Shown piece after piece: positions 1 through 59,795 of a stretch of DNA of 59,795 nucleotides. Origin of the DNA: a virus; the IMG/VR virus record IMGVR_UViG_3300030098_003320, positions 1 to 59,795 of that record, one strand, 5' to 3'. The notes beneath the pieces are model-generated. The model was given only the letters and a program-made list of their open reading frames with translations, searched no databases and had not been told where the DNA came from. The translations under genes were made by a program, and so were the position numbers. The stretch's first letter is position 1. Every line of letters starts with the position of its first letter.

Positions 1-1
1 A

Positions 2-1297
2 GGTGGTGCGTTGCCGTTTGTACCGTTGGTTGGTGGCGCATTACGCACTCGCGGGGCGCGTGGCGGCGATATTCGCCAGACTGTGCAAGAAGGAATCGAA
101 AGGCTTAGACCTAGGGACGCGAGTTTTGGCCCAGCTAGGATTGAAAGAAGAAGTCCGCGAGGGTTGCTTGATAGTGCTGATACTCAACTAGCAAATGTTG
201 GAAGAAGAAGGGAACAAGCATTTGATCAAGCACAAGGTGGATTTAAAGCGGCAGAAAAAAATTATGACGACTTTGGAGCAAGCCATCGTTTAGGTTGGGA
301 AGATGCGGACGGTTTAACGCAAGGCGGTAGTAATAATGTCAAACTTGTTGAGTGGTTAAGAAGAAATATGTTTGGCGACAACCAATCAAAGTCTGGGATC
401 GGCACAGATAGCCAGCTATCAAAAGTTTTGGGCGACGATTGGAAAAACGATCCACAGTTAGTGCAAGCAGTTAGAAACATTAGAGAGTCATTAGAAGAAG
501 GAATAACAAGGACTCAAAAAGCACTTCCACAAGACGCAGATGACATCAGATTCGGGATAGAGCAAACTTTTAGAAATGAAACAAGTTTTAACCCTAATCA
601 AGTCAAAAACCTTTCTTTTAAAGATGTTGATCAGTTGCGTAAAAACATCACGCGGCTTGAAGGGCAAGGGCTTGGTGACACCCGCACAAAAAACACCTTT
701 ACGCAACTAGTAGACAATTTGTATGGAGAAAAAGGTGTTGCGCTACGAACTAATTACTCTCGCTCAAATCAATTAAGACAAGCTTACAATGCTGGTGCTG
801 GTATTGATTTTGAGCAAATAAACTCTCCTTTGCCAATGTCCAATTTGTTTAAAGGAAACGACCCTTTTAGTACTCAAGGGTTACGAATGGCTAGGAAGCA
901 ACTTAGGCAAGATCCTAGATTTAAAAATCTTACAGCAGAGCAAAGAGCAGTCAGGTTAAAAGAAGTTGATGCTAGATTCCTTGATGGTATTTGGGACCGC
1001 TTTTCAAAAGAACTAGAGGGAAGTTTTAAAGAAGGTGGAGAAAAAGCGGGAATTGCAAAACTGTATAATTTGACAAGGGGCGAGGGCAGAGGGTGGTTAA
1101 GACAGTTCTTTGAAGAAGGTCGCTTAGGTGACAGAAAGTTCAAGCAAGCATTAACAATTATTGAAGAAGCAACGCCGTTTAATGTTAAGCACAGAAACCT
1201 CTATAACTTTATGAGAGTGGCGGCAATATTTGGATTAGCTAGAGGTGCTTTCGCTAGTGGAGAAAGCGGTCTTCTTGGAGCAATCGACCCATTCTAA
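2..1297 (+). CDS. Phage ejection/internal virion protein, C-terminal part (unit Z)
   Basis: The frame is open from the left edge, so the N-terminus lies outside the window. About 431 residues are visible. They are hydrophilic and helix-rich, with many Arg, Lys, Glu and Gln, and a small hydrophobic Gly/Ala-rich tail near the end (FGLARGAFASGESGLLGAID). The middle resembles the central part of the 836-residue protein at 32842-35352: both have a run of the type ARRxQ...AxxxYDxF and a region that sets up a long helical bundle. It lies directly before the holin-like and endolysin genes, as its relative does in unit A. I infer a large internal virion protein ejected with the DNA; no enzymatic motif is visible. 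Family assignment rests on position and weak similarity. Confidence 0.6.
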   Translation, partial: GGALPFVPLVGGALRTRGARGGDIRQTVQEGIERLRPRDASFGPARIERRSPRGLLDSADTQLANVGRRREQAFDQAQGGFKAAEKNYDDFGASHRLGWEDADGLTQGGSNNVKLVEWLRRNMFGDNQSKSGIGTDSQLSKVLGDDWKNDPQLVQAVRNIRESLEEGITRTQKALPQDADDIRFGIEQTFRNETSFNPNQVKNLSFKDVDQLRKNITRLEGQGLGDTRTKNTFTQLVDNLYGEKGVALRTNYSRSNQLRQAYNAGAGIDFEQINSPLPMSNLFKGNDPFSTQGLRMARKQLRQDPRFKNLTAEQRAVRLKEVDARFLDGIWDRFSKELEGSFKEGGEKAGIAKLYNLTRGEGRGWLRQFFEEGRLGDRKFKQALTIIEEATPFNVKHRNLYNFMRVAAIFGLARGAFASGESGLLGAIDPF

Positions 1298-1608
1298 AAC
1301 AACTTTTAGCTGACGAGAAAGGAAAACTTTCCGCAGCCAGAACTTTTCTTGCCGTCTGCTTGGCGTTTACGGGTTTTATTATTGTCGCAGATGCGTTGCT
1401 ATGGGCTAATGTTCCTAACGCGGCATACGCTTTACTAGGCACAATCTTTACGGGATTGTTGGGTTGGACGGCAGGGCCACGCATAGCCCAATACTTTGGT
1501 CCACAAATAGGTGCGATTGCAAAGGGTATAGGCGACTCAGTGCGTCAGCCTCGCAGACCTGATCTCTTGGACAACAATCCAAGGTTCAGAGAGAATGACG
1601 AAAGATGA
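1291..1608 (+). CDS. Two-helix holin-like membrane protein (unit Z), probable ATT start
   Basis: About 105 residues, closely related to the 106-residue protein at 35625-35945. The shared core is VPNAAYALLGTIFTGLL followed by GPRIAQYFGPQIGAI. It has two hydrophobic segments joined by a short loop and a charged C-terminal tail, the usual shape of a small holin. The first standard start codon is TTG at 1360, but that would remove the first helix. Similarity to the relative continues upstream through DEKGKLSAAR to about 1291. A GGAG at 1277-1280 is well placed for an ATT codon at 1291, which overlaps the stop of the preceding gene. I therefore place the start there. The gene overlaps the endolysin gene by 14 nt. 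Confidence 0.65.
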   Translation: MLKQLLADEKGKLSAARTFLAVCLAFTGFIIVADALLWANVPNAAYALLGTIFTGLLGWTAGPRIAQYFGPQIGAIAKGIGDSVRQPRRPDLLDNNPRFRENDER

Positions 1609-2041
1609 TTGGGTCGAAGTTTGCGGAATCAAACTCCGCGAACTAGGCATCACAAACTTTACGCCTCTCGAAATCTGCGACATCGGACGTAAATCTGGAG
1701 ACGCTACGCTCCAGGCTCCCTCATTAAAACAACTTGAAACAGCTATAAAGCTGATAGATATTCTATCGTGGCTTCGTAAAGAAGAAGTTACGGCTCCTGT
1801 GTTAGTTAATTCTTGGTACAGAGATCCTGACTACAATAAGGCGATAGGAGGGGTAATTACTTCGATGCACATAACTTGTGGTGCAGCAGATGTAGTTAAG
1901 GTTGGCTATACACCTGACCAGGTAGCCGACGTACTCGAAAGACACCCCAAAAGCCATTTATTTGGCATAGGGCGATACTCTACTTTTACTCATATAGACA
2001 TTCGGGGCATGATAGGTAGGCCCTCACCTGCTCGATGGTAA
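1595..2041 (+). CDS. M15-family D-Ala-D-Ala peptidase endolysin (unit Z)
   Basis: 148 residues. The C-terminal half carries the zinc-peptidase signature of the VanY/M15 family: VLVNSWYRD, then SMHITCGAADVV (the S-x-H-x(6)-D pattern), then FTHIDIRG supplying the last zinc histidine. By family precedent it cuts the D-Ala-containing peptide cross-links of peptidoglycan, here for lysis. It has no signal peptide, so it should need the adjacent holin-like protein. The equivalent in unit A is at 35942-36433 and is 15 residues longer. Unlike in unit A, no small membrane gene separates it from the Rz-like gene. Confidence 0.82.
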   Translation: MTKDDWVEVCGIKLRELGITNFTPLEICDIGRKSGDATLQAPSLKQLETAIKLIDILSWLRKEEVTAPVLVNSWYRDPDYNKAIGGVITSMHITCGAADVVKVGYTPDQVADVLERHPKSHLFGIGRYSTFTHIDIRGMIGRPSPARW

Positions 2042-2664
2042 AAATACCTTCGTGGGTATGGGTAGCTGTTCCTGCATCTTTGTTAGTATTCGGGTTAATC
2101 AATCAGTTAACTGAATCGGCATACTGGCGTGGTATCGCAGAAGACACAGCAATTAGGGTAGAAGAACAACAAGTTGTTATTGATTCTATTTCTGAAAGAA
2201 CAGACTCGCTTGAGATAGAGTTAGAGCGTTCAGATTCAGCTATCGTAGAAATACGGACCCAGAACCAGATTGAGGTTGCCAGGCTTAGAGAGCGTAGCCG
2301 TCAGGCACAAATGCGTTCTGAAGCTATTACAGCCAGCTTGAGAGAGTCTCTAGATTCGATTCAAGTTGTTAAGCTAGACGAAATCGTAGAAAGCTACGAA
2401 ACGCAGATTGCTGTACTAGACTCCCTGGTTATCGAAGAACAAACTCTTACCGCCGCCGAACGGCTAAGGGCTGACCAAGCTCAAGAGCTTATTTTGACCA
2501 TGCGACAAGAACTCACGGCACATAAGTTCAAGGACATAATCCAACGACGGCAACTAGAAGCCTTAGACAAAGCGATGAATCCATCCCTGGGTCTACGCTT
2601 AAAAGTCGATTGGTGGTTTGCAGCTACGGGGTTAGCTGCGGGTTATGTCATATGGGGTAGGTAG
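2035..2664 (+). CDS. Rz-like membrane coiled-coil protein (unit Z)
   Basis: 209 residues with an N-terminal hydrophobic helix (WVWVAVPASLLVFGLI, residues 6-21). A long charged coiled coil covers residues 30-180, and a second hydrophobic stretch lies at the C-terminus (WWFAATGLAAGYVIWG). It overlaps the endolysin gene by 7 nt. The shape and place fit an Rz-type inner-membrane spanin that disrupts the outer membrane after wall degradation, although classical Rz lacks the C-terminal hydrophobic segment. The counterpart at 36722-37363 has the same architecture. No overlapping Rz1-type lipoprotein was found here. Confidence 0.6.
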   Translation: MVKIPSWVWVAVPASLLVFGLINQLTESAYWRGIAEDTAIRVEEQQVVIDSISERTDSLEIELERSDSAIVEIRTQNQIEVARLRERSRQAQMRSEAITASLRESLDSIQVVKLDEIVESYETQIAVLDSLVIEEQTLTAAERLRADQAQELILTMRQELTAHKFKDIIQRRQLEALDKAMNPSLGLRLKVDWWFAATGLAAGYVIWGR

Positions 2665-3551
2665 TGTCTACAGTCGTAGCGGTTGCTAGTGATCTGCACT
2701 GCGGATCGACTATTGGGTTGTGTCCCGACACGGGCATTGAGTTAGACGATGGTGGTTGGTACGAAGCGTCCGACGCTCAGAAATGGTTATGGAGCGAATG
2801 GAAACAGCACTGGCAAACAGTTAAGGCTTTATCCAGGAAGAAAACGCTACACCTTGTCTTGAATGGGGACATGATTGATGGCGATCACCACAGGACTCCC
2901 CAGATCGCCAGCCCACTTACAGGAATCCATATACGAACAGCGATGGAGTCTCTTGCTGTTCCGTTAGCTCTTAAACCGAAACAGGTCCATGTAGTTCGGG
3001 GGACACCTTCTCATGTCGGTCGGTCAGCAGAATCAGAAGAGGGCATAGCGAGAGCGTTGCACGGCCAAGGCTGGCCCGTAGAGCAAGATCCTGACACAGG
3101 TATGTATTCGAGCTATCGACGCAGGTTAGATATCGGCAGTGTGCGGTTGGATATCGCTCATCATGGTCGTATGGGTCAGCGAGCGAACACCAGGCGTTCA
3201 TACTCGTCGTTATACGCATTTGATGTCTGGGCTGAAAACGCACTTGATATGTGGCAGGAGATGAAAAGAGGGAATCTCCAAAAAGCGTGGGACGAAAAGC
3301 GTCCACCAGATATCGGTATCCGATCACATAATCATCAGTACATGGACAGTGGGTACGATCATCGTGGTGTCACTCGCATGATTGCGTGTCCCGCGTTTCA
3401 GCTTGCGACTGAATGGGTCCATAGAATCGCCGCCGAAAACATGGCAAGCATTGGGATACTGGTTCTTATTATTGATGACGACGGTAGCGTCGAAGTAAAA
3501 CCATTGTTGTCTAACGTGTCTCGCACGACACCGATCCAAGGCGAGAAATGA
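2664..3551 (+). CDS. Calcineurin-like metallophosphoesterase (unit Z)
   Basis: 295 residues from a GTG start that overlaps the previous stop codon. Metal-binding motifs in order are SDLHCG (D-x-H, near residue 9), NGDMIDGDHH (GD-x-x-D, near 67), RGTPSH in place of GNH (near 112), IAHHG (near 163) and IRSHNHQY in place of GHTH (near 219). This is the calcineurin-like phosphoesterase fold, which cleaves phosphomono- or diesters with two metals. The substrate cannot be told; phage members include nucleases and phosphatases. The degenerate GNH motif sets it apart from the enzyme at the same map position in unit A (37376-38587), to which it shows little similarity outside the motifs. Confidence 0.75.
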   Translation: MSTVVAVASDLHCGSTIGLCPDTGIELDDGGWYEASDAQKWLWSEWKQHWQTVKALSRKKTLHLVLNGDMIDGDHHRTPQIASPLTGIHIRTAMESLAVPLALKPKQVHVVRGTPSHVGRSAESEEGIARALHGQGWPVEQDPDTGMYSSYRRRLDIGSVRLDIAHHGRMGQRANTRRSYSSLYAFDVWAENALDMWQEMKRGNLQKAWDEKRPPDIGIRSHNHQYMDSGYDHRGVTRMIACPAFQLATEWVHRIAAENMASIGILVLIIDDDGSVEVKPLLSNVSRTTPIQGEK

Positions 3552-3814
3552 GCATGACCGAAGAAGACATTATCAAAGAGATTCTGGCAATACGGACGCA
3601 TGAGGGCGATCAGGATTCGTTTACAACGACAGAACTGAGTGACGCAATAGGTTTGAGTAATCCTACTGTGCGAAAAAAACTTCGGGTGCTCTGGAACGCT
3701 GGTCGGCTAGAAGCAACCCAAAAACGCATAGCAGGTATAGATGGTAGATCGTACATGAGAGCAGCGTATCGACTTCTTCCTCCGAAGGAAACCCAGGATG
3801 AAGGAACCGAATGA
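3548..3814 (+). CDS. Winged-helix DNA-binding protein
   Basis: 88 residues. FTTTELSDAIGLSNPTVRKK and the following LRVLWNAGRLEA form a recognisable helix-turn-helix with wing (residues 24-55), like MarR/ArsR-type or phage early regulators. It overlaps the metallophosphoesterase by 4 nt (ATGA). Translation may start at the internal ATG two codons later. A role in regulating transcription is inferred from the fold only. No counterpart is seen at the end of unit A. Confidence 0.55.
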   Translation: MSMTEEDIIKEILAIRTHEGDQDSFTTTELSDAIGLSNPTVRKKLRVLWNAGRLEATQKRIAGIDGRSYMRAAYRLLPPKETQDEGTE

Positions 3815-4088
3815 ACTTGAACGAGTTCTCGAACAAGCTGTTGAAGCGTATCTGATCTGTCAGAAAAGAAACACGGCCCGTGGTAAACCCGTAGGCGACC
3901 TTGCCAAAGAATATCCAAACCATTTCAAAAAACTAAAGCAAAACAAGTTTCGTTGGATCGGAAAATCGCCAGATGATATCATCGAAGAGTATCTATCTGG
4001 CCTCGGTCAGCCTCGGGCCAGCTATGTATGGCACGTTTTATGTGATATCGTCGCTAACCGTGCTGAGAGGCGATCTAAGGAAGATTAG
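3798..4088 (+). CDS. Small hypothetical protein, last rightward gene of unit Z
   Basis: 96 residues, hydrophilic, overlapping the preceding gene by 17 nt. No family recognised. It ends only 33 nt before the end of a leftward operon, so two transcription units converge here with almost no spacer. In contrast, the matching junction of unit B (38588-38982) holds about 400 nt of structured non-coding DNA. Confidence 0.5.
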   Translation: MKEPNELERVLEQAVEAYLICQKRNTARGKPVGDLAKEYPNHFKKLKQNKFRWIGKSPDDIIEEYLSGLGQPRASYVWHVLCDIVANRAERRSKED

Positions 4089-4121
4089 CAGTTTAGCCTA
4101 CTGACTACACTCGTAACCGCG

Positions 4122-4706
4122 TCAAGAGTCCTTAGAACGCAACCTCGCAAGCCGTTTTTGGTTGATTTCAGACAAAATTAGCGGACTAGCTCTTTTGGGT
4201 GGTCTGGCCGATGAAATGCTCCACATATCGTCCGCATGGAGCATTATGACCCGATCATCGCGATCCCATTTCAGTCGTCGATAGATTTGTTTCTCTGGTG
4301 GTCCATCACCAAGCGGCACCCATCGGCTTTTTTCGGTCACATATTTTTTCAGGCTCACGCCATCAGTCTTCATCATCATCTCAACTAACGCGACCAGGTT
4401 GTGCCGCCAAACCACGGTAAAGCTCGTTGGGTGCATATAGGCGATGCAGTCTGCTTTTCCATAAAGCCACCCCGTAGAACCAGAAACATTCTGTAGCTCA
4501 ATCGGAAAGACTCTTTTTTCTCGGCTCCACGGTTTCAGTTCCTTTACGTCAAACCGCAACCGCTCACCAGACAGATCAGGAAAAACTCCCCTGATGTCCC
4601 AGTGGTAGTAGATGTCTTCATGCTCAGAAGCCTCTACGGGATCAAGCAGAAGTTTTGCAAACTCGTCTTGAGCAGTTTGACCTAAAGACTTGTCCACATA
4701 ACTCAC
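4122..4706 (-). CDS. Phage protein, possible PD-(D/E)XK-like nuclease fold
   Basis: 194 residues, last gene of the leftward operon of unit A. The segment RFDVKELK, then IELQNVSGSTGWLYGKADC, then FTVVWRHNLVALVE is a pattern I associate with a common phage family whose D-x-K core suggests a restriction-endonuclease-like fold. Whether it cuts DNA is not known to me. It overlaps the gene at 4703 by 4 nt. No equivalent is visible in unit B. Confidence 0.45.
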   Translation of the reverse strand: MSYVDKSLGQTAQDEFAKLLLDPVEASEHEDIYYHWDIRGVFPDLSGERLRFDVKELKPWSREKRVFPIELQNVSGSTGWLYGKADCIAYMHPTSFTVVWRHNLVALVEMMMKTDGVSLKKYVTEKSRWVPLGDGPPEKQIYRRLKWDRDDRVIMLHADDMWSISSARPPKRASPLILSEINQKRLARLRSKDS

Positions 4707-4987
4707 ACCTCGGCAGGTGAAAAATCACCCGAAATCTTTTGCCACACAGCGCACAGTCTGTCCATTTCGTCAGCCGCTATGAAGACGACCTTTTCTTCTT
4801 CGACTACTTCACCTTCAACGATAACGGGCGGTCGAGTAATTGCCCACGCATCTACTCCGCTACCAAACTGCCAATGGCACTGAGAAAGCTGGACCTGGTT
4901 ATACCCAGCCCCACCCGTACCACGAATGTCGTAAATAACCCTGTACGGACTCCACCTGCCTGTCCACTTACCCTTACCTGTCTTCAT
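4703..4987 (-). CDS. Hypothetical protein
   Basis: 94 residues with many Trp and Gly residues, probably a small beta-rich fold. No family recognised. Its start is preceded by AAGGAGACATAGACA, one of the strong AGGAGA ribosome-binding sites that recur in this operon. It overlaps the terminase small subunit-like gene by 14 nt, so translational coupling is likely. Not found in unit B. Confidence 0.5.
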   Translation of the reverse strand: MKTGKGKWTGRWSPYRVIYDIRGTGGAGYNQVQLSQCHWQFGSGVDAWAITRPPVIVEGEVVEEEKVVFIAADEMDRLCAVWQKISGDFSPAEV

Positions 4988-5489
4988 TGTCTATGTCTCC
5001 TTGTGGTTCTGTTGGCGTTTCGTCAATGATTTCATAATCTGCTTCAGGTAATTCCTTTGAGCTTTCACCCTCAACTCTCTTTAGAGCGTCTAGGAAATCG
5101 CTACCGATAGACACTACGTTTACGGTTGCGTCCTGCTTGCCGTACTCTGTGCGGTTGTAACGCTCGGCCATCCATCGACGCTGTTCAGCCTTCAGCCTGG
5201 CGGCTTGCACAGATCCGTCGTCAGCTTCGTCAACAATGTTCAATCCTTCTTCGACCAAGCTAGACCCGATGATCTTTTTGTTCTGTTGCCATCGGCCCCA
5301 CCGCCCTCCGCTCTTGTCCTTGTGTAGCCACTGGTAGAACACACCGACGCTGACATGACCGATCTTAGGTTCCAGTGATTTCAGCATCTTGCGGACGTTG
5401 CGTATCTCCACATACGCCTCAAAAATCTCTGGCTCACCAAGCTTTGTCAGTGCGTTGTGAGCCGCCGTAATGATTGGTCTTCCTGGCAT
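4974..5489 (-). CDS. Terminase small subunit-like DNA-binding protein (unit A)
   Basis: 171 residues. It has an N-terminal HTH-like region (VFYQWLHKDKSGGRWGRW) and then the block RRWMAERYNRTEYGKQDATV. That block matches the R-x-W-(M/L)-A-x-(R/K)-(L/Y)-x-P/N...YG(K/D) pattern of Sf6-type small terminase subunits, which recognise packaging sites and load the large subunit. The homologue in unit B is at 40188-40691. It is unusual that the gene is in the leftward early operon, more than 11 kb from terL on the other strand. A generic regulator with the same fold is the alternative. Confidence 0.6.
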   Translation of the reverse strand: MPGRPIITAAHNALTKLGEPEIFEAYVEIRNVRKMLKSLEPKIGHVSVGVFYQWLHKDKSGGRWGRWQQNKKIIGSSLVEEGLNIVDEADDGSVQAARLKAEQRRWMAERYNRTEYGKQDATVNVVSIGSDFLDALKRVEGESSKELPEADYEIIDETPTEPQGDIDNEDR

Positions 5490-5748
5490 TTCCTCTACCC
5501 CGTGGTTCGGTCCATGATGATATGATGTCCTCTAGTTTGTCGTCCAATGCTTCTCTTGATAGCCTGTTACCGTTTTTGTCAAACCTGAGCGGGTCATCGT
5601 CAGGCAATCGATATGGTGATTCAACCTCTTTTATAGCTGCCTCTATCGCACGTTCCAGGTTGGTAGCAACCCTATCTGATACGCCTTTTCTCAGGTCCAT
5701 AACCTGCAACAGACGCAACAGACGCAACACAGATTCTACTCGGGCCAT
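5434..5748 (-). CDS. Small helical protein between helicase and small terminase genes
   Basis: 104 residues, mostly helical, overlapping the downstream gene by 56 nt. The C-terminal half, LPDDDPLRFDKNGNRL then LDDKLEDIISSW, matches LPEDDLLRFRGNGERV then LSRLLDSVINSW in the protein at 40703-40996. It is therefore an orthologous early gene of units A and B. No known family recognised. Its ATG lies inside one copy of a 25-bp direct repeat (5737-5761). Confidence 0.55.
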   Translation of the reverse strand: MARVESVLRLLRLLQVMDLRKGVSDRVATNLERAIEAAIKEVESPYRLPDDDPLRFDKNGNRLSREALDDKLEDIISSWTEPRGRGNARKTNHYGGSQRTDKAW

Positions 5749-6089
5749 AGGTGCTCCTCATCCCTCAAATATCTTCCATCATCAGCCCATATCTTTGTTT
5801 TGTCTAAGTTGAAGTCTTCAATAATCTTTACGAGCTTTATCGGTGACTGAGTATTATCGTATATCAGCAAATCGCAATGTTTTCTGCCTCGCTTCTCAAC
5901 GTATGCGACAACCTCTTCAATCGTCGGGTGCGAGCCATACCAAGACACCTTCCCCCTCTGCCCTTCGTGCTTGTTAATTCCTAGTGCTGAGTACCTACCG
6001 CAACCACGTGCGGCTGTGTATTCCCAATTTGAATAGCTGGTCATGTCGGCCACATACCTCCCTTTACTCGGGCCATAGGTGCTCCTCAT
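5736..6089 (-). CDS. Accessory protein inserted between direct repeats
   Basis: 117 residues if read from the ATG overlapping the helicase end. A GGGAGG ribosome-binding site also suits the ATG fifteen codons later (MTSYSNWEY). Residues CDLLIYDNTQSPIKLVKIIEDF suggest a small alpha/beta fold; no family recognised. The last codons encode EEHLWPE, exactly the last seven residues of the helicase, because the gene is bounded by two copies of a 25-bp repeat. Unit B lacks the gene, and there the helicase directly abuts the next gene. Confidence 0.55.
   Translation of the reverse strand: MRSTYGPSKGRYVADMTSYSNWEYTAARGCGRYSALGINKHEGQRGKVSWYGSHPTIEEVVAYVEKRGRKHCDLLIYDNTQSPIKLVKIIEDFNLDKTKIWADDGRYLRDEEHLWPE
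5737..6089. repeat. 25-bp perfect direct repeats flanking an accessory gene
   Basis: Positions 5737-5761 and 6065-6089 are identical over 25 bp, with mismatches immediately outside. The repeat (on the plus strand it begins TACTCGGGCCATAG) encodes the helicase C-terminus on the minus strand and also the start of the gene at 5748. The 328-bp period defines an inserted segment with one gene. Confidence 0.9.
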
Positions 6090-6930
6090 GCGGATCACCT
6101 TCACGAACCGACAGTGTTCGGTAGTCCCACTCAATCGGAATCTCTAGAGTAGGTCCGTGGCGGTTCTTGGCGATAATTAGCCATGTTCGAGCTGTGTTCT
6201 GGTCACGTTCGTAACGACTGTGATCCAGTAAGGCGATCAAGTCGCATGAAGCCTCTAGTATCATACCGCCGAACAACCCCGTCATTCGTGGGCTTTGCTC
6301 GTAGTTTGAACTGGTCGTTCTGTTAAACTGAGACAGGCAAATAATCGTAGCGTCATTCTGCACACCCCACGCCCTCAAAGACGTTACGACTCTCTGGGTG
6401 TTGGCATATATCTCCGATTCGTTGCCGCTTGAAATAAGCTGTAAGTAGTCCAATATGTAGTAACGGCAACCCGCCACCAGACAATCATTCATATAGCGTA
6501 AACAATCGTCGTAGCTGGTCAGCAATCCTTCAGGAACCCATAGAGGCTGTGAGCCTTCCATCGACCTTCGTGCTTGCTCGAAAGCGGAATCATCGAAGTT
6601 GCCCTGCTCTAACGCCGCAATACGAGTATTCGTATGCAACGCATACATCCTCGTAGCGGTAGCTTCCGCAGACATTTCCAGATTGATCATGGCGACCCCG
6701 CCATCGATGCCGTAATTCAAGGCGGCAGACGCAAACCCCAACGCCAGAGCCGACTTCCCGCTTGCAGGGTTGCCACTGACACAGATAAAGCCTTTGATCC
6801 CAATGCCCCCGCCAGGACCGCGACTAATCGAATTAAGAGTAGGCAGATTAGTAGGAATGGCCGTGATCGGTTCGTGAACCTTTTTATGGAAATGATCCAA
6901 GAACTCAGGTGCGAGTATGTTCTGCTTCAT
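6064..6930 (-). CDS. DnaB-type RecA-fold replicative helicase, helicase domain only (unit A)
   Basis: 288 residues, the same length as the homologue at 40984-41850. Walker A is GNPASGKSAL (residues 53-62), Walker B is YYILDYLQL (near 145), and LSQFNR followed by LFGGMILEASCDLIALLD corresponds to later DnaB motifs. The N-terminal primase-interaction domain of full DnaB is missing, as in several phage helicases. It should unwind DNA at the phage fork as a hexamer, coupled to host primase and polymerase. The start at 6930 is chosen because it gives an ATGA overlap with the exonuclease gene and matches the unit B start. Confidence 0.88.
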   Translation of the reverse strand: MKQNILAPEFLDHFHKKVHEPITAIPTNLPTLNSISRGPGGGIGIKGFICVSGNPASGKSALALGFASAALNYGIDGGVAMINLEMSAEATATRMYALHTNTRIAALEQGNFDDSAFEQARRSMEGSQPLWVPEGLLTSYDDCLRYMNDCLVAGCRYYILDYLQLISSGNESEIYANTQRVVTSLRAWGVQNDATIICLSQFNRTTSSNYEQSPRMTGLFGGMILEASCDLIALLDHSRYERDQNTARTWLIIAKNRHGPTLEIPIEWDYRTLSVREGDPHEEHLWPE

Positions 6931-7763
6931 CCGATTTGCGGTGTAGCCCACGCGGGAAGCTCTAGCGTGTGGATCGTATTTCCGTAGGCATCCCAAGTAT
7001 CCGTGTCGATACATTCCGCATACCGTTCCATAAGCCGTAGCACTTCATAGGCCCCTAATTGCACCAAGTCCGTCGAAAGCTCGTAAACACCACAAGCGTA
7101 AGGCGGCGTTTTTTCACAAGCTATGATTACGAACTTGTCCCTCGTGTCCTCGGGATGAGATGCGTTCCAGCAATTAAAGTAATGTGCCGCCTGTCGGTGG
7201 TATCCGTAAGAAATAACAGACCGACCAAACGCATCTGGTGAAGCGTCTGTTGTGGTCTTGAAGTCCACCAGACAGTCGTTGTACATCGACTTAATCCCAG
7301 GAACAACATCAATTCGTGCCTTACAGGACACCATGTTGTTGGTGTCACCGTCTAACGCACAGGTGTAGAATACCGATTCCTCTATGTATCCTCCTTCCTG
7401 ACCCTCGGACGCCGACTTTATCAACGTAGCCGCACTAGGGTTCGCGAGTACGCTTTCGACCATAGCAGAAATCTGGTCATAAGTTTCATGCTTTATGATG
7501 CGTTCTGGCGGGTATTGTTCAAGCATTTCTTGATGGGCCGCTTTGACAGCTTTTGTCCTCCTGTCGCCCTCTACGCCTCTGACGTAACCAGCCCACTCGG
7601 ACGGCTCTAGCAAGGCGGTGTGGGCGTAAGTGCCTAGAATCATCGCCGCAGTAGGTTCATGCGGGTTATCCAGGTAGTGCCGCAGGTGTGCAGGACTTTT
7701 GAGCAACCTGCTCATCATGCTATTCGATAGCTCTGGCCTGGCGTGGTAATCTTCTGCTTTCAT
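6927..7763 (-). CDS. RecE/exonuclease VIII-like PD-(D/E)XK exonuclease (unit A)
   Basis: 278 residues. It begins with MKAEDYHARPELSNSMMSRL, typical of the family, where a Y-H...S-x-S/L-K-x-L...SP-H segment precedes the nuclease core. The catalytic series reads CKARID, then CLVDFKTT (the D-x-K pair), then YHRQAAHYF (Q-x-x-x-Y). RecE-type enzymes degrade one strand of duplex DNA 5' to 3' and hand the single strand to an annealing protein, here probably the product of 9355-9951. It lies between helicase and replication organiser in both units. Confidence 0.85.
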   Translation of the reverse strand: MKAEDYHARPELSNSMMSRLLKSPAHLRHYLDNPHEPTAAMILGTYAHTALLEPSEWAGYVRGVEGDRRTKAVKAAHQEMLEQYPPERIIKHETYDQISAMVESVLANPSAATLIKSASEGQEGGYIEESVFYTCALDGDTNNMVSCKARIDVVPGIKSMYNDCLVDFKTTTDASPDAFGRSVISYGYHRQAAHYFNCWNASHPEDTRDKFVIIACEKTPPYACGVYELSTDLVQLGAYEVLRLMERYAECIDTDTWDAYGNTIHTLELPAWATPQIG

Positions 7764-8530
7764 GCTTCAACGCTCCATTGATTGCGGCTCACACCGTGAG
7801 CCTTTGGCTGGTGTCTTTTTTCTGATCCCTTCATCATCCAACGCTCTCGGCGTTCTTCGTTCCTGAACAGAGACTCAGGCATCTGGTATTCGCGCTTCTT
7901 AAAAAACTCGTTGTCCTTAACAGCCTTGAGGATGCTCCTGAAACTCTCTCGGTAGTCTTCTGTACCCTCTAACTGTTCCTCATAAAGAAGACTCAGCACT
8001 TGCCTTCTTTTGGCTGTCAGTGAGGGTTGCTTCCCTTTGCCACCTAGTTCGTCCAGGTAAACCGACCAGAGTTCCTTAACTTCTGCTTTAACTGTATTTA
8101 ACTGTTTACTTTGTTTCCTCTGGTCTTTCGCAGGTCTTCCAAGCTCCTTATGTGAATAGGTCGAAACGTCTTGATATACTTGGTAATTAACGACTTCCAC
8201 AAGACTTCCAAGCTGTGACCTTCCGACAACCTTTATTCTACCATCCTCTTCGAGAGCCTTCAGCATACGCATAACTTTGGACGGACCCCAACGCACCAAC
8301 TTGTTACCTGCTGAATATTGGCAATCGTCTGATATCCGTGAGTAGCTACATAGGTATTGCCCGTAACCTACCGATACGATGTTGCCTTTAAAATCGCGCA
8401 GTTCATAGACCTTATCCTTACGATAGTTGGCGTTCATCAGCAGGTATAAGAAAAGCTTCAAATGGTCGGGATCTCGATGCCAGACAGAGTTCTCCTGGAT
8501 CGCTCGCGCCAACAGAATGAACCCCCTCAC
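7760..8530 (-). CDS. Winged-helix replication organiser/initiator-like protein (unit A)
   Basis: 256 residues. The N-terminal region GFILLARAIQENSVW...LKLFLYLLMNANY is the start typical of phage replisome organiser proteins. A winged helix (VRWGPSKVMRMLKALEEDGRIKVV) and a Tyr-rich strand (VVNYQVYQD) follow. The C-terminal half resembles a DnaD-like tail ending with LFRNEERRERWM. The expected role is binding the phage origin and recruiting the helicase encoded next to it. The unit B equivalent is 42715-43506, with conserved beginning and end (NQWSVEA against NWSVEA). Confidence 0.7.
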   Translation of the reverse strand: MRGFILLARAIQENSVWHRDPDHLKLFLYLLMNANYRKDKVYELRDFKGNIVSVGYGQYLCSYSRISDDCQYSAGNKLVRWGPSKVMRMLKALEEDGRIKVVGRSQLGSLVEVVNYQVYQDVSTYSHKELGRPAKDQRKQSKQLNTVKAEVKELWSVYLDELGGKGKQPSLTAKRRQVLSLLYEEQLEGTEDYRESFRSILKAVKDNEFFKKREYQMPESLFRNEERRERWMMKGSEKRHQPKAHGVSRNQWSVEA

Positions 8531-8862
8531 TGTTCAACCACATACCCATTCTCGACGAGCCAACCCCAACAGTCTTCGTCAGAACTACGCCAGACGAAGT
8601 AGTCGATTCCTGCTCGTTGACATTCAGCTTGGAACTCAAGCTGTGATGGACGTAGGGCCGAACCTTTGCGTTCTGTCTTAACCTCAACGAAAAAAAATTG
8701 CGGATCGCTGACAGGGCCGAACACCAAAAGGTCTGGGATACCACTCGTCACTAAGGGAACCCTCGGCTGTGAAGTCTTGTAAACTGAAAAACCCAAAGTC
8801 CTTAGCAGTTCGATAATCCCGCGCTCAACCTCTTTCTCGGTAGGCAGATACTTCTTTGCCAT
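8527..8862 (-). CDS. VRR-NUC-type nuclease (unit A)
   Basis: 111 residues from the ATG at 8862, which overlaps the upstream stop (ATGA). Motifs are SGIPDLLVF (G-x-P-D) and FFFVEVKT (E-x-K), followed by LRPSQLEFQAECQRAGIDYFVWRS. This is the standalone VRR-NUC form common in phages, related to Holliday junction resolvases and other structure-specific nucleases. It probably trims or resolves recombination intermediates with the nearby exonuclease and annealing protein. The homologue is 43503-43844. Confidence 0.85.
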   Translation of the reverse strand: MAKKYLPTEKEVERGIIELLRTLGFSVYKTSQPRVPLVTSGIPDLLVFGPVSDPQFFFVEVKTERKGSALRPSQLEFQAECQRAGIDYFVWRSSDEDCWGWLVENGYVVEQ

Positions 8863-9101
8863 CAGTGAGGGAATTGCTGATGAACAGCCTTCAAAGATTT
8901 GACGACCGAATTGTGAGCTTCGGACAGATGCTCTCCGCACTGGATCAGCGATACACCAAGCTCCTCATGGACAAGCTGTCTTGGGATGCGCTTGATCTTA
9001 TTCTCTGCCGATCTAATATCGTCCTGGATAGACGATAGTTCTGATTTCAGTGCAGGAAAAACCGAACCCACTAAACGCGACAGCTTAGAATGGGAGTCCA
9101 T
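8862..9101 (-). CDS. Small coiled-coil protein of the recombination cluster (unit A)
   Basis: 79 residues from the ATG at 9101. The pattern MDSHSKLSRLVG...ALKSELSSIQDDIRS...RIPRQL matches the 88-residue protein at 43828-44094 (SKLERMVED...EIQDDLKRV...RVPETL), which fixes the start. It is entirely helical and charged; no known family recognised. The gene overlaps the SSB-like gene by 17 nt and the nuclease gene by 1 nt, which suggests a part in the same recombination set. Confidence 0.6.
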   Translation of the reverse strand: MDSHSKLSRLVGSVFPALKSELSSIQDDIRSAENKIKRIPRQLVHEELGVSLIQCGEHLSEAHNSVVKSLKAVHQQFPH

Positions 9102-9342
9102 CGCCGTCGCCCCCCTGACTATCGCTACCCTCGGCAACAGGTGGCTTAACCCAAGTATCGACTTGCAGGTAGAGCTTGTTTCCTTTGGATCTCTTAATGT
9201 CCAGGTTTGTCCATTCGTCGCGTCCCTCAAGCCATGCCAGCAAAGCAGACTTCTTGATCGAAAGCCTACCCTTAACGAAATCTGGAGCCTTTTCGTGGGG
9301 TTCTTTCACAAAGATACCTTCTGGAAAAATTACTTCACTCAT
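9085..9342 (-). CDS. SSB-like small protein with acidic GLPF tail (unit A)
   Basis: 85 residues. The core FPEGIFVKEPHEKAPDFVKG then WTNLDIKRSKGNKLYLQVDTW suggests a small five-stranded beta fold. The end, EGSDSQGGDGDGLPF, is an acidic flexible tail finishing in hydrophobic-Pro-Phe, like the D-D-x-I-P-F tail of bacterial single-strand binding proteins. The homologue 44078-44338 keeps both parts. I infer a minimal single-strand DNA binding protein, or a partner using the SSB tail code. It is beside the annealing protein gene. Confidence 0.55.
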   Translation of the reverse strand: MSEVIFPEGIFVKEPHEKAPDFVKGRLSIKKSALLAWLEGRDEWTNLDIKRSKGNKLYLQVDTWVKPPVAEGSDSQGGDGDGLPF

Positions 9343-9354
9343 GTTCGTTCTCGG

Positions 9355-9951
9355 TTAAAGTTGGGATTGAATGAACTCGGATGCCTTAACGATACGGGCG
9401 GTCGGCTTGTCCATATCGTCCAAGAGAGCTTTCGCAGACGCTAGAAGGTCCGCGTCGATCTCTGAGGCGTTGTCGCCTTCTACCTGCTTGATGACGGCCT
9501 CAAGCTCGGCCCGTGCTTCGTTATAAAGGTCTTCTCCGTTCGTAGGCAGATCGAAGACTTCTGCCTTGCCTGTAATCCATAGCTGAAGACCTAAGCCATG
9601 AAGACCTGACGCTTTTACGAACGCACGTTGATATGCGTCTTGGGTATTTCGAGCATCGCACTTCACTGCTTTGAAGCGGTGATCCATGACCGCAAGCTTG
9701 GCCGTCTGCGATACGCCACGAATTGTGACGGTAACGGAAACCAGACCCGTACCGTCAGGCAGGATTTCTAATGGGTGGTCTTCACGGTCGTAGTGTCCTG
9801 CATACTTCTGCATAAGGATATGATGAACGACCGACCATGGGATGTAGAGCGGATTGAACCCGCCACTACCGCCCTTACGTTGAGCGTATTCCGACACGTC
9901 TATGGCAGAGAGTTCCTGCCAGATCTCTAAACCCCAATTCTTAGCGGGCAT
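9355..9951 (-). CDS. Sak3/DUF1071-like single-strand annealing protein (unit A)
   Basis: 198 residues from the ATG at 9951, which has a well-spaced AGGA. The signature LYIPWSVVHHILMQKY, then VTVTIRGV, then LAVMDHRFKA, then DAYQRAFVKASGLHGLGLQLW is that of the DUF1071 (Sak3) group of phage recombinases. These anneal complementary single strands in homologous recombination and can help join concatemers. The C-terminal 60 residues are an acidic helical extension. The homologue is 44786-45469. The pairing with a RecE-like exonuclease four genes downstream supports the assignment. Confidence 0.82.
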   Translation of the reverse strand: MPAKNWGLEIWQELSAIDVSEYAQRKGGSGGFNPLYIPWSVVHHILMQKYAGHYDREDHPLEILPDGTGLVSVTVTIRGVSQTAKLAVMDHRFKAVKCDARNTQDAYQRAFVKASGLHGLGLQLWITGKAEVFDLPTNGEDLYNEARAELEAVIKQVEGDNASEIDADLLASAKALLDDMDKPTARIVKASEFIQSQL

Positions 9952-10108
9952 CGGAGTCCTCACTTTCTTTCTTATCTACTTCGTACTCAATGGTCGATTC
10001 CCGCGCAAACTTTTCCCAGTCGCGTTGGAGCACCCCGAACAATTCGTTCATCACGCGAAGCTGATAATCGTCGTTGCGGGATAGCTTCTTGATGTCGTCG
10101 TCAGTCAT
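9941..10108 (-). CDS. Small acidic hypothetical protein
   Basis: 55 residues (MTDDDIKKLSRNDDYQLRVM at the start). The ATG at 10108 has the recurrent leader AGGAGACAAAACGCC immediately upstream and is preferred to the ATG 14 codons earlier. Helical and charged, no family recognised. It overlaps both neighbours in the operon. Confidence 0.5.
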   Translation of the reverse strand: MTDDDIKKLSRNDDYQLRVMNELFGVLQRDWEKFARESTIEYEVDKKESEDSDAR

Positions 10109-10259
10109 GGCGTTTTGTCTCCTGGCGTACTCGGCGTTGAAGGGCTTCAAAAACTCTTTTGCACTGCTCTAGTTGATCTTCCAAGTCATGGACGCGCTCG
10201 GACAGAACGCGCCCTAGGTGGCTGAGATCTCGAATTAGCTTCTCCTGGTCGTCACTCAT
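10101..10259 (-). CDS. Small coiled-coil hypothetical protein
   Basis: 52 residues from the ATG at 10259 (MSDDQEKLIRDLSHLGRVLS). Heptad-like leucines and many charges make a single coiled coil. It overlaps both neighbours by 8 nt, a sign of coupled translation in the early operon. No function can be assigned. Confidence 0.45.
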   Translation of the reverse strand: MSDDQEKLIRDLSHLGRVLSERVHDLEDQLEQCKRVFEALQRRVRQETKRHD

Positions 10260-10437
10260 CGTCGAGATCGACCGCAGAATCAAGGTAATCGGATATCTGC
10301 TCAAAGTATTTTGAGCGCATCCGCATCGAATTTTCGTATGACCTGCCGTCGTTCGGATCGCTTTGACCCAAGCGATAGGTCCAGATGCCGTATTGAATGA
10401 TTGCCTTCATCAGCAGGTCGCGTTGTTCCTTACTCAT
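10252..10437 (-). CDS. Small hypothetical protein
   Basis: 61 residues, acidic and helical (ending SDYLDSAVDLDDE). It overlaps its neighbours by 8 nt on each side. No family recognised and no counterpart seen in unit B. Confidence 0.45.
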   Translation of the reverse strand: MSKEQRDLLMKAIIQYGIWTYRLGQSDPNDGRSYENSMRMRSKYFEQISDYLDSAVDLDDE

Positions 10438-10642
10438 CGGCAGTATCCTCGAGGAACCTCCACGAACCTAAAAGATATTCGCAGACGATATCTGGGATCT
10501 TACCGCCAGATAAGTAACGGTATACGGACGATGGATGCCTGACGATTCGGGTTTTCGACCATTTCTCAATAGACAATCCGCTATCGGCAATTCGTTGCCT
10601 GAGTTCGGTTCTTGCCCATTCTTGGGTATCGATTTCTGACAC
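10430..10642 (-). CDS. HTH regulator at the head of the leftward operon (unit A)
   Basis: 70 residues from a GTG with AGGAGAC five bases upstream. LRQRIADSGLSIEKWSK then PSSVYRYLSGG is a Cro/cI-like helix-turn-helix, followed by KIPDIVCEYLLG. The protein at 45462-45689 has the same place and the matching segments VLIRPPSTTYRWLNGS and PIPKVVRDWLVG. A repressor or activator that controls the early operon is the simplest reading. The stretch upstream (10643-10710) should contain its promoter. Confidence 0.65.
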   Translation of the reverse strand: MSEIDTQEWARTELRQRIADSGLSIEKWSKTRIVRHPSSVYRYLSGGKIPDIVCEYLLGSWRFLEDTADE

Positions 10643-10710
10643 AATGTCTCCTGTTAGGGTAGGAATTTAACACGATATTGTCCGATATCAACTACCTATA
10701 TGATAGCGAA

Positions 10711-10905
10711 CTACCTGCCTGTCCGCCCCGCCTGGCGCGTTTTGCGTCGGGATTCTGCCTGTTTTCTCCACTTGGCGCGGGCTTTCTTTCGCGCTCGGTT
10801 TCGGCTCGAGTCCATCAGGAACTCAGCGATTGCTACCGCGACCAGGAATGTCATGGCGACAGCGTAAGCGAACGCAAGCAAGGTGACGTTATCTGTAGTC
10901 GTCAT
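10711..10905 (-). CDS. Small membrane protein
   Basis: 64 residues from the ATG at 10905, chosen because GGGGAG lies seven bases upstream. One hydrophobic helix (VTLLAFAYAVAMTFLVAVAI) is followed by a very basic tail rich in Arg and Lys. It overlaps the methyltransferase gene by 4 nt. A single-span protein with a cytoplasmic basic tail is likely; function unknown. Confidence 0.5.
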   Translation of the reverse strand: MTTTDNVTLLAFAYAVAMTFLVAVAIAEFLMDSSRNRARKKARAKWRKQAESRRKTRQAGRTGR

Positions 10906-11531
10906 ATCAAATCTCCCCATTGTACGGCCATCGCGTCAGCGATGCCTTGTGGTGTGATACTTCGCTTTTTTGCTCTATCCGCGCTTGGTCCCATTAGCCA
11001 GACTTCTTGCCTTCTGCCTTCCACAATGTCAGTGGGCACCAACGGCGGGAAACCCTTAATCCATAGTCCAGTTTTCTTTTGGGTGCCTTGTCCAAACTGC
11101 CATGGCTGTATGTACTGAGGTCGCGGTAAATCCAATCCGATCCCGCGCAATTCAGGCCATTGTTCGTAACTGTTCAGGATCCCAACGGGGTTTTCGATTG
11201 CTACCTTGTCGGCACTATCCCAAATAGCCTTCACAAACTCAATAGCTTGCCGTTGCCTACCGTCTTTCCGTTTATCTGCGAAGTACCGTGCACCACTGAC
11301 AGCTAGATGAGTGCATGGAGGAAATCCGATAATGGCTTCCCATTCTCGCGATCCAAGAACGTCTAGCAAATCACCTTGGATATGCTTGCCGTATACGTCG
11401 CCTTCACTCGGCAAAATGTCACATGATATGACGTTTAAATCGGGACGAACTCGTTGCATGGCATCTCGAACCCTACCGCTGTACTCGCAAGCAATAAGAA
11501 CCGATTTTCTCTTCGTTCGGTTCATACTCAA
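10902..11531 (-). CDS. Putative cytosine-specific DNA methyltransferase
   Basis: 209 residues. VLIACEYSGRVRDAM (residues 11-25) fits the S-adenosylmethionine binding motif I. CDILPS follows, and IIGFPPCTHLAVSGAR (67-82) carries the P-C catalytic pair of C5-cytosine methyltransferases in the short phage form. KVAIENP resembles the ENV motif. It would methylate phage DNA, probably as protection against host restriction. The protein is shorter than full C5 enzymes and lacks an evident target recognition domain. Unit B has a different and broken methyltransferase at 39501-39906. Confidence 0.7.
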   Translation of the reverse strand: MSMNRTKRKSVLIACEYSGRVRDAMQRVRPDLNVISCDILPSEGDVYGKHIQGDLLDVLGSREWEAIIGFPPCTHLAVSGARYFADKRKDGRQRQAIEFVKAIWDSADKVAIENPVGILNSYEQWPELRGIGLDLPRPQYIQPWQFGQGTQKKTGLWIKGFPPLVPTDIVEGRRQEVWLMGPSADRAKKRSITPQGIADAMAVQWGDLI

Positions 11532-11782
11532 ACTCCCATTACGGGAATAATGGATAGGTTTTTCATGTTCGTGTGGATTGCACCACCATCGTTACCTTCA
11601 TCGTCGGACGTTGGTGTCAGCCAGATTTTGTTATCTAGCTGAATCGATATTGGACGTTGGTGCCAGTAAGCTTCATCAGCTTCCGACAAACTCAGGTATT
11701 CGACGGCGGTAATCGTTCTGCCTACCAATGCTTCCGCGATTTTAGCTTCCCAAGCCTTTTCGTTCTTCTCAGCTGCGGTCAT
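11528..11782 (-). CDS. Conserved phage hypothetical protein
   Basis: 84 residues. The pattern GRTITAVEYLS...ISIQLDNKIWLTPTSDDEGND...GAIHT is one I recognise as widespread in phage early regions without known function. The start has the leader AGGAGATTACGCC directly before the ATG. It overlaps the methyltransferase gene by 4 nt. Confidence 0.55.
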   Translation of the reverse strand: MTAAEKNEKAWEAKIAEALVGRTITAVEYLSLSEADEAYWHQRPISIQLDNKIWLTPTSDDEGNDGGAIHTNMKNLSIIPVMGV

Positions 11783-11816
11783 GGCGTAATCTCCTGGATT
11801 TCAGGTTTCGTAGTGT

Positions 11817-11916
11817 TTTCGTGCAATTTCCTAGGAATCTCAAAAAAACGAAGCTCCAGGATCGCGTCTAAGACACTTCGGAAGTGTTCCGAGGGGTTTA
11901 GGTAGGGTGAAAATCA
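11817..11916. ncRNA. Conserved ~100-nt non-coding block (unit A copy)
   Basis: This stretch lies between two leftward genes and aligns base for base, without gaps over most of its length, with 47829-47930 in unit B. Shared landmarks on the plus strand are TTTTCGTG, an A-run of six or seven, CTAAG, a hairpin TCGGA-(5 nt)-TCCGA and then TAGGTAGGGT followed by A-rich sequence. On the minus strand the A-run becomes a T-run after the hairpin, as at a terminator. The strand in use is unknown. It could be an RNA, a terminator or a protein site. Confidence 0.5.
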
Positions 11917-11929
11917 GCTTAAACGCAAA

Positions 11930-11972
11930 TGGGACGGCAGGAATCGAACCCGCAACTACAGCCATTCGTCCC
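11930..11972 (-). ncRNA. tRNA-like minihelix 1 (acceptor plus T-arm)
   Basis: On the minus strand GGGACG (11972-11967) pairs with CGTCCC (11936-11931). A 13-nt linker leads to the arm GCGGG-TTCGATT-CCTGC, a canonical T-arm with 7-nt T-loop. The whole is an 11-bp coaxial helix ending in an A at the discriminator position. D and anticodon arms are absent. It begins 7 nt after the stop codon of the gene at 11980. No CCA is encoded. Confidence 0.55.
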
Positions 11973-11979
11973 GTCAATT

Positions 11980-12534
11980 CTAGTATTCCCTAGCGAAAAG
12001 GTGATAGTCGTATGAGGTGTTGAGAATGTTTTCTTTCTCCATTCCCATAGTTTCGTCTGCTATAATCCTAGCAGTCTCTAAGAGTTGTTCCTCAAACAAT
12101 GTGTCGGGCTCATCGAACATTTTGATTAAAGCTTTTTCAACCGTCTCGAATTTCGTGATAAACTCTGAAAACTCATCTCCTACATGGTCATCACGAATTA
12201 GCACATTGAAGTGTGCTAGGGTTTGATCGAAGCGGTCGCCGTTCGGATAGAACGAATCGAAGTAACCGTCTCGGCTTTCTTGCCAGTATTCGTCCCGAAT
12301 GTTTTCGATAATGAATAGACCTGATGGATCGATTTCGCGGATCCGCTCAAGAATGTATTCCGCGTTTCCTTCTTCAAAATCTTTCAAGAGAATGTCAATC
12401 CAGTGCTCGTCTGGATGATCAGTCAGAAACAGAGAAGACTTTCTATGTCTCTGCTCTAGCTGAAGCTCCCAAGTATTGAACGGTAGCGATTGTGCCAACG
12501 TGGAAAGTTGGTCTTTGTCCATTGTTACTAGCAT
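11980..12534 (-). CDS. Acidic hypothetical protein with repeat-bearing leader
   Basis: 184 residues from the ATG at 12534, which is preceded by AGGAGACAAAACGCC and, further up, by seven copies of a 7-bp repeat. Strongly acidic and helical, with several Trp and Phe (FNTWELQLEQRHRKSSLFLT near the start). No family recognised. A longer frame upstream exists only because the repeats happen to be open. Minihelix 1 follows its stop codon. Confidence 0.55.
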   Translation of the reverse strand: MLVTMDKDQLSTLAQSLPFNTWELQLEQRHRKSSLFLTDHPDEHWIDILLKDFEEGNAEYILERIREIDPSGLFIIENIRDEYWQESRDGYFDSFYPNGDRFDQTLAHFNVLIRDDHVGDEFSEFITKFETVEKALIKMFDEPDTLFEEQLLETARIIADETMGMEKENILNTSYDYHLFAREY

Positions 12535-12548
12535 GGCGTTTTGTCTCC

Positions 12549-12601
12549 TGTTGCCTGTTGCCTGTTGCCTGTTGCCTGTTGCCTGTTGCCTGTTGCCTGT
12601 T
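12549..12601. repeat. Heptanucleotide tandem repeat, 7.5 copies
   Basis: TGTTGCC is repeated perfectly seven times (12549-12597) and followed by a partial TGTT. On the transcribed strand this is GGCAACA repeated, running straight into the ribosome-binding site of the gene that starts at 12534. Seven is not a multiple of three, so gain or loss of a unit would alter the leader and not a reading frame. Confidence 0.95.
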
Positions 12602-12634
12602 GAAAGTTCACGTCTGCGGGTTCGTAGCCCGCAA

Positions 12635-12674
12635 TGGGGTGGCGGGAATTGCACCCGCCCGATGCTATTACCCC
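12635..12674 (-). ncRNA. tRNA-like minihelix 2 (acceptor plus T-arm)
   Basis: On the minus strand GGGGT pairs with ACCCC. An 11-nt linker leads to GGCGGG-type stem, loop TGCAATT and its complement, for an 11-bp stack with discriminator A. The loop keeps T54, C56 and A58 of a tRNA T-loop. It starts 11 nt after the stop codon of the gene at 12686 and precedes the heptamer repeat leader of the next gene. Confidence 0.5.
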
Positions 12675-12685
12675 GACTGCACTGC

Positions 12686-13081
12686 CTACCCAAGAATCCT
12701 TTGGATTTTGGTAAGCTTGTTTGTGGCCTCCATTGCTTTCGTGCGCCAGTCGTAGCGGCTCATGTCAAACCTAGACTCGGCTCGTTCAGCGCGTCCCTTC
12801 CAATACGCCACAAGTTCGTTGCCTGAAGGGAAGGCATCCCGCGCAATAACGTCATCTAGGTTCGTCGGATAGATTGAAAACCGTTCAGCCTCAGATATGG
12901 GAAGATCTCGCCATTGGGTCCCGTTCTTTCTCGGGCCTCTTCCGCGCCTCTTGAACTTTAGTTCTGGAGCGAACTCCTTGAGCATCGCGAGAAACTCCGC
13001 GCCTCTTTCGTTGTTCGGTACGTTCTCGAATAGGCTTCGCTTTTTCATCTGTCTACTATCTCCTTTTTCCGATCGGTTCAT
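12686..13081 (-). CDS. Basic hypothetical protein
   Basis: 131 residues if started at the ATG at 13081 (AAAGGAG ten bases upstream). A second ATG eleven codons later also has a GGAGA. Basic N-terminal half (FKRRGRGPRKNGTQWRDLP) and a helical C-terminal half (LVAYWKGRAERAESRF), possibly nucleic acid binding. No family recognised. It is flanked on both sides by tRNA-like minihelices. Confidence 0.5.
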   Translation of the reverse strand: MNRSEKGDSRQMKKRSLFENVPNNERGAEFLAMLKEFAPELKFKRRGRGPRKNGTQWRDLPISEAERFSIYPTNLDDVIARDAFPSGNELVAYWKGRAERAESRFDMSRYDWRTKAMEATNKLTKIQRILG

Positions 13082-13121
13082 GCTCTTTCTTCTCCTTTGG
13101 TTTAGGTGTCCAGTGAAAGAA

Positions 13122-13162
13122 TGGGACGGCGGGATTTGCACCCGCCTATGCTCTATCGTCCC
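13122..13162 (-). ncRNA. tRNA-like minihelix 3 overlapping a stop codon
   Basis: On the minus strand GGGACG pairs with CGTCCC around an arm GGCGGG/CCCGCC with loop TGCAAAT, giving the same 11-bp stack and discriminator A as elements 1 and 2. The linker is 10 nt. The stop codon TAG of the gene at 13153-13509 lies inside its 5' portion (GGGACGATAG), so the RNA element and the end of the coding sequence overlap. Confidence 0.5.
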
Positions 13163-13509
13163 GAAGTGTTGAAGGATTCGGCGAAACTTTCCTCAAGGCC
13201 GTGCAGGTCAATGTTGTCAGTGTAGGGAATTTCGTATCTGTCGTGCCCCCAAGTGCCTATGACGGTATTATGCCGTGTGTCGATCCGAACCGTTGGACCT
13301 CCAAATGCCATCAGGTAAGAAGCACCTAAGACTTCACCTGAACGACTGACCGTATATTCAACGTCTAGAATATGTTCGGTCACATATTCTGAGCACGTTA
13401 GTGCGTCCATCTCTTCAGGTGGGTATAGGTCTCGGATTTCGTCTTGATTTCCCTCAAGCACGTTTGCCCAATGTATCACGTTGGCTTGTAACTGTTCTCT
13501 ACTTGTCAT
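13153..13509 (-). CDS. Conserved phage/plasmid hypothetical protein
   Basis: 118 residues. The segment SGEVLGASYLMAFGGPTVRI then TRHNTVIGTWGHDRYEIPY is a pattern I know from a family in phages and plasmids of many bacteria, often called only hypothetical. Probably a small alpha/beta fold. The end of the gene is part of minihelix 3. It starts with AAGGAACC upstream of ATG. Confidence 0.55.
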   Translation of the reverse strand: MTSREQLQANVIHWANVLEGNQDEIRDLYPPEEMDALTCSEYVTEHILDVEYTVSRSGEVLGASYLMAFGGPTVRIDTRHNTVIGTWGHDRYEIPYTDNIDLHGLEESFAESFNTSGR

Positions 13510-13521
13510 GGTCTTGGTTCC

Positions 13522-13887
13522 TTATCGTTGGAAGTATGCTCTGCCATTGTTGGCAAGCATTACGGCAGAAGCGGAGTCAATTCTCCGTCCCGCTGAATCT
13601 TGGAAGTACTGATGTCCGCGCTTCGGGTTGAAGCGGAGTTCTTCCCAATTGCTAGGAATCGCGGAAGGTGCGAGCGTGAAGCTCTCGGCTCTAATCCATG
13701 CGAAGACTGCGCGATGCCCGCCCGCTAGAGTCTGTTGGAAAGCTTTCCCACTAGGCTGTTTGAAGCTTACACCGTACGCGGTGAGCTGTCCCGTGTGGGC
13801 TACCCTCCTGGCTCCTTTCGGGTAGTAAGACCAAAGGGAGTTCTGATCTTTGGCGTTGAGGTTTCGGTGTGCTTGTCGTAGCTGCAC
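13522..13887 (-). CDS. Hypothetical protein, most upstream gene of the leftward accessory group
   Basis: 121 residues from a GTG that follows the leader AGGAGACTACGCC. Basic, with Trp and Tyr scattered (LWSYYPKGARRVAHTGQL, then FAWIRAESFTL). No family recognised. No minihelix follows it; the stop codon lies 9 nt before the next start. Confidence 0.5.
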   Translation of the reverse strand: MQLRQAHRNLNAKDQNSLWSYYPKGARRVAHTGQLTAYGVSFKQPSGKAFQQTLAGGHRAVFAWIRAESFTLAPSAIPSNWEELRFNPKRGHQYFQDSAGRRIDSASAVMLANNGRAYFQR

Positions 13888-14038
13888 CTTGGCGTAGTCT
13901 CCTTTATAGGATTGATACTAAAACTTATCAGCCTATCCGATATAGGACAAGGGAGAACTCGAGAAAAATTTTAGGGACAAGGGAAGGGAAGGAGAGGGAA
14001 GGAGATGCGGAGAATCTCGGAGAATCTCGGAGAGATGC

Positions 14039-14065
14039 GGGGGTTCCCTCATCGGGTGAACCCCC
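14039..14065. terminator. Strong hairpin in the control region
   Basis: GGGGGTTC (14039-14046) pairs perfectly with GAACCCCC (14058-14065) across an 11-nt loop. No T-run follows on the plus strand, so it is more likely a structured leader or protein site than a simple Rho-independent terminator. Confidence 0.45.
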
Positions 14066-14357
14066 AACGCGCATAAGAACCGAATACACAAGGAGGTTCG
14101 CTACTTTCCCGAGTCATGGGGGAAGAGGCATGGGGGTGGTTCGAGTTCGTGGGGTGCAAGAACCGAAACCGCAAAACCAAGCTTTAAGCGTCTCGAATTG
14201 CTCGAAGCTGTTAGGCATCGAATCGATTCACGAGAGAGCTTAGAGAGGCGCGTGGAGGGCGAGAGACTGACTAGCGAAGCCCCATGCAATGCCCAAGACA
14301 GACCAAGCCGATTTGACCCCCCCCTCTTGTAAAAGTAGGGGGAGGAGTAATTGTCGG

Positions 14358-14416
14358 TTGACACACACCAATGTCCTCAATATTTCGCTTGACGTATGCG
14401 GCCCGTGTGGTATCGT
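14358..14416 (+). promoter_or_regulatory. Two overlapping sigma70-like promoters for the rightward operon
   Basis: TTGACA (14358) with TATTTC 17 bp downstream (14381), and TTGACG (14389) with TATCGT 16 bp downstream (14411). The ATG of the first rightward gene is at 14437 with AAGGAGAC before it. The second pair would give a leader of only about 15 nt. TATCGT is also the -10 of the candidate leftward promoter of unit B. Confidence 0.45.
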
Positions 14417-14436
14417 TTGCTTAACAAGGAGACACT

Positions 14437-14670
14437 ATGAGCAATATGGAACTGGTTAAAAGATTGCGATCCCGTCTAAAGTTTCTTTCGGGATTAGACT
14501 GGAAGCTGATGCGTGAATCTGCCGATGCTTTGGAGCGTTCTGGTGATATGACACCTGAGTCGGTAATGGCGTATTTTACTGAGCGTGGCATCAAGCTACT
14601 GCCCTGGCAAACCAACAAGTTGTTGGGTACATCTGTTGTCGAGGAAGAGATTGAAGGGGTGCCCATTTAG
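14437..14670 (+). CDS. Small conserved phage protein, first rightward gene (unit A)
   Basis: 77 residues. Aligns with the 80-residue protein at 50547-50789: LVKRLRSRLKFLSG against LAENIKGRLKFYTH, then ADALERSGD, and MAYFTERGIKLLPWQ against YTWLMDNGVNLTLRQ. Its three-helix look could be a small DNA-binding regulator, but no family is recognised. It is preceded by AAGGAGACACT. Confidence 0.55.
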   Translation: MSNMELVKRLRSRLKFLSGLDWKLMRESADALERSGDMTPESVMAYFTERGIKLLPWQTNKLLGTSVVEEEIEGVPI

Positions 14671-14834
14671 TTTCCAGTGGAAGGGGGGTATGGAAGACCC
14701 CCCTACACCCCCTAAGTCCTTATAAGGCAACGAGTTTTTTCTGTATTATTTTCTAGTTTGGAAGAGGGGCTTGGAAAACTAGAGGAAACAAAGTAAACAG
14801 TTAAAACAAAAAGAAAGATTATAGGCTAGACAGT

Positions 14835-15038
14835 TTGGACTATCCTGAAAGCACTCCTCTGTGGATTGAGTGCGACCTGTGCGAGCGGATGTGGTGCACG
14901 TTCCATGACTGTCATGTTGATGACTGTCTGTGTCCTGGGGTCACGCAGTTTGTTACGTTTGGGATAGATCCGTACAAGACTGCGAGATCTGACCCAAAGG
15001 TTCTGCTGGCGATAGCAAGTCAATCGGGGACGAGATAG
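14835..15038 (+). CDS. Conserved Cys/His-rich small protein (unit A)
   Basis: 67 residues from a TTG. The core PLWIECDLCERMWCTFHDCH then VDDCLCPGVTQF and TFGIDPY is nearly the same in the protein at 50892-51086. The C-x-x-C, C-x-x-H and C-x-C groups suggest one or two bound zinc ions. The final codons overlap the tmRNA-like element (15026-15100). No named family recognised. Confidence 0.6.
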   Translation: MDYPESTPLWIECDLCERMWCTFHDCHVDDCLCPGVTQFVTFGIDPYKTARSDPKVLLAIASQSGTR

Positions 15039-15100
15039 GTTTCGACACCTCATAGGCGTTGAGCTTGGGGTGGACGCGAGTTCGAGTCTCGCCGTCTCCA
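15026..15100 (+). ncRNA. Minimal tmRNA-like/tRNA-like RNA, 75 nt
   Basis: GGGGACG (15026-15032) pairs with CGTCTCC (15093-15099), with A at the discriminator position. The T-arm is GCGAG-TTCGAGT-CTCGC (15076-15092). The 5' part contains GGTTTCGACA (15038-15047), the sequence signature of the D-like arm of tmRNA, not of ordinary tRNA. The third pair of the acceptor is G-U, the alanine identity pair found in tmRNA. The 43-nt interior cannot hold an mRNA-like domain and shows no normal anticodon arm. It overlaps the stop codon of the gene at 14835. CCA is not encoded. Alternatives are an att-site remnant of host ssrA or a degenerate tRNA. Confidence 0.55.
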
Positions 15101-15140
15101 TAGTTGTTGTGTTGGTCGGATCAAAAACAGGTGCGTAGCC

Positions 15141-15170
15141 CATGACACATGACACGTGTCACGAGTCATG
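15141..15170. promoter_or_regulatory. 30-bp palindrome, probable protein-binding site
   Basis: The two 15-bp halves around the centre GACAC/GTGTC match at 13 of 15 positions, and the inner 12 bp (TGACACGTGTCA) are perfectly symmetric. It is centred 55 bp after the tmRNA-like element. An operator for a dimeric or tetrameric regulator, or part of an origin, is the natural reading. Confidence 0.6.
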
Positions 15171-15187
15171 CTCTAGACACTTTTTTT

Positions 15188-15419
15188 GGTAGGTGTCCAA
15201 GGTGTCCACCCGTTTTACTAAACTTTTTCTATTTCTGTGTATGGAGAGGCTTTGGTTTTTTGGATGGACAGGATGGACAGGGTGGGGATTATATATTCAT
15301 AAGTCCAGTGTTTTCGGTAGGTGGCACAGGTGGCACACGTGTTTTACTACGGTGCCCCTATAATCCTCGCGGGAGAGATCCTTACTAAAAGTGCTGTGAC
15401 AGTTGTGCCAGTTGTGTCG
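15188..15419. repeat. Four groups of 9-bp direct repeats in alternating orientation
   Basis: AGGTGTCCA occurs twice in tandem (15191-15208) and GGATGGACA twice (15262-15279). AGGTGGCAC occurs twice (15319-15336), and three related 9-mers of the type GTTGTGCCA lie at 15393-15419. Groups 1 and 3 are embedded in two similar 33-34 bp sequences (15188-15220 and 15316-15349) that both start GGTAGGTG and end GTTTTACTA. Groups 2 and 4 read as the inverted forms of 1 and 3 (TGTCCA and TGGCACA cores). This can be an iteron array or two long RNA stem-loops. Confidence 0.7.
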
Positions 15420-15496
15420 TCGACGGTTCATTCGCTTGGCTTCAGTTGTTGTGGTATACTTAATCAGATATCTGTACCCATAGCGAGGACAAGAGG

Positions 15497-15724
15497 ATGC
15501 CGAACATCGGTGGAAAAAAGTTTCCATACACACCCGCTGGTATAGCTGCGGCCCGCGAGGCTCTTGGTGCTCAGGTTAGCGACCAAGAAAGACGAGCAAT
15601 AGAACGTGCAGAGTTAGGTGCAGCCGTTACTAGACCAGAAAGAAGAAGGCTTCGTCGTATGCTAGGAATGACTAAACGGCCAACCAGGGCAGGAACTAGT
15701 CGTTACGGTGACGTAGAAGTTTAA
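15497..15724 (+). CDS. Small basic phage protein with IGGKKFPYTPAG start
   Basis: 75 residues. The N-terminus MPNIGGKKFPYTPAGIAAAR is a pattern I recognise in many aquatic phage proteins of unknown role. The C-terminus LRRMLGMT...RAGTSRYGDVEV resembles LRRQLGMT...SKTTQYGDVN in the protein at 35355-35597. Basic and helical. It has AAGAGG before the ATG. Confidence 0.55.
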   Translation: MPNIGGKKFPYTPAGIAAAREALGAQVSDQERRAIERAELGAAVTRPERRRLRRMLGMTKRPTRAGTSRYGDVEV

Positions 15725-15867
15725 TGCTAAGGTTGGCAGCAGGAGTTCTTATCCTACTGATAGCCCTTGCCTGTTCAGCCAGCATGAGCAACTGTTGGTA
15801 TGGCAACGAAATTGTCGTCTGTAAAAAAAACGGGAAGTATGTAGATGCCGTATCGCCTGAAAGGTAA
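15724..15867 (+). CDS. Small lipoprotein, 47 residues
   Basis: The TAATG junction gives a start at 15724. MLRLAAGVLILLIALAC is a lipoprotein signal peptide with lipobox I-A-L-A-C, followed by a short tail SASMSNCWYGNEIVVCKKNG. The tail resembles that of the leftward protein at 38983-39195 (STSNYCWEG...CHIDKK). Its place just before the lysozyme suggests an outer-membrane spanin (Rz1-like) or a surface exclusion lipoprotein; neither is proven. Confidence 0.6.
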   Translation: MLRLAAGVLILLIALACSASMSNCWYGNEIVVCKKNGKYVDAVSPER

Positions 15868-15979
15868 GTCTGTGCAAGTGCAGCTTAGTAATGGAATTTG
15901 GCGCACACTAAAAACGCACAAGACACTGGCAATGGCGCGAAAGCATCTACGGACGCTTAGAGTTAAAACAGGCAAATAA
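15845..15979 (+). CDS. Conserved 44-residue basic protein (unit A)
   Basis: Reads MPYRLKGKSVQVQLSNGIWR then TLKTHKTLAMARKHLRTLRV. The 51-residue product of 51067-51222 matches it (MPYR, VQVQ, TLK-HKT, ARKH), which proves that this very short frame is a gene. It overlaps the lipoprotein gene by 23 nt. A beta-hairpin followed by a basic helix is likely, perhaps nucleic acid binding. Function unknown. Confidence 0.7.
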   Translation: MPYRLKGKSVQVQLSNGIWRTLKTHKTLAMARKHLRTLRVKTGK

Positions 15980-16005
15980 TTAACAGGTTTTACCTAATAC
16001 TCATT

Positions 16006-16815
16006 ATGGCCCTTCTATTCCCTAATCCCGAAAGCGATTCACTAGGCTCAGACGAGCGATATCTAAACGATCCTAGGTATCAGACAGTCAGAGAATTTAT
16101 TATTAGCCGAGAAGGGTTTACCGATACCCCACACTATGATGTGAACGAATGGAGGGCTGGCTATGGCAGTGACACAATCACTGACGAAGACGGCACGATT
16201 CGTAAAGTTACAGAAGAGATGGAGTATCCAAGAGACGCTGCCGAAAGAGATCTTGACAGACGACTGACAACAGAGTTTATACCAAAGGTTAAAAGAGCGA
16301 TTGGCGAAGAAACCTTTGACTCACTCGACCCAAACACGCTGGCTGTCTTAACATCTCTTGCGTACAACTACGGCCATGTAAAGCGTAGCGTTATTGATGC
16401 AGTACACTTTGGTGATCGCGAAGCCCTTGCAATGGCCGTACAAGAATTAAATCCCGAGCGTACAGACCTTGTGGGGCGCAGAGCAACAGAAGCAGACTTT
16501 ATTCGCGCATGGTCTCCTGACGAGGAAGTGTCGGCTATAACCGCGTTTACTGAGGCTCCCGAAAACGATGGATTTGAAGGTGTCCCCTATGCGCTTCCTG
16601 AAAATATTAAAGGTCGTCAGGATCTTGATGTGTTAAGCGGACTGCTCGCTATGAATCCCAAAGGTATGTACGGCGGTCCTCAGTTAATACCTATGGATAA
16701 TCAGTTGCAGGCTGGACCCTCGCTTATACCGATACCAGGCTTTGGCCCACCAAGCCTTGATCGCAGTGTGATAGGTCGGACACGAAGGATGAAGGGGCTG
16801 TTAGCTGACCAGTAA
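16006..16815 (+). CDS. T4-type (GH24) lysozyme endolysin with long C-terminal tail
   Basis: 269 residues. FIISREGFTDTPHYDVNEWR holds the catalytic Glu of GH24 lysozymes (SREG, near residue 31), followed by AGYGSDT, and by VLTSLAYNYG, typical of the family. It should hydrolyse the glycan strands of peptidoglycan. The enzyme domain ends near residue 165. The last 90 residues form an unrecognised extension (MNPKGMYGGPQLIP near the end), perhaps for binding the wall or the virion. It stands directly before the one-helix membrane gene at 16815 and could be either an endolysin or a virion-associated lysin. Confidence 0.78.
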   Translation: MALLFPNPESDSLGSDERYLNDPRYQTVREFIISREGFTDTPHYDVNEWRAGYGSDTITDEDGTIRKVTEEMEYPRDAAERDLDRRLTTEFIPKVKRAIGEETFDSLDPNTLAVLTSLAYNYGHVKRSVIDAVHFGDREALAMAVQELNPERTDLVGRRATEADFIRAWSPDEEVSAITAFTEAPENDGFEGVPYALPENIKGRQDLDVLSGLLAMNPKGMYGGPQLIPMDNQLQAGPSLIPIPGFGPPSLDRSVIGRTRRMKGLLADQ

Positions 16816-17093
16816 TGTCTAGCCCTGTCTCTAAGTCAAGCTCGCTGCCCGCTATATCTGTAGGATTTGCAATCAGCATATTGGTTGCAACCTGGGTTGC
16901 GGGTGCCAGATTCGAGGGCATGGAACGGGCCGACGCACAAGCTGTCGTCCTGATTCAAGACGTAGCAGACCGCCAAAGAAAATACATTGGAACTGCTGGC
17001 CTACTTACCGAACAAATCTCTGAGTTACAAAAAGCAGTTGTAGAACTCGAACGCGAAGTTGCGTTACTTAAGGCACGAATGGACATGAACTAA
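16815..17093 (+). CDS. One-helix membrane/coiled-coil protein after lysozyme (paralogue of 36426)
   Basis: 92 residues. SKSSSLPAISVGFAISILVA gives one transmembrane helix, followed by WVAGARF, then IQDVADRQRKYIGTAGLLT, and a C-terminal coiled coil. The protein at 36426-36725 in the same unit has almost the same sequence over the first 65 residues and follows the M15 endolysin gene. Pinholin, antiholin or spanin-like partner are possible roles. It overlaps the lysozyme stop codon. Confidence 0.65.
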   Translation: MSSPVSKSSSLPAISVGFAISILVATWVAGARFEGMERADAQAVVLIQDVADRQRKYIGTAGLLTEQISELQKAVVELEREVALLKARMDMN

Positions 17094-17111
17094 AGGAGAC
17101 AAAACGCCAAC

Positions 17112-17318
17112 ATGATTGTGTGTCCAAGGTGTGCTATAAGTAATCCTGTAACTGAAGAGTTTTGTATTTATTGTAAGTGGGAGTTTATGTCAGGTTGGAC
17201 GCTATGCGAGGTATGCAACCAAACGCTTAAAGACGGTAAGAATTGCGACCAGTGCTCGCCCGATGATGCGTGGACAAGCAACAACTTGGATGACTGGTAT
17301 CAAGACAGGGAAGAATAA
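17112..17318 (+). CDS. Double zinc-ribbon small protein
   Basis: 68 residues with four C-x-x-C knuckles (CPRC, CIYC, CEVC, CDQC), giving two zinc ribbons, and an acidic tail. It follows the leader AGGAGACAAAACGCCAAC and lies 2 nt before terL. The function is unknown; small phage zinc ribbons often bind nucleic acids or RNA polymerase. Unit B has an unrelated small gene in this place (51227-51463). Confidence 0.6.
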   Translation: MIVCPRCAISNPVTEEFCIYCKWEFMSGWTLCEVCNQTLKDGKNCDQCSPDDAWTSNNLDDWYQDREE

Positions 17319-17320
17319 CA

Positions 17321-18706
17321 ATGGACTTTGCTGCTTCGATTACAAGATTTCGTAAAGATCCGACGTTGTTTGTAACGAACATCCTGAACGCCGATCCTGA
17401 TGAATGGCAGTCCGAGGTTATGGCCGCAGTCGCCAGAGGAGATCGTGGTATCTCGATTCGCTCAGGACACGGCGTTGGAAAAACGAGTTGCTTGTCGTGG
17501 CTCGCTTTGTGGTGGATCAGTTGTCATTACCACGCAAAGGTAGTTATCACAGCACCTACGTCCGCTCAGTTGCACGATGCGCTTTTGCCTGAAGCCAAAG
17601 CGTGGCTAAAACAGTCACCTGACGGTTTTGCGGATATGTTTACCGTGCGAGCAGACAGGATAGAACTTGCGGCTGATCCCGAGCGAAATTTTATATCAGC
17701 TAGAACATCCAGAGCTGAACAGCCCGACGCACTCCAGGGTGTACACGCTGAACACGTTTTGCTGATTTGTGATGAGGCTAGTGGTGTGCCTGAATCGGTA
17801 TACGAAGCTGCTGGTGGTAGCATGAGTGCGCTACACGCATCAATGGTACTGGCTGGAAACCCCGTAAGAAGTTCTGGCTACTTTTACGATACGTTTCACA
17901 AACTGTCAGATCGCTGGACAAACTTTCATGTGTCTTGCGAAAAAACTGCCAGAGTTTCTAATGAATACATCGAAGAGTGCAGACTTCGATACGGTGAAGA
18001 ATCCAACACCTATCGTGTCCGTGTATTAGGGGACTTTCCTAAGGGAGATGATGACACTGTTATCAGCATGGAACTGACTGATGGTGCAATCAATCGAGAC
18101 GTTATACCGACTCAATATAGTTCAATCGTGTGGGGCGTAGACGTAGCACGATTTGGTACTGACGCATCTGCCCTATGCCGTCGCAAAGGAAACGCTGTCA
18201 CGGAACCCGTCAGGCTTTGGCGTGGACTTGATACAATGCAACTGACAGGTGCAATCAAAGCTGAGTATGATACGGCAACAGAAAAGCCAGAAGAAATCTT
18301 TGTTGATGCGATTGGACTAGGTGCTGGTGTCGCGGATCGGCTAAGGGAACTTGGATTGCCCGCCTATGCAATCAATGTTAGTGAAAGCCCTGCGATGGGA
18401 GATACCTACCTGAACCTGCGGGCCGAGCTTTGGTACAAAGCAAAAGCGTGGCTTGAGGGACGCGACGTTCGCTTGCCACGCGACGACAGATTAAAATCTG
18501 AGTTGACTACTTTGCGGTACAACTATACGTCTAGTGGTAAAGTTAAAATCGAATCAAAAGCAGACTTAAAGAAACGAGGTGTCGCCAGCCCTGATGCTGC
18601 TGACGCTTTTGTATTAACATTTGCTTCTGATGCTGGGACGGCGATGGGTGGCCGATCACGCAGAAGGCATGGTAAACTAAAAAGAGATTTAGCAGGAATT
18701 GTCTAG
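17321..18706 (+). CDS. terL: Terminase large subunit (unit A)
   Basis: 461 residues. Walker A is GHGVGKTS (residues 49-56) and Walker B LLICDE (147-152). The coupling segment is MVLAGNPVRSSGYFYDTF. The RNase H-type nuclease domain has acidic residues in WGVDVARFG (D274), FVDAIGLGAG (D329) and SPDAADAF (D425/D428). It cuts concatemers and drives DNA into the procapsid. The protein at 51465-52868 is clearly orthologous. A small-subunit gene is not adjacent; the candidate is at 4974-5489. Confidence 0.95.
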   Translation: MDFAASITRFRKDPTLFVTNILNADPDEWQSEVMAAVARGDRGISIRSGHGVGKTSCLSWLALWWISCHYHAKVVITAPTSAQLHDALLPEAKAWLKQSPDGFADMFTVRADRIELAADPERNFISARTSRAEQPDALQGVHAEHVLLICDEASGVPESVYEAAGGSMSALHASMVLAGNPVRSSGYFYDTFHKLSDRWTNFHVSCEKTARVSNEYIEECRLRYGEESNTYRVRVLGDFPKGDDDTVISMELTDGAINRDVIPTQYSSIVWGVDVARFGTDASALCRRKGNAVTEPVRLWRGLDTMQLTGAIKAEYDTATEKPEEIFVDAIGLGAGVADRLRELGLPAYAINVSESPAMGDTYLNLRAELWYKAKAWLEGRDVRLPRDDRLKSELTTLRYNYTSSGKVKIESKADLKKRGVASPDAADAFVLTFASDAGTAMGGRSRRRHGKLKRDLAGIV

Positions 18707-18853
18707 GGGGTTCGGCTTTTATTGGCGTGATGGCCTGACTTAAATAAACAATATGTCTCCTGTAACCAGGTGTTGCCCCTAGGCATCTTCTGTTGAACAT
18801 TTTATTGCATCGAAGTACGTTCGGAGGGTTCACCCTCAAAAGAGTGGCATGAT
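18707..18853 (+). promoter_or_regulatory. Structured terL-portal intergenic region (unit A)
   Basis: 147 nt without a gene. CTAGGGG at the terL stop codon can pair with CCCCTAG about 70 nt downstream, and a GAGGG-TTCA-CCCTC hairpin lies 18 nt before the portal start. The matching gap in unit B (52869-53037) keeps a GGGGG/CCCCC long-range pairing, a GTGGCCT-AC motif and a similar hairpin although the sequence has changed. A translational or RNA-processing control, or a packaging site, is possible. Confidence 0.4.
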
Positions 18854-20914
18854 TTGGCATACATAGACGAAGCTGAAACCGAAGTTGGTTTGGGCATGAC
18901 CGAAGACGAGTTGCAGGTCGCAGTTCGTCAATATATCGAAGATGCTATTCAGTTTATCGACGATGACATTAGCCCGATCAGGGCCGAGTCTACTCGTTAT
19001 TACAATGGTGAACCTTTTGGTAACGAGGTGGATGGTCGTAGTCAGGTCGTAAGCCGCGATGTCCGCGACAGCGTACAGGCGATGCTTCCGTCGCTAATGC
19101 GTGTGTTTTTTGGCGCAGAAAACATAGTTGACTTTGTGCCGCGTGGACCTGAAGACGTAGCTATGTCCGAACAGGCAACAGATTACGTCAACTACATACT
19201 TCGTGAAGACAATGACGCTATAGGAATATTTTATAGCGTTTTTAAAGATGCGCTTATTAACAAAGGCGGCATCGTTAAGTGGTCGTGGGATGATTCGGTT
19301 GAGGTACATACATACAGCTTTCAGGGGTTAGACGAACCTACCCTTGGGCTTCTCTTGGAAGAGGATGGAGTTGAGGCTGTTTCTGTTGAGGGAGTACCAA
19401 ACCCTAACGTACCACCTGAGCAAGTTCAGATGATGATTGCTCAGGGAATGGAACCGCCCATGATCTACGATGCTGAGATCAAGCGTCAGCGTAGGCGGGA
19501 CAAGGTGCGTGTTGAAACAATGCCACCAGAAAACTTTTTTGTAGATGCTGCTGCGACCAGCCTTGATGACGCACAGGTCGTTGGATCCAGAACGATGGCA
19601 ACCGTCAGCGATCTGGTAGCAATGGGTTATGACAAGGATATGCTCGACAACTACTTGTCTGACGAAGTGGCATTTACAGATAACGATGAATATTGGGCGC
19701 GATATCCAGACAGAAGCGCACCAGGTCCGTTATCAACCTACAATCAACGCAGGGTCTTGTACGTTGAGGCTTATTGCTACGTTGACTACGATGGTGATGG
19801 TTTAGCTGAACTACGCCGTGTGTGTACAGTTGGAAGCAACTACCATGTTGTAAACAACGAGCCTATTAGCAGCATACCGTTTGCAGTCTTTTCATGCGAT
19901 CCAGAGCCTCATGTGTTTTTTGGTTCTGATGTCGCAGATATGACTAAAGACATACAGCGAGTTAAGTCGGCAGTCCTTCGCGGTATGCTCGACTCTTTGT
20001 CTTTTGCGCTATATCCCCGAACAGGAATTGTTGAAGGTCAGGTAGACATTGACGATGTGCTAAATCCTGAAGTCGGGTCAATTATCAGGATGCGGGCACC
20101 AGGCATGGTTCAGCAGTTAAATGTGCCGTTCCTTGGCCGCGAAGCATTTCCAATGATGGAATATCTTGACGGAATGAAAGCGTCAAGAACTGGCGTATCG
20201 GGTGCGTCCCAAGGATTAGATCCTGACGTACTTCAGTCTACGACCCGTGCCGCCGTAAGCGCGACAATGAGGGGTGCAGAACAGCGACTAGAAATGATTG
20301 CTCGCTTGTTTGCAGAAACAGGTTTCAAGCCTTTGTTCAAAGGGTTGCTTCGTTTAATTATTGAAAACCAAGACCAAGAACGAATGGTAAGGTTGCGTAA
20401 CCAGTGGACACCTATAGACCCAAGAGTTTGGGATGCTACGATGGATGTGTCTACAAATGTTGGACTTGGTTCTGGAATGACTGACGAACGGCTTGCGACA
20501 CTTGCTCAAGTTGCCGCTAAACAACAAGAAATTATGCAGCAAATGGGACCAAACAATCCTCTTGTTGGCCTGGGCCAGATTAGAAACACGTTGGCAAAGA
20601 TGCTGGAGATTAACGGCTTTAAGGACTCAAACCAGTTCTTTAATCCGCTACCTATTGATTATCAGCCGCCTCCACCCCCGCCACCGCAACCTACGCCTCA
20701 AGAACAGCTAATGCAGGTGCAGATGGCTGACATCCAGGCGCGGACTGCTATCGACCAGCAAAAATTGCAGCTTGACGCGACGAAAGCAGAAATGCTTAAC
20801 GAGCGTGAAACAACGAGAATCGCTGGCGACTTAGCATTGCGAGAAAAGAAATTTGAAGACGATGTTGACCTTGAGATTGTTCGTGGCGCGATAAAGGAAG
20901 AAACAGGTGGATAA
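18854..20914 (+). CDS. Portal protein, P22/epsilon15-like (unit A)
   Basis: 686 residues from a TTG (MAYIDEAETEVGLGM), supported by the GTG-started orthologue at 53038-55101. Typical segments are RDVRDSVQAMLPSLMRVFFG near residue 70, VKWSWDDSVEVHTYSF, VETMPPENFFVD, EAYCYVDYDGDGLAELRR and MTKDIQRVKSAVLRGMLDS. A Pro-rich stretch (PPPPPPPQP) and a Gln-rich helix end the protein. It forms the dodecameric ring at one vertex through which DNA is packed. It overlaps the next gene by 8 nt. Confidence 0.93.
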   Translation: MAYIDEAETEVGLGMTEDELQVAVRQYIEDAIQFIDDDISPIRAESTRYYNGEPFGNEVDGRSQVVSRDVRDSVQAMLPSLMRVFFGAENIVDFVPRGPEDVAMSEQATDYVNYILREDNDAIGIFYSVFKDALINKGGIVKWSWDDSVEVHTYSFQGLDEPTLGLLLEEDGVEAVSVEGVPNPNVPPEQVQMMIAQGMEPPMIYDAEIKRQRRRDKVRVETMPPENFFVDAAATSLDDAQVVGSRTMATVSDLVAMGYDKDMLDNYLSDEVAFTDNDEYWARYPDRSAPGPLSTYNQRRVLYVEAYCYVDYDGDGLAELRRVCTVGSNYHVVNNEPISSIPFAVFSCDPEPHVFFGSDVADMTKDIQRVKSAVLRGMLDSLSFALYPRTGIVEGQVDIDDVLNPEVGSIIRMRAPGMVQQLNVPFLGREAFPMMEYLDGMKASRTGVSGASQGLDPDVLQSTTRAAVSATMRGAEQRLEMIARLFAETGFKPLFKGLLRLIIENQDQERMVRLRNQWTPIDPRVWDATMDVSTNVGLGSGMTDERLATLAQVAAKQQEIMQQMGPNNPLVGLGQIRNTLAKMLEINGFKDSNQFFNPLPIDYQPPPPPPPQPTPQEQLMQVQMADIQARTAIDQQKLQLDATKAEMLNERETTRIAGDLALREKKFEDDVDLEIVRGAIKEETGG

Positions 20915-21176
20915 TCTGTCGCCAGAACAGAAAGGACGAAGGGCAAAAGAAATCCTTGAAGATGAAGTGTTTCTTGACGTTCTTGAAAAAGTTAGACAAA
21001 ACATTATTGCACAATGGACACTTACAGACGTAAATGATGTAGGTGTTCGAGAAAGTTTATATATGCAAGGCAGGGGCCTTGATGAGATTGTGCGAGGACT
21101 CCGCACCTTAGTAGGTGATTGGGCTGTGGAGCAGTCTCGCAAAGTTTCAAAATCCAATAGAGGAAGAAAATCGTGA
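20907..21176 (+). CDS. Small helical structural-operon protein (unit A)
   Basis: 89 residues. LSPEQKGRRAKEILEDEVFL at the N-terminus and GRGLDEIVRGLRTLVGDWAV near the end are conserved in 55278-55550. Fully helical. Its place between portal and scaffold, with 8-nt and 4-nt overlaps, suggests a small assembly or head-completion protein. No family name recognised. Confidence 0.6.
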   Translation: MDNLSPEQKGRRAKEILEDEVFLDVLEKVRQNIIAQWTLTDVNDVGVRESLYMQGRGLDEIVRGLRTLVGDWAVEQSRKVSKSNRGRKS

Positions 21177-22216
21177 GCGAAGCTACAGTCACCAACCCAG
21201 CAGGGACGGAAGTCTCTCAAGGGAGTGAGCGCAGACGCACGAATAGTGAAATCCAAGCAGGATTAGCTGAAATGCTTCGGGCTGATTATGTGCAGCCTGA
21301 AGAGCAAGCGCAGGACGAGTTTCAGCAAGTCGTCGAAGAACACGATGACACTGAACTCGAAGACGGCTACGAAGAAGAGGCCGTCGAGTCTGAGTTTTAT
21401 GAGGACTCAGATGAAGTGGATGAGATGGACGAGGAGACTGAAGGTGAACAATCCGAAAGCGAGAGTGCATCCTACCGTGTCATAGTAGACGGCAAAGAGA
21501 TGCAAGTCCCGCTTGACGAACTCATATCAGGCTACCAGCGGGGATCGTCATTCACACAGAAGAGTCAAGCATTAGCAGATGAACGCAGAGAGTTTGAGGC
21601 TAATGCTATGGCTGTTCAGCAGGAGCGTGAGTCGTACGCGACCGTGCTCCAGCAACTTCGACAGCAAATGGATGCTGCAACGCAACCGAACGTTGATTGG
21701 GACCGCTTGGAAAGGGAGAACCCCGTTCAATGGCTAAAGCTCAAAGAACTTGAGCGAGATCGGCAAGCACACATCCAGGCAGTACATGAAGAACAAGTTC
21801 GTATGCAACAACTTTTAGAGCAGGACAACGCTACAAGATTGCAATCACAACTTGAATCTGAACGTGCTTTGGTGTTGGAGAAAATCCCTGAGTGGTCCGA
21901 TAGTGAGGTTCAAAACCATGAACAAAGGCAGTTGATAAACTTTGGTTTATCTCTTGGTTTTAATGAAGATGAACTAAGTAACATCTACGATCACAGAGCA
22001 TTGATAGCTTTGCGTGATGCGTGGAGATACAACGAGCTTGTGAATGGCAAGAAAATCAAATCGGTCAAATCGAAAATCAAAAACGCAAAACCTGGCGGCA
22101 AACAAGTGAGCCGACAGATGCGTAGTCGTAAGGCAAAAGCCCAAAGAGCAAGGCTGAAGCAAACTGGAAAGGTTGAAGATGCTGCGTCTTTGTTGGGTGC
22201 AATACTTACGCAATAA
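21173..22216 (+). CDS. Scaffolding protein (unit A)
   Basis: 347 residues. The N-terminal third is very acidic (runs such as EDGYEEEAVESEFYED), followed by YRVIVDGKEMQVPLDELISG, a motif common to phage scaffolds. A long Gln/Glu/Arg coiled coil and a basic C-terminal tail (RSRKAKAQRARLKQTGKVED) that can bind the coat protein complete it. The gene lies directly before the capsid gene, as expected. The counterpart is 55547-56542. Confidence 0.85.
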   Translation: MSEATVTNPAGTEVSQGSERRRTNSEIQAGLAEMLRADYVQPEEQAQDEFQQVVEEHDDTELEDGYEEEAVESEFYEDSDEVDEMDEETEGEQSESESASYRVIVDGKEMQVPLDELISGYQRGSSFTQKSQALADERREFEANAMAVQQERESYATVLQQLRQQMDAATQPNVDWDRLERENPVQWLKLKELERDRQAHIQAVHEEQVRMQQLLEQDNATRLQSQLESERALVLEKIPEWSDSEVQNHEQRQLINFGLSLGFNEDELSNIYDHRALIALRDAWRYNELVNGKKIKSVKSKIKNAKPGGKQVSRQMRSRKAKAQRARLKQTGKVEDAASLLGAILTQ

Positions 22217-22234
22217 CTTTAGGAAACTTTTACT

Positions 22235-23242
22235 ATGGCAGTCGTAACGAACACCTTTTTGACGTATGACGCAAAAGGGTTACGGGAGGACTTGTCGGAT
22301 CTGATTTCCGATATCAGTCCTACGCAGACTCCGTTCCAGAGCAACATTGGGACGCGAGATGCAGAAGCAACATATTTTGAGTGGCAGACAGATGCACTTG
22401 CCGCCGCTTCAGCAACACCCGTTGTTGAAGGTGAAGATCTGAGCAGCTTTACCGCAGTTACCCCGACCGCTCGCATGGGGAACTACTGCCAGATCAACAT
22501 GGTCGATTTCATCATTTCAGGAACGGAGCAGACCGTCCTGAAGGCTGGTCGGGCATCTGAAGTTGGTTATCAAGCAGCTAAAGCAGCTAAGGAACTAAAG
22601 CGTAATGTTGAGGTTGCTTGCTTGCTAAACGGTGTTGGTGCCGTTGCTGGTGCCACGGGAACCGCTCGCGTAACTGCTGGGTTCCCTGGCTGGATTAAAA
22701 CCAACGAAACTTCTACCAACGTAACCAAGCCTTCCTACACGGGTTCAACCCCAACAGGTGCGGCTCAGGTGTGGAAGTCTTTCGGTACGCCTACTGCGTT
22801 TACCGAAGCTATGCTTAAGACCACGATGCAGGAGTGCTTTAACAGCGGTGGTGAGCCGTCGATGCTGATGGTTTCTCCGTTTAACAAGACACAGGTAAGT
22901 GGTTTCAGCGGGATTGCCTCTAGCCGCTACAACGTAGACGGTGCAGAGCCTTCCGTGATTATCGGAGCAGCTGACATTTATGTTAGCGACTTTGGTAATT
23001 TAAGCGTTGTTCCAAATCGGTTCTTTACCACGGTAGAGGATGAGGGTGCTGGTTCGCTGCACAACGATTGGGCGTTGTTGATTGACCCTGATGAGGTCAA
23101 GCTGGCTACGCTTCGTCCGTACAGCATTGAGGCTCTCGCCAAGACGGGAGATGCTGATAAGCGTATGGCGTTAATCGAGTGGGGGCTTCAGGTCAGCAAC
23201 GAAGCTGCTCACGGTGTTGTTGCTGGTATTACCGCAGCATAA
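22235..23242 (+). CDS. Major capsid protein, SU10/DUF5309 family (unit A)
   Basis: 335 residues. MAVVTNTFLTYDAKGLREDL, then TPFQSNIG, FEWQTD and YQAAKAAKELKRNVE are diagnostic of the SU10-type major capsid group with the HK97 fold. It makes the icosahedral shell. It is about 90 percent identical by eye to the product of 56561-57571 and is the best conserved protein between the units. An 86-bp block (22970-23055) is identical in DNA to 57296-57381. Confidence 0.94.
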   Translation: MAVVTNTFLTYDAKGLREDLSDLISDISPTQTPFQSNIGTRDAEATYFEWQTDALAAASATPVVEGEDLSSFTAVTPTARMGNYCQINMVDFIISGTEQTVLKAGRASEVGYQAAKAAKELKRNVEVACLLNGVGAVAGATGTARVTAGFPGWIKTNETSTNVTKPSYTGSTPTGAAQVWKSFGTPTAFTEAMLKTTMQECFNSGGEPSMLMVSPFNKTQVSGFSGIASSRYNVDGAEPSVIIGAADIYVSDFGNLSVVPNRFFTTVEDEGAGSLHNDWALLIDPDEVKLATLRPYSIEALAKTGDADKRMALIEWGLQVSNEAAHGVVAGITAA

Positions 23243-23260
23243 ACCAATTAAAAACCTGGA

Positions 23261-23286
23261 GGGGTGGGGGCTTCGGCCCTCGCCCC
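23261..23286 (+). terminator. GC-rich hairpin after the capsid gene (unit A)
   Basis: GGGGTGGGGGC-TTCG-GCCCTCGCCCC forms a stable stem with a UUCG tetraloop, 18 nt after the capsid stop codon. There is no T-run, so it may stabilise the abundant capsid mRNA or attenuate read-through. A different hairpin occupies the same place in unit B (57577-57608). Confidence 0.5.
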
Positions 23287-23301
23287 GATAGGCGGGAACC
23301 A

Positions 23302-23616
23302 ATGAAAAAAATACTTGATTACGACCCGATAACTAAAACGACTCAATGGTTTCATTATGACGAGTCTACAAACCAGTATGGTTTAGAGACTAAGCAGGAT
23401 GTTACCCATATTGTTCAAGCGAACAAACGTCAGTTTAATCAAGTAGATGAACGTGCAAGTTGGAAAGGCGACCAGCACCATGTCGCTTCAATACCAATGA
23501 GTGTTTATCACCAATTAGCAAAAATTTCTAACAATTTTAAGGATCAAAAAGTAATCAAGAAGTGGCTGAACGATCCTGACAACAAGGTGTTTAGAACACG
23601 ACCTGGGAAAGTCTGA
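23302..23616 (+). CDS. Conserved small head protein (unit A)
   Basis: 104 residues from the ATG at 23302, the length of its homologue at 57626-57940. WFHYDESTNQYGLETKQD, then ERASWKGDQHHVASIPMSVY and KKWLNDPDNKVFRTRPGKV are almost unchanged between units. The strong conservation and the position between capsid and adaptor suggest a head-decoration or head-completion protein. A longer frame upstream overlaps the hairpin and has no support. Confidence 0.65.
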   Translation: MKKILDYDPITKTTQWFHYDESTNQYGLETKQDVTHIVQANKRQFNQVDERASWKGDQHHVASIPMSVYHQLAKISNNFKDQKVIKKWLNDPDNKVFRTRPGKV

Positions 23617-24248
23617 TGGCAATTTCGACATATGCAGAGTTGCAGACCGCAACGGCAAATTGGCTAGACAGAACAGACCTTTCGTCACGAATCCCTGAGT
23701 TTATTGACCTAGCGGAAGCGACATTTAACAGAACGATCCGCAACCACAGAATGATTACGAAAAATGATTCGTATTCATTAGGTGCTCGTTACGTCAACTT
23801 GCCTACTGACACGCTTGAGATCATTAGGATTGTATTAGATACAAGCCCTGTCATTACGCTAGAATACTTAACGCCAGAAGAAATAGCAGAACGGCGTATG
23901 GGCCTGTCTAGTACAGGCAAGCCAATATACTTCACGGTTGTCGGTGGTAGCACAAATCAGATAGAGCTTCTGCGTTCACCAGACGAAACGTACACATCGT
24001 CGATTGTCTATTACACCAAAATCCCTGCACTTAGCGATTCTGCTACAACGAATTGGCTGCTAACTAACCATCCAGATATATACTTGTTTGGCACATTGGT
24101 AGAGGCAGAGCCATATTTAAAAAACGATGAGCGTATGCCTATGTGGAGTGCTAGGTTGAGTAAGGCGTTAGAAGAATTGAAACTTCAAAGTGAAAGAGAG
24201 ATGCACACAGGGTCGTCTTTACGGATGCGATCAAGGGTACTTGGATAA
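23616..24248 (+). CDS. Head-tail adaptor protein, SU10-like (unit A)
   Basis: 210 residues. TANWLDRTDLSSRIPEFIDL, AEATFNRTIR, then LPTDTLEIIRI, and YYTKIPALSDSATTNWLLTN with LFGTLVEAEPYLKND are typical of the phage adaptor that sits under the portal. It is helical at both ends with a beta-rich middle. Orthologue at 57940-58572, nearly the same in length and sequence. It overlaps the upstream stop by 1 nt. Confidence 0.85.
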   Translation: MAISTYAELQTATANWLDRTDLSSRIPEFIDLAEATFNRTIRNHRMITKNDSYSLGARYVNLPTDTLEIIRIVLDTSPVITLEYLTPEEIAERRMGLSSTGKPIYFTVVGGSTNQIELLRSPDETYTSSIVYYTKIPALSDSATTNWLLTNHPDIYLFGTLVEAEPYLKNDERMPMWSARLSKALEELKLQSEREMHTGSSLRMRSRVLG

Positions 24249-24251
24249 CAC

Positions 24252-26414
24252 ATGGCGACTAGAACCACAAACCTAAATCTCTATAAGCCCGTTGTTGGCG
24301 GCGATACCGACAACTGGGGTGGATTTCTTAACAACAATGCTGCGTACATTGACGCATTGTTTACTAAGAGCGGTGCCGCTGTAACGCTTCATGTAAAGAA
24401 TCAACAGATAGATGGAACGTCGAGTTATCTGTTTGATTCTGTAAAATTTGATGACAATAGAAAAGCTTTGTTTGGCACGGGGCTAGATCTAGAAATATAT
24501 CACGATGGTTCTAACTCTTTTGTTGGAGATGTTGGAACGGGTGATTTGTATGTTTTTGGTCAAAACAACATTTACCTTGCAAACAATGCTAGTGGCTCAG
24601 AAAATTATTTAACAGCAACCAAGGATGGTGCTGTTAGCCTGTTTTACGATAATGCGGCAAAACTGGCTACTGCTTCTGGCGGTGTAAATATTACTGGTTC
24701 GCTAAACATTCTTGCTGAAGGCGATCTAAGGCTCCAAGATGCGTCAGGAGGCGAGTATGTTGGCTTCGACGCTCCAGCTACAGTTAGTGGCTCTTACACG
24801 CTTACGTTGCCAGCAGCGGTCGGCTCGTCAGGCCAGATCCTGCGGACTTCCGATGGTTCTGGAACGCTAGAATGGGTTACGGACCAGGAAGGCGATCTCA
24901 AATCTGTAGCAGATGCGACAAACGGTGGACTAACCGTTACGAACGGTACGGGTCCAGATGTAACGCTGGCTTTGAACTTCAACGATTTATCTGCTGCTGC
25001 CGTAAGCGTAGCCAACGACTCGATTGCAATTATTGATGCTTCCGACTCGAATGGTACACGCAAAGAATCTATAGCAGATTTAGCAACAGGCATGGGCGGT
25101 ACGGGCCTGACGGGTTCTTCGGGCACCCTCAACGTAGATGCAGCTCAAACGCAGATAACTTCGGTCGGTGCCTTAAACGCTGGCTCAATTACGTCTGGCT
25201 TTGGGGCCATCGATGTAGGATCAAGTGCAATTTCTGGAGGAGCAGGAACACTCAGCTCACTAAGCGTTGGTGATGGAAACATTACTAACGTCGGGGACAT
25301 AGCACTCGACAGCATTTCTAGCGATGGTAGTGCAATCGCTATTGGCGGTACAGGAGATACGGTTACTTGCAACGGTGCATGGATCTTTAACGAATCGTCT
25401 GCTGACGTTGACTTCCGCATTGAAGGCAACGGAGAGGCGAACCTTTTCTTTGTAGATGCAGGAAACGACCGCATTGGCATTAACACAAATGCTCCCACGG
25501 CCAAGCTACATCTTCTTCAGTCTGCGGCTGATTTTGATAGCGGTATTAAATTAGTAGGAAGCGACAGTGTTGTTTCAGGCCGCATATGGATGGGCGGTAG
25601 TCATCTTCATGTAGATAATGCAACAGCGGGAACTGGAACGGGTTTAACACTAGAGGATGGCGGCAACGTTGGTGTCGGCGTAGACGCTCCTCATGCCAAG
25701 CTTACCGTCAAAGACGCGACTAACATTTCAATGGACTCTAGTGGTAGTGGACAGCTTGCTGTCACTGGAAACGGTTACACGGGTGCCATTGCGTTAGACA
25801 GCGGGTACATGAACATCTACCACAATTCTTCATCTGCGGGTATAGCGTTTGGTACGAACGAAACCGCCAGAATGTACATTGACAGTGGTGGAATTGTCAC
25901 AATCGGAAGAACATCAGGAGCAGCTTTTACTGATGCAGGTCATCAGTTTTACCAAGGCGGTTTTTACTACAACGCAACCGCAGGAGGTGAAGTTGTACGT
26001 TGGTATAATGCCGACAATGGAAACGATGTAGGAAGTATTGACACCACTTCCTCTAGCACTGCCTACAACACTTCGTCTGATCGCCGTCTGAAAGAAAACA
26101 TTGAAGCGGCTGATTCTTCTGGCTCATTAATTGATGACATCGAAATCGTTAAACACGATTGGATTCCTTCAATTTCTTCAGGTGATCATGTTCGCTACGG
26201 TGTAGTCGCTCAAGATCTTTTTGAAGTGTTTCCCGAAGCAGTGTCACGGGGCACAGATGGCGACCTTGTAGACGACGATGTGTCAGATAGCGAAATACCA
26301 ACTAAGCAAGTTTGGGGCGTTGACTACTCAAAACTAGTACCGTTGCTCGTAAAAGAAGTGCAGGATTTAAGGACTCGCGTGTTAGAGCTGGAGTCTGGGG
26401 ATGACGGGGCTTGA
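24252..26414 (+). CDS. Tail fibre/spike with C-terminal S74 chaperone domain (unit A)
   Basis: 720 residues. The N-terminal 40 residues (NLNLYKPVVGGDTDNWGGFL) form the virion-anchor motif common in marine phage fibres. A long Gly/Ser/Thr/Asn-rich beta body follows. The C-terminus has SSDRRLKENIEAADSSGSLI and VRYGVVAQDLFEVFPEAVS, the S74 intramolecular chaperone that trimerises the fibre and then cuts itself at the SD site, followed by a coiled coil. It should bind the host receptor. The block 24706-24895 is nearly identical in DNA to the unit B fibre. Confidence 0.88.
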   Translation: MATRTTNLNLYKPVVGGDTDNWGGFLNNNAAYIDALFTKSGAAVTLHVKNQQIDGTSSYLFDSVKFDDNRKALFGTGLDLEIYHDGSNSFVGDVGTGDLYVFGQNNIYLANNASGSENYLTATKDGAVSLFYDNAAKLATASGGVNITGSLNILAEGDLRLQDASGGEYVGFDAPATVSGSYTLTLPAAVGSSGQILRTSDGSGTLEWVTDQEGDLKSVADATNGGLTVTNGTGPDVTLALNFNDLSAAAVSVANDSIAIIDASDSNGTRKESIADLATGMGGTGLTGSSGTLNVDAAQTQITSVGALNAGSITSGFGAIDVGSSAISGGAGTLSSLSVGDGNITNVGDIALDSISSDGSAIAIGGTGDTVTCNGAWIFNESSADVDFRIEGNGEANLFFVDAGNDRIGINTNAPTAKLHLLQSAADFDSGIKLVGSDSVVSGRIWMGGSHLHVDNATAGTGTGLTLEDGGNVGVGVDAPHAKLTVKDATNISMDSSGSGQLAVTGNGYTGAIALDSGYMNIYHNSSSAGIAFGTNETARMYIDSGGIVTIGRTSGAAFTDAGHQFYQGGFYYNATAGGEVVRWYNADNGNDVGSIDTTSSSTAYNTSSDRRLKENIEAADSSGSLIDDIEIVKHDWIPSISSGDHVRYGVVAQDLFEVFPEAVSRGTDGDLVDDDVSDSEIPTKQVWGVDYSKLVPLLVKEVQDLRTRVLELESGDDGA
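24706..24895. repeat. Fibre block shared with 58964-59153
   Basis: 190 bp in the unit A fibre gene align without gaps to 190 bp in the unit B fibre gene with only about seven differences, while the flanking fibre sequence is unrelated or highly diverged. This is a site of recent exchange or a mobile module of fibre genes. Confidence 0.85.
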
Positions 26415-26619
26415 GGAAATGCTTTCGTACTTTCCCGCTTTGTTAGCAGCAGGAGCAGCTTACGGCGGGGTACGAGCGGGACTCAACGGGGCCAGGCAAT
26501 CAATCGCACAGATAGAAAGAATCGTTACCAGTTTGGATAACAAAGTTGACGATCACGGTGAGAGAATTACTGTATTAGAGGTAGAAACTCGTAATTTAAA
26601 AGAGGACAAAAAAGCATGA
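26401..26619 (+). CDS. Small membrane/coiled-coil protein
   Basis: 72 residues. An N-terminal weakly hydrophobic helix (LSYFPALLAAGAAYGGVRAG) precedes a coiled coil (IERIVTSLDNKVDDHGERIT). It overlaps the fibre gene by 14 nt. It may be a small tail-associated or holin-type protein. No family recognised. Confidence 0.5.
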   Translation: MTGLEEMLSYFPALLAAGAAYGGVRAGLNGARQSIAQIERIVTSLDNKVDDHGERITVLEVETRNLKEDKKA

Positions 26620-26861
26620 GCGCCACTAAAGAAGCAGAAATGTTAATTCAGCCTAAAGACAAGATCGAGCTGACAGAAGAACAGGCACAAATCTGGCGAC
26701 AGGTTTTTGCTGAACGAAAGCAAATCCAAGAACACGCCCAGGCGTTAGATCAAAAGATTCACACGATGATGGCTGCTGCGGGATGGGCAGGACAAAACAT
26801 TGTCGAGGGTGACTTAGGTGAAGAACCGTATTTTGTGCTAGAGCGTGTACCTGACGAGTGA
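26616..26861 (+). CDS. Small hypothetical protein
   Basis: 81 residues, helical and acidic (LTEEQAQIWRQVFAERKQIQ), overlapping the upstream gene by 4 nt and ending 4 nt before the nozzle gene. No family recognised. The position within the tail module suggests a structural or chaperone role. Confidence 0.5.
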   Translation: MSATKEAEMLIQPKDKIELTEEQAQIWRQVFAERKQIQEHAQALDQKIHTMMAAAGWAGQNIVEGDLGEEPYFVLERVPDE

Positions 26862-26865
26862 GTAG

Positions 26866-28401
26866 ATGGCTAGGCCCCAATACATCAATCTACAATTCCG
26901 GCCCGGACTGTTTAAGAATGGCACCGTTTATCAAGCCCAAGGGCGTTGGTACGATGCCGATCTTATGCGATGGAGCAATGGTGCTATTGGTCCGATCGGT
27001 GGTTGGCGTAGATGGGGTGAAAGCACTACAGCTGTAACAGGTGTTCCAAGAACAGCAGTTACTTGGATGGACAACTCCAACAACAGATGGATTGGTGTTG
27101 GGTCTGCCAGCAAGCTTTATGTGTACGATTCAGCAGCCAGTATATATGACATCACGCCTACGGGTTTTACTGCTGGAACTACTGATGCCGATCCAAACAC
27201 AGGTTACGGCGATTGGCTATACGGCAAATCGACATATGGCGACCAGCGCCCCGACTTAGGAATCCCCTCTCCGGCAACAATATGGTCGTTTGCCATGTGG
27301 GGCGAAGACCTGACGGGATGCACCCCTGACGACGGCAAGCTGTATCAGTGGGACACAAGTGTCGGCACAGGTACTAAAGCCGCCCAGGTTTCTAATTCGC
27401 CAGAATACATTACTGCTACAGTTGTTACACCTCAACGCATACAGATGTGTTTTGGAGGCGTAGCCAATGGCGGCTCAGAAGCAAACGCAGACAGGCGCAA
27501 GGTTTTTTGGTCGGATTCAGAAGACAACACTACTTGGTCTGCAACTGCTACAAACCTAGCGGGCGATCATTTGATTGAATCTACCGGAGACTTGCTAGGC
27601 GCTATTGTTGTGCGTGGTCAAATTTTGATTTTTACCACTGCTGATGCTCACACAGCGACCTTTGTAGGTCTGCCCTATGTTTATCAGTTCGACAACGTAG
27701 GCGGCGATTGTGGGCCTGTCTCGATGAACGCTGTAGCGGTTGCAAACAACACTGCTTACTGGATGGGCCGTAACGCAAACGGATTCTTTATGTACGACGG
27801 ATACACAAGAAGTATTCCGTGCGATGTTGAAGAATTTGTTATGAATAACATGAACGAAGGCCAATCAAGCAAAACGATTGCGTGGCATAACAGTTTGTAT
27901 TCAGAAATTATTTGGTTTTATCCAAGCGATTCTGAAATAGACTCGTATGTTAGTTATAACTACCTAGAAAACCATTGGTCGGTAGGAACACTTGCCCGCA
28001 CAGCAGTAACAAGCCGTGGGATTTTTGCATTTCCTATTTTGTTTGATTCGTCAGGTAATCCATATGAGCACGAAGTCGGTGGGACGTATACAGACGTTGA
28101 TGGCACTACTAAAACGCCTTATGTCGAATCTGGGCCAATACAGCTTGGCGCTGGAAACGAAGTGCTGTCAGCGACATCGTTAATTCCAGATGTTACAGCC
28201 CTGGGGGACATTACTACAACTTTTTACACTAAGCTCTACCCTACGGATAGCGACACCAGTCATGGGCCGTACACAATGACTGCGCCTACCCCTGTACGGT
28301 TTACAGGCAGAAGTGTAAGAATGCGTTGCACATCAAATTCAGCAAATTCGTGGAATGTCGGCATTCCAAGACTTGAGCTGAAACCGAACGGTAGACGATG
28401 A
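26866..28401 (+). CDS. Tail nozzle-like beta-propeller protein
   Basis: 511 residues. Opening ARPQYINLQFRPGLFKNGTV then WYDADLMRWSNGAIGPIGGW is the entry typical of phage tail proteins akin to P22 gp10 and other nozzles. Repeated W-x-x-G and Y-x-x-D strands suggest a beta-propeller (for example VTWMDNSNNRWIGVG and IAWHNSLYSEIIWFYPSD). It would close the tail tube below the adaptor and hold packaged DNA. Assigned from pattern and position; remote similarity only. Confidence 0.65.
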   Translation: MARPQYINLQFRPGLFKNGTVYQAQGRWYDADLMRWSNGAIGPIGGWRRWGESTTAVTGVPRTAVTWMDNSNNRWIGVGSASKLYVYDSAASIYDITPTGFTAGTTDADPNTGYGDWLYGKSTYGDQRPDLGIPSPATIWSFAMWGEDLTGCTPDDGKLYQWDTSVGTGTKAAQVSNSPEYITATVVTPQRIQMCFGGVANGGSEANADRRKVFWSDSEDNTTWSATATNLAGDHLIESTGDLLGAIVVRGQILIFTTADAHTATFVGLPYVYQFDNVGGDCGPVSMNAVAVANNTAYWMGRNANGFFMYDGYTRSIPCDVEEFVMNNMNEGQSSKTIAWHNSLYSEIIWFYPSDSEIDSYVSYNYLENHWSVGTLARTAVTSRGIFAFPILFDSSGNPYEHEVGGTYTDVDGTTKTPYVESGPIQLGAGNEVLSATSLIPDVTALGDITTTFYTKLYPTDSDTSHGPYTMTAPTPVRFTGRSVRMRCTSNSANSWNVGIPRLELKPNGRR

Positions 28402-28640
28402 GTACGTCAGGAGCGTCAGGCTCGTCCCGGTTGCGGTTGTCGCCGCCTACTAAGGTTTATGACGCCGTAGGAGAATCAAACCGAAATCTGGCTTTAGAGT
28501 TAGCCGATCGAGCAAACTTAAAACGATTTGAAGATGTTGATTTAGCTAATAACGAAAGATTGATCTTGGTCAGCGCTAATGGCACACGTTATAGTGTAGT
28601 AGTGTCTAATGCTGGCGTATTGAGCACGACGGCAATATGA
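28398..28640 (+). CDS. Small hypothetical structural-operon protein
   Basis: 80 residues. VYDAVGESNRNLALELADRA followed by LANNERLILVSANGTRYSV looks like a helix and a beta-hairpin, a shape seen in head-fibre or neck-associated proteins. It overlaps both neighbours by 4 nt (ATGA). No family recognised. Confidence 0.5.
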   Translation: MSTSGASGSSRLRLSPPTKVYDAVGESNRNLALELADRANLKRFEDVDLANNERLILVSANGTRYSVVVSNAGVLSTTAI

Positions 28641-29038
28641 AATCAACAGAGCAAAACGGGTTCAATGAAGCATGGGCGCGTAGTACGCCGTTTATTGAAA
28701 AAGCGTTAGCAAAAAGCGGCAGAGAATACACTGTCGAAGATGTTTTACGACAAGTGCAGGACAATCATGCAATTTTTTTCCCTGTGGAAAACGGAGCAGC
28801 CGTGTTCAAGGTTGCATTGTATCCCCAGCGAAGATTTTTGCGGATATGGCTGTATGGCGGCACAACAGACACGGGCAGGGCGAATCTAGACGCAATCATG
28901 GAGGCGGCAGATTATTATGCCGCAGAGCATGAATGTGATGGAATCGAGCTGGTCGGCCGAAAAGGTTGGGAAAAAGTTTTACGCCCTTATGGGTACAAAT
29001 ATAAGAGCGTAACGCTCGTTAAGGATTTAGGAGAATAA
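28637..29038 (+). CDS. GNAT-like virion-operon protein
   Basis: 133 residues. The C-terminal half, LRIWLYGGTTDTGRANLDAI then CDGIELVGRKGWEKVLRPYG and YKYKSVTLVKDLGE, matches the phage proteins often labelled acetyltransferase-like because GRxGWxxxLxxxG...V.L.K resembles the end of GNAT folds. These are found among internal virion proteins in podoviruses. The acetyl-CoA loop is not clear, so enzymatic activity is doubtful. Confidence 0.55.
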   Translation: MKSTEQNGFNEAWARSTPFIEKALAKSGREYTVEDVLRQVQDNHAIFFPVENGAAVFKVALYPQRRFLRIWLYGGTTDTGRANLDAIMEAADYYAAEHECDGIELVGRKGWEKVLRPYGYKYKSVTLVKDLGE

Positions 29039-29039
29039 A

Positions 29040-30764
29040 ATGGGTGGTGGAAACAGCGATAACCCGATGGACAGCCTTGAGGTTACATCGGCAACCAAAA
29101 AAGATCCATTAACAGCGGGGCGGGAAACTCAATTATGGCAACAGGCTCAGAAATTTGCCGCTCAAAGCCCTTTCCAAGCTCAATATGGTGGAATGACTCC
29201 TGGGTTTACCCCGATGCAACAACAAGCCCAAAATTATTTAGGTACAGCAATTTTAGGCGATCAGTATTCAGCAGAAAACTTAGGGTTTACCAACTATGCT
29301 CGACCTTCAGGTGTAGGCGCGGCACCAAGTTGGTCGTGGCAAAACTCAGGTGCGGGTGACTTTATTGGTGACGGGACAGAAACGGACCCTACGCTAGGGC
29401 CTACAAACCCAACCGTGCCTCCACCACCCCCTCCGGGTGGACCAACACCCATTCCAGATCCGGCCGACCCGCCAGCAATCGGTTATGTACCCTCTCCCGA
29501 TCCAGTCATTCCAAGCCCGCCTCCAACCACAGTCAAGCCGTCACCTGGTGACGTAAACTTAGGAATGGGTGGAGCAGCAAAATCTTCTGTTGAGTACCCG
29601 GTTGGTTTAAGTATGGACGAGTACTTATCCAGACCGTCTACGACGCCAGCAGCAAAACAGGCTCAGATAGCACAGTTTGGCTATGCAAAGGCACCCGCTG
29701 GGCCAGATTTTATGCCCCAGCCGATGCCACAACCGTCACCAGACATAATGCCCCAGCCTGTCGGCCCGTCAATGCCTGAGACGCCACCAGATATAGCACC
29801 TCCGCCTCCGGGCATACCCGCACCTCCGGGCGGTGGCTACTTGGGTCCAGGTGACGTTTTTAGTGCCCAAGGTGTTGGTATGAACGAAATGGATCAAGGC
29901 GCATTAGCCACAAAAAGGATGTTGCAAGAAGAAGGAATAGAAAAAGCCGTAGCTGGGTCTATTTTTGATGACCCCAAAAGCATAGATCAGTACATGAACA
30001 AGTTAGGTACTGATGCGGCTGTAGCAGACATCACACAAGATTACGAGCGTCTTAAAAACCAAGCGATGGCAAAACAAGCTGGTGCAAGATCGTTTGGTTC
30101 TCGGAAAAGCGTAGAAGATGCTGGACTTGCTGGGGACTATTTGCGGACTGTTGCTATGGCAAAAGGCGCTGGTTACGACCGAGCAGCGGCAAGAATGGAT
30201 GACGCCGCAAAAGCAAGAACAAGTGCAAACCTAGCTAATTTGCAAGCACAGCAAGCGTTTCGTGCTCAGCAAATAGGGGCAGCAGATCAGTTGTCTGGAT
30301 TAGGAAAGAGAAGGCAGGACGCTACGTTTAATGCCGCGCAACAATTAGCTGATGCTGGCAGAGAACAGCAAATGACACAGTTGCAACAACAGGCGTTCGA
30401 TTACGAACAATGGTTGCGAGGACAACAGGGTGGCGCTGATGAATTAAGCTTTATGAAAAGCATGATTCCCGGAGGCGACCAGTTCACCTACGGACAGAAG
30501 CCAGACAGGCTGAGTCAACTAATAGGCTTAGGTGTTACAGGTGCATCATTTTTGAGTGATGCTAAAGCAAAAGAAAACATCAGGTCAGTAGGCACAAAGA
30601 ATGGCTTGAACATTTACGAGTTTAACTACCTCGGTCAGCCTACTCGATGGCGCGGTGTAATTGCCCAAGAGGTAATGAAAACACGCCCAGACGCAGTAAG
30701 AGAGCGTAATGGTGTGCTTTCAGTGAATTACGATGCGCTTGGCATTGCTATGGAGCTGGTGTAA
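29040..30764 (+). CDS. Pro-rich virion protein with a C-terminal S74-like domain
   Basis: 574 residues. An N-terminal region with many Gln/Ala (LWQQAQKFAAQSPFQAQYGG) leads to a Pro-rich linker (about residues 120-270, e.g. PPPPPPGGPTPIPDPADPP). A helical section of tail-ejection type (SLxxxxxDR.Q.A.Q) follows, ending with SDAKAKENIRSVG, LNIYEFNYLG, WRGVIAQEVMKTRPDAV. The last part is a short S74 chaperone domain, unusual outside fibres. A structural protein of the tail tip or ejection complex is likely. Confidence 0.65.
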   Translation: MGGGNSDNPMDSLEVTSATKKDPLTAGRETQLWQQAQKFAAQSPFQAQYGGMTPGFTPMQQQAQNYLGTAILGDQYSAENLGFTNYARPSGVGAAPSWSWQNSGAGDFIGDGTETDPTLGPTNPTVPPPPPPGGPTPIPDPADPPAIGYVPSPDPVIPSPPPTTVKPSPGDVNLGMGGAAKSSVEYPVGLSMDEYLSRPSTTPAAKQAQIAQFGYAKAPAGPDFMPQPMPQPSPDIMPQPVGPSMPETPPDIAPPPPGIPAPPGGGYLGPGDVFSAQGVGMNEMDQGALATKRMLQEEGIEKAVAGSIFDDPKSIDQYMNKLGTDAAVADITQDYERLKNQAMAKQAGARSFGSRKSVEDAGLAGDYLRTVAMAKGAGYDRAAARMDDAAKARTSANLANLQAQQAFRAQQIGAADQLSGLGKRRQDATFNAAQQLADAGREQQMTQLQQQAFDYEQWLRGQQGGADELSFMKSMIPGGDQFTYGQKPDRLSQLIGLGVTGASFLSDAKAKENIRSVGTKNGLNIYEFNYLGQPTRWRGVIAQEVMKTRPDAVRERNGVLSVNYDALGIAMELV

Positions 30765-32842
30765 TGCCTCATATACCTGGACACTTGCCAAGGCCCTTTA
30801 ATCCCGGCGATCGTCGATTGATTGGCATGGGTGCATTTGATCCTGGCTTGGCGGCACGCCCGATAAGACGGCCATTGCCACCATTTTTGTCAGTTAACGA
30901 CCGTCTTTCTCCAATCAATACGCCAGAAGCAAACGTAAACCTTGGCGCTGACCCATCGTTACGGCAATTTCACCCTTTGTTTCGGCAAAAGCCTATTTCT
31001 GGCGAAGGGTTGCTGTCACAAAACAACCGTTTTACGCTATTTAATACGCCCGCCCAAGACTTTCGATCGCCTGTAGATTTTGAGGACTATAAGCCAACAG
31101 GACTAAGTGCTATTAGTTCGTACATACAAAGGCATGGTAGTCCCCAATTCCGCGATTTTGGCCCAACACCACCTGGCAGAAGTTTTGCGTCTGAGCGTCC
31201 GCTTAATTTAACGCCTGAGCGTGCGGCCATGTTGGCGCATGGGTCGTACCGAGGAGAGCTAGGCATAACGCCAGAACGGGCTGGTATGCTAATACATGGC
31301 GCAACAGGAGAATCACAACAAAGCTCTCAAGCACCAAGTGGGGCACAAGGCAGTGGTGAGCCAACGGTGGCAGAATTGATTGCTCGTTTGAATCCAGAGC
31401 AAACGCCGCAAAACCCCTTGGCACGGCCATTAGATCAAAAACTTCGCCCAACGCAAATGCCACAAACAGGGTCAATAGCTGGACCGCAATTAGAAGTGGG
31501 TGCGGGAATGCCAGACCAAATAGATCAAATAGATGTGCCAGAAACAGACTTTGATGCTGGTCAACCTAGCTTTTTAGATAAAATTGGCGGGTTCTTTAAG
31601 CGTCCTGGTATGCAGGATGCGTTATTGGCTGCTGGCGCGACAATGATGTCAGGCAGAGACGCTCAAGGCAACGCATACACTGATCCGCTTCAAGGTATTG
31701 GAGCTGGCTTACAAGCCGGGGCACAAGCTTACAAAGCTGATGAGCTTGACCGTCGCGTCGAAGAAGATCGAGAAGTTTTAGAGCAACGTCGCGAACAAGC
31801 AGAAGCATCTATTAAAGCATTGATGGAAGGCAGGACAGATGAAGAAATTGCTGCTGTTATGGCAATTTCAGCGGCGGGCACACCAGAAGCTCTGGCAACA
31901 GCAGTTCAATTAGCAGGAGAATATGCTGATGACCAGAAAATTCGTACCGTGTTTGGGCAGAGCGAAGGCAGGTATCTGACTCCTGAGCAGCTAGAAATCG
32001 CGTTGGTGTATGAAGGCGACGAGCGAGCAAACTACCTTGCTGGAATAGACCAAACAGAAGGCAGAGCCGCCGCAATAAGGTCAATACGTCCCGACCTTAG
32101 CGATGACGTTGTAGAGATGATAGCCAGCTCTGGTGAGCGAGTAACCGACAGGTTTATGAGCCGAAATGATGGCTATGTTGTTGTTGAAAGCGGTGATGGT
32201 CGGTCTAGACTAGTAGATACTAGATACGGTGCTAAAGACCCAGTTGGTGACCCGTTTGGGGAAGTCGATATTAACATTGGAAACATTGCTTTGCAGCGAG
32301 AGCAACTCACGCAACAAGGTTTGGGTGGTGTTTATGATGAAATTCAAGAAGAATATCGCGCCCTGCGCCCGCAGTTATTTGGATTAAAGAATTTTGAAGA
32401 CGCAATTCTAAAACTTGAAGAAGGAAACGCTTATGTAGGGTGGTTAGGTGGATGGCAGACACGGTTAGGAGAAGTATTTGACGGTGAAAGGGCTGCTACG
32501 ACGCAAGAGCTACAAAACATTTTCCTAGACCTTGGTTTTGGTTCGTTGCAAGATTTAAAAGGCTCAATCAGTGATAAAGATTTAGAATTAGCCTTAAAAC
32601 GAGCCGGAGAAACAGGCGACCTGCGTTCTGCATTGATGGACTTAATGCAAAAACGACAAGCCGCAATACGAACACAGTTAAATGCTCACAACGAAAGAGT
32701 AGATCGTTTAGAACAATACAATCTGCCAGAATGGGATTCTTGGAAATTGCAAGAAGCTGATGTTGAGCGTTGGTCTGGACGATCAACTGGTCGCGTAGAT
32801 CCAACAAGCGTAACTGTTGTAGACGCAGAAGGAACGCGCTAA
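30764..32842 (+). CDS. Large internal virion/ejection protein 1
   Basis: 692 residues. A disordered Pro/Arg-rich N-terminus contains a short internal duplication (LTPERAAMLAHG and ITPERAGMLIHG, near residues 148-170). Then comes a Gly/Ala segment (ALLAAGATMMSG...GIGAGLQAGAQAY) and a long helical C-terminus. The segment TTQELQNIFLDLGF followed by LKGSISDKDLELALKRAGET is common in phage ejection proteins. Probably released into the periplasm with DNA. No catalytic motif seen. Confidence 0.6.
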   Translation: MPHIPGHLPRPFNPGDRRLIGMGAFDPGLAARPIRRPLPPFLSVNDRLSPINTPEANVNLGADPSLRQFHPLFRQKPISGEGLLSQNNRFTLFNTPAQDFRSPVDFEDYKPTGLSAISSYIQRHGSPQFRDFGPTPPGRSFASERPLNLTPERAAMLAHGSYRGELGITPERAGMLIHGATGESQQSSQAPSGAQGSGEPTVAELIARLNPEQTPQNPLARPLDQKLRPTQMPQTGSIAGPQLEVGAGMPDQIDQIDVPETDFDAGQPSFLDKIGGFFKRPGMQDALLAAGATMMSGRDAQGNAYTDPLQGIGAGLQAGAQAYKADELDRRVEEDREVLEQRREQAEASIKALMEGRTDEEIAAVMAISAAGTPEALATAVQLAGEYADDQKIRTVFGQSEGRYLTPEQLEIALVYEGDERANYLAGIDQTEGRAAAIRSIRPDLSDDVVEMIASSGERVTDRFMSRNDGYVVVESGDGRSRLVDTRYGAKDPVGDPFGEVDINIGNIALQREQLTQQGLGGVYDEIQEEYRALRPQLFGLKNFEDAILKLEEGNAYVGWLGGWQTRLGEVFDGERAATTQELQNIFLDLGFGSLQDLKGSISDKDLELALKRAGETGDLRSALMDLMQKRQAAIRTQLNAHNERVDRLEQYNLPEWDSWKLQEADVERWSGRSTGRVDPTSVTVVDAEGTR

Positions 32843-35352
32843 TGGATCAAGAATTAGCCGTAGGAACGATCGTAAGGACTGCTGACGGCAGACGAGCGCG
32901 TGTTACTGGTTACGACGAGCAAGAACGTCTTATGGTAGAGTATTTAGATACTGCTCCTGCCGTAGATGAATCTGCTTCATTGCCGCCCGTATCGTTAGGC
33001 GCAGTTAGCGAAGGTGGCGTTAAAGATTTTGGCAGAACTGCGTTGCAAGGTTTGTCTTTTGGGTTTAGTGACGAGGCCAGAGGGCTTGGGTCTGGACTTG
33101 CTAGTTTGGCAAGGGGAGGAACTTTTGGAGAAGGCTACAGTGAAGGTGTTGAAGCTGAACGAGCAGCTTTGCAAGCATACCGAGAACGGAATCCTCTTGC
33201 CGCCCTTGCTGCCGAAGGTCTTGGTGGAGTAGCTACCGGATTTGGCGTTGCGGGTGGATTACGAGCATTGCCTGGGCTTGCTCGATTAGCTCGCGGAGGT
33301 TCCGCTACAGGAAAACTTGGTCGCGCTCAGGGGGTCCGGGCGGCGCAAGTAGGGCAGACTGGCGGCGGGACTGCTGGTCGCGCACTTGGTAGCCTTGACC
33401 CAAGAACATCCGCAGTAGCTTTAGGAGCCACTGAAGGGGGAATATACGGTTTTGGAGCTGGTGAAGACTCTCTAAAACAGAGGCTTACTGGTGCTGCAAT
33501 AGGTGGTGCTGCTGGTGGCCTAGCTGCACCTGTAATGACAGGCGCAATGGCATTGGCGGGTAAAGGTAAAGGGTTTTTAAGCGATGTCGTAGCTGGTCAG
33601 AGAGGAGTCAAAGGAGCAGCAAGTCGGCAAGCAAAAACCGATGAAATGATGGCAGAATCGCTAATGCGCGAAGCGCCAACAGAGTTCACACAAAAAGGTC
33701 AGCAGTGGTTACAGACAGCTCGCCGTGTTGTAGATGATGTAAATGCTGGCCGAACCCCCGTAAAGGCGGGAACCGGACGGCGATATACTGCTGATGAAAT
33801 AGATGCTTTTAAAAAAGGATTGCGTGATTATCAAGAATCTGGACAATCAGTAATAGTAGCTGGTTTGTTGGGCAAAGCCTCAGATGCAATCGAGCGTGAT
33901 CTTGCACCGAACTTAAACACCCCACGGTTGCTCGCTGATGTTACCGAAGATTTTTCTGCGACAGCAGCACAGGTGACGGGTCAAGGTGGTGACGAAGTTC
34001 AAAAGCTAAGAACAAAATTGAATTCCGGCCCGCGTGGAAATCAAACACAATCTAGCTTAAACGATTTAAATGAAGCGGCGCAATTAGATCGAAACATTGG
34101 CGGTGTTAGGGCAAGACGGCAAGCTATTGAAACAGAAAAGAAAAACATTGCCAAACAAGATTATGATGCTTTTTACGAGGCTCGTAACGATTGGGACACG
34201 ATTATAGCAAGTGCCGGATCTGCCGAACGGCCTGGAGTAGTAGCTATTATGTCGCGTTTACGAGATGCGACAAAACAATCTCCAGAATTGCGCCAAAGAT
34301 TAGTTAATGCTTTTGCGGGTGTAGGTGAAGCCAAGGCTGCTTCTGGTGTTGCAAGGGAGGGTGCTGAACAAGGTCTTGCAAGTGGGCGTGCTTTAGGCTT
34401 TAATGAAATTCTAGATGATGTTAGTAAGGCTAACCCTTCTGATTTCGATCAATTTAGAAGGGCTATTAAGCAAGCTAAAGACGAAGCGCATCTTGAAGGA
34501 AATTACGATCTTCGGGATAGCTTGAATCAAATTGTGGTCGCAATAGATGACGCTATTGCTGATACATCTACAGCATTTGCAGATGCCCGCAGAGGGTATC
34601 AAGCAAACATGAGAAGACTAGAGGCTTACGAAGATGGTGCGAATCTTAAAGACGTTACCACCGAAGACTTGCGGTTTTTACATGACAACCCTTGGACGCT
34701 AAGGAAATATTCTTCAATAGAAGGGCTGTCAGGCGATGAGGTGGCAGACATCCGAAAAGCGTTTAGAGAAGGGCATTTAAACTCTATTGCTGATGTTGCA
34801 GAAAAACTAGCAGAAGAATCAGACGCTAGAGGAGCAGATTTTGTTCGTCAGCAATACAAGCGCTTGTTTGAGGGTCCAGAAGCGCCATTTGCAAGACACG
34901 CAGATGCGATCAACCCCGTTGCATTAAATCGCATTGGTCAAAACTTGGATAGCCGATCGTTGTTAGCCCGCACAAATAAGCGTGCAAGCGACGTAGCAGA
35001 ACGTGGCGGTTCGATTATCAAAGACGTTACTGCTGTAGAAGGTGCAGTCCCAGCGACAGCCGCACTATATGGTTTAGCCGGACAGTTTGGCGCTATGGGG
35101 CGAACAGGCGTTGCAAGCTTAATATACGGTACTAACGCACAGGAAAAATTTGCACAAAATCTCGCCAAGCGATTAGGGCAAAAAGAATCAAAAGGTTTGT
35201 TAGACATGGTAGAAACGCTCAAGCGTACTGAACGCAACAGGGTCGGCGGTTTGTTGCGAGAGCGTGGCGCATCTGCTGGTGCCGCTGCATTAACACAACC
35301 GATGTCTGCTGATATATCAGCAACACTTCAAAACGAAAGAAGGTACAGGTAA
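32842..35352 (+). CDS. Large internal virion/ejection protein 2
   Basis: 836 residues from the ATG that overlaps the upstream stop (TAATG); an in-frame ATG at 32770 would extend 24 residues into the previous gene and is rejected. MDQELAVGTIVRTADGRRAR looks like a small KOW/SH3-like start. Gly/Ala-rich amphipathic segments (LAALAAEGLGGVATGFGVAG and AAIGGAAGGLAAPVMTG) may insert in membranes. The C-terminal 450 residues are helical and related to the partial gene at 2-1297. Expected to form part of the ejection channel. Confidence 0.62.
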   Translation: MDQELAVGTIVRTADGRRARVTGYDEQERLMVEYLDTAPAVDESASLPPVSLGAVSEGGVKDFGRTALQGLSFGFSDEARGLGSGLASLARGGTFGEGYSEGVEAERAALQAYRERNPLAALAAEGLGGVATGFGVAGGLRALPGLARLARGGSATGKLGRAQGVRAAQVGQTGGGTAGRALGSLDPRTSAVALGATEGGIYGFGAGEDSLKQRLTGAAIGGAAGGLAAPVMTGAMALAGKGKGFLSDVVAGQRGVKGAASRQAKTDEMMAESLMREAPTEFTQKGQQWLQTARRVVDDVNAGRTPVKAGTGRRYTADEIDAFKKGLRDYQESGQSVIVAGLLGKASDAIERDLAPNLNTPRLLADVTEDFSATAAQVTGQGGDEVQKLRTKLNSGPRGNQTQSSLNDLNEAAQLDRNIGGVRARRQAIETEKKNIAKQDYDAFYEARNDWDTIIASAGSAERPGVVAIMSRLRDATKQSPELRQRLVNAFAGVGEAKAASGVAREGAEQGLASGRALGFNEILDDVSKANPSDFDQFRRAIKQAKDEAHLEGNYDLRDSLNQIVVAIDDAIADTSTAFADARRGYQANMRRLEAYEDGANLKDVTTEDLRFLHDNPWTLRKYSSIEGLSGDEVADIRKAFREGHLNSIADVAEKLAEESDARGADFVRQQYKRLFEGPEAPFARHADAINPVALNRIGQNLDSRSLLARTNKRASDVAERGGSIIKDVTAVEGAVPATAALYGLAGQFGAMGRTGVASLIYGTNAQEKFAQNLAKRLGQKESKGLLDMVETLKRTERNRVGGLLRERGASAGAAALTQPMSADISATLQNERRYR

Positions 35353-35354
35353 TT

Positions 35355-35597
35355 ATGGCTGGTATAGGTGGTTACGGAAGAAAACCAACACAAAGCAGTC
35401 CGCATCTGCGTAGACAGCTCGGGATGACAATGAGTCCTACCTCAAGCAAAACCACCCAATACGGTGACGTAAACACGGCTGGTCCTGTGCAAAAAACCAT
35501 GATAGAAAAAGAAGTTGTCGAAGAATCGACAGAAGAACCGTCATGGCGTCGGGCGTTGCGTGGTATAGGTACAGAGCTGATGCGCGGACAGTTTTAG
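35355..35597 (+). CDS. Small basic protein with LRRxLGMT motif
   Basis: 80 residues. IGGYGRKPTQSSPHLRRQLG and MTMSPTSSKTTQYGDVN share a motif with the gene product at 15497-15724. An acidic middle and a basic end (WRRALRGIGTELMR) follow. It lies between ejection and holin genes. No family recognised; the recurring motif may mark a shared virion or host target. Confidence 0.55.
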   Translation: MAGIGGYGRKPTQSSPHLRRQLGMTMSPTSSKTTQYGDVNTAGPVQKTMIEKEVVEESTEEPSWRRALRGIGTELMRGQF

Positions 35598-35624
35598 CTA
35601 ATTACCCTTAAGAGGTAAAAGCAT

Positions 35625-35945
35625 ATGCCGTTTAGAGAAGTGTTATCAGACGAAAAAGGCACGCTGTCGGCAGCTAGGTTGCTATTAGTGTGCTGTTTGG
35701 CGTTTACAGGCGTTCTAATCGTCTTTGATGCGGTCCTGTGGGCCACGGTGCCAAATGCCGCCTACGCGCTCTTAGGAACGATTTTTACGGGTTTGTTAGC
35801 GTGGACAACTGGACCCAGAATCGCGCAATACTTTGGGCCTCAAATTGGGGCTATAACAAGTGGAATTGGTGCTGCGTTGACTAGGGAGCCAAAACGTCCT
35901 TCTATGCTCGACAACTCACCGGATTACCGTGACGACGAGCGATGA
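35625..35945 (+). CDS. Two-helix holin-like protein (unit A)
   Basis: 106 residues with a good AGAGG ribosome-binding site. Two hydrophobic helices (LLLVCCLAFTGVLIVFDAVL and AAYALLGTIFTGLLAWTTG) and a charged tail ending RDDER. The arrangement and its place directly upstream of the M15 endolysin suit a class II-type holin that permeabilises the inner membrane. Orthologue at 1291-1608. Confidence 0.68.
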   Translation: MPFREVLSDEKGTLSAARLLLVCCLAFTGVLIVFDAVLWATVPNAAYALLGTIFTGLLAWTTGPRIAQYFGPQIGAITSGIGAALTREPKRPSMLDNSPDYRDDER

Positions 35946-36433
35946 CCAAAGATGAGTGGGTTAAGACTTGTGCTACAGCTCTTGAGGCTCAGGGCATTAC
36001 CAATTTTCACCCACTTGAAATTGCAGATGTTGGGCGTGTTGCGTATGCGGTAGGACAACAAAGCGATCGCCCCAGGTGGAAGTCTGTATTAAAGCCACCG
36101 CCCTTGAGCCTGTTACCTAATGCCCTTGTCTTGTGCCAACTGCTGTTAGAATTACGCGAAGCTGATCCAGTAGGCTCAGTCCTAGTTAATTCGTGGTATC
36201 GAGACAGCCTTTACAATTACAGCATTGGTGGCGCAGGAATGTCTATGCACATGACTTGCGGGGCCGCAGACGTTGTAAAACGTGGCTGGACAACAGATGA
36301 AGTAGCAACGTGGTTTGAAGAACATTCCGACGCTAAAGACTTTGGGGTAGGTCGTTACAAGACATTTACCCACATCGACATTAGGGGGAAACTTGGAAGA
36401 CCAGCACCCGCCAGATGGGGAAGTAGTGAGTAG
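35942..36433 (+). CDS. M15-family peptidoglycan peptidase endolysin (unit A)
   Basis: 163 residues. VLVNSWYRDSLYNYSIGG, SMHMTCGAADVV and FTHIDIRG give the zinc ligands of the VanY-like M15 fold. An insertion of about 15 residues near position 45 distinguishes it from the unit Z enzyme. It would cut peptide stems; unit A also encodes a glycan-cutting lysozyme (16006-16815), so two complementary wall enzymes may be made. ATGA overlap with the holin gene. Confidence 0.82.
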   Translation: MTKDEWVKTCATALEAQGITNFHPLEIADVGRVAYAVGQQSDRPRWKSVLKPPPLSLLPNALVLCQLLLELREADPVGSVLVNSWYRDSLYNYSIGGAGMSMHMTCGAADVVKRGWTTDEVATWFEEHSDAKDFGVGRYKTFTHIDIRGKLGRPAPARWGSSE

Positions 36434-36725
36434 CGCACCACTAAGCAAATCATCTTCGCTCCCCGCTATTAGCGTTGGCTTTGCTATTGCAATTTTAGTT
36501 GCGACATGGGTAGCTGGTGCTCGGTTTACAACGATGGCTCAAGCAGACTCAGCAGCAATGGTGGAGATACAGGATGTGGCTGACAGGCAAAAAAAATACA
36601 TCGGTACAAGTGGGTTGCTAACACTGCGGTTGCAAGAGATTGACGCCCGTCTAACTGCGCTAGAAACAAAACTGGCTTTGTTGCAACAACAGTTTGACCA
36701 AGCGTTTAGGCAAAATACGCCATGA
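36426..36725 (+). CDS. One-helix membrane/coiled-coil protein after M15 endolysin (paralogue of 16815)
   Basis: 99 residues from the GTG at 36426, which matches the N-terminus of the paralogue (SSAPLSKSSSLPAISVGFAI against SSPVSKSSSLPAISVGFAI). A transmembrane helix, WVAGARF, IQDVADRQKKYIGTSGLLT and a coiled coil follow. An ATG 11 codons upstream is possible. The same gene is missing at this place in unit Z. Confidence 0.62.
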   Translation: MSSAPLSKSSSLPAISVGFAIAILVATWVAGARFTTMAQADSAAMVEIQDVADRQKKYIGTSGLLTLRLQEIDARLTALETKLALLQQQFDQAFRQNTP

Positions 36726-37363
36726 TGCTTAATCAATTCAATAGAATCCCGCCGTGGTACTGGCTGCTTATTCCTGTTTTAGCGTTTGTCATTGTCGGAA
36801 TACGGGGCGCTACCCAGGCAAGCTACTTTAAAGGCATTGCTGATGACGCAGAGGCACGTTTAGTCGTTCAGCAAGAAGTTATTGATTCTGCGTCTAGCTA
36901 CGCATTAAATCTGACAACTCAACTTGCAAAAGCCGATTCTGCGTTAGCCACACAACGCCGTGAGAGCGCCGAGGAGGTCGCCAGGCTTACCCGTAGCCGC
37001 CAAGAGGCTCGACGGCAGTCTGAGGCCCTCTCAGTGGCTCTGAGAGCATCTCTAGACTCTGCTCAAGCGACGACTTTTGATGAAGTTGTTCAGGGTTACG
37101 AAAAACAAATAGAATCGTTAGAAGAAACACTAGCTATCGAGCGATCGGTCAGTGCCGCAGAACGTCTTCGGGCAACTCAAGCAACAGAGCTGGTATTAAC
37201 CTTAGAATCTGTCATTGTAGAACAAGAAGTTCGTTATGAAATAATGGCAACAGAAATCGTTGCTCTGCGTTCTGCAATGCAACCAAGCTTAGGGTTAAGA
37301 ATTAAGGCTGACTGGTGGCTGGCAGCAGTAGGCTTTGCCGCAGGAGCGTTAGTAACTCGGTAG
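36722..37363 (+). CDS. Rz-like membrane coiled-coil protein (unit A)
   Basis: 213 residues: N-terminal helix (WYWLLIPVLAFVIVGI), a long coiled coil rich in Ala, Glu and Arg, and a C-terminal hydrophobic end (WWLAAVGFAAGALV). It has the same design as 2035-2664. Inner-membrane spanin is the likely role. It starts inside the end of the previous gene (ATGATG). Confidence 0.6.
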   Translation: MMLNQFNRIPPWYWLLIPVLAFVIVGIRGATQASYFKGIADDAEARLVVQQEVIDSASSYALNLTTQLAKADSALATQRRESAEEVARLTRSRQEARRQSEALSVALRASLDSAQATTFDEVVQGYEKQIESLEETLAIERSVSAAERLRATQATELVLTLESVIVEQEVRYEIMATEIVALRSAMQPSLGLRIKADWWLAAVGFAAGALVTR

Positions 37364-37375
37364 GAGGGTGAGGTA

Positions 37376-38587
37376 GTGGGTAGGGTTTATACGCGACACT
37401 GTAACGAATGTGGCAAGCTTTACACGGGTGCTGGCAAATCTTTTTGCAGCAAGCCCTGTGATGACAATTCGCGACGGTCAGAGGATAAGAAAAAACCTCC
37501 TGTCGATGTCAAAGACTTAGACGAAAAGATTCGCACTAAGGTTGAAGACGAAATTGCTAGTGTCGTTGTTATGGCATCAAAGGCAATTAAAACGCCAGAA
37601 GAATTGTTTGAACAAAGCGGTATGGACCCAGACGTTTGGGAAATTATACCTGACCAGGCAGTTGTAAAAACATGGCCTGTGCAAATGAAAGTAGAAGGAT
37701 ACCCGGTCACAATTCCTTGTTTCTATGTAGCCATTAAACTACGAAAACGGTGGGAGCACTCTAGGCTACCAACACCGATCATTATCGACGTACCAACCCC
37801 GCCAGCTCCTACCAAGTCGGCGGGTGTTTTTACATCGGTTCATTATTCCGATATACATTTCCCGCATCACGATCCTCGAGTTTTAACAATTCTTTACAAA
37901 ATTCTAGAAGAATTGCAGCCGGACTTGGTAGTAGATCATGGTGACTTGCTGGATTGCGAACAGTTGTCGCGCTGGCCCAAAGATCCATTTGATAGGACTA
38001 GCCTAAAAGATGAATTAAAAATGGCTGCTGAACATTGCGGGATCGTTCACAGTATTACACCGCACGCTGACCATTGGTTCTTAGAAGGCAATCACGAAGC
38101 TAGAATCAGAAAAACTATATGGGCGCTTGCCGAATCACGATCGGCTGGAGAGCTGCTTACGCTACCAGACGTAGCAGACGCTCTTAGAATCCCTAAACTG
38201 CTTGGGATTGAGGCTTTAGGCTGGGAGTATACTCCGTACCCTAAACATCGCTTGTTGTTTGATCGCTTAGTGCTGTGTCACGGCGAGACGGCAAAAAAAG
38301 ACTCGGGCGCGTCCGAAAAAGCAGAATACCAGAGGTACGGAAAAGGTGGCATAAGCGGGCACACTCATAGGGTAGGGTTTTATGGCCGTACTGATTACAA
38401 CGGGGTTCACGGCTGGTGGGGACTCGGCATGAGCGGGAAGATTAGGGATGAATACGTTTCATTCCCGGATTGGCAACAAGGATTCTTGTGCGTCACAATG
38501 AACCAGGACAAGACAGAATATCACGTTGAACGCATTAGAATCTTTGATGGTGTGGCGTATTTTAGGGGCAAGCGTTATGACGCTTAA
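37376..38587 (+). CDS. Calcineurin-like phosphoesterase with N-terminal zinc knuckle (unit A)
   Basis: 403 residues from a GTG. An N-terminal module with HCNECGKLYTGAGKSFCSKPC-type cysteines probably binds zinc. The catalytic motifs are complete: VHYSDIHFPHHD (D-x-H), VDHGDLLDCE (GD-x-x-D), LEGNHEAR (GNH-E), VLCHGE and ISGHTHRVG (GH-x-H). This is closer to classical Mre11/SbcD-like and phage DNA phosphoesterases than the Z enzyme. It is the last rightward gene, followed by a terminator-like hairpin. Confidence 0.8.
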   Translation: MGRVYTRHCNECGKLYTGAGKSFCSKPCDDNSRRSEDKKKPPVDVKDLDEKIRTKVEDEIASVVVMASKAIKTPEELFEQSGMDPDVWEIIPDQAVVKTWPVQMKVEGYPVTIPCFYVAIKLRKRWEHSRLPTPIIIDVPTPPAPTKSAGVFTSVHYSDIHFPHHDPRVLTILYKILEELQPDLVVDHGDLLDCEQLSRWPKDPFDRTSLKDELKMAAEHCGIVHSITPHADHWFLEGNHEARIRKTIWALAESRSAGELLTLPDVADALRIPKLLGIEALGWEYTPYPKHRLLFDRLVLCHGETAKKDSGASEKAEYQRYGKGGISGHTHRVGFYGRTDYNGVHGWWGLGMSGKIRDEYVSFPDWQQGFLCVTMNQDKTEYHVERIRIFDGVAYFRGKRYDA

Positions 38588-38604
38588 AAAAACCTAAAGC
38601 GCGT

Positions 38605-38661
38605 GACAAAAATGACAAAAACAATTCTGTCATTTTCGTCATGTTATTTGACTTTTTTTTT
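38605..38661 (+). terminator. Terminator-like hairpin at the end of the unit A late operon
   Basis: A 13-nt arm (38605-38617, containing AATGACA) pairs with 38628-38640 (TGTCATTTTCGTC) with one mismatch, around a 10-nt loop. A run of nine T follows at about 38653-38661. It lies 17 nt after the phosphoesterase stop and would end rightward transcription. Confidence 0.6.
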
Positions 38662-38682
38662 GTAGCTACTTTATGTACCTTT

Positions 38683-38928
38683 CCGTAGGCAACAACGCAG
38701 GATAAGAAGCGAGTAGTCCGAAGCAGTAGGCGCTAGGAGTTGCCCGACGAAACGCTCATCGTTGCCTAGCACAAGTCTCTGTGAGAGGGTGGGCAAAGCT
38801 AGTAAATATAAAGGGGGGTGTCTGCTGGTGGTTACTGCCACGGCGACACTTAAACAACCACAACCTATGTCCCAGCGTCGTTCTGTAGCCTTCATACCGC
38901 TTGAGTTCGCTGGTGGTGCCCCCTTTTT
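38683..38928. ncRNA. Candidate structured non-coding region at the unit A/B junction
   Basis: No reliable gene is present. Two long-range helices can form: TAGGCAAC near 38686 with GTTGCCTA near 38761, and AAAGGGGG (38810-38817) with CCCCCTTT (38919-38926), the latter followed by more T. Inside the second domain a GGTGG/GCCAC hairpin is possible, and GCTGGTGG occurs twice. An RNA of about 250 nt, or a packaging/end site, would fit. Nothing similar lies at the Z/A junction. Confidence 0.35.
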
Positions 38929-38982
38929 ACTTGCTTGCTTCTGGAATGCCTGTCCCGTGGGTCTGCCCCAAAGGTCGCGCTC

Positions 38983-39195
38983 TTAGCTTCCAGTAGAGAC
39001 GACCGCTAAAAAGACGCTTCGCTTGTGGCTACGACTGGATCCGTTCTCGCTACTGCGTTTAGCGTCTTTTTTGTCGATGTGGCAATACTCGTTATTTAAC
39101 CCTTCCCAGCAATAATTACTTGTCGAAACGCAAGTGCCTAACCAGAAACACGCTCCTAGAATTACTGCCAACATCGACCACCGTTTTACTGTCAT
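38983..39195 (-). CDS. Small lipoprotein-like protein (unit B)
   Basis: 70 residues. MLAVILGACFWLGTCVSTSN contains a hydrophobic stretch and a lipobox L-G-T-C. STSNYCWEG and CHIDKK resemble the tail of the 47-residue lipoprotein at 15724-15867. The last 25 residues read through a terminator-like inverted repeat (39008-39071) and may not be conserved. Possible outer-membrane spanin or exclusion lipoprotein. Last gene of the leftward operon of unit B. Confidence 0.5.
   Translation of the reverse strand: MTVKRWSMLAVILGACFWLGTCVSTSNYCWEGLNNEYCHIDKKDAKRSSENGSSRSHKRSVFLAVVSTGS
39008..39071 (-). terminator. Terminator-like inverted repeat ending the leftward operon of unit B
   Basis: AGCGTCTTTTT (39061-39071) and AAAAAGACGCT (39008-39018) are perfect 11-bp complements with a 42-nt intervening loop. 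On the minus strand the second arm ends in a T-run. It partly overlaps the 3' end of the lipoprotein gene. Either a weak long-loop terminator or an RNA-processing site. Confidence 0.5.
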
Positions 39196-39494
39196 GCGTC
39201 AGGCTCACGAAGAATCGCTACGCCTTCGGTCAAGACTTCACGTTGGCGATCGGTGAGAGGTGATGACTTCAATAGCTCCTGGGCATAATCTGTCCACTTG
39301 GTTTTGTGCAGAATCCTGCTTTGCGACAGCTCGGCAAAGTCAAACCAATGACTAGATCGGCTCGAGATCAGCCAAATTACAGCGTGCTTGTGTTCTCGGG
39401 CGTTTGGTGCGGTTGTGTTGTCAGCTCCGTAAACACACATATCGCGAACAGCCCTGAGAATGACGGCTGCTGCAAGTCGCTGATATGGATTCAT
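39192..39494 (-). CDS. Conserved phage hypothetical protein
   Basis: 100 residues. YQRLAAAVILRAVRDMCVYG then HAVIWLISSRSSHWFDFAEL recalls a frequent type of phage early protein with a helical pair and a W-L-x-S segment; no function is known to me. It overlaps the lipoprotein gene by 4 nt. Not found in unit A. Confidence 0.5.
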   Translation of the reverse strand: MNPYQRLAAAVILRAVRDMCVYGADNTTAPNAREHKHAVIWLISSRSSHWFDFAELSQSRILHKTKWTDYAQELLKSSPLTDRQREVLTEGVAILREPDA

Positions 39495-39500
39495 AAGAGT

Positions 39501-39906
39501 TTAGGATATCTGTTGACCAATCCATTCTGCAACATTTACGGTAACGGCGTTGCCTAGCATTTGGTATCGGGTGCCTTTCCTTAAAGGCTTATTGCTTAAG
39601 CCGTAGCGAGTCCAATCGTCAGGAAACCCTTGGAGTCGTTCGCATTCAACCGGAGTCAATCGTCTTGGGGCGTTGTCGGTTGCTGTCACGTTTAAACAGG
39701 CCATGCCGTCTGTCGTTACGCCAAGGGCGGGTGAGACAGAGCCATGAATAGGGTCTTGGGAGTGCGCCACGGTCGCCAGCCAGACCGCTCCTGCGCCCTG
39801 CATCGCTATAGTCCTGGCAGGGGAACCCTCCGCAAATAACGTCAATTGATTTTGCGCTTTTAACATCTCTTACATCCTCATAGCCCGGAAAACAGGCTAC
39901 CGATCG
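39501..39906 (-). pseudogene. Decayed C5-cytosine DNA methyltransferase
   Basis: One frame (about 39906-39740) encodes IDVICGGFPCQDYSDAGRRS and GLAGDRGAL, the catalytic PCQ motif IV of C5 methyltransferases, with EDVRDV before it. A different frame (39866-39501) encodes RRLTPVECERLQGFPDDW and RYQMLGNAVTVNVAEWIGQQ, motifs IX and X. Motif I and the N-terminus are missing, and the normal stretch between motifs IV and VIII is almost all deleted. Stop codons upstream in the PCQ frame fall in the gene at 39916. The gene cannot make an active enzyme. Confidence 0.8.
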
Positions 39907-39915
39907 TCAGGCTGC

Positions 39916-40191
39916 TCACAGCTCTGCTATGTTGGCTGCGTAACCAGCAATGTCGATCAAACTGTCTTGGTGCCCCGGCGTGTTTGCCAAACGGGAAATT
40001 TTCTGGCAGATGTTAAACACGCAAACATCTTGTGCGTCCATTGTTGGTACGACCATGTATGGTCCATATCGCCGTTTCAAGTAGGCGCTGAACAGGTCAG
40101 CTGTGGCCCCGTGGTTCTGAGCCGGACTTCCGTAAGCATCGCGCCTGTTCTGGCTGACCAACACTTTGGCTTCATCTAAGATGTCCTTCAT
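39916..40191 (-). CDS. DUF6378-like phage protein (unit B)
   Basis: 91 residues. RRDAYGSPAQNHGATADLFS, then DVCVFNICQKISRLANTPGH and DSLIDIAGYAANIAEL give the pattern of the DUF6378 group (YG-x-x...N, K-x-x-R-L, D-x-x-D-x-A-G-Y). The all-helical fold recalls MazG-like nucleotide pyrophosphatases, though the family's role is not established. It overlaps the next gene by 4 nt. Confidence 0.7.
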   Translation of the reverse strand: MKDILDEAKVLVSQNRRDAYGSPAQNHGATADLFSAYLKRRYGPYMVVPTMDAQDVCVFNICQKISRLANTPGHQDSLIDIAGYAANIAEL

Positions 40192-40691
40192 TCGGTTTTA
40201 TCCGAAAGAACCTCATAGTCAGCCTCTTCTATTTCATTTTCTTTTGTTCCCTTTTCCATTGCTCGAGACTCAACCTCTTTAAGCCCGGTTAAAAAAATTG
40301 CGCCAATGTCCCCGTTTACAGCCAACGCGGTAGTTTCGTTCTTCCCGTACGCAACACGATTTAAACGCTCTGCCATCCATCTCCTGTGCTCAACGCGCAG
40401 CCTTGCTGCCGGAATTGAACCGTCATCAGCTACATCTACGATCATTAAGCCCTCTTCAACCAAGTCAGACGCAATCATTTCCTTTACGCCCTGCCAGCGA
40501 TCCCACCTACCACCAGTCTTGTCTGCTTTGAGCCACTCGTAAAACACCCGGTTAGACATCTTGCCGACACTTTCGGGCATATTTTTTAACATATTCCTTA
40601 CAGATCGGTACTTCATGTACAGCTCAAATACTGCTGCCTCTCCGTAGGTATCTAACCGTTTGTGCGCGGCTCGCGTCAGCTTTTTCGACAT
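40188..40691 (-). CDS. Terminase small subunit-like protein (unit B)
   Basis: 167 residues, orthologue of 4974-5489. VFYEWLKADKTGGRWDRWQG is the HTH-like part. LRVEHRRWMAERLNRVAYGK then TTALAVNGDIG is the portion resembling Sf6-type small terminases (the D-I or NG-D-x segment that follows YG-K). Acidic C-terminal end. The same early-operon position as in unit A supports a conserved, unusual location for this packaging protein. Confidence 0.62.
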   Translation of the reverse strand: MSKKLTRAAHKRLDTYGEAAVFELYMKYRSVRNMLKNMPESVGKMSNRVFYEWLKADKTGGRWDRWQGVKEMIASDLVEEGLMIVDVADDGSIPAARLRVEHRRWMAERLNRVAYGKNETTALAVNGDIGAIFLTGLKEVESRAMEKGTKENEIEEADYEVLSDKTE

Positions 40692-40702
40692 CGTCTATCC
40701 TT

Positions 40703-40996
40703 TTAAACCCAAGAGTTAATAACTGAATCAAGTAAACGTGACAGCTCTTGTTCTGGCACGCGCTCGCCATTGCCCCGAAACCGTAAAAGGTCATCTTCCG
40801 GTAACCCAAGCGAGTCCTCGTTCTGCATCTCTGTGTACTGCTCATCTAACCACCAAAAAGCAAGGTCGTCCCTCGCGCTCTGAATGTCACTGCGCCAGGC
40901 ATCAGCTTTGTCTGTAACGTCTTCAAGGGGTAGTAGGGCCACAGCCATGAGGACTCGGTCAGCCTTCTTAAAATACGCCCTACTCATGTAGGCCAC
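40703..40996 (-). CDS. Small helical protein after the helicase (unit B)
   Basis: 97 residues from a GTG at 40996, or 94 from the ATG at 40987 that overlaps the helicase stop. The end, LGLPEDDLLRFRGNGERVPE then LLDSVINSW, is shared with 5434-5748. No known family recognised. Confidence 0.55.
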   Translation of the reverse strand: MAYMSRAYFKKADRVLMAVALLPLEDVTDKADAWRSDIQSARDDLAFWWLDEQYTEMQNEDSLGLPEDDLLRFRGNGERVPEQELSRLLDSVINSWV

Positions 40997-41850
40997 ATAC
41001 CCTCCTCCTCCCTAGACGCCTCATGCACGGTCAAGGTGCGGTAATCCCAAAGAATAGGTATATCCAGAGTAGGCCCGTGACGGTTTTTCGCGCAGCACAA
41101 CCATGTCCGGGCGACATTGTCCGTTCGCTCGTAACGGCTGTGATCCAGCAATAAACACAAGTCGCTACTAGCCTCGAGGATCATGCCCCCGAATAGCCCT
41201 TGGCTCCGGGGCGTGCTGTCGTAGTTGCTTGAAGTGCTCCTGTTAAACTGCGACAAACACACGATCGTGCATTGGTGCTCCACACCCCAAGCTCTCAGCT
41301 CGGTCACGATTTTTTGCGTGGCCCGGTATATCTGATCTTCATCGCCCGTGTTCACTAGTTGCAAGTAGTCCAGAATAAAGTACCTGCATCCATCGGCATA
41401 ACAGGCTTTGCAATAGTCAACGACTGACTGCCAAGTGCTCAACAAATTTGTAGGCACCCACAAGGGTGGTGCGCCCTCCATCCCGGCAACAGCCTCAACC
41501 CAATCATCCTGTTGAAAGTGGCCTCTCTCAAGTCGGGCAATTCGTGTATGCGTGTGCAGCGCGTATAACCGTGTGGCAAGCTGCTGTGGCGACATCTCAA
41601 GCGAGATGTACCCAACGCTAGTCCCGTGGTTTAACACCGCGCTCGCAATGTTCAATGCTAGAGCCGACTTTCCGTGCCCAGGGTTGCCAGCAATCGTTAT
41701 AAACCATCCCGGCGCAAATCCACCGCCGCCACCGTCATCCCGACAAATGCGATTTAATGTGGGTATCCCCGTGGGGATGCTGACGATTTCTTCTTGTTGT
41801 TTCTGTGCGTACTGGTCTAGAAAATCCAGACTGAGAATGTCTTGTTTCAT
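40984..41850 (-). CDS. DnaB-type helicase, helicase domain only (unit B)
   Basis: 288 residues, orthologue of 6064-6930. Walker A GNPGHGKSAL, Walker B YFILDYLQLV, then LSQFNRSTSSNYD and LFGGMILEASSDLCLLLDHS. GGGGGFAPGWFITIAGNPG before Walker A is a Gly-rich loop. No N-terminal primase-binding domain. The C-terminus ends EEEGMWPT; the nucleotides coding GMWPT recur, out of context, next to the inserted gene of unit A. Confidence 0.88.
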   Translation of the reverse strand: MKQDILSLDFLDQYAQKQQEEIVSIPTGIPTLNRICRDDGGGGGFAPGWFITIAGNPGHGKSALALNIASAVLNHGTSVGYISLEMSPQQLATRLYALHTHTRIARLERGHFQQDDWVEAVAGMEGAPPLWVPTNLLSTWQSVVDYCKACYADGCRYFILDYLQLVNTGDEDQIYRATQKIVTELRAWGVEHQCTIVCLSQFNRSTSSNYDSTPRSQGLFGGMILEASSDLCLLLDHSRYERTDNVARTWLCCAKNRHGPTLDIPILWDYRTLTVHEASREEEGMWPT

Positions 41851-41854
41851 GTCG

Positions 41855-42718
41855 CTACTCTGCCCAAGCGGGCAAGCCGATCTTATGTATCTGAGTAGAA
41901 AAATTCCCGTCTACATAAGCGGGCCAGTAATTATTGAAGTAACAATTCTGCCATTTTGCTAGAAGGTGACGAAGGTGAGTCCTGCCGACAGACAATGCCT
42001 CCGCATCAAGCTCGTAAACTGCTACGCAATAAGGGGCGCTTCGCTCCACGCAGATAAATATGAAACGGTTTCTTTCCTGTCGGGTTGGCTCACCATCCTT
42101 GAAGCCCTCGAGGTAGTTCACGCCATTTAAGTAATGCGCGGCTTGGCGAAAATATCCACGCTCGTATAAGTCCCTTGAAAACGCCCGCTCCCTTGCGTCC
42201 TGTGTCGTCTTGATGTCTACGATCGCCCGCCCAAACTGACTGTTTATTTCGGGCAATGCGTCGATCCTCGCCTTGCACGCAACATCAAACGTAGGGTCAT
42301 GCCAGAATGCACTAACCTCGCTGCGGGAAACGTCCAACAGATCGGACGCGGCGGGATGATTTAGCACAGACTCGCGCATCTCTAATACAGCTCTGTGCTC
42401 AACCGCTTTGAGTATCTTGTCAGCCTTAAACGACTCTAGAAGCTCTGCGCGAGCCTCCTTCACCTCTTTGGACCTACCGTCGCCCTCCGGCAGCACGGCC
42501 CACTCTTTCTCAAAGAGAAGCGGCTCTAGAATAGCACTGTGTACCGCGCTCCCCATTATCATGGGGCGCGTTGGTATAACTGGGTTAGCCAGCGCGTGTC
42601 GCAAATGCGCGGGCGATCTCGCCAGGTGACCTAACCGAGAAGCGGAAGCTCCATCGGCTTTGTGGTAGTCCTCGGCGCTCATGTGATACAAAAGAGATTC
42701 TTCCTTGGTGGCTATCAT
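41855..42718 (-). CDS. RecE-like PD-(D/E)XK exonuclease (unit B)
   Basis: 287 residues. YHMSAEDYHKADGASASRLG, then RSPAHLRHALANP, CKARID, AIVDIKTTQD and YFRQAAHYLNG give the same motif series as the unit A enzyme. It should resect double-strand ends for the annealing protein. The start may be the first ATG or the internal MSAEDYHK, ten codons further in, which matches the unit A start better. Confidence 0.85.
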   Translation of the reverse strand: MIATKEESLLYHMSAEDYHKADGASASRLGHLARSPAHLRHALANPVIPTRPMIMGSAVHSAILEPLLFEKEWAVLPEGDGRSKEVKEARAELLESFKADKILKAVEHRAVLEMRESVLNHPAASDLLDVSRSEVSAFWHDPTFDVACKARIDALPEINSQFGRAIVDIKTTQDARERAFSRDLYERGYFRQAAHYLNGVNYLEGFKDGEPTRQERNRFIFICVERSAPYCVAVYELDAEALSVGRTHLRHLLAKWQNCYFNNYWPAYVDGNFSTQIHKIGLPAWAE

Positions 42719-43506
42719 GCTTCTACGCTCCAGTTGCGGCTTACAGCCGTTAATTGTGTTGTGGCCCTAGCTCGCGAAAGGCCACGGTGAGTCCAGCTCT
42801 CCCTTCGTTCCTCATTGCGAAACAGGCTCTCGGGTAGCTGGTACGCCCGAGTCCCCATGTGGTGCGGACTAGCTTTAACAGCCCGAAGAATCCCCCGAAA
42901 CAAATCCTCAGAGCTGTCGGCATCCGATAATTGCTCTTCATACAAAGCAGACAGAATCTGTTTTCGTTTCTTGGTAAGCTTTGGATGCGGCTTTTTAGGA
43001 GACAACTCATCCAGCCATATTTCCCACAACCGATCGACCTCTGGAGGTGTGTTAGTAGGTAATGGTTTAATGGTAGATGTATTGTTATTGTTCCTAGCCT
43101 GTTCCAAGTCTGTTCCAAGCCCCTTGCTAGAATAAGTAGAAAAGTCATTGTACGCAACGAAATTCACCACCTTTAAGTGTGTTCCATGCTTCGTGCGTGC
43201 CAAGACCTTAATACGGCCATCGCGTGCCAACGTATCCAGCATTCGTGATACCTGGCTGGTAGACCAAACGACCAGTTTGTTGTTGCCTGTGTAGGCGCAG
43301 TCGTCTGCAATCTGCCTCAAGCTCCGAAGGTATTCTCCCTGCTTAACGGTTACGGTGTCTGCACCCTGCCCGTAAGTAAACGACTTTGTGGCCGAGTGAT
43401 TTGCCTTCATCATTAGATAAAGAAACAAACGAACAAGGTCACTGTTCATTCGCCAAAGATCGTTGTCGATCAAACCTCTCGAGAGCAAGACAAATCCGCT
43501 ACTCAT
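42715..43506 (-). CDS. Winged-helix replication organiser-like protein (unit B)
   Basis: 263 residues. GFVLLSRGLIDNDLWRMNSD, LVRLFLYLMMKANHS, then VVWSTSQVSRMLDTLARDGR and a Tyr-rich strand (VVNFVAYNDFSTYSSKG) match unit A. A Thr/Asn/Pro-rich linker separates the HTH part from a C-terminal helical domain ending ESLFRNEERRESW. Origin-binding initiator and helicase loader is the likely role. It overlaps its neighbours by 4 nt. Confidence 0.7.
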   Translation of the reverse strand: MSSGFVLLSRGLIDNDLWRMNSDLVRLFLYLMMKANHSATKSFTYGQGADTVTVKQGEYLRSLRQIADDCAYTGNNKLVVWSTSQVSRMLDTLARDGRIKVLARTKHGTHLKVVNFVAYNDFSTYSSKGLGTDLEQARNNNNTSTIKPLPTNTPPEVDRLWEIWLDELSPKKPHPKLTKKRKQILSALYEEQLSDADSSEDLFRGILRAVKASPHHMGTRAYQLPESLFRNEERRESWTHRGLSRARATTQLTAVSRNWSVEA

Positions 43507-43844
43507 GCGCTGACGATGTCCCCTTTCTCTTCCAAGAAGTCGTAGACATCCCTGACGTCATATGCCACAAGATAGGGAACGCCCGTGCGGTCGCATTCTG
43601 ACTGAAATCCGACCTGGCTCTCGCGCAACTTGCCGCCCGGAGCCTTAACTTCGATAAAGAAAAAAGGGACCATAGAATCGTTGCCATTGAACACCAGAAG
43701 GTCAGGGATGCCCGGCGTCTGTCTAGTGCCTCCCTTATCGCGACGGTAGCCCTGCTCAGTCGAATACACAGAGCAACCAATCATCTTTAAGAATTGCTGC
43801 ACCTCCCGGCTTACCCTTGCTTCCGGCTTAACCCTTTTTGCCAT
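43503..43844 (-). CDS. VRR-NUC-type nuclease (unit B)
   Basis: 113 residues from the ATG at 43844, matching the unit A start (MAKR against MAKK). TPGIPDLLVF and FFFIEVKAPGGKLRESQVGF are the nuclease motifs, and RTGVPYLVAYDVRDVYDFL completes the domain. A longer upstream frame overlaps the neighbouring gene and is rejected. Confidence 0.85.
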   Translation of the reverse strand: MAKRVKPEARVSREVQQFLKMIGCSVYSTEQGYRRDKGGTRQTPGIPDLLVFNGNDSMVPFFFIEVKAPGGKLRESQVGFQSECDRTGVPYLVAYDVRDVYDFLEEKGDIVSA

Positions 43845-44094
43845 CGTTACCCTCGGGCACCGGGTAGTCACGGTGCAATTCTCTGAGGGTAACAAGGAGG
43901 TATTCCACAGCTTGGTCGATCGCGATCCTGCTCTTGAGGACACCGTCCCTGCTCCCGTTCTGTAGGAGTGTCTCAGGGACGCGGCCCAAACGTCTGCTGA
44001 CGCGCTTTAAATCGTCTTGGATCTCGCCAACTTCGTTGAACAGAAGAGGGCGCATATCCTCCACCATGCGCTCTAGCTTAGAAGGGTAGGCCAT
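43828..44094 (-). CDS. Small coiled-coil protein of the recombination cluster (unit B)
   Basis: 88 residues. SKLERMVEDMRPLLFNEVGE, IQDDLKRVSRRLGRVPETLL correspond to the 79-residue protein at 8862-9101. Helical and charged; the basic C-terminus (GNDGKKG) overlaps the nuclease start by 17 nt. Function unknown; conserved place suggests partnership with nuclease or SSB-like protein. Confidence 0.6.
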   Translation of the reverse strand: MAYPSKLERMVEDMRPLLFNEVGEIQDDLKRVSRRLGRVPETLLQNGSRDGVLKSRIAIDQAVEYLLVTLRELHRDYPVPEGNDGKKG

Positions 44095-44338
44095 CGTCGC
44101 TCCCCTCGGCCACTGGCTGACCAGCCTTGGGCTTCGGCTTCCAGGTATCGACCTGAGCGTACCATTTGCCCTCGCGCCCCTCCTTAATGTCTACGTTTAG
44201 CCACTCGCCTTCTTGAGTCGCAATAAACTTCGCAAAGTCGGCAATCTTAAAGCTCACGCGAGCCTTCACAAAGTCAGGTGCAGAATCTCGAGGAGCCGAC
44301 GCATACATTCCATTGGGAAATACTTTGTCATGCGGCAT
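44078..44338 (-). CDS. SSB-like small protein with acidic GLPF tail (unit B)
   Basis: 86 residues. FPNGMYASAPRDSAPDFVKA, then GEWLNVDIKEGREGKWYAQV and DTWKPKP give the conserved core; the end is AEGSDDGLPF. Both the beta core and the SSB-like tail are kept against unit A despite roughly half the residues differing. This supports a DNA-binding or SSB-mimic role. Confidence 0.55.
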   Translation of the reverse strand: MPHDKVFPNGMYASAPRDSAPDFVKARVSFKIADFAKFIATQEGEWLNVDIKEGREGKWYAQVDTWKPKPKAGQPVAEGSDDGLPF

Positions 44339-44358
44339 AATGTCATCGTCCTGTTGGG

Positions 44359-44793
44359 TTAAAAAAGAGACGGCTCGTTTTCTACAAGCCGCCAGAGATA
44401 TGCTTTCCTTCCACTACGGGTGTCACGCTTGCGGTCGGTGCGCTCTGCCAGACCAAGCTCTCTCAGCTCCGACAGTCTTCGCCCGGCGGTGTGATGCCCG
44501 TCAAACAACGATACATCTAATTCGTCAGCAGTTAAGTGACCACGATCACGCAATAGTCCTAGAATCTTGTCGCGCTGGCGTTGTGCGCCCCGCGTCATAG
44601 ATGCAGCGGCATCATGGCTAGTGTCGGGGTCATCGTTCCTAGCCCTTGGCTGAACAAGCGGATCGCGGGGATCCTGGAAAGCGTGTCCAGCCGGGCACCG
44701 CCACAAAGCCGTCCCGCCTCGCGTCATATGCGAAACAGTTGCCCACTGGCGGCACCCGTCTGCCGGGCACCTTTTAATGCCGGAGCTAACCAC
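44359..44793 (-). CDS. Zinc-knuckle and winged-helix protein
   Basis: 144 residues. N-terminal C-x(4)-C...C-x(2)-H-type residues (CPADGCRQW and RCPAGH) could bind zinc. The C-terminal part, DDPDTSHDAAASMTRGAQRQ, then RDRGHLTADELDVSL and AGRRLSELRELGLAERTDRK, is a winged helix common in phages and actinobacterial contigs. It may regulate the early operon. Present only in unit B, inserted between the SSB-like and annealing genes. Confidence 0.6.
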   Translation of the reverse strand: MVSSGIKRCPADGCRQWATVSHMTRGGTALWRCPAGHAFQDPRDPLVQPRARNDDPDTSHDAAASMTRGAQRQRDKILGLLRDRGHLTADELDVSLFDGHHTAGRRLSELRELGLAERTDRKRDTRSGRKAYLWRLVENEPSLF

Positions 44794-45469
44794 GAAGCTC
44801 GCCCTCTAAAAACCTAATTGCATCCTCTACGCGAGCGATCGGCCCACGGTCACCTAGGTACTTCTTGGCAACATCTATTCCCTTCGTATCTATGTTGCCT
44901 TCGCCCTCGCAAGCGGTCACTAGGCTCGCAAGCTTGGCTAGAGAATCCTCAAGGTGTGCCCCCCGCTCCTTTTCCTGCTTCTTGGCAGCAGCGGCCCGCC
45001 TTTTCTTCTCGGCGGCGGTCAAAGGTTTTACGGTATTTACCTCAATCGGTTTAGGCACACCCGACCCGTCCCTGTAGAGCTGTAGGCCTAATCCCGTTAG
45101 GGTAGCAACAGCCTTAACAACGCAACGCCAGCGAGCATCGTTAATATCTCGAGACGACGGGTTTTCGATAGCGTCATAGCGGTTGTCCATTACAGCCAGC
45201 GTGCAAGCTTGCCATATAAAGTCGCCCGCCCCGTCAGGAATAGAGACGCCGCACTCAACTTCGGCGCTTCCATCCGGGTAAAAGTGCGCTGGTTTAAAAG
45301 AGTAGGTTGCAGCCGGGTAATGTTCTGTTAGAATCGCCCAGCAATCAGCCCAGGGTAGCCACGAAAGCGATCGGTTGCCAATGCTGCGGCTTTGAGTGTA
45401 GGGGGATACATCCACCCCTTTTAGGCTGTCGCGAACATCAGTCGCCGTCAGGACGGGAGAATCAGACAT
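44786..45469 (-). CDS. Sak3/DUF1071-like single-strand annealing protein (unit B)
   Basis: 227 residues from the ATG at 45469 (GGAGGGAG upstream). LSWLPWADCWAILTEHYPAA, then ACTLAVMDNRYDAI, and ARWRCVVKAVATLTGLGLQL show the DUF1071 pattern more clearly than the unit A homologue. A Lys/Ala-rich linker (AAEKKRRAAAAKKQEKERG) and a helical C-terminal domain follow. It should anneal single strands exposed by the exonuclease. Confidence 0.82.
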   Translation of the reverse strand: MSDSPVLTATDVRDSLKGVDVSPYTQSRSIGNRSLSWLPWADCWAILTEHYPAATYSFKPAHFYPDGSAEVECGVSIPDGAGDFIWQACTLAVMDNRYDAIENPSSRDINDARWRCVVKAVATLTGLGLQLYRDGSGVPKPIEVNTVKPLTAAEKKRRAAAAKKQEKERGAHLEDSLAKLASLVTACEGEGNIDTKGIDVAKKYLGDRGPIARVEDAIRFLEGELRG

Positions 45470-45689
45470 CAGCACTCCCTCCATCGGCAGTAATGCGAAA
45501 ATCTCCGACTAGCCAATCCCTGACAACTTTCGGAATTGGCTTGCTTCCGTTTAGCCAGCGGTAAGTAGTAGACGGGGGTCTAATGAGAACCTCGCGTGAG
45601 AATCTCTTCACCCCCCTGCCGTCACGCTCAATTGCATCGCTCAACGATTTAATACTCCAATCATCGGCGTGCGGGTGTCGATTAGACAT
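45462..45689 (-). CDS. HTH regulator at the head of the leftward operon (unit B)
   Basis: 75 residues. LSDAIERDGRGVKRFSREVL then PPSTTYRWLNGSKPIPKVVR is a Cro-like helix-turn-helix similar to that at 10430-10642. First gene after the divergent promoter region 45690-45848. Likely regulates that region. Confidence 0.65.
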   Translation of the reverse strand: MSNRHPHADDWSIKSLSDAIERDGRGVKRFSREVLIRPPSTTYRWLNGSKPIPKVVRDWLVGDFRITADGGSADV

Positions 45690-45848
45690 CGGTTTGGTAG
45701 CTCCTTCCGAGGTGAGATTAACGATAGCCCCGCCAGCCTACCAATGCAACAGGTTTCATAACTGCCCGGAAACACACGCCTTGTGCCACCGAGAATGTGT
45801 ACTTAGAATGTCGCATAGGTAGTTTCACTAAGTCTCGGGAGCGAGATT
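45690..45848. promoter_or_regulatory. Divergent promoter region of unit B
   Basis: Rightward: TTGTGC (45781-45786) and TAGAAT (45804-45809) with a 17-bp spacer. Leftward, read on the minus strand: TTGCAT (45749-45744) and TATCGT (45726-45721), also with 17 bp. GGAAGGAGC (minus strand, near 45700) serves the HTH gene and GGGAGCGAG the gene at 45849. TATCGT is the same -10 hexamer as in the candidate promoter at 14411. Confidence 0.5.
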
Positions 45849-46091
45849 ATGATAGGCAGCAATAACTTAGATGTAGCGTTTCGGTTGGTCGAAAAGCCGG
45901 AAGTGTGGGTGGCTCCGGTGTGGTCCACCAAGTCTAACGACGAGGAGAAAACCGCCTTTGTGCAGTTTTCGGTACAGGGTCAGATGGAGCTAACTATGGT
46001 CGCGCCGATTGCCACGCTAAAGAAGATAGCGAACGAAATGCTTTACCAAGCGCAGAAGCTCGAGGACAACTGGGATGAGGTAGATGACTAA
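45849..46091 (+). CDS. Small hypothetical protein, first of the unit B small-gene cassette
   Basis: 80 residues. VWVAPVWSTKSNDEEKTAFV then MELTMVAPIATLKKIANEML suggests a beta-hairpin and a C-terminal helix with an acidic end. No family recognised. It follows a strong rightward promoter-like sequence and overlaps the next gene by 1 nt. Confidence 0.5.
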   Translation: MIGSNNLDVAFRLVEKPEVWVAPVWSTKSNDEEKTAFVQFSVQGQMELTMVAPIATLKKIANEMLYQAQKLEDNWDEVDD

Positions 46092-46570
46092 TGGACAACG
46101 TCCCTTCGGTTTACGACAACATTGGGTTTGAGCAGCGGTTAGTTGACCACTACATCTATGTGGCAAAAGGCGCATATGATGAGTTTGTGCGCTTGCATTG
46201 GGATTGTGCTCCAGGCCTAATTGAGGAGGGTGGTAAAGAATTCTCTCCCTTTGCGGCGGGTTTTTTTGATGGTATGCGAGAGCGGTTCAACGATACCGAT
46301 TATTCGAAAGAATCGTATGAGATTCGTTTTGGACTTAACGACAAGCGAAGTGTCCGAACATCGGCTTATGACCTCTACTGTTATGGGTACGACTCAGGGG
46401 AATATCAAGCAGAATCCGACGCCGCACTTTTACGGTTGGTAGCCGAAAAAGCTGCTGCCAAGTGCATGGCGCGACGGCCTTGGCTGCAAGAGGGAGATGC
46501 CCGCCCGGCGCGATCTATTACGATGTCTCAGGGACGCGGCCCTCTTGAAGTAAGTAACCTATGCGACTAA
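46091..46570 (+). CDS. Hypothetical protein
   Basis: 159 residues. FSPFAAGFFDGMRERFNDTD and SAYDLYCYGYDSGEYQAESD have repeated aromatic and acidic residues; the second looks like a G-Y-x-x-G helix pair found in several phage small proteins. No family recognised. The last 40 residues are basic and low in structure. Confidence 0.45.
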   Translation: MDNVPSVYDNIGFEQRLVDHYIYVAKGAYDEFVRLHWDCAPGLIEEGGKEFSPFAAGFFDGMRERFNDTDYSKESYEIRFGLNDKRSVRTSAYDLYCYGYDSGEYQAESDAALLRLVAEKAAAKCMARRPWLQEGDARPARSITMSQGRGPLEVSNLCD

Positions 46571-46606
46571 GTTCCCTGTAACGCAAACCACCAAGAGGGG
46601 GGAATT

Positions 46607-46807
46607 ATGGCCGGAGTAATTAAGAGAGAGCGGATTCTTGAGCTAGCGATGCGCTCAATGTTTGGCACCGAGAACGTGGGCATCTGCACCGCTTGCGGTT
46701 ATGAGCAGGACGGCTGCGAACCGGACGCGGAGAACTATGAGTGCGAGGATTGCGGGGAACGTAAGGTGCAGGGCGTTGAGAACCTACTACTCGGGACGGT
46801 CGCCTAA
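46607..46807 (+). CDS. Zinc-ribbon phage protein
   Basis: 66 residues. CTACGYEQDGCEPDAENYEC and CEDCGERKVQGVENLLL form a well-known small phage zinc ribbon (C-x-x-C-G-x-E-Q-x-G-C-E-P-D-A). Function not established. A GAGGGGGG sequence precedes the ATG. Confidence 0.6.
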   Translation: MAGVIKRERILELAMRSMFGTENVGICTACGYEQDGCEPDAENYECEDCGERKVQGVENLLLGTVA

Positions 46808-47127
46808 TGACATATGACATTACATGGGGTCTTATGTGGGGTCCGGCCAGCCCGCGAAAAGTGCATTGGACTGACGGCATATTCTGCTGTATCGAATGCG
46901 GGAAACCTTCCCGGCTTGCCGTCAGAGCCTACCACGAATGGGTCTACGAAAACCAAAGTCATGCGGTAGGTATGCCCAATGTCTATAACCATGAAAACCG
47001 ATATAGAAAATGCGATGTGCCGAGGGAGCCGGACCCGACGCCGCAAGAGGTAGCCGATCAGCTAGAGATTTGCCTTAATTGCGCTGGTCTCGAGGGTTTC
47101 GATCTACGGGGGGAACATGACTACTAG
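46807..47127 (+). CDS. Cys-containing hypothetical protein
   Basis: 106 residues. CCIECGKPSRLAVRAYHEWV and LEICLNCAGLEGFDLRG contain two C-x-x-C pairs, suggesting one zinc site. A 24-nt stretch in the middle (46985-47008) is almost the same as the start region of the gene at 49456, read in another frame. Ends with EGFDLR, as does the next zinc-ribbon gene (EGGFDLR). Confidence 0.45.
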   Translation: MTYDITWGLMWGPASPRKVHWTDGIFCCIECGKPSRLAVRAYHEWVYENQSHAVGMPNVYNHENRYRKCDVPREPDPTPQEVADQLEICLNCAGLEGFDLRGEHDY

Positions 47128-47287
47128 GCAAGCGTGGAGCATTATCGGAAATCAGCCTAAATGGGCAATTAGGAATATGGTTAAGGCTTTAAGTATGCTG
47201 CCTTGGTTAAACAGTGACGAAGACAACAGAAGACTTGAGGCTGCTAAAATATGCCTGAGAACCCAGAACCCGAGGTTTAAATCGTGA
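47117..47287 (+). CDS. Conserved small phage protein, 56 residues
   Basis: MTTRQAWSIIGNQPKWAIRN then MVKALSMLPWLNSDEDNRRL and AAKICLRTQNPRF. The pattern R-x-M-(V/K)-A-L-x-(L/M)-P-W-L-N-x-x-E-D-x-x-R-L is one I recognise from many small phage proteins, all uncharacterised. It begins inside the end of the previous gene and overlaps the next by 4 nt (GTGA). Confidence 0.6.
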   Translation: MTTRQAWSIIGNQPKWAIRNMVKALSMLPWLNSDEDNRRLEAAKICLRTQNPRFKS

Positions 47288-47568
47288 TTGCTGACAACTG
47301 TGTGGAGTGCGGTGAATCGACCGCTCTCGGGAAGGGGCGATTCGTGAACCGGGTATCCGTTGGCAACGGCTGGCTTTGTCCTGACTGCTACGCCGAGAAA
47401 TGTGACAAGTGCGGCGAGCTTGCCTCGGAATACGAATACCAAGGGAACGGTGACACATGGTGCTGGGATTGCGTCACGAAGTATGGGAAACCGTCCCCGG
47501 ATGGTTTTTACACCGCTGTAGCGCAGTGCGCTGTAGAGGGGGGATTTGACTTGAGGAGGAAGGTATGA
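47284..47568 (+). CDS. Zinc-ribbon hypothetical protein
   Basis: 94 residues from a GTG. CVECGE, CPDC, CDKCGE and CWDC make two zinc ribbons of LIM-like spacing. It ends EGGFDLRRKV, where the same bases supply the ribosome-binding site of the next gene. Role unknown. Confidence 0.5.
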   Translation: MIADNCVECGESTALGKGRFVNRVSVGNGWLCPDCYAEKCDKCGELASEYEYQGNGDTWCWDCVTKYGKPSPDGFYTAVAQCAVEGGFDLRRKV

Positions 47569-47777
47569 ACCTGGGAGCGATCTTGACGGCTATGCGGAAT
47601 GCCGAAGGCGATCGCGAAGCGGTCCTCGAGATTCTGAAAAAGAATCGCTGCTCACCGGGTTTGTTCAACGCGATAGTGCGAGTTCGCATCGGCCATAACT
47701 GGATCCGGCGAAACGAGGCTTGGGCGGTCGCAGACGAAACAGAATGCACCTCGGGGTGGCGCGGCTACGGGAAATAG
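47565..47777 (+). CDS. Small hypothetical protein
   Basis: 70 residues, helical (LTAMRNAEGDREAVLEILKK) with a Trp-rich end. ATGA overlap with the previous gene. No family recognised. Followed by a Rho-independent terminator. Confidence 0.45.
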   Translation: MNLGAILTAMRNAEGDREAVLEILKKNRCSPGLFNAIVRVRIGHNWIRRNEAWAVADETECTSGWRGYGK

Positions 47778-47802
47778 GGCCGAGCTTAGGCGGGCGTTTA
47801 GA

Positions 47803-47832
47803 GGGGAGTGGCTCCGGCTGCTTCCCTTTTTT
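47803..47832 (+). terminator. Rho-independent terminator after the first small-gene operon
   Basis: A GC-rich stem of about 10 bp (GGGGAGTGGC with GGCTGCTTCCC, some G-U pairs) with a UCCG loop is followed by TTTTTT. It lies 26 nt after the stop codon at 47777. Confidence 0.7.
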
Positions 47833-47930
47833 CGTGGGTTTCCGGGAGAATCCCCAAAAAACAAGCCCCGAGAATCGATTCTAAGGCGCGTCGGAGCATG
47901 TCCGAGGGGTCTAGGTAGGGTAAAAACCGG
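47829..47930. ncRNA. Conserved ~100-nt non-coding block (unit B copy)
   Basis: Partner of 11817-11916 with the same landmarks in the same order and spacing: TTTTCGTG, AAAAAA, TCTAAG, hairpin TCGGA-(5 nt)-TCCGA, then TAGGTAGGGTAAAA. It overlaps the T-run of the terminator. Neighbouring genes are rightward here but leftward in unit A, so the element does not follow gene orientation. Confidence 0.5.
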
Positions 47931-47951
47931 GCAAAATATGAGAATCCTCGG

Positions 47952-48056
47952 AAGAATCCCTTTAAGAATCCCTTTAAGAATCCCTTTAAGAATCCCTTTA
48001 AGAATCCCTTTAAGAATCCCTTTAAGAATCCCTTCAAGAATCCCTCTAAGAATCGG
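47952..48056. repeat. 12-bp tandem repeat, nearly nine copies
   Basis: AAGAATCCCTTT is repeated six times exactly, then twice with one or two changes (ending CCCTTC and CCCTCT), and finishes with AAGAATCGG. Because 12 is a multiple of three, long frames appear on both strands, but they encode only RIPL or GILK repeats and are not credible genes. It sits between the conserved non-coding block and the membrane gene at 48178. Confidence 0.95.
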
Positions 48057-48177
48057 CTCGAGGCCTCGCGTGCGTGCGTGCCGCCCGGACATTAGGACCG
48101 GGACCGGAGCGAACACTTGCGCGTCCCATAGGTACCCGTTATCAATTCTTCACACTTATGATCTCGGGAGGATCAAA

Positions 48178-48387
48178 ATGATTTACTTTCTCTGTTTTTC
48201 TCTACTATGTGGAGCGCTTAGCGCCACCGCCTACTTACCGACGCCGGGCCACCGCCTGAACCGTTTTGCGTTTCGTAGGCAACTAAGAAAAGCGGCCTAT
48301 GCTTTTGCGGTTGGTTGTTGGGTGGGGTTCCTGTTCTTGTCAGTAGTGGGGGGGATGTACGCCGCAATCCTGATCAGCTCACCATGA
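48178..48387 (+). CDS. Two-helix membrane protein
   Basis: 69 residues from the ATG at 48178 (GGGAGGATC upstream). Hydrophobic stretches MIYFLCFSLLCGALSATAYL and FAVGCWVGFLFLSVVGGMYA flank a basic loop. No family recognised; an envelope or holin-type role is possible. ATGA overlap with the next gene. Confidence 0.55.
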   Translation: MIYFLCFSLLCGALSATAYLPTPGHRLNRFAFRRQLRKAAYAFAVGCWVGFLFLSVVGGMYAAILISSP

Positions 48388-48692
48388 AGCGCAACGGAAA
48401 GCAGTTACGGACACTAGAGCCGGGCGACAAGCGGCGACTAGCAGACGCCCGGAATGCTTATAAAAAAATGACGCCCGCCCAACGTGATGAATTCGCGCAA
48501 TGGGTGGCAATTTTCGACGCCGCCCTATCGGAGGGCCATGACCCAAACAATGCCGCTAAATGTGCTACTTACTCATTGCGGAATGAGGTGGCGCGGAATT
48601 CGCTCAACAAGCGGAGGTTGGCAGACCCTCGGAATGTTTATATAAAGGCGGCCTGCAATGCCGCCCTATCCGAGGGCCGCGACCATGGCTAA
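48384..48692 (+). CDS. Hypothetical protein with internal duplication
   Basis: 102 residues. KRRLADARNAYKK...AALSEGHD at the front half returns as KRRLADPRNVYIK...AALSEGRD at the end, so the 3' part of the gene is a partial duplication of the 5' part. Basic and helical. Function unknown. Confidence 0.5.
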   Translation: MKRNGKQLRTLEPGDKRRLADARNAYKKMTPAQRDEFAQWVAIFDAALSEGHDPNNAAKCATYSLRNEVARNSLNKRRLADPRNVYIKAACNAALSEGRDHG

Positions 48693-49452
48693 AACGAACA
48701 GCGCGGAAATATGGCGCGGCGCTAGCCGTATAGATGGCGCTCCGATTGTGTGCATCGCTTCCGGTCTTAAGACCAGCGCCAACCGGAAAACGGGCGCAAT
48801 GGTCCAAAGCTACATATTGCGCCGGGATGTGGACCCAATGGCCGCGCTTAAAAGCGGCGGGGATGTTTCCATTTGTGGCGGTTGCATCCATAGGCCGGGA
48901 AGCGCCACCGGGTCCGGTTACTCGGATCGCTCTTGCTATGTGAATGTGGGACAAGGGCCGTTGTCAGTTTGGCGGGCGTGGGAGCGTGGGAATGTCCCGG
49001 CGGTATCACTGGACGCCGTCCCCGGTCTAGTCGCTGGACGTATGGTGCGGTTGGGCACCTACGGGGACCCGGCGGCTGTACCGTTGGCCGTGTGGGATTC
49101 GTATACGGCCAACTCCAAGGGCTGGACCGGGTACACCCACCAGAGCCGCAACCGCAAGCTCCGGGACGTTTTGAAGTACTGCCAAGTATCCGCGGACACG
49201 CCCGACGATGCCGCCGCCGCACGCCGGGCGGGCCTCGGATCGTTCCGAGTGTTGCGGGCCGGAGAACGCCCGCTTGATTTTGAGACAATCTGCCCGGCAT
49301 CTGAGGAGGCGGGCCGGGTGGCAACGTGTGAGACTTGCGGCATATGCCGAGGCGTCGATGGCGCTAACGTAGCAATCGCCGCGCATGGTATTGGTGCGCC
49401 CGTCAAGATCGACCGCCGCCGCCCGATTGACTTTTCAACCTGGAGAACCTGA
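48685..49452 (+). CDS. Conserved phage protein with Cys clusters
   Basis: 255 residues from the ATG at 48685, overlapping the previous gene. The series KTGAMVQSYILRRDVDPMAA, VSICGGCIHRPGSATGS, RSCYVNVGQGPLSVWRAW, then MVRLGTYGDPAAVPLAVWDS, GWTGYTHQSR and CPASEEAGRVATCETCGICR is a family I recognise as frequent in phages of many hosts, without known function. Cys groups in the second and last parts suggest a bound metal or iron-sulfur centre. Confidence 0.65.
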   Translation: MAKTNSAEIWRGASRIDGAPIVCIASGLKTSANRKTGAMVQSYILRRDVDPMAALKSGGDVSICGGCIHRPGSATGSGYSDRSCYVNVGQGPLSVWRAWERGNVPAVSLDAVPGLVAGRMVRLGTYGDPAAVPLAVWDSYTANSKGWTGYTHQSRNRKLRDVLKYCQVSADTPDDAAAARRAGLGSFRVLRAGERPLDFETICPASEEAGRVATCETCGICRGVDGANVAIAAHGIGAPVKIDRRRPIDFSTWRT

Positions 49453-49455
49453 ACC

Positions 49456-49629
49456 ATGAAGACCGATATAGAAAAGGCTCTAAAAGAAGCCAGTATATCT
49501 ATTGCTTGCGCGTTAGATGAAGAGCCAACCGCCGAAGACCTTGAGCATATCCAGAGCCAGATCACGATACTAGAAAACCTACTACCAGTATATCTATTGC
49601 TTGCGCGTCATGCGATGAGGCGACCATGA
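49456..49629 (+). CDS. Small protein with a frame-shifted internal duplication
   Basis: 57 residues (MKTDIEKALKEASISIACAL at the start). A 24-bp segment (49490-49513) recurs at 49585-49608, 95 bp on, and is read there in a different frame, so the C-terminus (PVYLLLARHAMRRP) is a by-product of duplication. It may be a decaying gene. ATGA overlap with the next gene, whose start region is also similar. Confidence 0.45.
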   Translation: MKTDIEKALKEASISIACALDEEPTAEDLEHIQSQITILENLLPVYLLLARHAMRRP

Positions 49630-49892
49630 AAACTGATAACGTAGACAAGCTACTAGCGGACCCGTGTACGCCGTACTGGATGCGGGAAGTTTCCCGGCGT
49701 TTAGGCCGCGTCGATCCGGTCGACGCCATCCACGGGCTACAGGCACTAGCCGAGGCAATGGACGCGGACCATAGGGACCACACACGGGAAAAGATCGCCC
49801 AACACTTCGGGGACAAGGCCGCCGCGATTTATGCGCTCGGGGCTGGCAATGTTCCCGGGTTGCGCGTCGTCGTGGAGGGCGAAGAACTATGA
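49626..49892 (+). CDS. Hypothetical protein
   Basis: 88 residues. CTPYWMREVSRRLGRVDPVD then HGLQALAEAMDADHRDHTRE look like two helix pairs. No family recognised. Overlaps both neighbours by 4 nt. Confidence 0.45.
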   Translation: MKTDNVDKLLADPCTPYWMREVSRRLGRVDPVDAIHGLQALAEAMDADHRDHTREKIAQHFGDKAAAIYALGAGNVPGLRVVVEGEEL

Positions 49893-50038
49893 GCGATCTA
49901 ACCGGGGTGCTAATTGTGGCGCTTGTGGCGTTCTCATTCATTAACGCCGTTCGCGTGTGTCGATCCGAGAACCCGAGCATATGGGCGGCCATCGTGTGGC
50001 CGCTGGCTACGCTGTACTTGGTCGCGTGGTACTTCTAA
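49889..50038 (+). CDS. Small two-helix membrane protein, 49 residues
   Basis: MSDLTGVLIVALVAFSFINA and IWAAIVWPLATLYLVAWYF are two transmembrane helices around a short loop with RVCRSENPS. It overlaps the preceding gene by ATGA, which supports translation. Last gene of the rightward small-gene cassette. Confidence 0.55.
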   Translation: MSDLTGVLIVALVAFSFINAVRVCRSENPSIWAAIVWPLATLYLVAWYF

Positions 50039-50546
50039 CCGGGCACGGTCCCGGCGGCGTCTACTAGGCACGCCGGGATCTCTCCCGAGATCAGGCCGTC
50101 CCCTCCGGGGGGCGGTCTTTTTTCGTGCCTATGCTTTCCGGGCAATGGATGCCGGGGCGCGGCTCATAAACGCGATTCAAGGCCCGGCAATGCGTTGGGG
50201 GTATGGTTACCTATGGGAACGCGCTGAGAGTCTTTAGGCGGGCGGATAGGGACCGGAGAACGTGGCACGCGCCCGCGCGGGAACACTAAACCGGAACTAG
50301 TTCGGGTTTAGGTGGTGCCACCGGAACCGGAACCGGGTCCGGGTTCGGGTTCGTGCCCGGTGGGATGCGAGGGCGTGCCTATAGCATGGAATAGCAATGC
50401 CAGAGAATCGAGGTGGGATGAGATGGCATGACCACCCCCCCCTCGAGCCAGAGCAGGGGACCAGCACTGGTACTACTCAACACAGATTCTCTTGCTATTT
50501 TTTCCCAATCCTGAAATTTTGTACTATCGCACTTCAAGGAGCCACT
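50039..50546. other. Non-coding region between small-gene cassette and late genes (unit B)
   Basis: No gene is supported. It contains GATCTC-TCCC-GAGATC, the terminator at 50093-50123, and a GC-rich stretch at about 50288-50375. That stretch has an imperfect palindrome around AACTAGTT and iterations of CCGGAAC and CGGGTTC that can fold back. TACTAT just before the gene at 50547 may be a -10 element. Position corresponds to the control region of unit A, but neither the 9-bp repeats nor the tRNA-like elements occur here. Confidence 0.5.
50093..50123 (+). terminator. Rho-independent terminator
   Basis: GGCCGTCCCC pairs with GGGGGCGGTC around a short loop and is followed by TTTTTT. It is 55 nt after the stop codon of the last small membrane gene and should end that transcript. 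Confidence 0.8.
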
Positions 50547-50789
50547 ATGGTTGACTCATCAGAATTAATCAGTCTTGCAGAAAACATTAAGGGTCGTCTC
50601 AAGTTCTATACCCATGGGAGTCCTGAGAGAATCCTTTTGCAGAGATCGCACGATGCTATTGCTGGTTTTGCGAGAGGAGTTGATGCAGAATTTGTGTATA
50701 CCTGGCTGATGGACAACGGGGTAAACCTTACGCTTCGGCAGCGTAGAATTTTGGGACTAGAGCCCGAAGCTGTGAACACCAAAGAATAA
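50547..50789 (+). CDS. Small conserved phage protein, first late-side gene (unit B)
   Basis: 80 residues from the ATG at 50547 with AAGGAGCCACT upstream, the same type of leader as its homologue at 14437-14670. LISLAENIKGRLKFYTHGSP and FVYTWLMDNGVNLTLRQRRI are the conserved parts. The longer frame reaching back to 50397 lies in non-coding sequence. Confidence 0.55.
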   Translation: MVDSSELISLAENIKGRLKFYTHGSPERILLQRSHDAIAGFARGVDAEFVYTWLMDNGVNLTLRQRRILGLEPEAVNTKE

Positions 50790-50891
50790 TGCGTTTCCGT
50801 AGTATCTAAGCCAAAAAATTTGTAATTCTTTTTAGGCTTGGAACAGAGTTGGAACAATAACAAACATTAAACCACTCTTAGTATCTATACT

Positions 50892-51086
50892 ATGTCGAAA
50901 TCAACGGAGCATTCAAAGCAAGATCCGTTGTGGGTCATATGTGACCTGTGCGAAGACCTGTGGTGTACGCTTCACGGTTCCCATGTTGCGGACTGCTTGT
51001 GTCCAGGGATCGAGGAGTTTGCTACGTTTGGTGTAGACCCTTACACAATGCCAGGAGAAGATTGCCATGCCGTATCGGGTTCGTGA
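50892..51086 (+). CDS. Conserved Cys/His-rich small protein (unit B)
   Basis: 64 residues. DPLWVICDLCEDLWCTLHGS, HVADCLCPGIEEFATFGVDP repeat the core of the protein at 14835-15038 with all Cys and His kept. Likely zinc binding. Its last codons overlap the start of the next small gene; there is no tmRNA-like element here. Confidence 0.6.
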   Translation: MSKSTEHSKQDPLWVICDLCEDLWCTLHGSHVADCLCPGIEEFATFGVDPYTMPGEDCHAVSGS

Positions 51087-51222
51087 GTCTACTGTCCAGG
51101 TCCAGCGGCCCAGCGGGTGGAAGACGCTCAAGGTCCACAAGACCAAGCAAGCCGCTAGAAAGCACATGAAAGCTTTGAACGCTAACGTGACGCACAAAAA
51201 GCCTAAGTACAAAAAGAGGTAG
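51067..51222 (+). CDS. Conserved 51-residue basic protein (unit B)
   Basis: MPYRVRESTVQVQRPSGWKT then LKVHKTKQAARKHMKALNAN and a Lys-rich tail. Orthologue of 15845-15979. It overlaps the Cys-rich gene by 20 nt. Strongly basic, perhaps nucleic acid binding. Confidence 0.7.
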   Translation: MPYRVRESTVQVQRPSGWKTLKVHKTKQAARKHMKALNANVTHKKPKYKKR

Positions 51223-51226
51223 CCAA

Positions 51227-51463
51227 ATGCGTAAGTATGCCACCTACGATGAATTGCTTGCGGCACGCAGAAAACGATTGTCAAAGAATCAAGTCCTTAA
51301 AATGCTTGCTCACGATCGCATAGCGGAGACTGTTAAAAATTCTTGGGCTACCAGAAAAACCGATGCTCAGTGGGCTGACGAGTTTGGGGTTTTGCCATTG
51401 TCTGTAAGCAGGGCACGCAAGGGAATTACTTGGCAAACCCTGTATCGCGAGTACCGCGCATAA
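51227..51463 (+). CDS. Small HTH-like protein before terL
   Basis: 78 residues. WADEFGVLPLSVSRARKGIT then WQTLYREYRA looks like the HTH often seen in phage HNH or regulator proteins (A-x-x-x-G-V-x-x-x-x-V-S-R). Basic front half. It ends 1 nt before terL. Not related to the zinc-ribbon gene at the same place in unit A. Confidence 0.5.
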   Translation: MRKYATYDELLAARRKRLSKNQVLKMLAHDRIAETVKNSWATRKTDAQWADEFGVLPLSVSRARKGITWQTLYREYRA

Positions 51464-51464
51464 A

Positions 51465-52868
51465 ATGTCTTCGTTTATTGCGCCCGATCTTGTTAGAGAC
51501 ATTGAAACAATGCGGGCAGATCCCGCAATTTTTGTTAGAGATATGCTGGGTGCAGAGCCAGATGTTTGGCAGCTAGAGGTTATGGCCGCTGCCGCTAAAC
51601 AAACTCGAGGGATTAGTATTCGATCGGGTCACGGTGTAGGAAAGACCAGTTGTTTATCCTGGCTGGCCTTGTGGTTTATTTTTGTTCATTATCACGCCAA
51701 GGTCATTGTTACAGCACCTACGTCTGCTCAGTTGCACGATGCGTTGCTTCCTGAAACAAAAGCGTGGTTAAAGCAAGGGCCTACAGCGTTTCAAAAATTA
51801 TTTAATGTCAAATCTGACCGCATAGAATTAGCTGCCGACCCCGAACGCAATTTTATATCTGCTAAAACATCTAGAGCTGAACAGCCCGATGCACTCCAGG
51901 GTGTACACGCAGAGCACGTCATGCTCATCTGTGACGAAGCCAGCGGTGTGCCGGAACAAGTGTACGAGTCGGCTGGTGGCTCAATGTCTGCTCATCACGC
52001 GACAATGGTACTAGCGGGCAACCCCGTCCGCTCATCGGGATACTTTTACGACACGTTTAATAAACTAGAAGATCGGTGGGAAACATTTCACATATCATGT
52101 GAAGACACCGCTCGAGTATCGAAAGAATACATTGAAGAATGCAGGATTCGGTATGGTGAAGACTCTAACACTTACCGCGTTCGTGTACTCGGAGAGTTTC
52201 CCAAGGGTGATGACGACACAGTCATTCCGCATGAATTGGTTGCAGAAGCGATTAGCCGCGACATTCAACCGTCGTCGTTTGGCCCAACTGTGTGGGGAGT
52301 GGACGTTGCTCGTTTTGGTGCCGACGCCTCTGCGTTATGCAAACGCAAAGGCAACGCTGTAACCGAGCCAATACGATTGTGGCGAAACCTGGACACAATG
52401 CAGCTAACGGGTGCCATCAAGGCAGAATACGATATTGCATCAGAAAAACCTGTAGAAATTTTTGTAGATGCAATCGGACTTGGCGCTGGTGTCGCAGACC
52501 GTTTGCGCGAACTGGGTTTGCCAGCCTACGCAATCAACGTCAGCGAAAGCCCCGCGATGGGCAACCACTACTTGAACCTTCGCGCCGAGCTGTGGTACAA
52601 AGCAAAAGGATGGCTTGAAGGGCGCGATGTTCGCTTACCTTCCGACAATCGCCTAAAGTCTGAGTTGACCACCGTTCGCTACAATTTCACTTCCGGCGGC
52701 AGGGTTAAGATAGAATCTAAGGCTGATTTAAAACGACGAGGCGTAGCGTCTCCCGACGCAGCAGACGCTTTCGTTCTAACCTTTGCGTCTGACGCTGGCA
52801 CAGCTATGGGTAGACGGTCGGGTAAACATATGGGTAGTATTAAGAGGAACCTTGCAGGTATCGTGTAG
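51465..52868 (+). CDS. terL: Terminase large subunit (unit B)
   Basis: 467 residues. Walker A GHGVGKTS, Walker B MLICDE, coupling LAGNPVRSSGYFYDTF, nuclease acids in WGVDVARFGADAS, FVDAIGLGAG and SPDAADAF. Close orthologue of 17321-18706, with most changes in the first 30 residues and in the 250-265 loop. Drives DNA packaging. Confidence 0.95.
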   Translation: MSSFIAPDLVRDIETMRADPAIFVRDMLGAEPDVWQLEVMAAAAKQTRGISIRSGHGVGKTSCLSWLALWFIFVHYHAKVIVTAPTSAQLHDALLPETKAWLKQGPTAFQKLFNVKSDRIELAADPERNFISAKTSRAEQPDALQGVHAEHVMLICDEASGVPEQVYESAGGSMSAHHATMVLAGNPVRSSGYFYDTFNKLEDRWETFHISCEDTARVSKEYIEECRIRYGEDSNTYRVRVLGEFPKGDDDTVIPHELVAEAISRDIQPSSFGPTVWGVDVARFGADASALCKRKGNAVTEPIRLWRNLDTMQLTGAIKAEYDIASEKPVEIFVDAIGLGAGVADRLRELGLPAYAINVSESPAMGNHYLNLRAELWYKAKGWLEGRDVRLPSDNRLKSELTTVRYNFTSGGRVKIESKADLKRRGVASPDAADAFVLTFASDAGTAMGRRSGKHMGSIKRNLAGIV

Positions 52869-53037
52869 TGTCTATTATTTAATGTTGAATAGATAGATGC
52901 GTTGGGGGGTAGCCCTGACTAAGCTTGGTGGCCTAACAGAGTTACTTAAATGACCAAAACTTGCGCTTCGTTTCTCCTCCCGAGACGAGGGTGCCCCCAG
53001 CCCATCAATCTGATGTGGCATAGATGAGAGGAACTTC
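52869..53037 (+). promoter_or_regulatory. Structured terL-portal intergenic region (unit B)
   Basis: 169 nt without a gene. GGGGGG near 52905 can pair with CCCCC near 52993, enclosing a GGTGGCCTAAC motif and TTAAATGA, both shared with unit A. CCTC/GAGG forms a hairpin close to the portal start. The order of landmarks is as in 18707-18853. Confidence 0.4.
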
Positions 53038-55101
53038 GTGGCATACATAGACGAAGCAGAAACCGAAGCTGGTGTAGGGATGGATGAGGACGAACTACAA
53101 ACAGTCGTCAGCGCCTATATATCAGATGCCATTCAGTACATCGACGATGACATTAGCCCTGTCCGGGCAGAATCTACTCGATACTACCGTGGCGACCCGT
53201 TTGGCAATGAGGTAGAAGGTCGCAGCCAGGTCGTAAGTCGCGATGTGCGTGATTCCGTGCAAGCTGTCTTGCCGTCAATGATGCGCGTGTTTTTTGGTTC
53301 GGAAAAAGTTGTAGAGTTTGTGCCACGCACCGAGTCCGATGTAGCAATGGCTGAACAGGCTACAGACTACTTGAACTACATCTTGCGCCAGGACAACGAC
53401 GCAATCTCAATTTTTTATAGCGTGTTTAAAGACGCGCTAATGAACAAAGGCGGTTTTGTTAAGTGGTGGTGGGATGACAGCGTTGAGGTACATACCCACA
53501 GCTTTGAAGGTTTAGACGAAGGCTCGCTTGGGTTGCTCCTAGAAGAAGATGGCGTAGAAGCCGTGTCTGTTGAATCTGTTCCAGCGCCTGGAATTACGGA
53601 TGAGCAGATTGCCATGATGGAAGCGCAGGGTATGCCTGTGCCTCAAATCTATAATGTTGAGATTAAACGCCGTCGCAAAAAGAACCAGGTGCGCGTTGAA
53701 ACAATGCCGCCCGAGGAATTTTTTGTGGATGCCGCTGCGACAAGTCTTGATGACGCTATGGTCGTCGGGCACCGCACGATGTCTACCGTCTCCGACCTAG
53801 TTGCTCTAGGCTACGATCGGGATATGCTCGAAGAATACTTGTCTGACGAATTTGCGTTTACCGATAGCGACGAGTATTTGGCGCGGTACGCAGGAACGGA
53901 GATTCCCGATCCCGTATCTGCCTACGAGCGTCGGCGCGTGCTTTATGTTGAGGCGTGGTGCTACGTCGATTATGACGGTGATGGCATCGCAGAGCTGAGG
54001 CGCGTATGCACGGTCGGCAACAACTACACGGTAGTAAACAACGAACCAGCAGACACAATTCCGTTTACAATGTTTAGTTGTGATCCCGAACCTCATGTCT
54101 TCTTTGGTTCAGACATAGCGGATATGACAAAAGACATACAACGAGTGAAAAGCGCGGTGTTGCGCGGTATGCTCGACTCTTTGTCTTTTGCGCTTTATCC
54201 GCGCACAGGCGTTGTCGAAGGAATGGTAGATATTGACGATGTGTTGAACCCCGAAGTTGGTTCGATTATTCGGATGCGTCAGCCAGGAATGGTGCAACAG
54301 TTGAATGTGCCATTCTTAGGAAAAGAAGCGTTTCCAATGATGCAGTATTTGGATGCAATGAAAGAATCGCGTACAGGCCAAACAGCGGCGTCTCAGGGAT
54401 TAGACCCCGACGTACTACAGTCCACAACACGCGCCGCTGTTACTGCAACGATTAAGGGTGCTGAGCAACATCTCGAAATGATGGCAAGACTTTTTGCTGA
54501 CAGCTTTAAGAGAATGTTCAAAGGTATGTTGCGTTTAGTAGTAACGCATCAAGACCGGGAACGGATGGTCCGACTAAGGGACCAGTGGGTGCCGATCGAC
54601 CCGCGTGTATGGGACTCAACAATGGATTGTTCTGTTAATGTCGGTCTTGGTTCGGGTGCGACCGACGAGCGCCTTATGGTGCTGAACCAAGTAGCGTCCC
54701 GTCAGCAAGAGGCGATGGAAAAGCTAGGGCCTAACAATCCGCTGGTTGGTTTAGGCCAAATCAGAAACACGCTGGCTAAGATGTTGGAGATTAGCGGCTA
54801 CCCAGACTCGACGCAGTTTTTTAAGCAAATACCACTGGACTATCAGCCTCCCCCACCGCCGCCGCCTAAACCATCACCAGAAGAATTACTGGCACAGGCG
54901 CAGATGGCTGACATCCAAGCTCGTACTGCAATCGACCAGCAAAAGCTTCAGCTTGATGCTATGAAGCAGCAGCAGCTTGATGAACGCGAAAGCGCACGAA
55001 TCGCTGGCGACTTGGCAATCCGGGAATTCCAAGCGGAAGAAAAGTTTCAGAATGATGTAGACATGGAAGTCTTAAAGGCTAGTCTCAAGCAGGGTTTGTA
55101 A
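53038..55101 (+). CDS. Portal protein (unit B)
   Basis: 687 residues from a GTG (MAYIDEAETEAGVGM). RDVRDSVQAVLPSMMRVFFG, VETMPPEEFFVDAAATSLDD, EAWCYVDYDGDGIAELRRVC and MTKDIQRVKSAVLRGMLDS are shared with unit A; the Pro-rich linker and Gln-rich helix at the end are kept. P22/epsilon15-type ring protein. It overlaps the next gene by 1 nt. Confidence 0.93.
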   Translation: MAYIDEAETEAGVGMDEDELQTVVSAYISDAIQYIDDDISPVRAESTRYYRGDPFGNEVEGRSQVVSRDVRDSVQAVLPSMMRVFFGSEKVVEFVPRTESDVAMAEQATDYLNYILRQDNDAISIFYSVFKDALMNKGGFVKWWWDDSVEVHTHSFEGLDEGSLGLLLEEDGVEAVSVESVPAPGITDEQIAMMEAQGMPVPQIYNVEIKRRRKKNQVRVETMPPEEFFVDAAATSLDDAMVVGHRTMSTVSDLVALGYDRDMLEEYLSDEFAFTDSDEYLARYAGTEIPDPVSAYERRRVLYVEAWCYVDYDGDGIAELRRVCTVGNNYTVVNNEPADTIPFTMFSCDPEPHVFFGSDIADMTKDIQRVKSAVLRGMLDSLSFALYPRTGVVEGMVDIDDVLNPEVGSIIRMRQPGMVQQLNVPFLGKEAFPMMQYLDAMKESRTGQTAASQGLDPDVLQSTTRAAVTATIKGAEQHLEMMARLFADSFKRMFKGMLRLVVTHQDRERMVRLRDQWVPIDPRVWDSTMDCSVNVGLGSGATDERLMVLNQVASRQQEAMEKLGPNNPLVGLGQIRNTLAKMLEISGYPDSTQFFKQIPLDYQPPPPPPPKPSPEELLAQAQMADIQARTAIDQQKLQLDAMKQQQLDERESARIAGDLAIREFQAEEKFQNDVDMEVLKASLKQGL

Positions 55102-55274
55102 TGCGAAAACCTAACAATACACAACAGCCCTTAACAAAACGGCAAACAGAAGCTTTGGCTCGCCACAAACGACATCATTCTAAAGTTCACATGAGTATAA
55201 TGAAGCAGCTAATGAGAAAAGGCGTTTCATTTACAGACGCTCATAATGTTGCCATGAATCGGGTAGGAAGGTAA
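55101..55274 (+). CDS. Conserved small His/Lys-rich phage protein, 57 residues
   Basis: MRKPNNTQQPLTKRQTEALA, RHKRHHSKVHMSIMKQLMRK and GVSFTDAHNVAMNRVGR. The pattern L-T-x-R-Q...A-L-x-x-H-x-x-H-H-(S/T)-x-x-H-M...G-x-S/T-F-x-x-A-H is one I know from many marine and T7-like phage genomes, function unknown. TAATG overlap with the portal gene. Absent from unit A, where the portal gene overlaps the next gene directly. Confidence 0.7.
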   Translation: MRKPNNTQQPLTKRQTEALARHKRHHSKVHMSIMKQLMRKGVSFTDAHNVAMNRVGR

Positions 55275-55277
55275 CGC

Positions 55278-55550
55278 TTGCAAATAGAATTGACGCAAGA
55301 GCAAAAAGCCCGTCGCGCTCAAGAAATTTTGGACGATCCGGTCTTTGTCGAGGTCGTTAACGAAAGCCGTAATCTGATAATGGCTGAGTGGAATTTGACG
55401 GCTTACGACCAAAGCGAAAAACGAGAAAGCCTGTATTATCAAGGCCGCGCACTTGACGAAATGTTAAGAGGCTTGCGATCCTTGATAGATAATTGGATTG
55501 TACATAAGTCAAAACAGCAAAAAGCTACCAAAAAAGGAAAGATTAAATGA
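55278..55550 (+). CDS. Small helical structural-operon protein (unit B)
   Basis: 90 residues from a TTG. LTQEQKARRAQEILDDPVFV then GRALDEMLRGLRSLIDNWIV match 20907-21176. Between portal and scaffold as in unit A. Probably an assembly factor; no family name recognised. Confidence 0.6.
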   Translation: MQIELTQEQKARRAQEILDDPVFVEVVNESRNLIMAEWNLTAYDQSEKRESLYYQGRALDEMLRGLRSLIDNWIVHKSKQQKATKKGKIK

Positions 55551-56542
55551 GTGATACCGGAACTGTAGAACGAGCTGGTAGACGCTCTCACGGCGAAATC
55601 GAAAACGCTTTTGCCAATATGCTCGTCGGACCCGAAGAACAACCAGAAGAAGATTCCTCGATAGAGGAGCAACCTTTGATGGACTCTGAGGATGAAGGGC
55701 AGGAGTTAGATGCTGAGTTGGCCGATGACTCAGTAGTGGATGAGCAGGACGAGTATGATGCAGAGGATGAACAACTCTCTGATGGCGCTCAGACGTACAC
55801 AGTCACAATTGACGGTACGCCAGAAGAGGTGCCTTTAGACGAACTCATTGCTGGATATTCTCGACACTCAGCATTCACAAAAAAGAGTCAAGAATTAGCT
55901 GAACAACGCGAGACGTTTCACGCGGAACAGCAGACTCTAAGGCAGACGTACCATCAATATAACGAGGTACTAAGCCAACTTCAGCAACAGATGGAAGCAG
56001 CAAATCAGCCGACGAACTTGGACTGGGATGCGCTTGAAAGGCAAGATCCGGTGCAATGGCTAAAATTGAAAGAGCTAGAGCGGCAACGTGCTAGTGAAAT
56101 CGAAGCTGTAATGGCTGAACGCCAAAGAATGCAAGCAGTAATGGAGCGAGAACAATCGCAAAAGCTGCAAGAGCATTTAGCGGTTCAGCAAAGTTTGATG
56201 CTGGAAAAAATTCCTGAGTGGGCCGACAGTGATGTTCAAGCCGAAGAACAACGGAAGTTGGTGGAGTTTGGTAAACAGGTTGGGTTTTCTGACCAGGAGC
56301 TGGACACGCTATACGACCATAGAGCGTTAATTGTTTTGCGTGACGCAATGCGATACAACGAGCTAACAAACGGCGAAAAGATCACAGAAGCCAAAAGTAA
56401 AATCGGTAGTGCAAAAGGCGGCAGTAAACGGACTGCTCGTCGGACGCGCTCCCGCAAGCAGAAGGCTCAAAGACAAAAGCTGCGGAAAACTGGTAAGGTT
56501 GAAGACGCGGCTTCGTTAATGGGTCAGATTCTTGCGGACTAA
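55547..56542 (+). CDS. Scaffolding protein (unit B)
   Basis: 331 residues. Acidic front third, then YTVTIDGTPEEVPLDELIAG, a Gln/Glu/Arg coiled coil and a basic tail (RSRKQKAQRQKLRKTGKVED) as in unit A. Directly before the capsid gene. Templates procapsid assembly and is then lost. Confidence 0.85.
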   Translation: MSDTGTVERAGRRSHGEIENAFANMLVGPEEQPEEDSSIEEQPLMDSEDEGQELDAELADDSVVDEQDEYDAEDEQLSDGAQTYTVTIDGTPEEVPLDELIAGYSRHSAFTKKSQELAEQRETFHAEQQTLRQTYHQYNEVLSQLQQQMEAANQPTNLDWDALERQDPVQWLKLKELERQRASEIEAVMAERQRMQAVMEREQSQKLQEHLAVQQSLMLEKIPEWADSDVQAEEQRKLVEFGKQVGFSDQELDTLYDHRALIVLRDAMRYNELTNGEKITEAKSKIGSAKGGSKRTARRTRSRKQKAQRQKLRKTGKVEDAASLMGQILAD

Positions 56543-56560
56543 CCCTGAGACAATAGAATC

Positions 56561-57571
56561 ATGGCAGTTGTAACAAACACTTTTCTCACCTACGATGCCA
56601 AAGGCATCCGTGAGGATCTGAGCGATCTGATCGCGGACATTAGTCCGACTCAGACTCCGTTTCAGAGCAACATCGGAACGCGAGATGCGTCCAACACTTA
56701 TTTTGAGTGGCAGACAGACTCGCTTGCGACGGCTTCAGCAACGCCCGTCGTAGAAGGTCAGGATCTCAGTAGCTTTACCGCAGTAACGCCAACGGCGCGT
56801 ATGGGTAACTACTGCCAGATCAATATGCGCGATTTCATCATATCGGGCACAGAACAGCGTGTAGACAAGGCTGGTCGGGCATCTGAAGTTGGATACCAGG
56901 CAGCTAAAGCAGCCAAAGAGCTAAAGCGTGATGTTGAAGTCGCTTGCTTGCTTAATGGCGTAGGCGCTGTCGCGGGTGCTACGGCTACGGCCCGTGTAAC
57001 CGCTGGATTCCCTGGTTGGATCAAAACCAACGAAACTTCCACCAACGTAACCAAGCCTTCCTACACGGGTTCAACCCCGACAGGTGCGGCTCAGGTGTGG
57101 AAGTCGTTTGGTACACCAACTGCGTTTACTGAGGCTATGCTCAAGACCACGATGCAAGAATGCTTTGTGTCAGGTGGCGAGCCGTCGATGCTAATGGTTT
57201 CCCCGTACAACAAGACTGTTGTTAGTGGGTTCAGTGGTATCGCTTCAAGCCGCTACAACGTAGACGGTGCCGAGCCTTCGGTAATTATTGGAGCGGCTGA
57301 CATTTATGTTAGCGACTTTGGTAATTTAAGCGTTGTTCCAAATCGGTTCTTTACCACGGTAGAGGATGAGGGTGCTGGTTCACTAATGAACGACTGGGCG
57401 CTGCTCATCGACACCGATGAGGTGAAGCTCGCAACCTTGCGGCCTTACAGCATTGAGGCTCTTGCAAGAACGGGTGATGCAGACAAGAGAATGGCTTTAA
57501 TCGAGTGGGGGCTTCAGGTTAACAACGAAGCTGCTCACGGGATTGTTGCCGGAATCACGGCTGCGGCGTAA
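56561..57571 (+). CDS. Major capsid protein, SU10/DUF5309 family (unit B)
   Basis: 336 residues. Very similar to 22235-23242, from MAVVTNTFLTYDAKGIREDL to the last helix AAHGIVAGITAAA. Parts of the DNA are identical over tens of bases (the longest 57296-57381), while third-codon positions elsewhere differ freely. Recent exchange in this gene is likely. Confidence 0.94.
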   Translation: MAVVTNTFLTYDAKGIREDLSDLIADISPTQTPFQSNIGTRDASNTYFEWQTDSLATASATPVVEGQDLSSFTAVTPTARMGNYCQINMRDFIISGTEQRVDKAGRASEVGYQAAKAAKELKRDVEVACLLNGVGAVAGATATARVTAGFPGWIKTNETSTNVTKPSYTGSTPTGAAQVWKSFGTPTAFTEAMLKTTMQECFVSGGEPSMLMVSPYNKTVVSGFSGIASSRYNVDGAEPSVIIGAADIYVSDFGNLSVVPNRFFTTVEDEGAGSLMNDWALLIDTDEVKLATLRPYSIEALARTGDADKRMALIEWGLQVNNEAAHGIVAGITAAA

Positions 57572-57576
57572 TCTTC

Positions 57577-57608
57577 TGGTGGGGCAGGGGGCAACTCCTG
57601 TCCCACCA
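57577..57608 (+). terminator. Hairpin after the capsid gene (unit B)
   Basis: TGGTGGG with CCCACCA, extended inside by CAGG/CCTG, forms a strong stem 6 nt after the capsid stop codon. No T-run. It replaces the UUCG hairpin found at this place in unit A, so the structure is conserved but the sequence is not. Confidence 0.5.
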
Positions 57609-57625
57609 TTAGGTTTGCTATATCC

Positions 57626-57940
57626 ATGAAGCGAATACTCGACTACGATCCAGAAACCAAGACTACACAATGGTTTCATTACGATGACTCTACCGGAAAT
57701 TACGGACTAGAGACTCGTCAGGATATTACCCATATCGTAGAGGCTAATAAGACTCAGTTCAGACAAGTGGACGAGCGGGCTAACTGGAAAGGCGATCAGC
57801 ACCATGTCGCGTCGATTCCAATGAGTATTTATCACGAATTGGCAAAAGTATCGAACAATTTCAAGGATCAAAAAGCTATAAAAAAATGGCTGAACGATCC
57901 TGACAACCGCGTGTTCCGAACACGGCCTGGGAGAGTCTGA
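57626..57940 (+). CDS. Conserved small head protein (unit B)
   Basis: 104 residues. WFHYDDSTGNYGLETRQDIT, ERANWKGDQHHVASIPMSIY, KKWLNDPDNRVFRTRPGRV. Nearly identical to 23302-23616 in length and sequence. Possibly a head decoration or completion protein. Confidence 0.65.
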   Translation: MKRILDYDPETKTTQWFHYDDSTGNYGLETRQDITHIVEANKTQFRQVDERANWKGDQHHVASIPMSIYHELAKVSNNFKDQKAIKKWLNDPDNRVFRTRPGRV

Positions 57941-58572
57941 TGGCGATTACAACCTATGCACAGCTAAAGACTGCGACTGCAAATTGGTTGGATCGAACAG
58001 ACCTGACAGATCGGATACCTGAGTTTATTGAGCTGGCTGAAGCAAGTTTTAACAGAACAATTCGCCAACCCGATATGGTAACGAAAAACGATTCGTATTC
58101 GATCGCAGCTCGGTACACGACATTACCGACTGACACGTTAGAAATTACCAGAATAGTGCTGGATTCATCGCCAGTTATTACGCTTGAATACCTGACGCCA
58201 GAAGAGATTGCCGAGAGACGGGCTGACATGAATAGTACGGGTCGGCCCGTTTACTTTACGGTTATAGGAGGATCGAGTAACCAGTTAGAGGTTCTTCCAT
58301 CCCCTGACGAGACGTACACATCATCTATTGTGTACTACACAAAAATTCCTGCGCTAACGGATTCAGCAACAACAAACTGGCTTTTAACCAACCATCCAGA
58401 TATCTATTTATTTGGCACTTTGGTAGAAGCAGAGCCGTACCTAAAGAATGATGAACGAGTGGCTTTGTGGTCTACAAGACTAGATGCGTCACTAGGTGCG
58501 CTTCGTTTGCAAGGTGAGCGTCAGATGCACACAGGATCATCGCTTCGCATGAGATCAAGACCGCTGGGGTAG
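57940..58572 (+). CDS. Head-tail adaptor protein, SU10-like (unit B)
   Basis: 210 residues, orthologue of 23616-24248. TANWLDRTDLTDRIPEFIEL, LPTDTLEITRIVLDSSPVIT and TNWLLTNHPDIYLFGTLVEA are conserved. Joins the portal to the tail. One-base overlap with the upstream stop codon. Confidence 0.85.
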   Translation: MAITTYAQLKTATANWLDRTDLTDRIPEFIELAEASFNRTIRQPDMVTKNDSYSIAARYTTLPTDTLEITRIVLDSSPVITLEYLTPEEIAERRADMNSTGRPVYFTVIGGSSNQLEVLPSPDETYTSSIVYYTKIPALTDSATTNWLLTNHPDIYLFGTLVEAEPYLKNDERVALWSTRLDASLGALRLQGERQMHTGSSLRMRSRPLG

Positions 58573-58578
58573 AATACT

Positions 58579-59795
58579 ATGGCTGATACAACCACTACCA
58601 ATTTAGGCTTAACCAAACCCGAGGTTGGTGGTAGCACGAACACCTGGGGCACCAAGCTAAACAGCGACTTGGATTACATCGACGCAATGTTTGCCAAAGC
58701 GTCTACATCAGTCACGTTTCATGTTAACAATCAAAACATCTCAGGCAGCAGCTACAAGCTTGACCAAATTAAAATGGGCGACGACCGCCCGCTTCAGTTT
58801 GGTGCCGCACCCGACTATTGGCTGATATACGACAGTAGCAACACGCAGTTTGAACTAAACTCTACAAACGTAGACGGCGGGGGAACTGACGGTGTTGTGT
58901 TTAGCGTTAGTGACGGGACAGATGATGTAGCCTTTACGGGTAAGATTAGTACGGCCCAAATAGACATTCTTGCTGAAGGCGATCTAAGGCTCCAAGATGC
59001 GTCAGGAGGCGAGTATGTCGGCTTCGATGCTCCAGCCACAGTCAGTGGCTCTTACACGCTTACGTTGCCAGCAGCGGTCGGCTCGTCAGGCCAGATCCTA
59101 CGGACTTCCGATGGTTCTGGAACCCTAGAATGGGTTACGGACCAAGAAGGCGACATAACTGAGGTAGTTGCAGGAGCTGGGCTAACTGGTGGCGGTGCGG
59201 GGCCTGGGGCTGTGACCCTAAATGCAGTTGGCACATCAAATCGTATTACGGTCAATGCTGACGACATTGACATTGCCTCGACGTATGTCGGCCAAACCTC
59301 GATCACGACGCTCGGCACAATCGCTACAGGTGTCTGGAACGGTACCGCAATTACTGGCGACTATATCGACGTTACGACTTCGCCGTTAGCCAACACTAAG
59401 ATCTGGATAGGCGACAGCTCCGGAGACGCTCAAGAGTTTGCGTTGTCGGGTGACGTTACCATGACTGCTGGTGGTGCGGTTACAGTTGCAGATAACGCAA
59501 TAACACTTGCTAAGCTGGAAGATGGGACACAAGGAGACGTGCTGTATTACGGCGCGTCGGGAGCACCAGCTCGACTAGGAGCTGGCTCGAGTGGGCAGGT
59601 TCTAACAAGCGGAGGAGCTGGGGCTAACCCCGCATGGGCTACCCCGACCACAGGCGACATTACGAGCGTTGTTGCAGGTACTGGCTTGTCAGGTGGCGGT
59701 ACGTCAGGCGATGTAACTCTCAACGTAGATGCAGCTCAAACGCAGATAACTTCGGTCGGTGCCTTAAACGCTGGCTCAATTACGTCTGGCTTTGG
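58579..59795 (+). CDS. Tail fibre, N-terminal part (unit B), cut by the window edge
   Basis: The frame is open from the ATG at 58579 to the last base (405 full codons). [20 protein letters not shown] with LDYIDAMF is the same anchor motif as in the unit A fibre. The body is Gly/Ser/Thr/Asp-rich beta sequence with recurring motifs such as AGAGLTGGG and AGTGLSGGG. The block 58964-59153 is about 96 percent identical in DNA to 24706-24895, and the final 77 nt equal 25128-25204. The C-terminal chaperone domain would lie beyond the window. Confidence 0.85.

What the first reader, a model, noticed from the sequence alone, without database searches (positions are those of the whole stretch)
15026..15100. 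A 75-nt tmRNA reduced to its tRNA-like domain
Seen: GGGGACG/CGTCTCC acceptor with a G-U third pair, T-arm with TTCGAGT loop, and GGTTTCGACA where tmRNA has its D-like arm, all in 75 nt. Known: G3-U70 is the alanine identity element of tmRNA and tRNA-Ala; tmRNA normally has about 250-300 nt more between these parts. Inference: a phage RNA that could be charged with alanine and bind SmpB or EF-Tu without a tag template, thus interfering with or borrowing trans-translation. It could instead be an att remnant of host ssrA.
Basis: partly seen in the sequence, partly recalled or inferred. Interest (0 to 1): 0.8.

Follow-up and report, generated by a model that had tools for sequence, protein, structure and literature searches.

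The report
Phage mini-tmRNA without a tag
This phage carries a 75-nucleotide RNA gene that is only the tRNA-like head of the bacterial ribosome-rescue RNA (tmRNA); many diverse phage sequences carry similar ones, always with the mark for loading alanine, so phages may use it to jam or divert the host's rescue of stalled ribosomes.

Summary
Window 15026-15103 (+) matches Rfam tmRNA at 62.2 bits (cut-off 47, E 6e-22) from first to last model position, with about 310 positions missing in the middle. It is not an isolated freak. Pattern scans of viral contigs gave 180 records (122 different sequences) with the same anatomy, including five cultured Streptomyces phages (57-65 bits) in which it is not annotated as an RNA. 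The same pattern in bacterial genomes gave a tmRNA-type acceptor in 9 of 120 hits, against 113 of 119 in viral contigs. Acceptor, P2 and T stems covary, while G3-U70, A73 and the SmpB-contact bases U17 and G19 are invariant (122/122). No phage SmpB was found in 40 records. An att remnant is unlikely. The kind is known from one phage, DS6A, where such an RNA is reported to inhibit tmRNA (PMC4131195, PMC11915505). New here are the family's size, diversity and strict alanine identity. Most likely it is charged with alanine, binds host SmpB and EF-Tu, and competes with host tmRNA. That function is inferred, not tested.

The parts
15026..15100 (+). TLD-only (mini) tmRNA gene, mature part G1 to A73; CCA not encoded
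   Evidence: Rfam RF00023 62.2 bits; family of 122 sequences
15026..15032 (+). acceptor stem 5' strand GGGGACG (G3 pairs with U70)
15038..15046 (+). D-like loop GGTTTCGAC, G13-C21; U17, C18, G19 are SmpB-contact positions in E. coli tmRNA
   Evidence: U17, G19, A20 in 122/122; contacts from PMC8363625
15047..15071 (+). P2-like stem (starts ACCTC, ends GGGGT) with an inner hairpin, in place of the mRNA-like domain and pseudoknots
   Evidence: fold; covariation of this stem in the family
15072..15075 (+). GGAC (the A corresponds to E. coli A334, contacted by SmpB Trp122)
   Evidence: PMC8363625; correspondence by my own counting from the 3' end
15076..15092 (+). T arm GCGAG-TTCGAGT-CTCGC
15093..15100 (+). 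acceptor stem 3' strand CGTCTCC (U70) and discriminator A73
14835..15038 (+). small Cys-rich ORF (67 aa) directly upstream, overlapping the RNA by 13 bases; its homologue at 50892-51086 has no RNA behind it; context, not part of the RNA

Best explanation
It is a phage-encoded tmRNA reduced to its tRNA-like domain. Shown by sequence: the TLD fold, alanine identity, SmpB-binding bases, absence of any tag reading frame, and conservation in many phages. Inferred: host RNases and the CCA-adding enzyme mature it, host AlaRS charges it, host SmpB and EF-Tu bind it, and the complex competes with host tmRNA for SmpB and for stalled ribosomes. Because it has no resume codon it cannot finish trans-translation, so it lowers tagging and proteolysis of nascent proteins during infection (a dominant-negative decoy). 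The strict G3-U70 suggests that the charged form matters, that is, that it is delivered to ribosomes by EF-Tu, and not only that it soaks up SmpB.
For: RF00023 match. 180 records and 122 unique sequences with G3-U70, A73, G1-C72, G2-C71, U17, G19 and A20 in 122/122, although the acceptor was in no search pattern. Acceptor pairs 4-6 occur in all four Watson-Crick types in the family, so there was time for pair 3 to change. In a scan with neither D loop nor acceptor in the pattern, 64/64 hits are mini-tmRNAs and 41/42 unique ones keep G3-U70; the exception, L025, is a 3-base deletion of the L005 sequence. P2 pairs 1-4 are 94-99% paired against 41-52% after shuffling; covariation score on A3 is 0.736 against 0.179. 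No SmpB in 40 phage records, so host SmpB would have to serve. DS6A's TLD-only RNA is reported to inhibit tmRNA in E. coli (PMC11915505; PMC4131195).
Against: No expression, charging or binding data. PMC4131195 says a similar molecule inhibits tmRNA whether or not it can be charged, so inhibition alone does not explain the invariant G3-U70. The gene is dispensable: L127 and L128 keep both flanks but lack the RNA, the second genome unit in the window lacks it, and Alone3's copy is decaying. UUCGAC or GGAC was fixed in part of the searches, so conservation of those bases is independent only in the third scan (UCGAC).
Confidence: 0.55

Rival explanations
1. Tagless rescue: the charged RNA with SmpB enters stalled ribosomes, takes over the nascent chain, and helps to free ribosomes or non-stop mRNA without adding a degradation tag, as proposed for mitochondrial tmRNAs that lack a reading frame. 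The phage would keep ribosomes running and spare its own truncated proteins.
For: Invariant alanine identity. CDS-less tmRNA is retained with SmpB in some mitochondria (PMC11915505). Some copies lie in structural-gene regions, e.g. about 200 bases before an HK97-type capsid gene in 7 mini groups (21 contigs).
Against: No resume or stop codon, so how the peptide would be released is unclear; the reported effect of the DS6A RNA is inhibition.
Confidence: 0.22
2. Decoy for host nucleases or other tRNA-targeting defences, or a source of alanyl-RNA outside translation, or an RNase P/Z processing signal in phage mRNAs.
For: Some copies lie inside phage tRNA clusters; host defences that cleave tRNA tails are known (e.g. 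Cas12a3, PMC12851939).
Against: None of these would be expected to need the SmpB-contact bases U17 and G19, which are kept, and a processing signal would not need G3-U70. Most copies (116 of 148) have no tRNA within 1.5 kb.
Confidence: 0.13
3. Remnant of an ssrA attachment site or a decaying copy of host tmRNA without function.
For: Some phage records carry a stretch like the 3' end of ssrA (H1-H7; one is annotated SsrA), and integration into ssrA is well known.
Against: Such remnants hold only the 3' part; here both halves are present and paired. Strong covariation in the family, no tyrosine integrase found, no exact half match in 658 sampled proteobacterial genomes (the true host is unknown), and Streptomyces ssrA differs from the phage copies.
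Confidence: 0.03

Closest known systems
Mycobacterium phage DS6A TLD-only tmRNA (tmID 11587; Mao et al. 2009, cited in PMC4131195 and PMC11915505)
   Different: A single phage case in the papers read; its sequence was not in the collections here, so no direct alignment. The window and its relatives form a large family with a covarying P2 stem and, in most, an inner hairpin.
Bacterial tmRNA (ssrA), Rfam RF00023
   Same: Acceptor with G3-U70, D-like loop UCGAC, GGAC, T arm, 3' A
   Different: No mRNA-like domain, tag frame or pseudoknots; 75 instead of about 360 nt
Mitochondrial tmRNA without reading frame (RF02544) and Mallomonadaceae plastid tmRNAs of about 65 bp (PMC11915505)
   Same: tmRNA-derived, no tag
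   Different: Organellar; the mitochondrial genes are usually permuted, whereas this one is in one piece in standard order
Full-length phage tmRNAs (mycobacteriophage Bxz1, Wildcat, PMC4131195; marine phage Melnitz, two-piece, PMC9004378)
   Same: ssrA genes carried by phages
   Different: Those are full tmRNAs with a message part; Melnitz's and other phage tmRNAs were found by ARAGORN

Membership tests
tmRNA tRNA-like domain (RF00023) | score above the curated Rfam cut-off over both ends of the model | tested here: met
   62.2 bits against 47, model 1-374; 38 of 40 family records above the cut-off
tmRNA tRNA-like domain (RF00023) | 7-bp acceptor with G3-U70 and A73 (alanine identity) | tested here: met
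   window sequence; 122/122 in the family
tmRNA tRNA-like domain (RF00023) | D-like loop without a D stem, with U17, C18, G19 that contact SmpB | tested here: met
   GGTTTCGAC at 15038-15046; 121-122 of 122 in the family; contacts from PMC8363625
functional (tagging) tmRNA | mRNA-like domain with resume codon, tag frame and stop, and pseudoknots | tested here: not met
   only 25 bases between UUCGAC and GGAC; ARAGORN finds no tmRNA
TLD-only phage tmRNA (DS6A kind) | little more than the TLD, in a phage genome | tested here: met
   75 nt; terminase, portal and tail genes downstream
TLD-only phage tmRNA (DS6A kind) | sequence relation to the DS6A RNA | not testable with these tools
   DS6A not in the collections under the two accessions tried
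TLD-only phage tmRNA (DS6A kind) | inhibits host tmRNA | not testable with these tools
   needs an experiment
ordinary tRNA | D stem and anticodon arm; called by a tRNA finder | tested here: not met
   ARAGORN finds no tRNA; the fold shows a 7-bp P2-like stem with an inner hairpin; tmRNA outscores tRNA in the Rfam clan
att remnant of host ssrA | identity of one half to host ssrA and an integrase | tested here: not met
   the true host is unknown, and serine integrases were not searched for

The most novel reading that the evidence does not exclude
A large, old and diverse family of phage RNAs that act in the ribosome: charged with alanine and carried by host SmpB and EF-Tu into stalled ribosomes, they turn trans-translation into a tagless or dead-end reaction, a widespread RNA-based takeover of host ribosome rescue.
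Probability: 0.4. Interest if true: 0.8.

Novelty: new member of a known kind. Interest (0 to 1): 0.62.

Why it matters
TLD-only tmRNAs were nearly a curiosity: the 2025 tmRNA database lists 9 standard-order sequences without a CDS among 97,179 (PMC11915505). Here at least 180 viral records carry one, and ARAGORN does not recognise it as what it is. The absolute conservation of the alanine identity pair suggests that the charged RNA is what phages need, which bears on how such RNAs block or divert trans-translation. Cultured Streptomyces phages with the gene make this directly testable.

Tried and rejected
Full tmRNA: no tag frame. tRNA: not called. att remnant: see rivals. Permuted two-piece tmRNA: rejected, because here the 5' and 3' TLD halves are joined through P2, not at the acceptor ends. 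BLASTN of the window RNA alone against cultured phages found mostly tRNAs and ssrA-like 3' ends; joined queries of family members were needed to find the Streptomyces phages. A consensus scan found no convincing promoter or terminator next to the gene. DS6A could not be fetched. Model R1 aligned the window's acceptor two bases off because of the longer linker, so pair counts for the whole family were made on segments anchored by script. In one search a script index error gave false negatives; it was repeated correctly. No single conserved neighbour gene explains the RNA.

Full report
Observation. The 75-nt element at 15026-15100 (+) is real. cmscan over the whole window gives one significant RNA: tmRNA RF00023 at 15026-15103, 62.2 bits, E 6e-22, from model position 1 to 374 with about 310 positions missing between the two halves. 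ARAGORN, which needs a tag frame, finds nothing. The fold shows the 7-bp acceptor, a P2-like stem with an inner hairpin, and the T stem.

Family. A script then asked for what the pattern did not contain, a 7-bp acceptor at the right distance and a paired T stem: 113 of 119 viral hits have them, against 9 of 120 hits of the same pattern in bacterial genomes. One of the nine lies on a 130,604-base contig of a Prochlorococcus single-cell genome; the viral-collection locus L104 lies on a record of the same length and has the same RNA. A second scan with a different core gave 63 hits, 41 of them real. Recapture between the two suggests roughly 300 contigs for the first pattern alone (a rough figure). 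A third scan with neither D loop nor acceptor in the pattern gave 64 hits, all real. In all, 180 records and 122 unique sequences pass a strict filter. A few records are duplicates of one phage, such as BRock.

Conservation. On 16 aligned sequences, 94.6% of cells pair, the covariation score is 0.736 against 0.179 shuffled, and all eight P2 pairs change on both sides. On 105 unique sequences, P2 pairs 1-4 are 94-99% paired against 41-52% shuffled, with all pair types. Acceptor pairs 4-6 vary over all Watson-Crick types, yet pairs 1 and 2 are always G-C, pair 3 is always G-U, and position 73 is always A (122/122). In the third scan, which did not fix the D loop, the UCGAC core is still kept in 39 of 42 unique sequences and G3-U70 in 41 of 42. 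E. coli G19, C18, U17 and A334 are SmpB contacts in the cryo-EM structures, and the G.U third pair is the AlaRS signal (PMC8363625). The window has all of these.

Cultured phages. GiJojo, LuckySocke, pSt2308, BRock and Shaeky (Streptomyces) have the RNA at 57-65 bits in Rfam. It lies inside their tRNA clusters. In four of them no feature is annotated under it, and in GiJojo a hypothetical ORF is. In GiJojo, LuckySocke, pSt2308 and BRock it is the next RNA behind the same tRNA-Val; BRock's acceptor GGGTTTG/CAAATCC against GiJojo's GGGTCTG/CAGATCC is a compensated change. Alone3 has a copy at the same place with a broken T stem, not recognised by Rfam. Streptomyces ssrA has another acceptor and T stem.

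Window and relatives. L081 is nearly the same phage (98.9%). L131 (89% identical terminase protein) holds the 3' part of the RNA at its contig end. L127 and L128 keep both flanks but have no RNA. The contig holds two related genome units: terminase, portal, scaffold and capsid genes occur twice, at 17.3-24.2 and 51.5-58.6 kb, 51-94% identical in protein. Only the first unit has the RNA; L081, a separate contig, confirms that the RNA is contiguous with that terminase. No tyrosine integrase was found. The RNA is thus a labile cassette near the start of the late genes. In other phages it sometimes stands near capsid or portal genes; neighbouring tRNAs are on the same strand in 148 of 149 cases, though most copies have no tRNA nearby.

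Mechanism. Shown: TLD anatomy, alanine identity, SmpB contacts, no template, no SmpB in 40 phage records, many of them partial. Inferred: charging, SmpB and EF-Tu binding, competition with host tmRNA. Published: DS6A's RNA of this kind is reported to inhibit tmRNA in E. coli (Mao et al. 2009, known to me through PMC4131195 and PMC11915505). PMC4131195 adds that a similar molecule inhibits whether or not chargeable, perhaps by titrating SmpB. The invariance of G3-U70 therefore points to a role of the charged form in the ribosome, beyond soaking up SmpB. This last step is my inference.

Novelty. The kind is known from one phage in the papers I could read; the 2025 database lists nine standard-order tmRNAs without CDS, plastid examples among them. 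Paper searches found no report of a phage family. The library lacks most subscription papers, so an earlier report cannot be excluded.

Noticed in passing
window 17321-24248 and 51465-58572: Two homologous sets of terminase, portal, scaffold and capsid genes about 34 kb apart (51-94% protein identity): the contig probably joins two related phage genomes (assembly chimera or concatemer).
   Followed up: partly
window 14835-15038; homologue 50892-51086: Small Cys-rich protein (CDLCExxWCT...HVxDCLCPG...TFGxDPY) directly upstream of the RNA, without a Pfam match.
   Followed up: partly
window 15150-15187: Perfect palindrome TGACACGTGTCA about 50 bases after the RNA, followed 20 bases on by a run of seven T: possible operator or terminator, not called by the scan.
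   Followed up: no
L268 around 3972-4021 and L104 3956-4036: Prochlorococcus single-cell genome contig of 130.6 kb with a mini-tmRNA; cyanobacteria have a permuted two-piece tmRNA (PMC9004378), so this one-piece mini RNA is not a simple deletion of the host gene.
   Followed up: partly
L098, L361 and about 20 other loci: Mini-tmRNA stands about 200 bases upstream of an HK97-type major capsid gene on the same strand.
   Followed up: partly
L378 (Alone3) about 1485-1564: Decaying copy of the mini-tmRNA with mismatches in the T stem and P2.
   Followed up: yes
L099 2693-3045: Viral contig with a full-length tmRNA of 353 nt (118 bits).
   Followed up: no
L070 5905-6228, L323 2476-3101: ARAGORN reports probably false full-length tmRNAs with unlikely tags that overlap a mini-tmRNA.
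   Followed up: no
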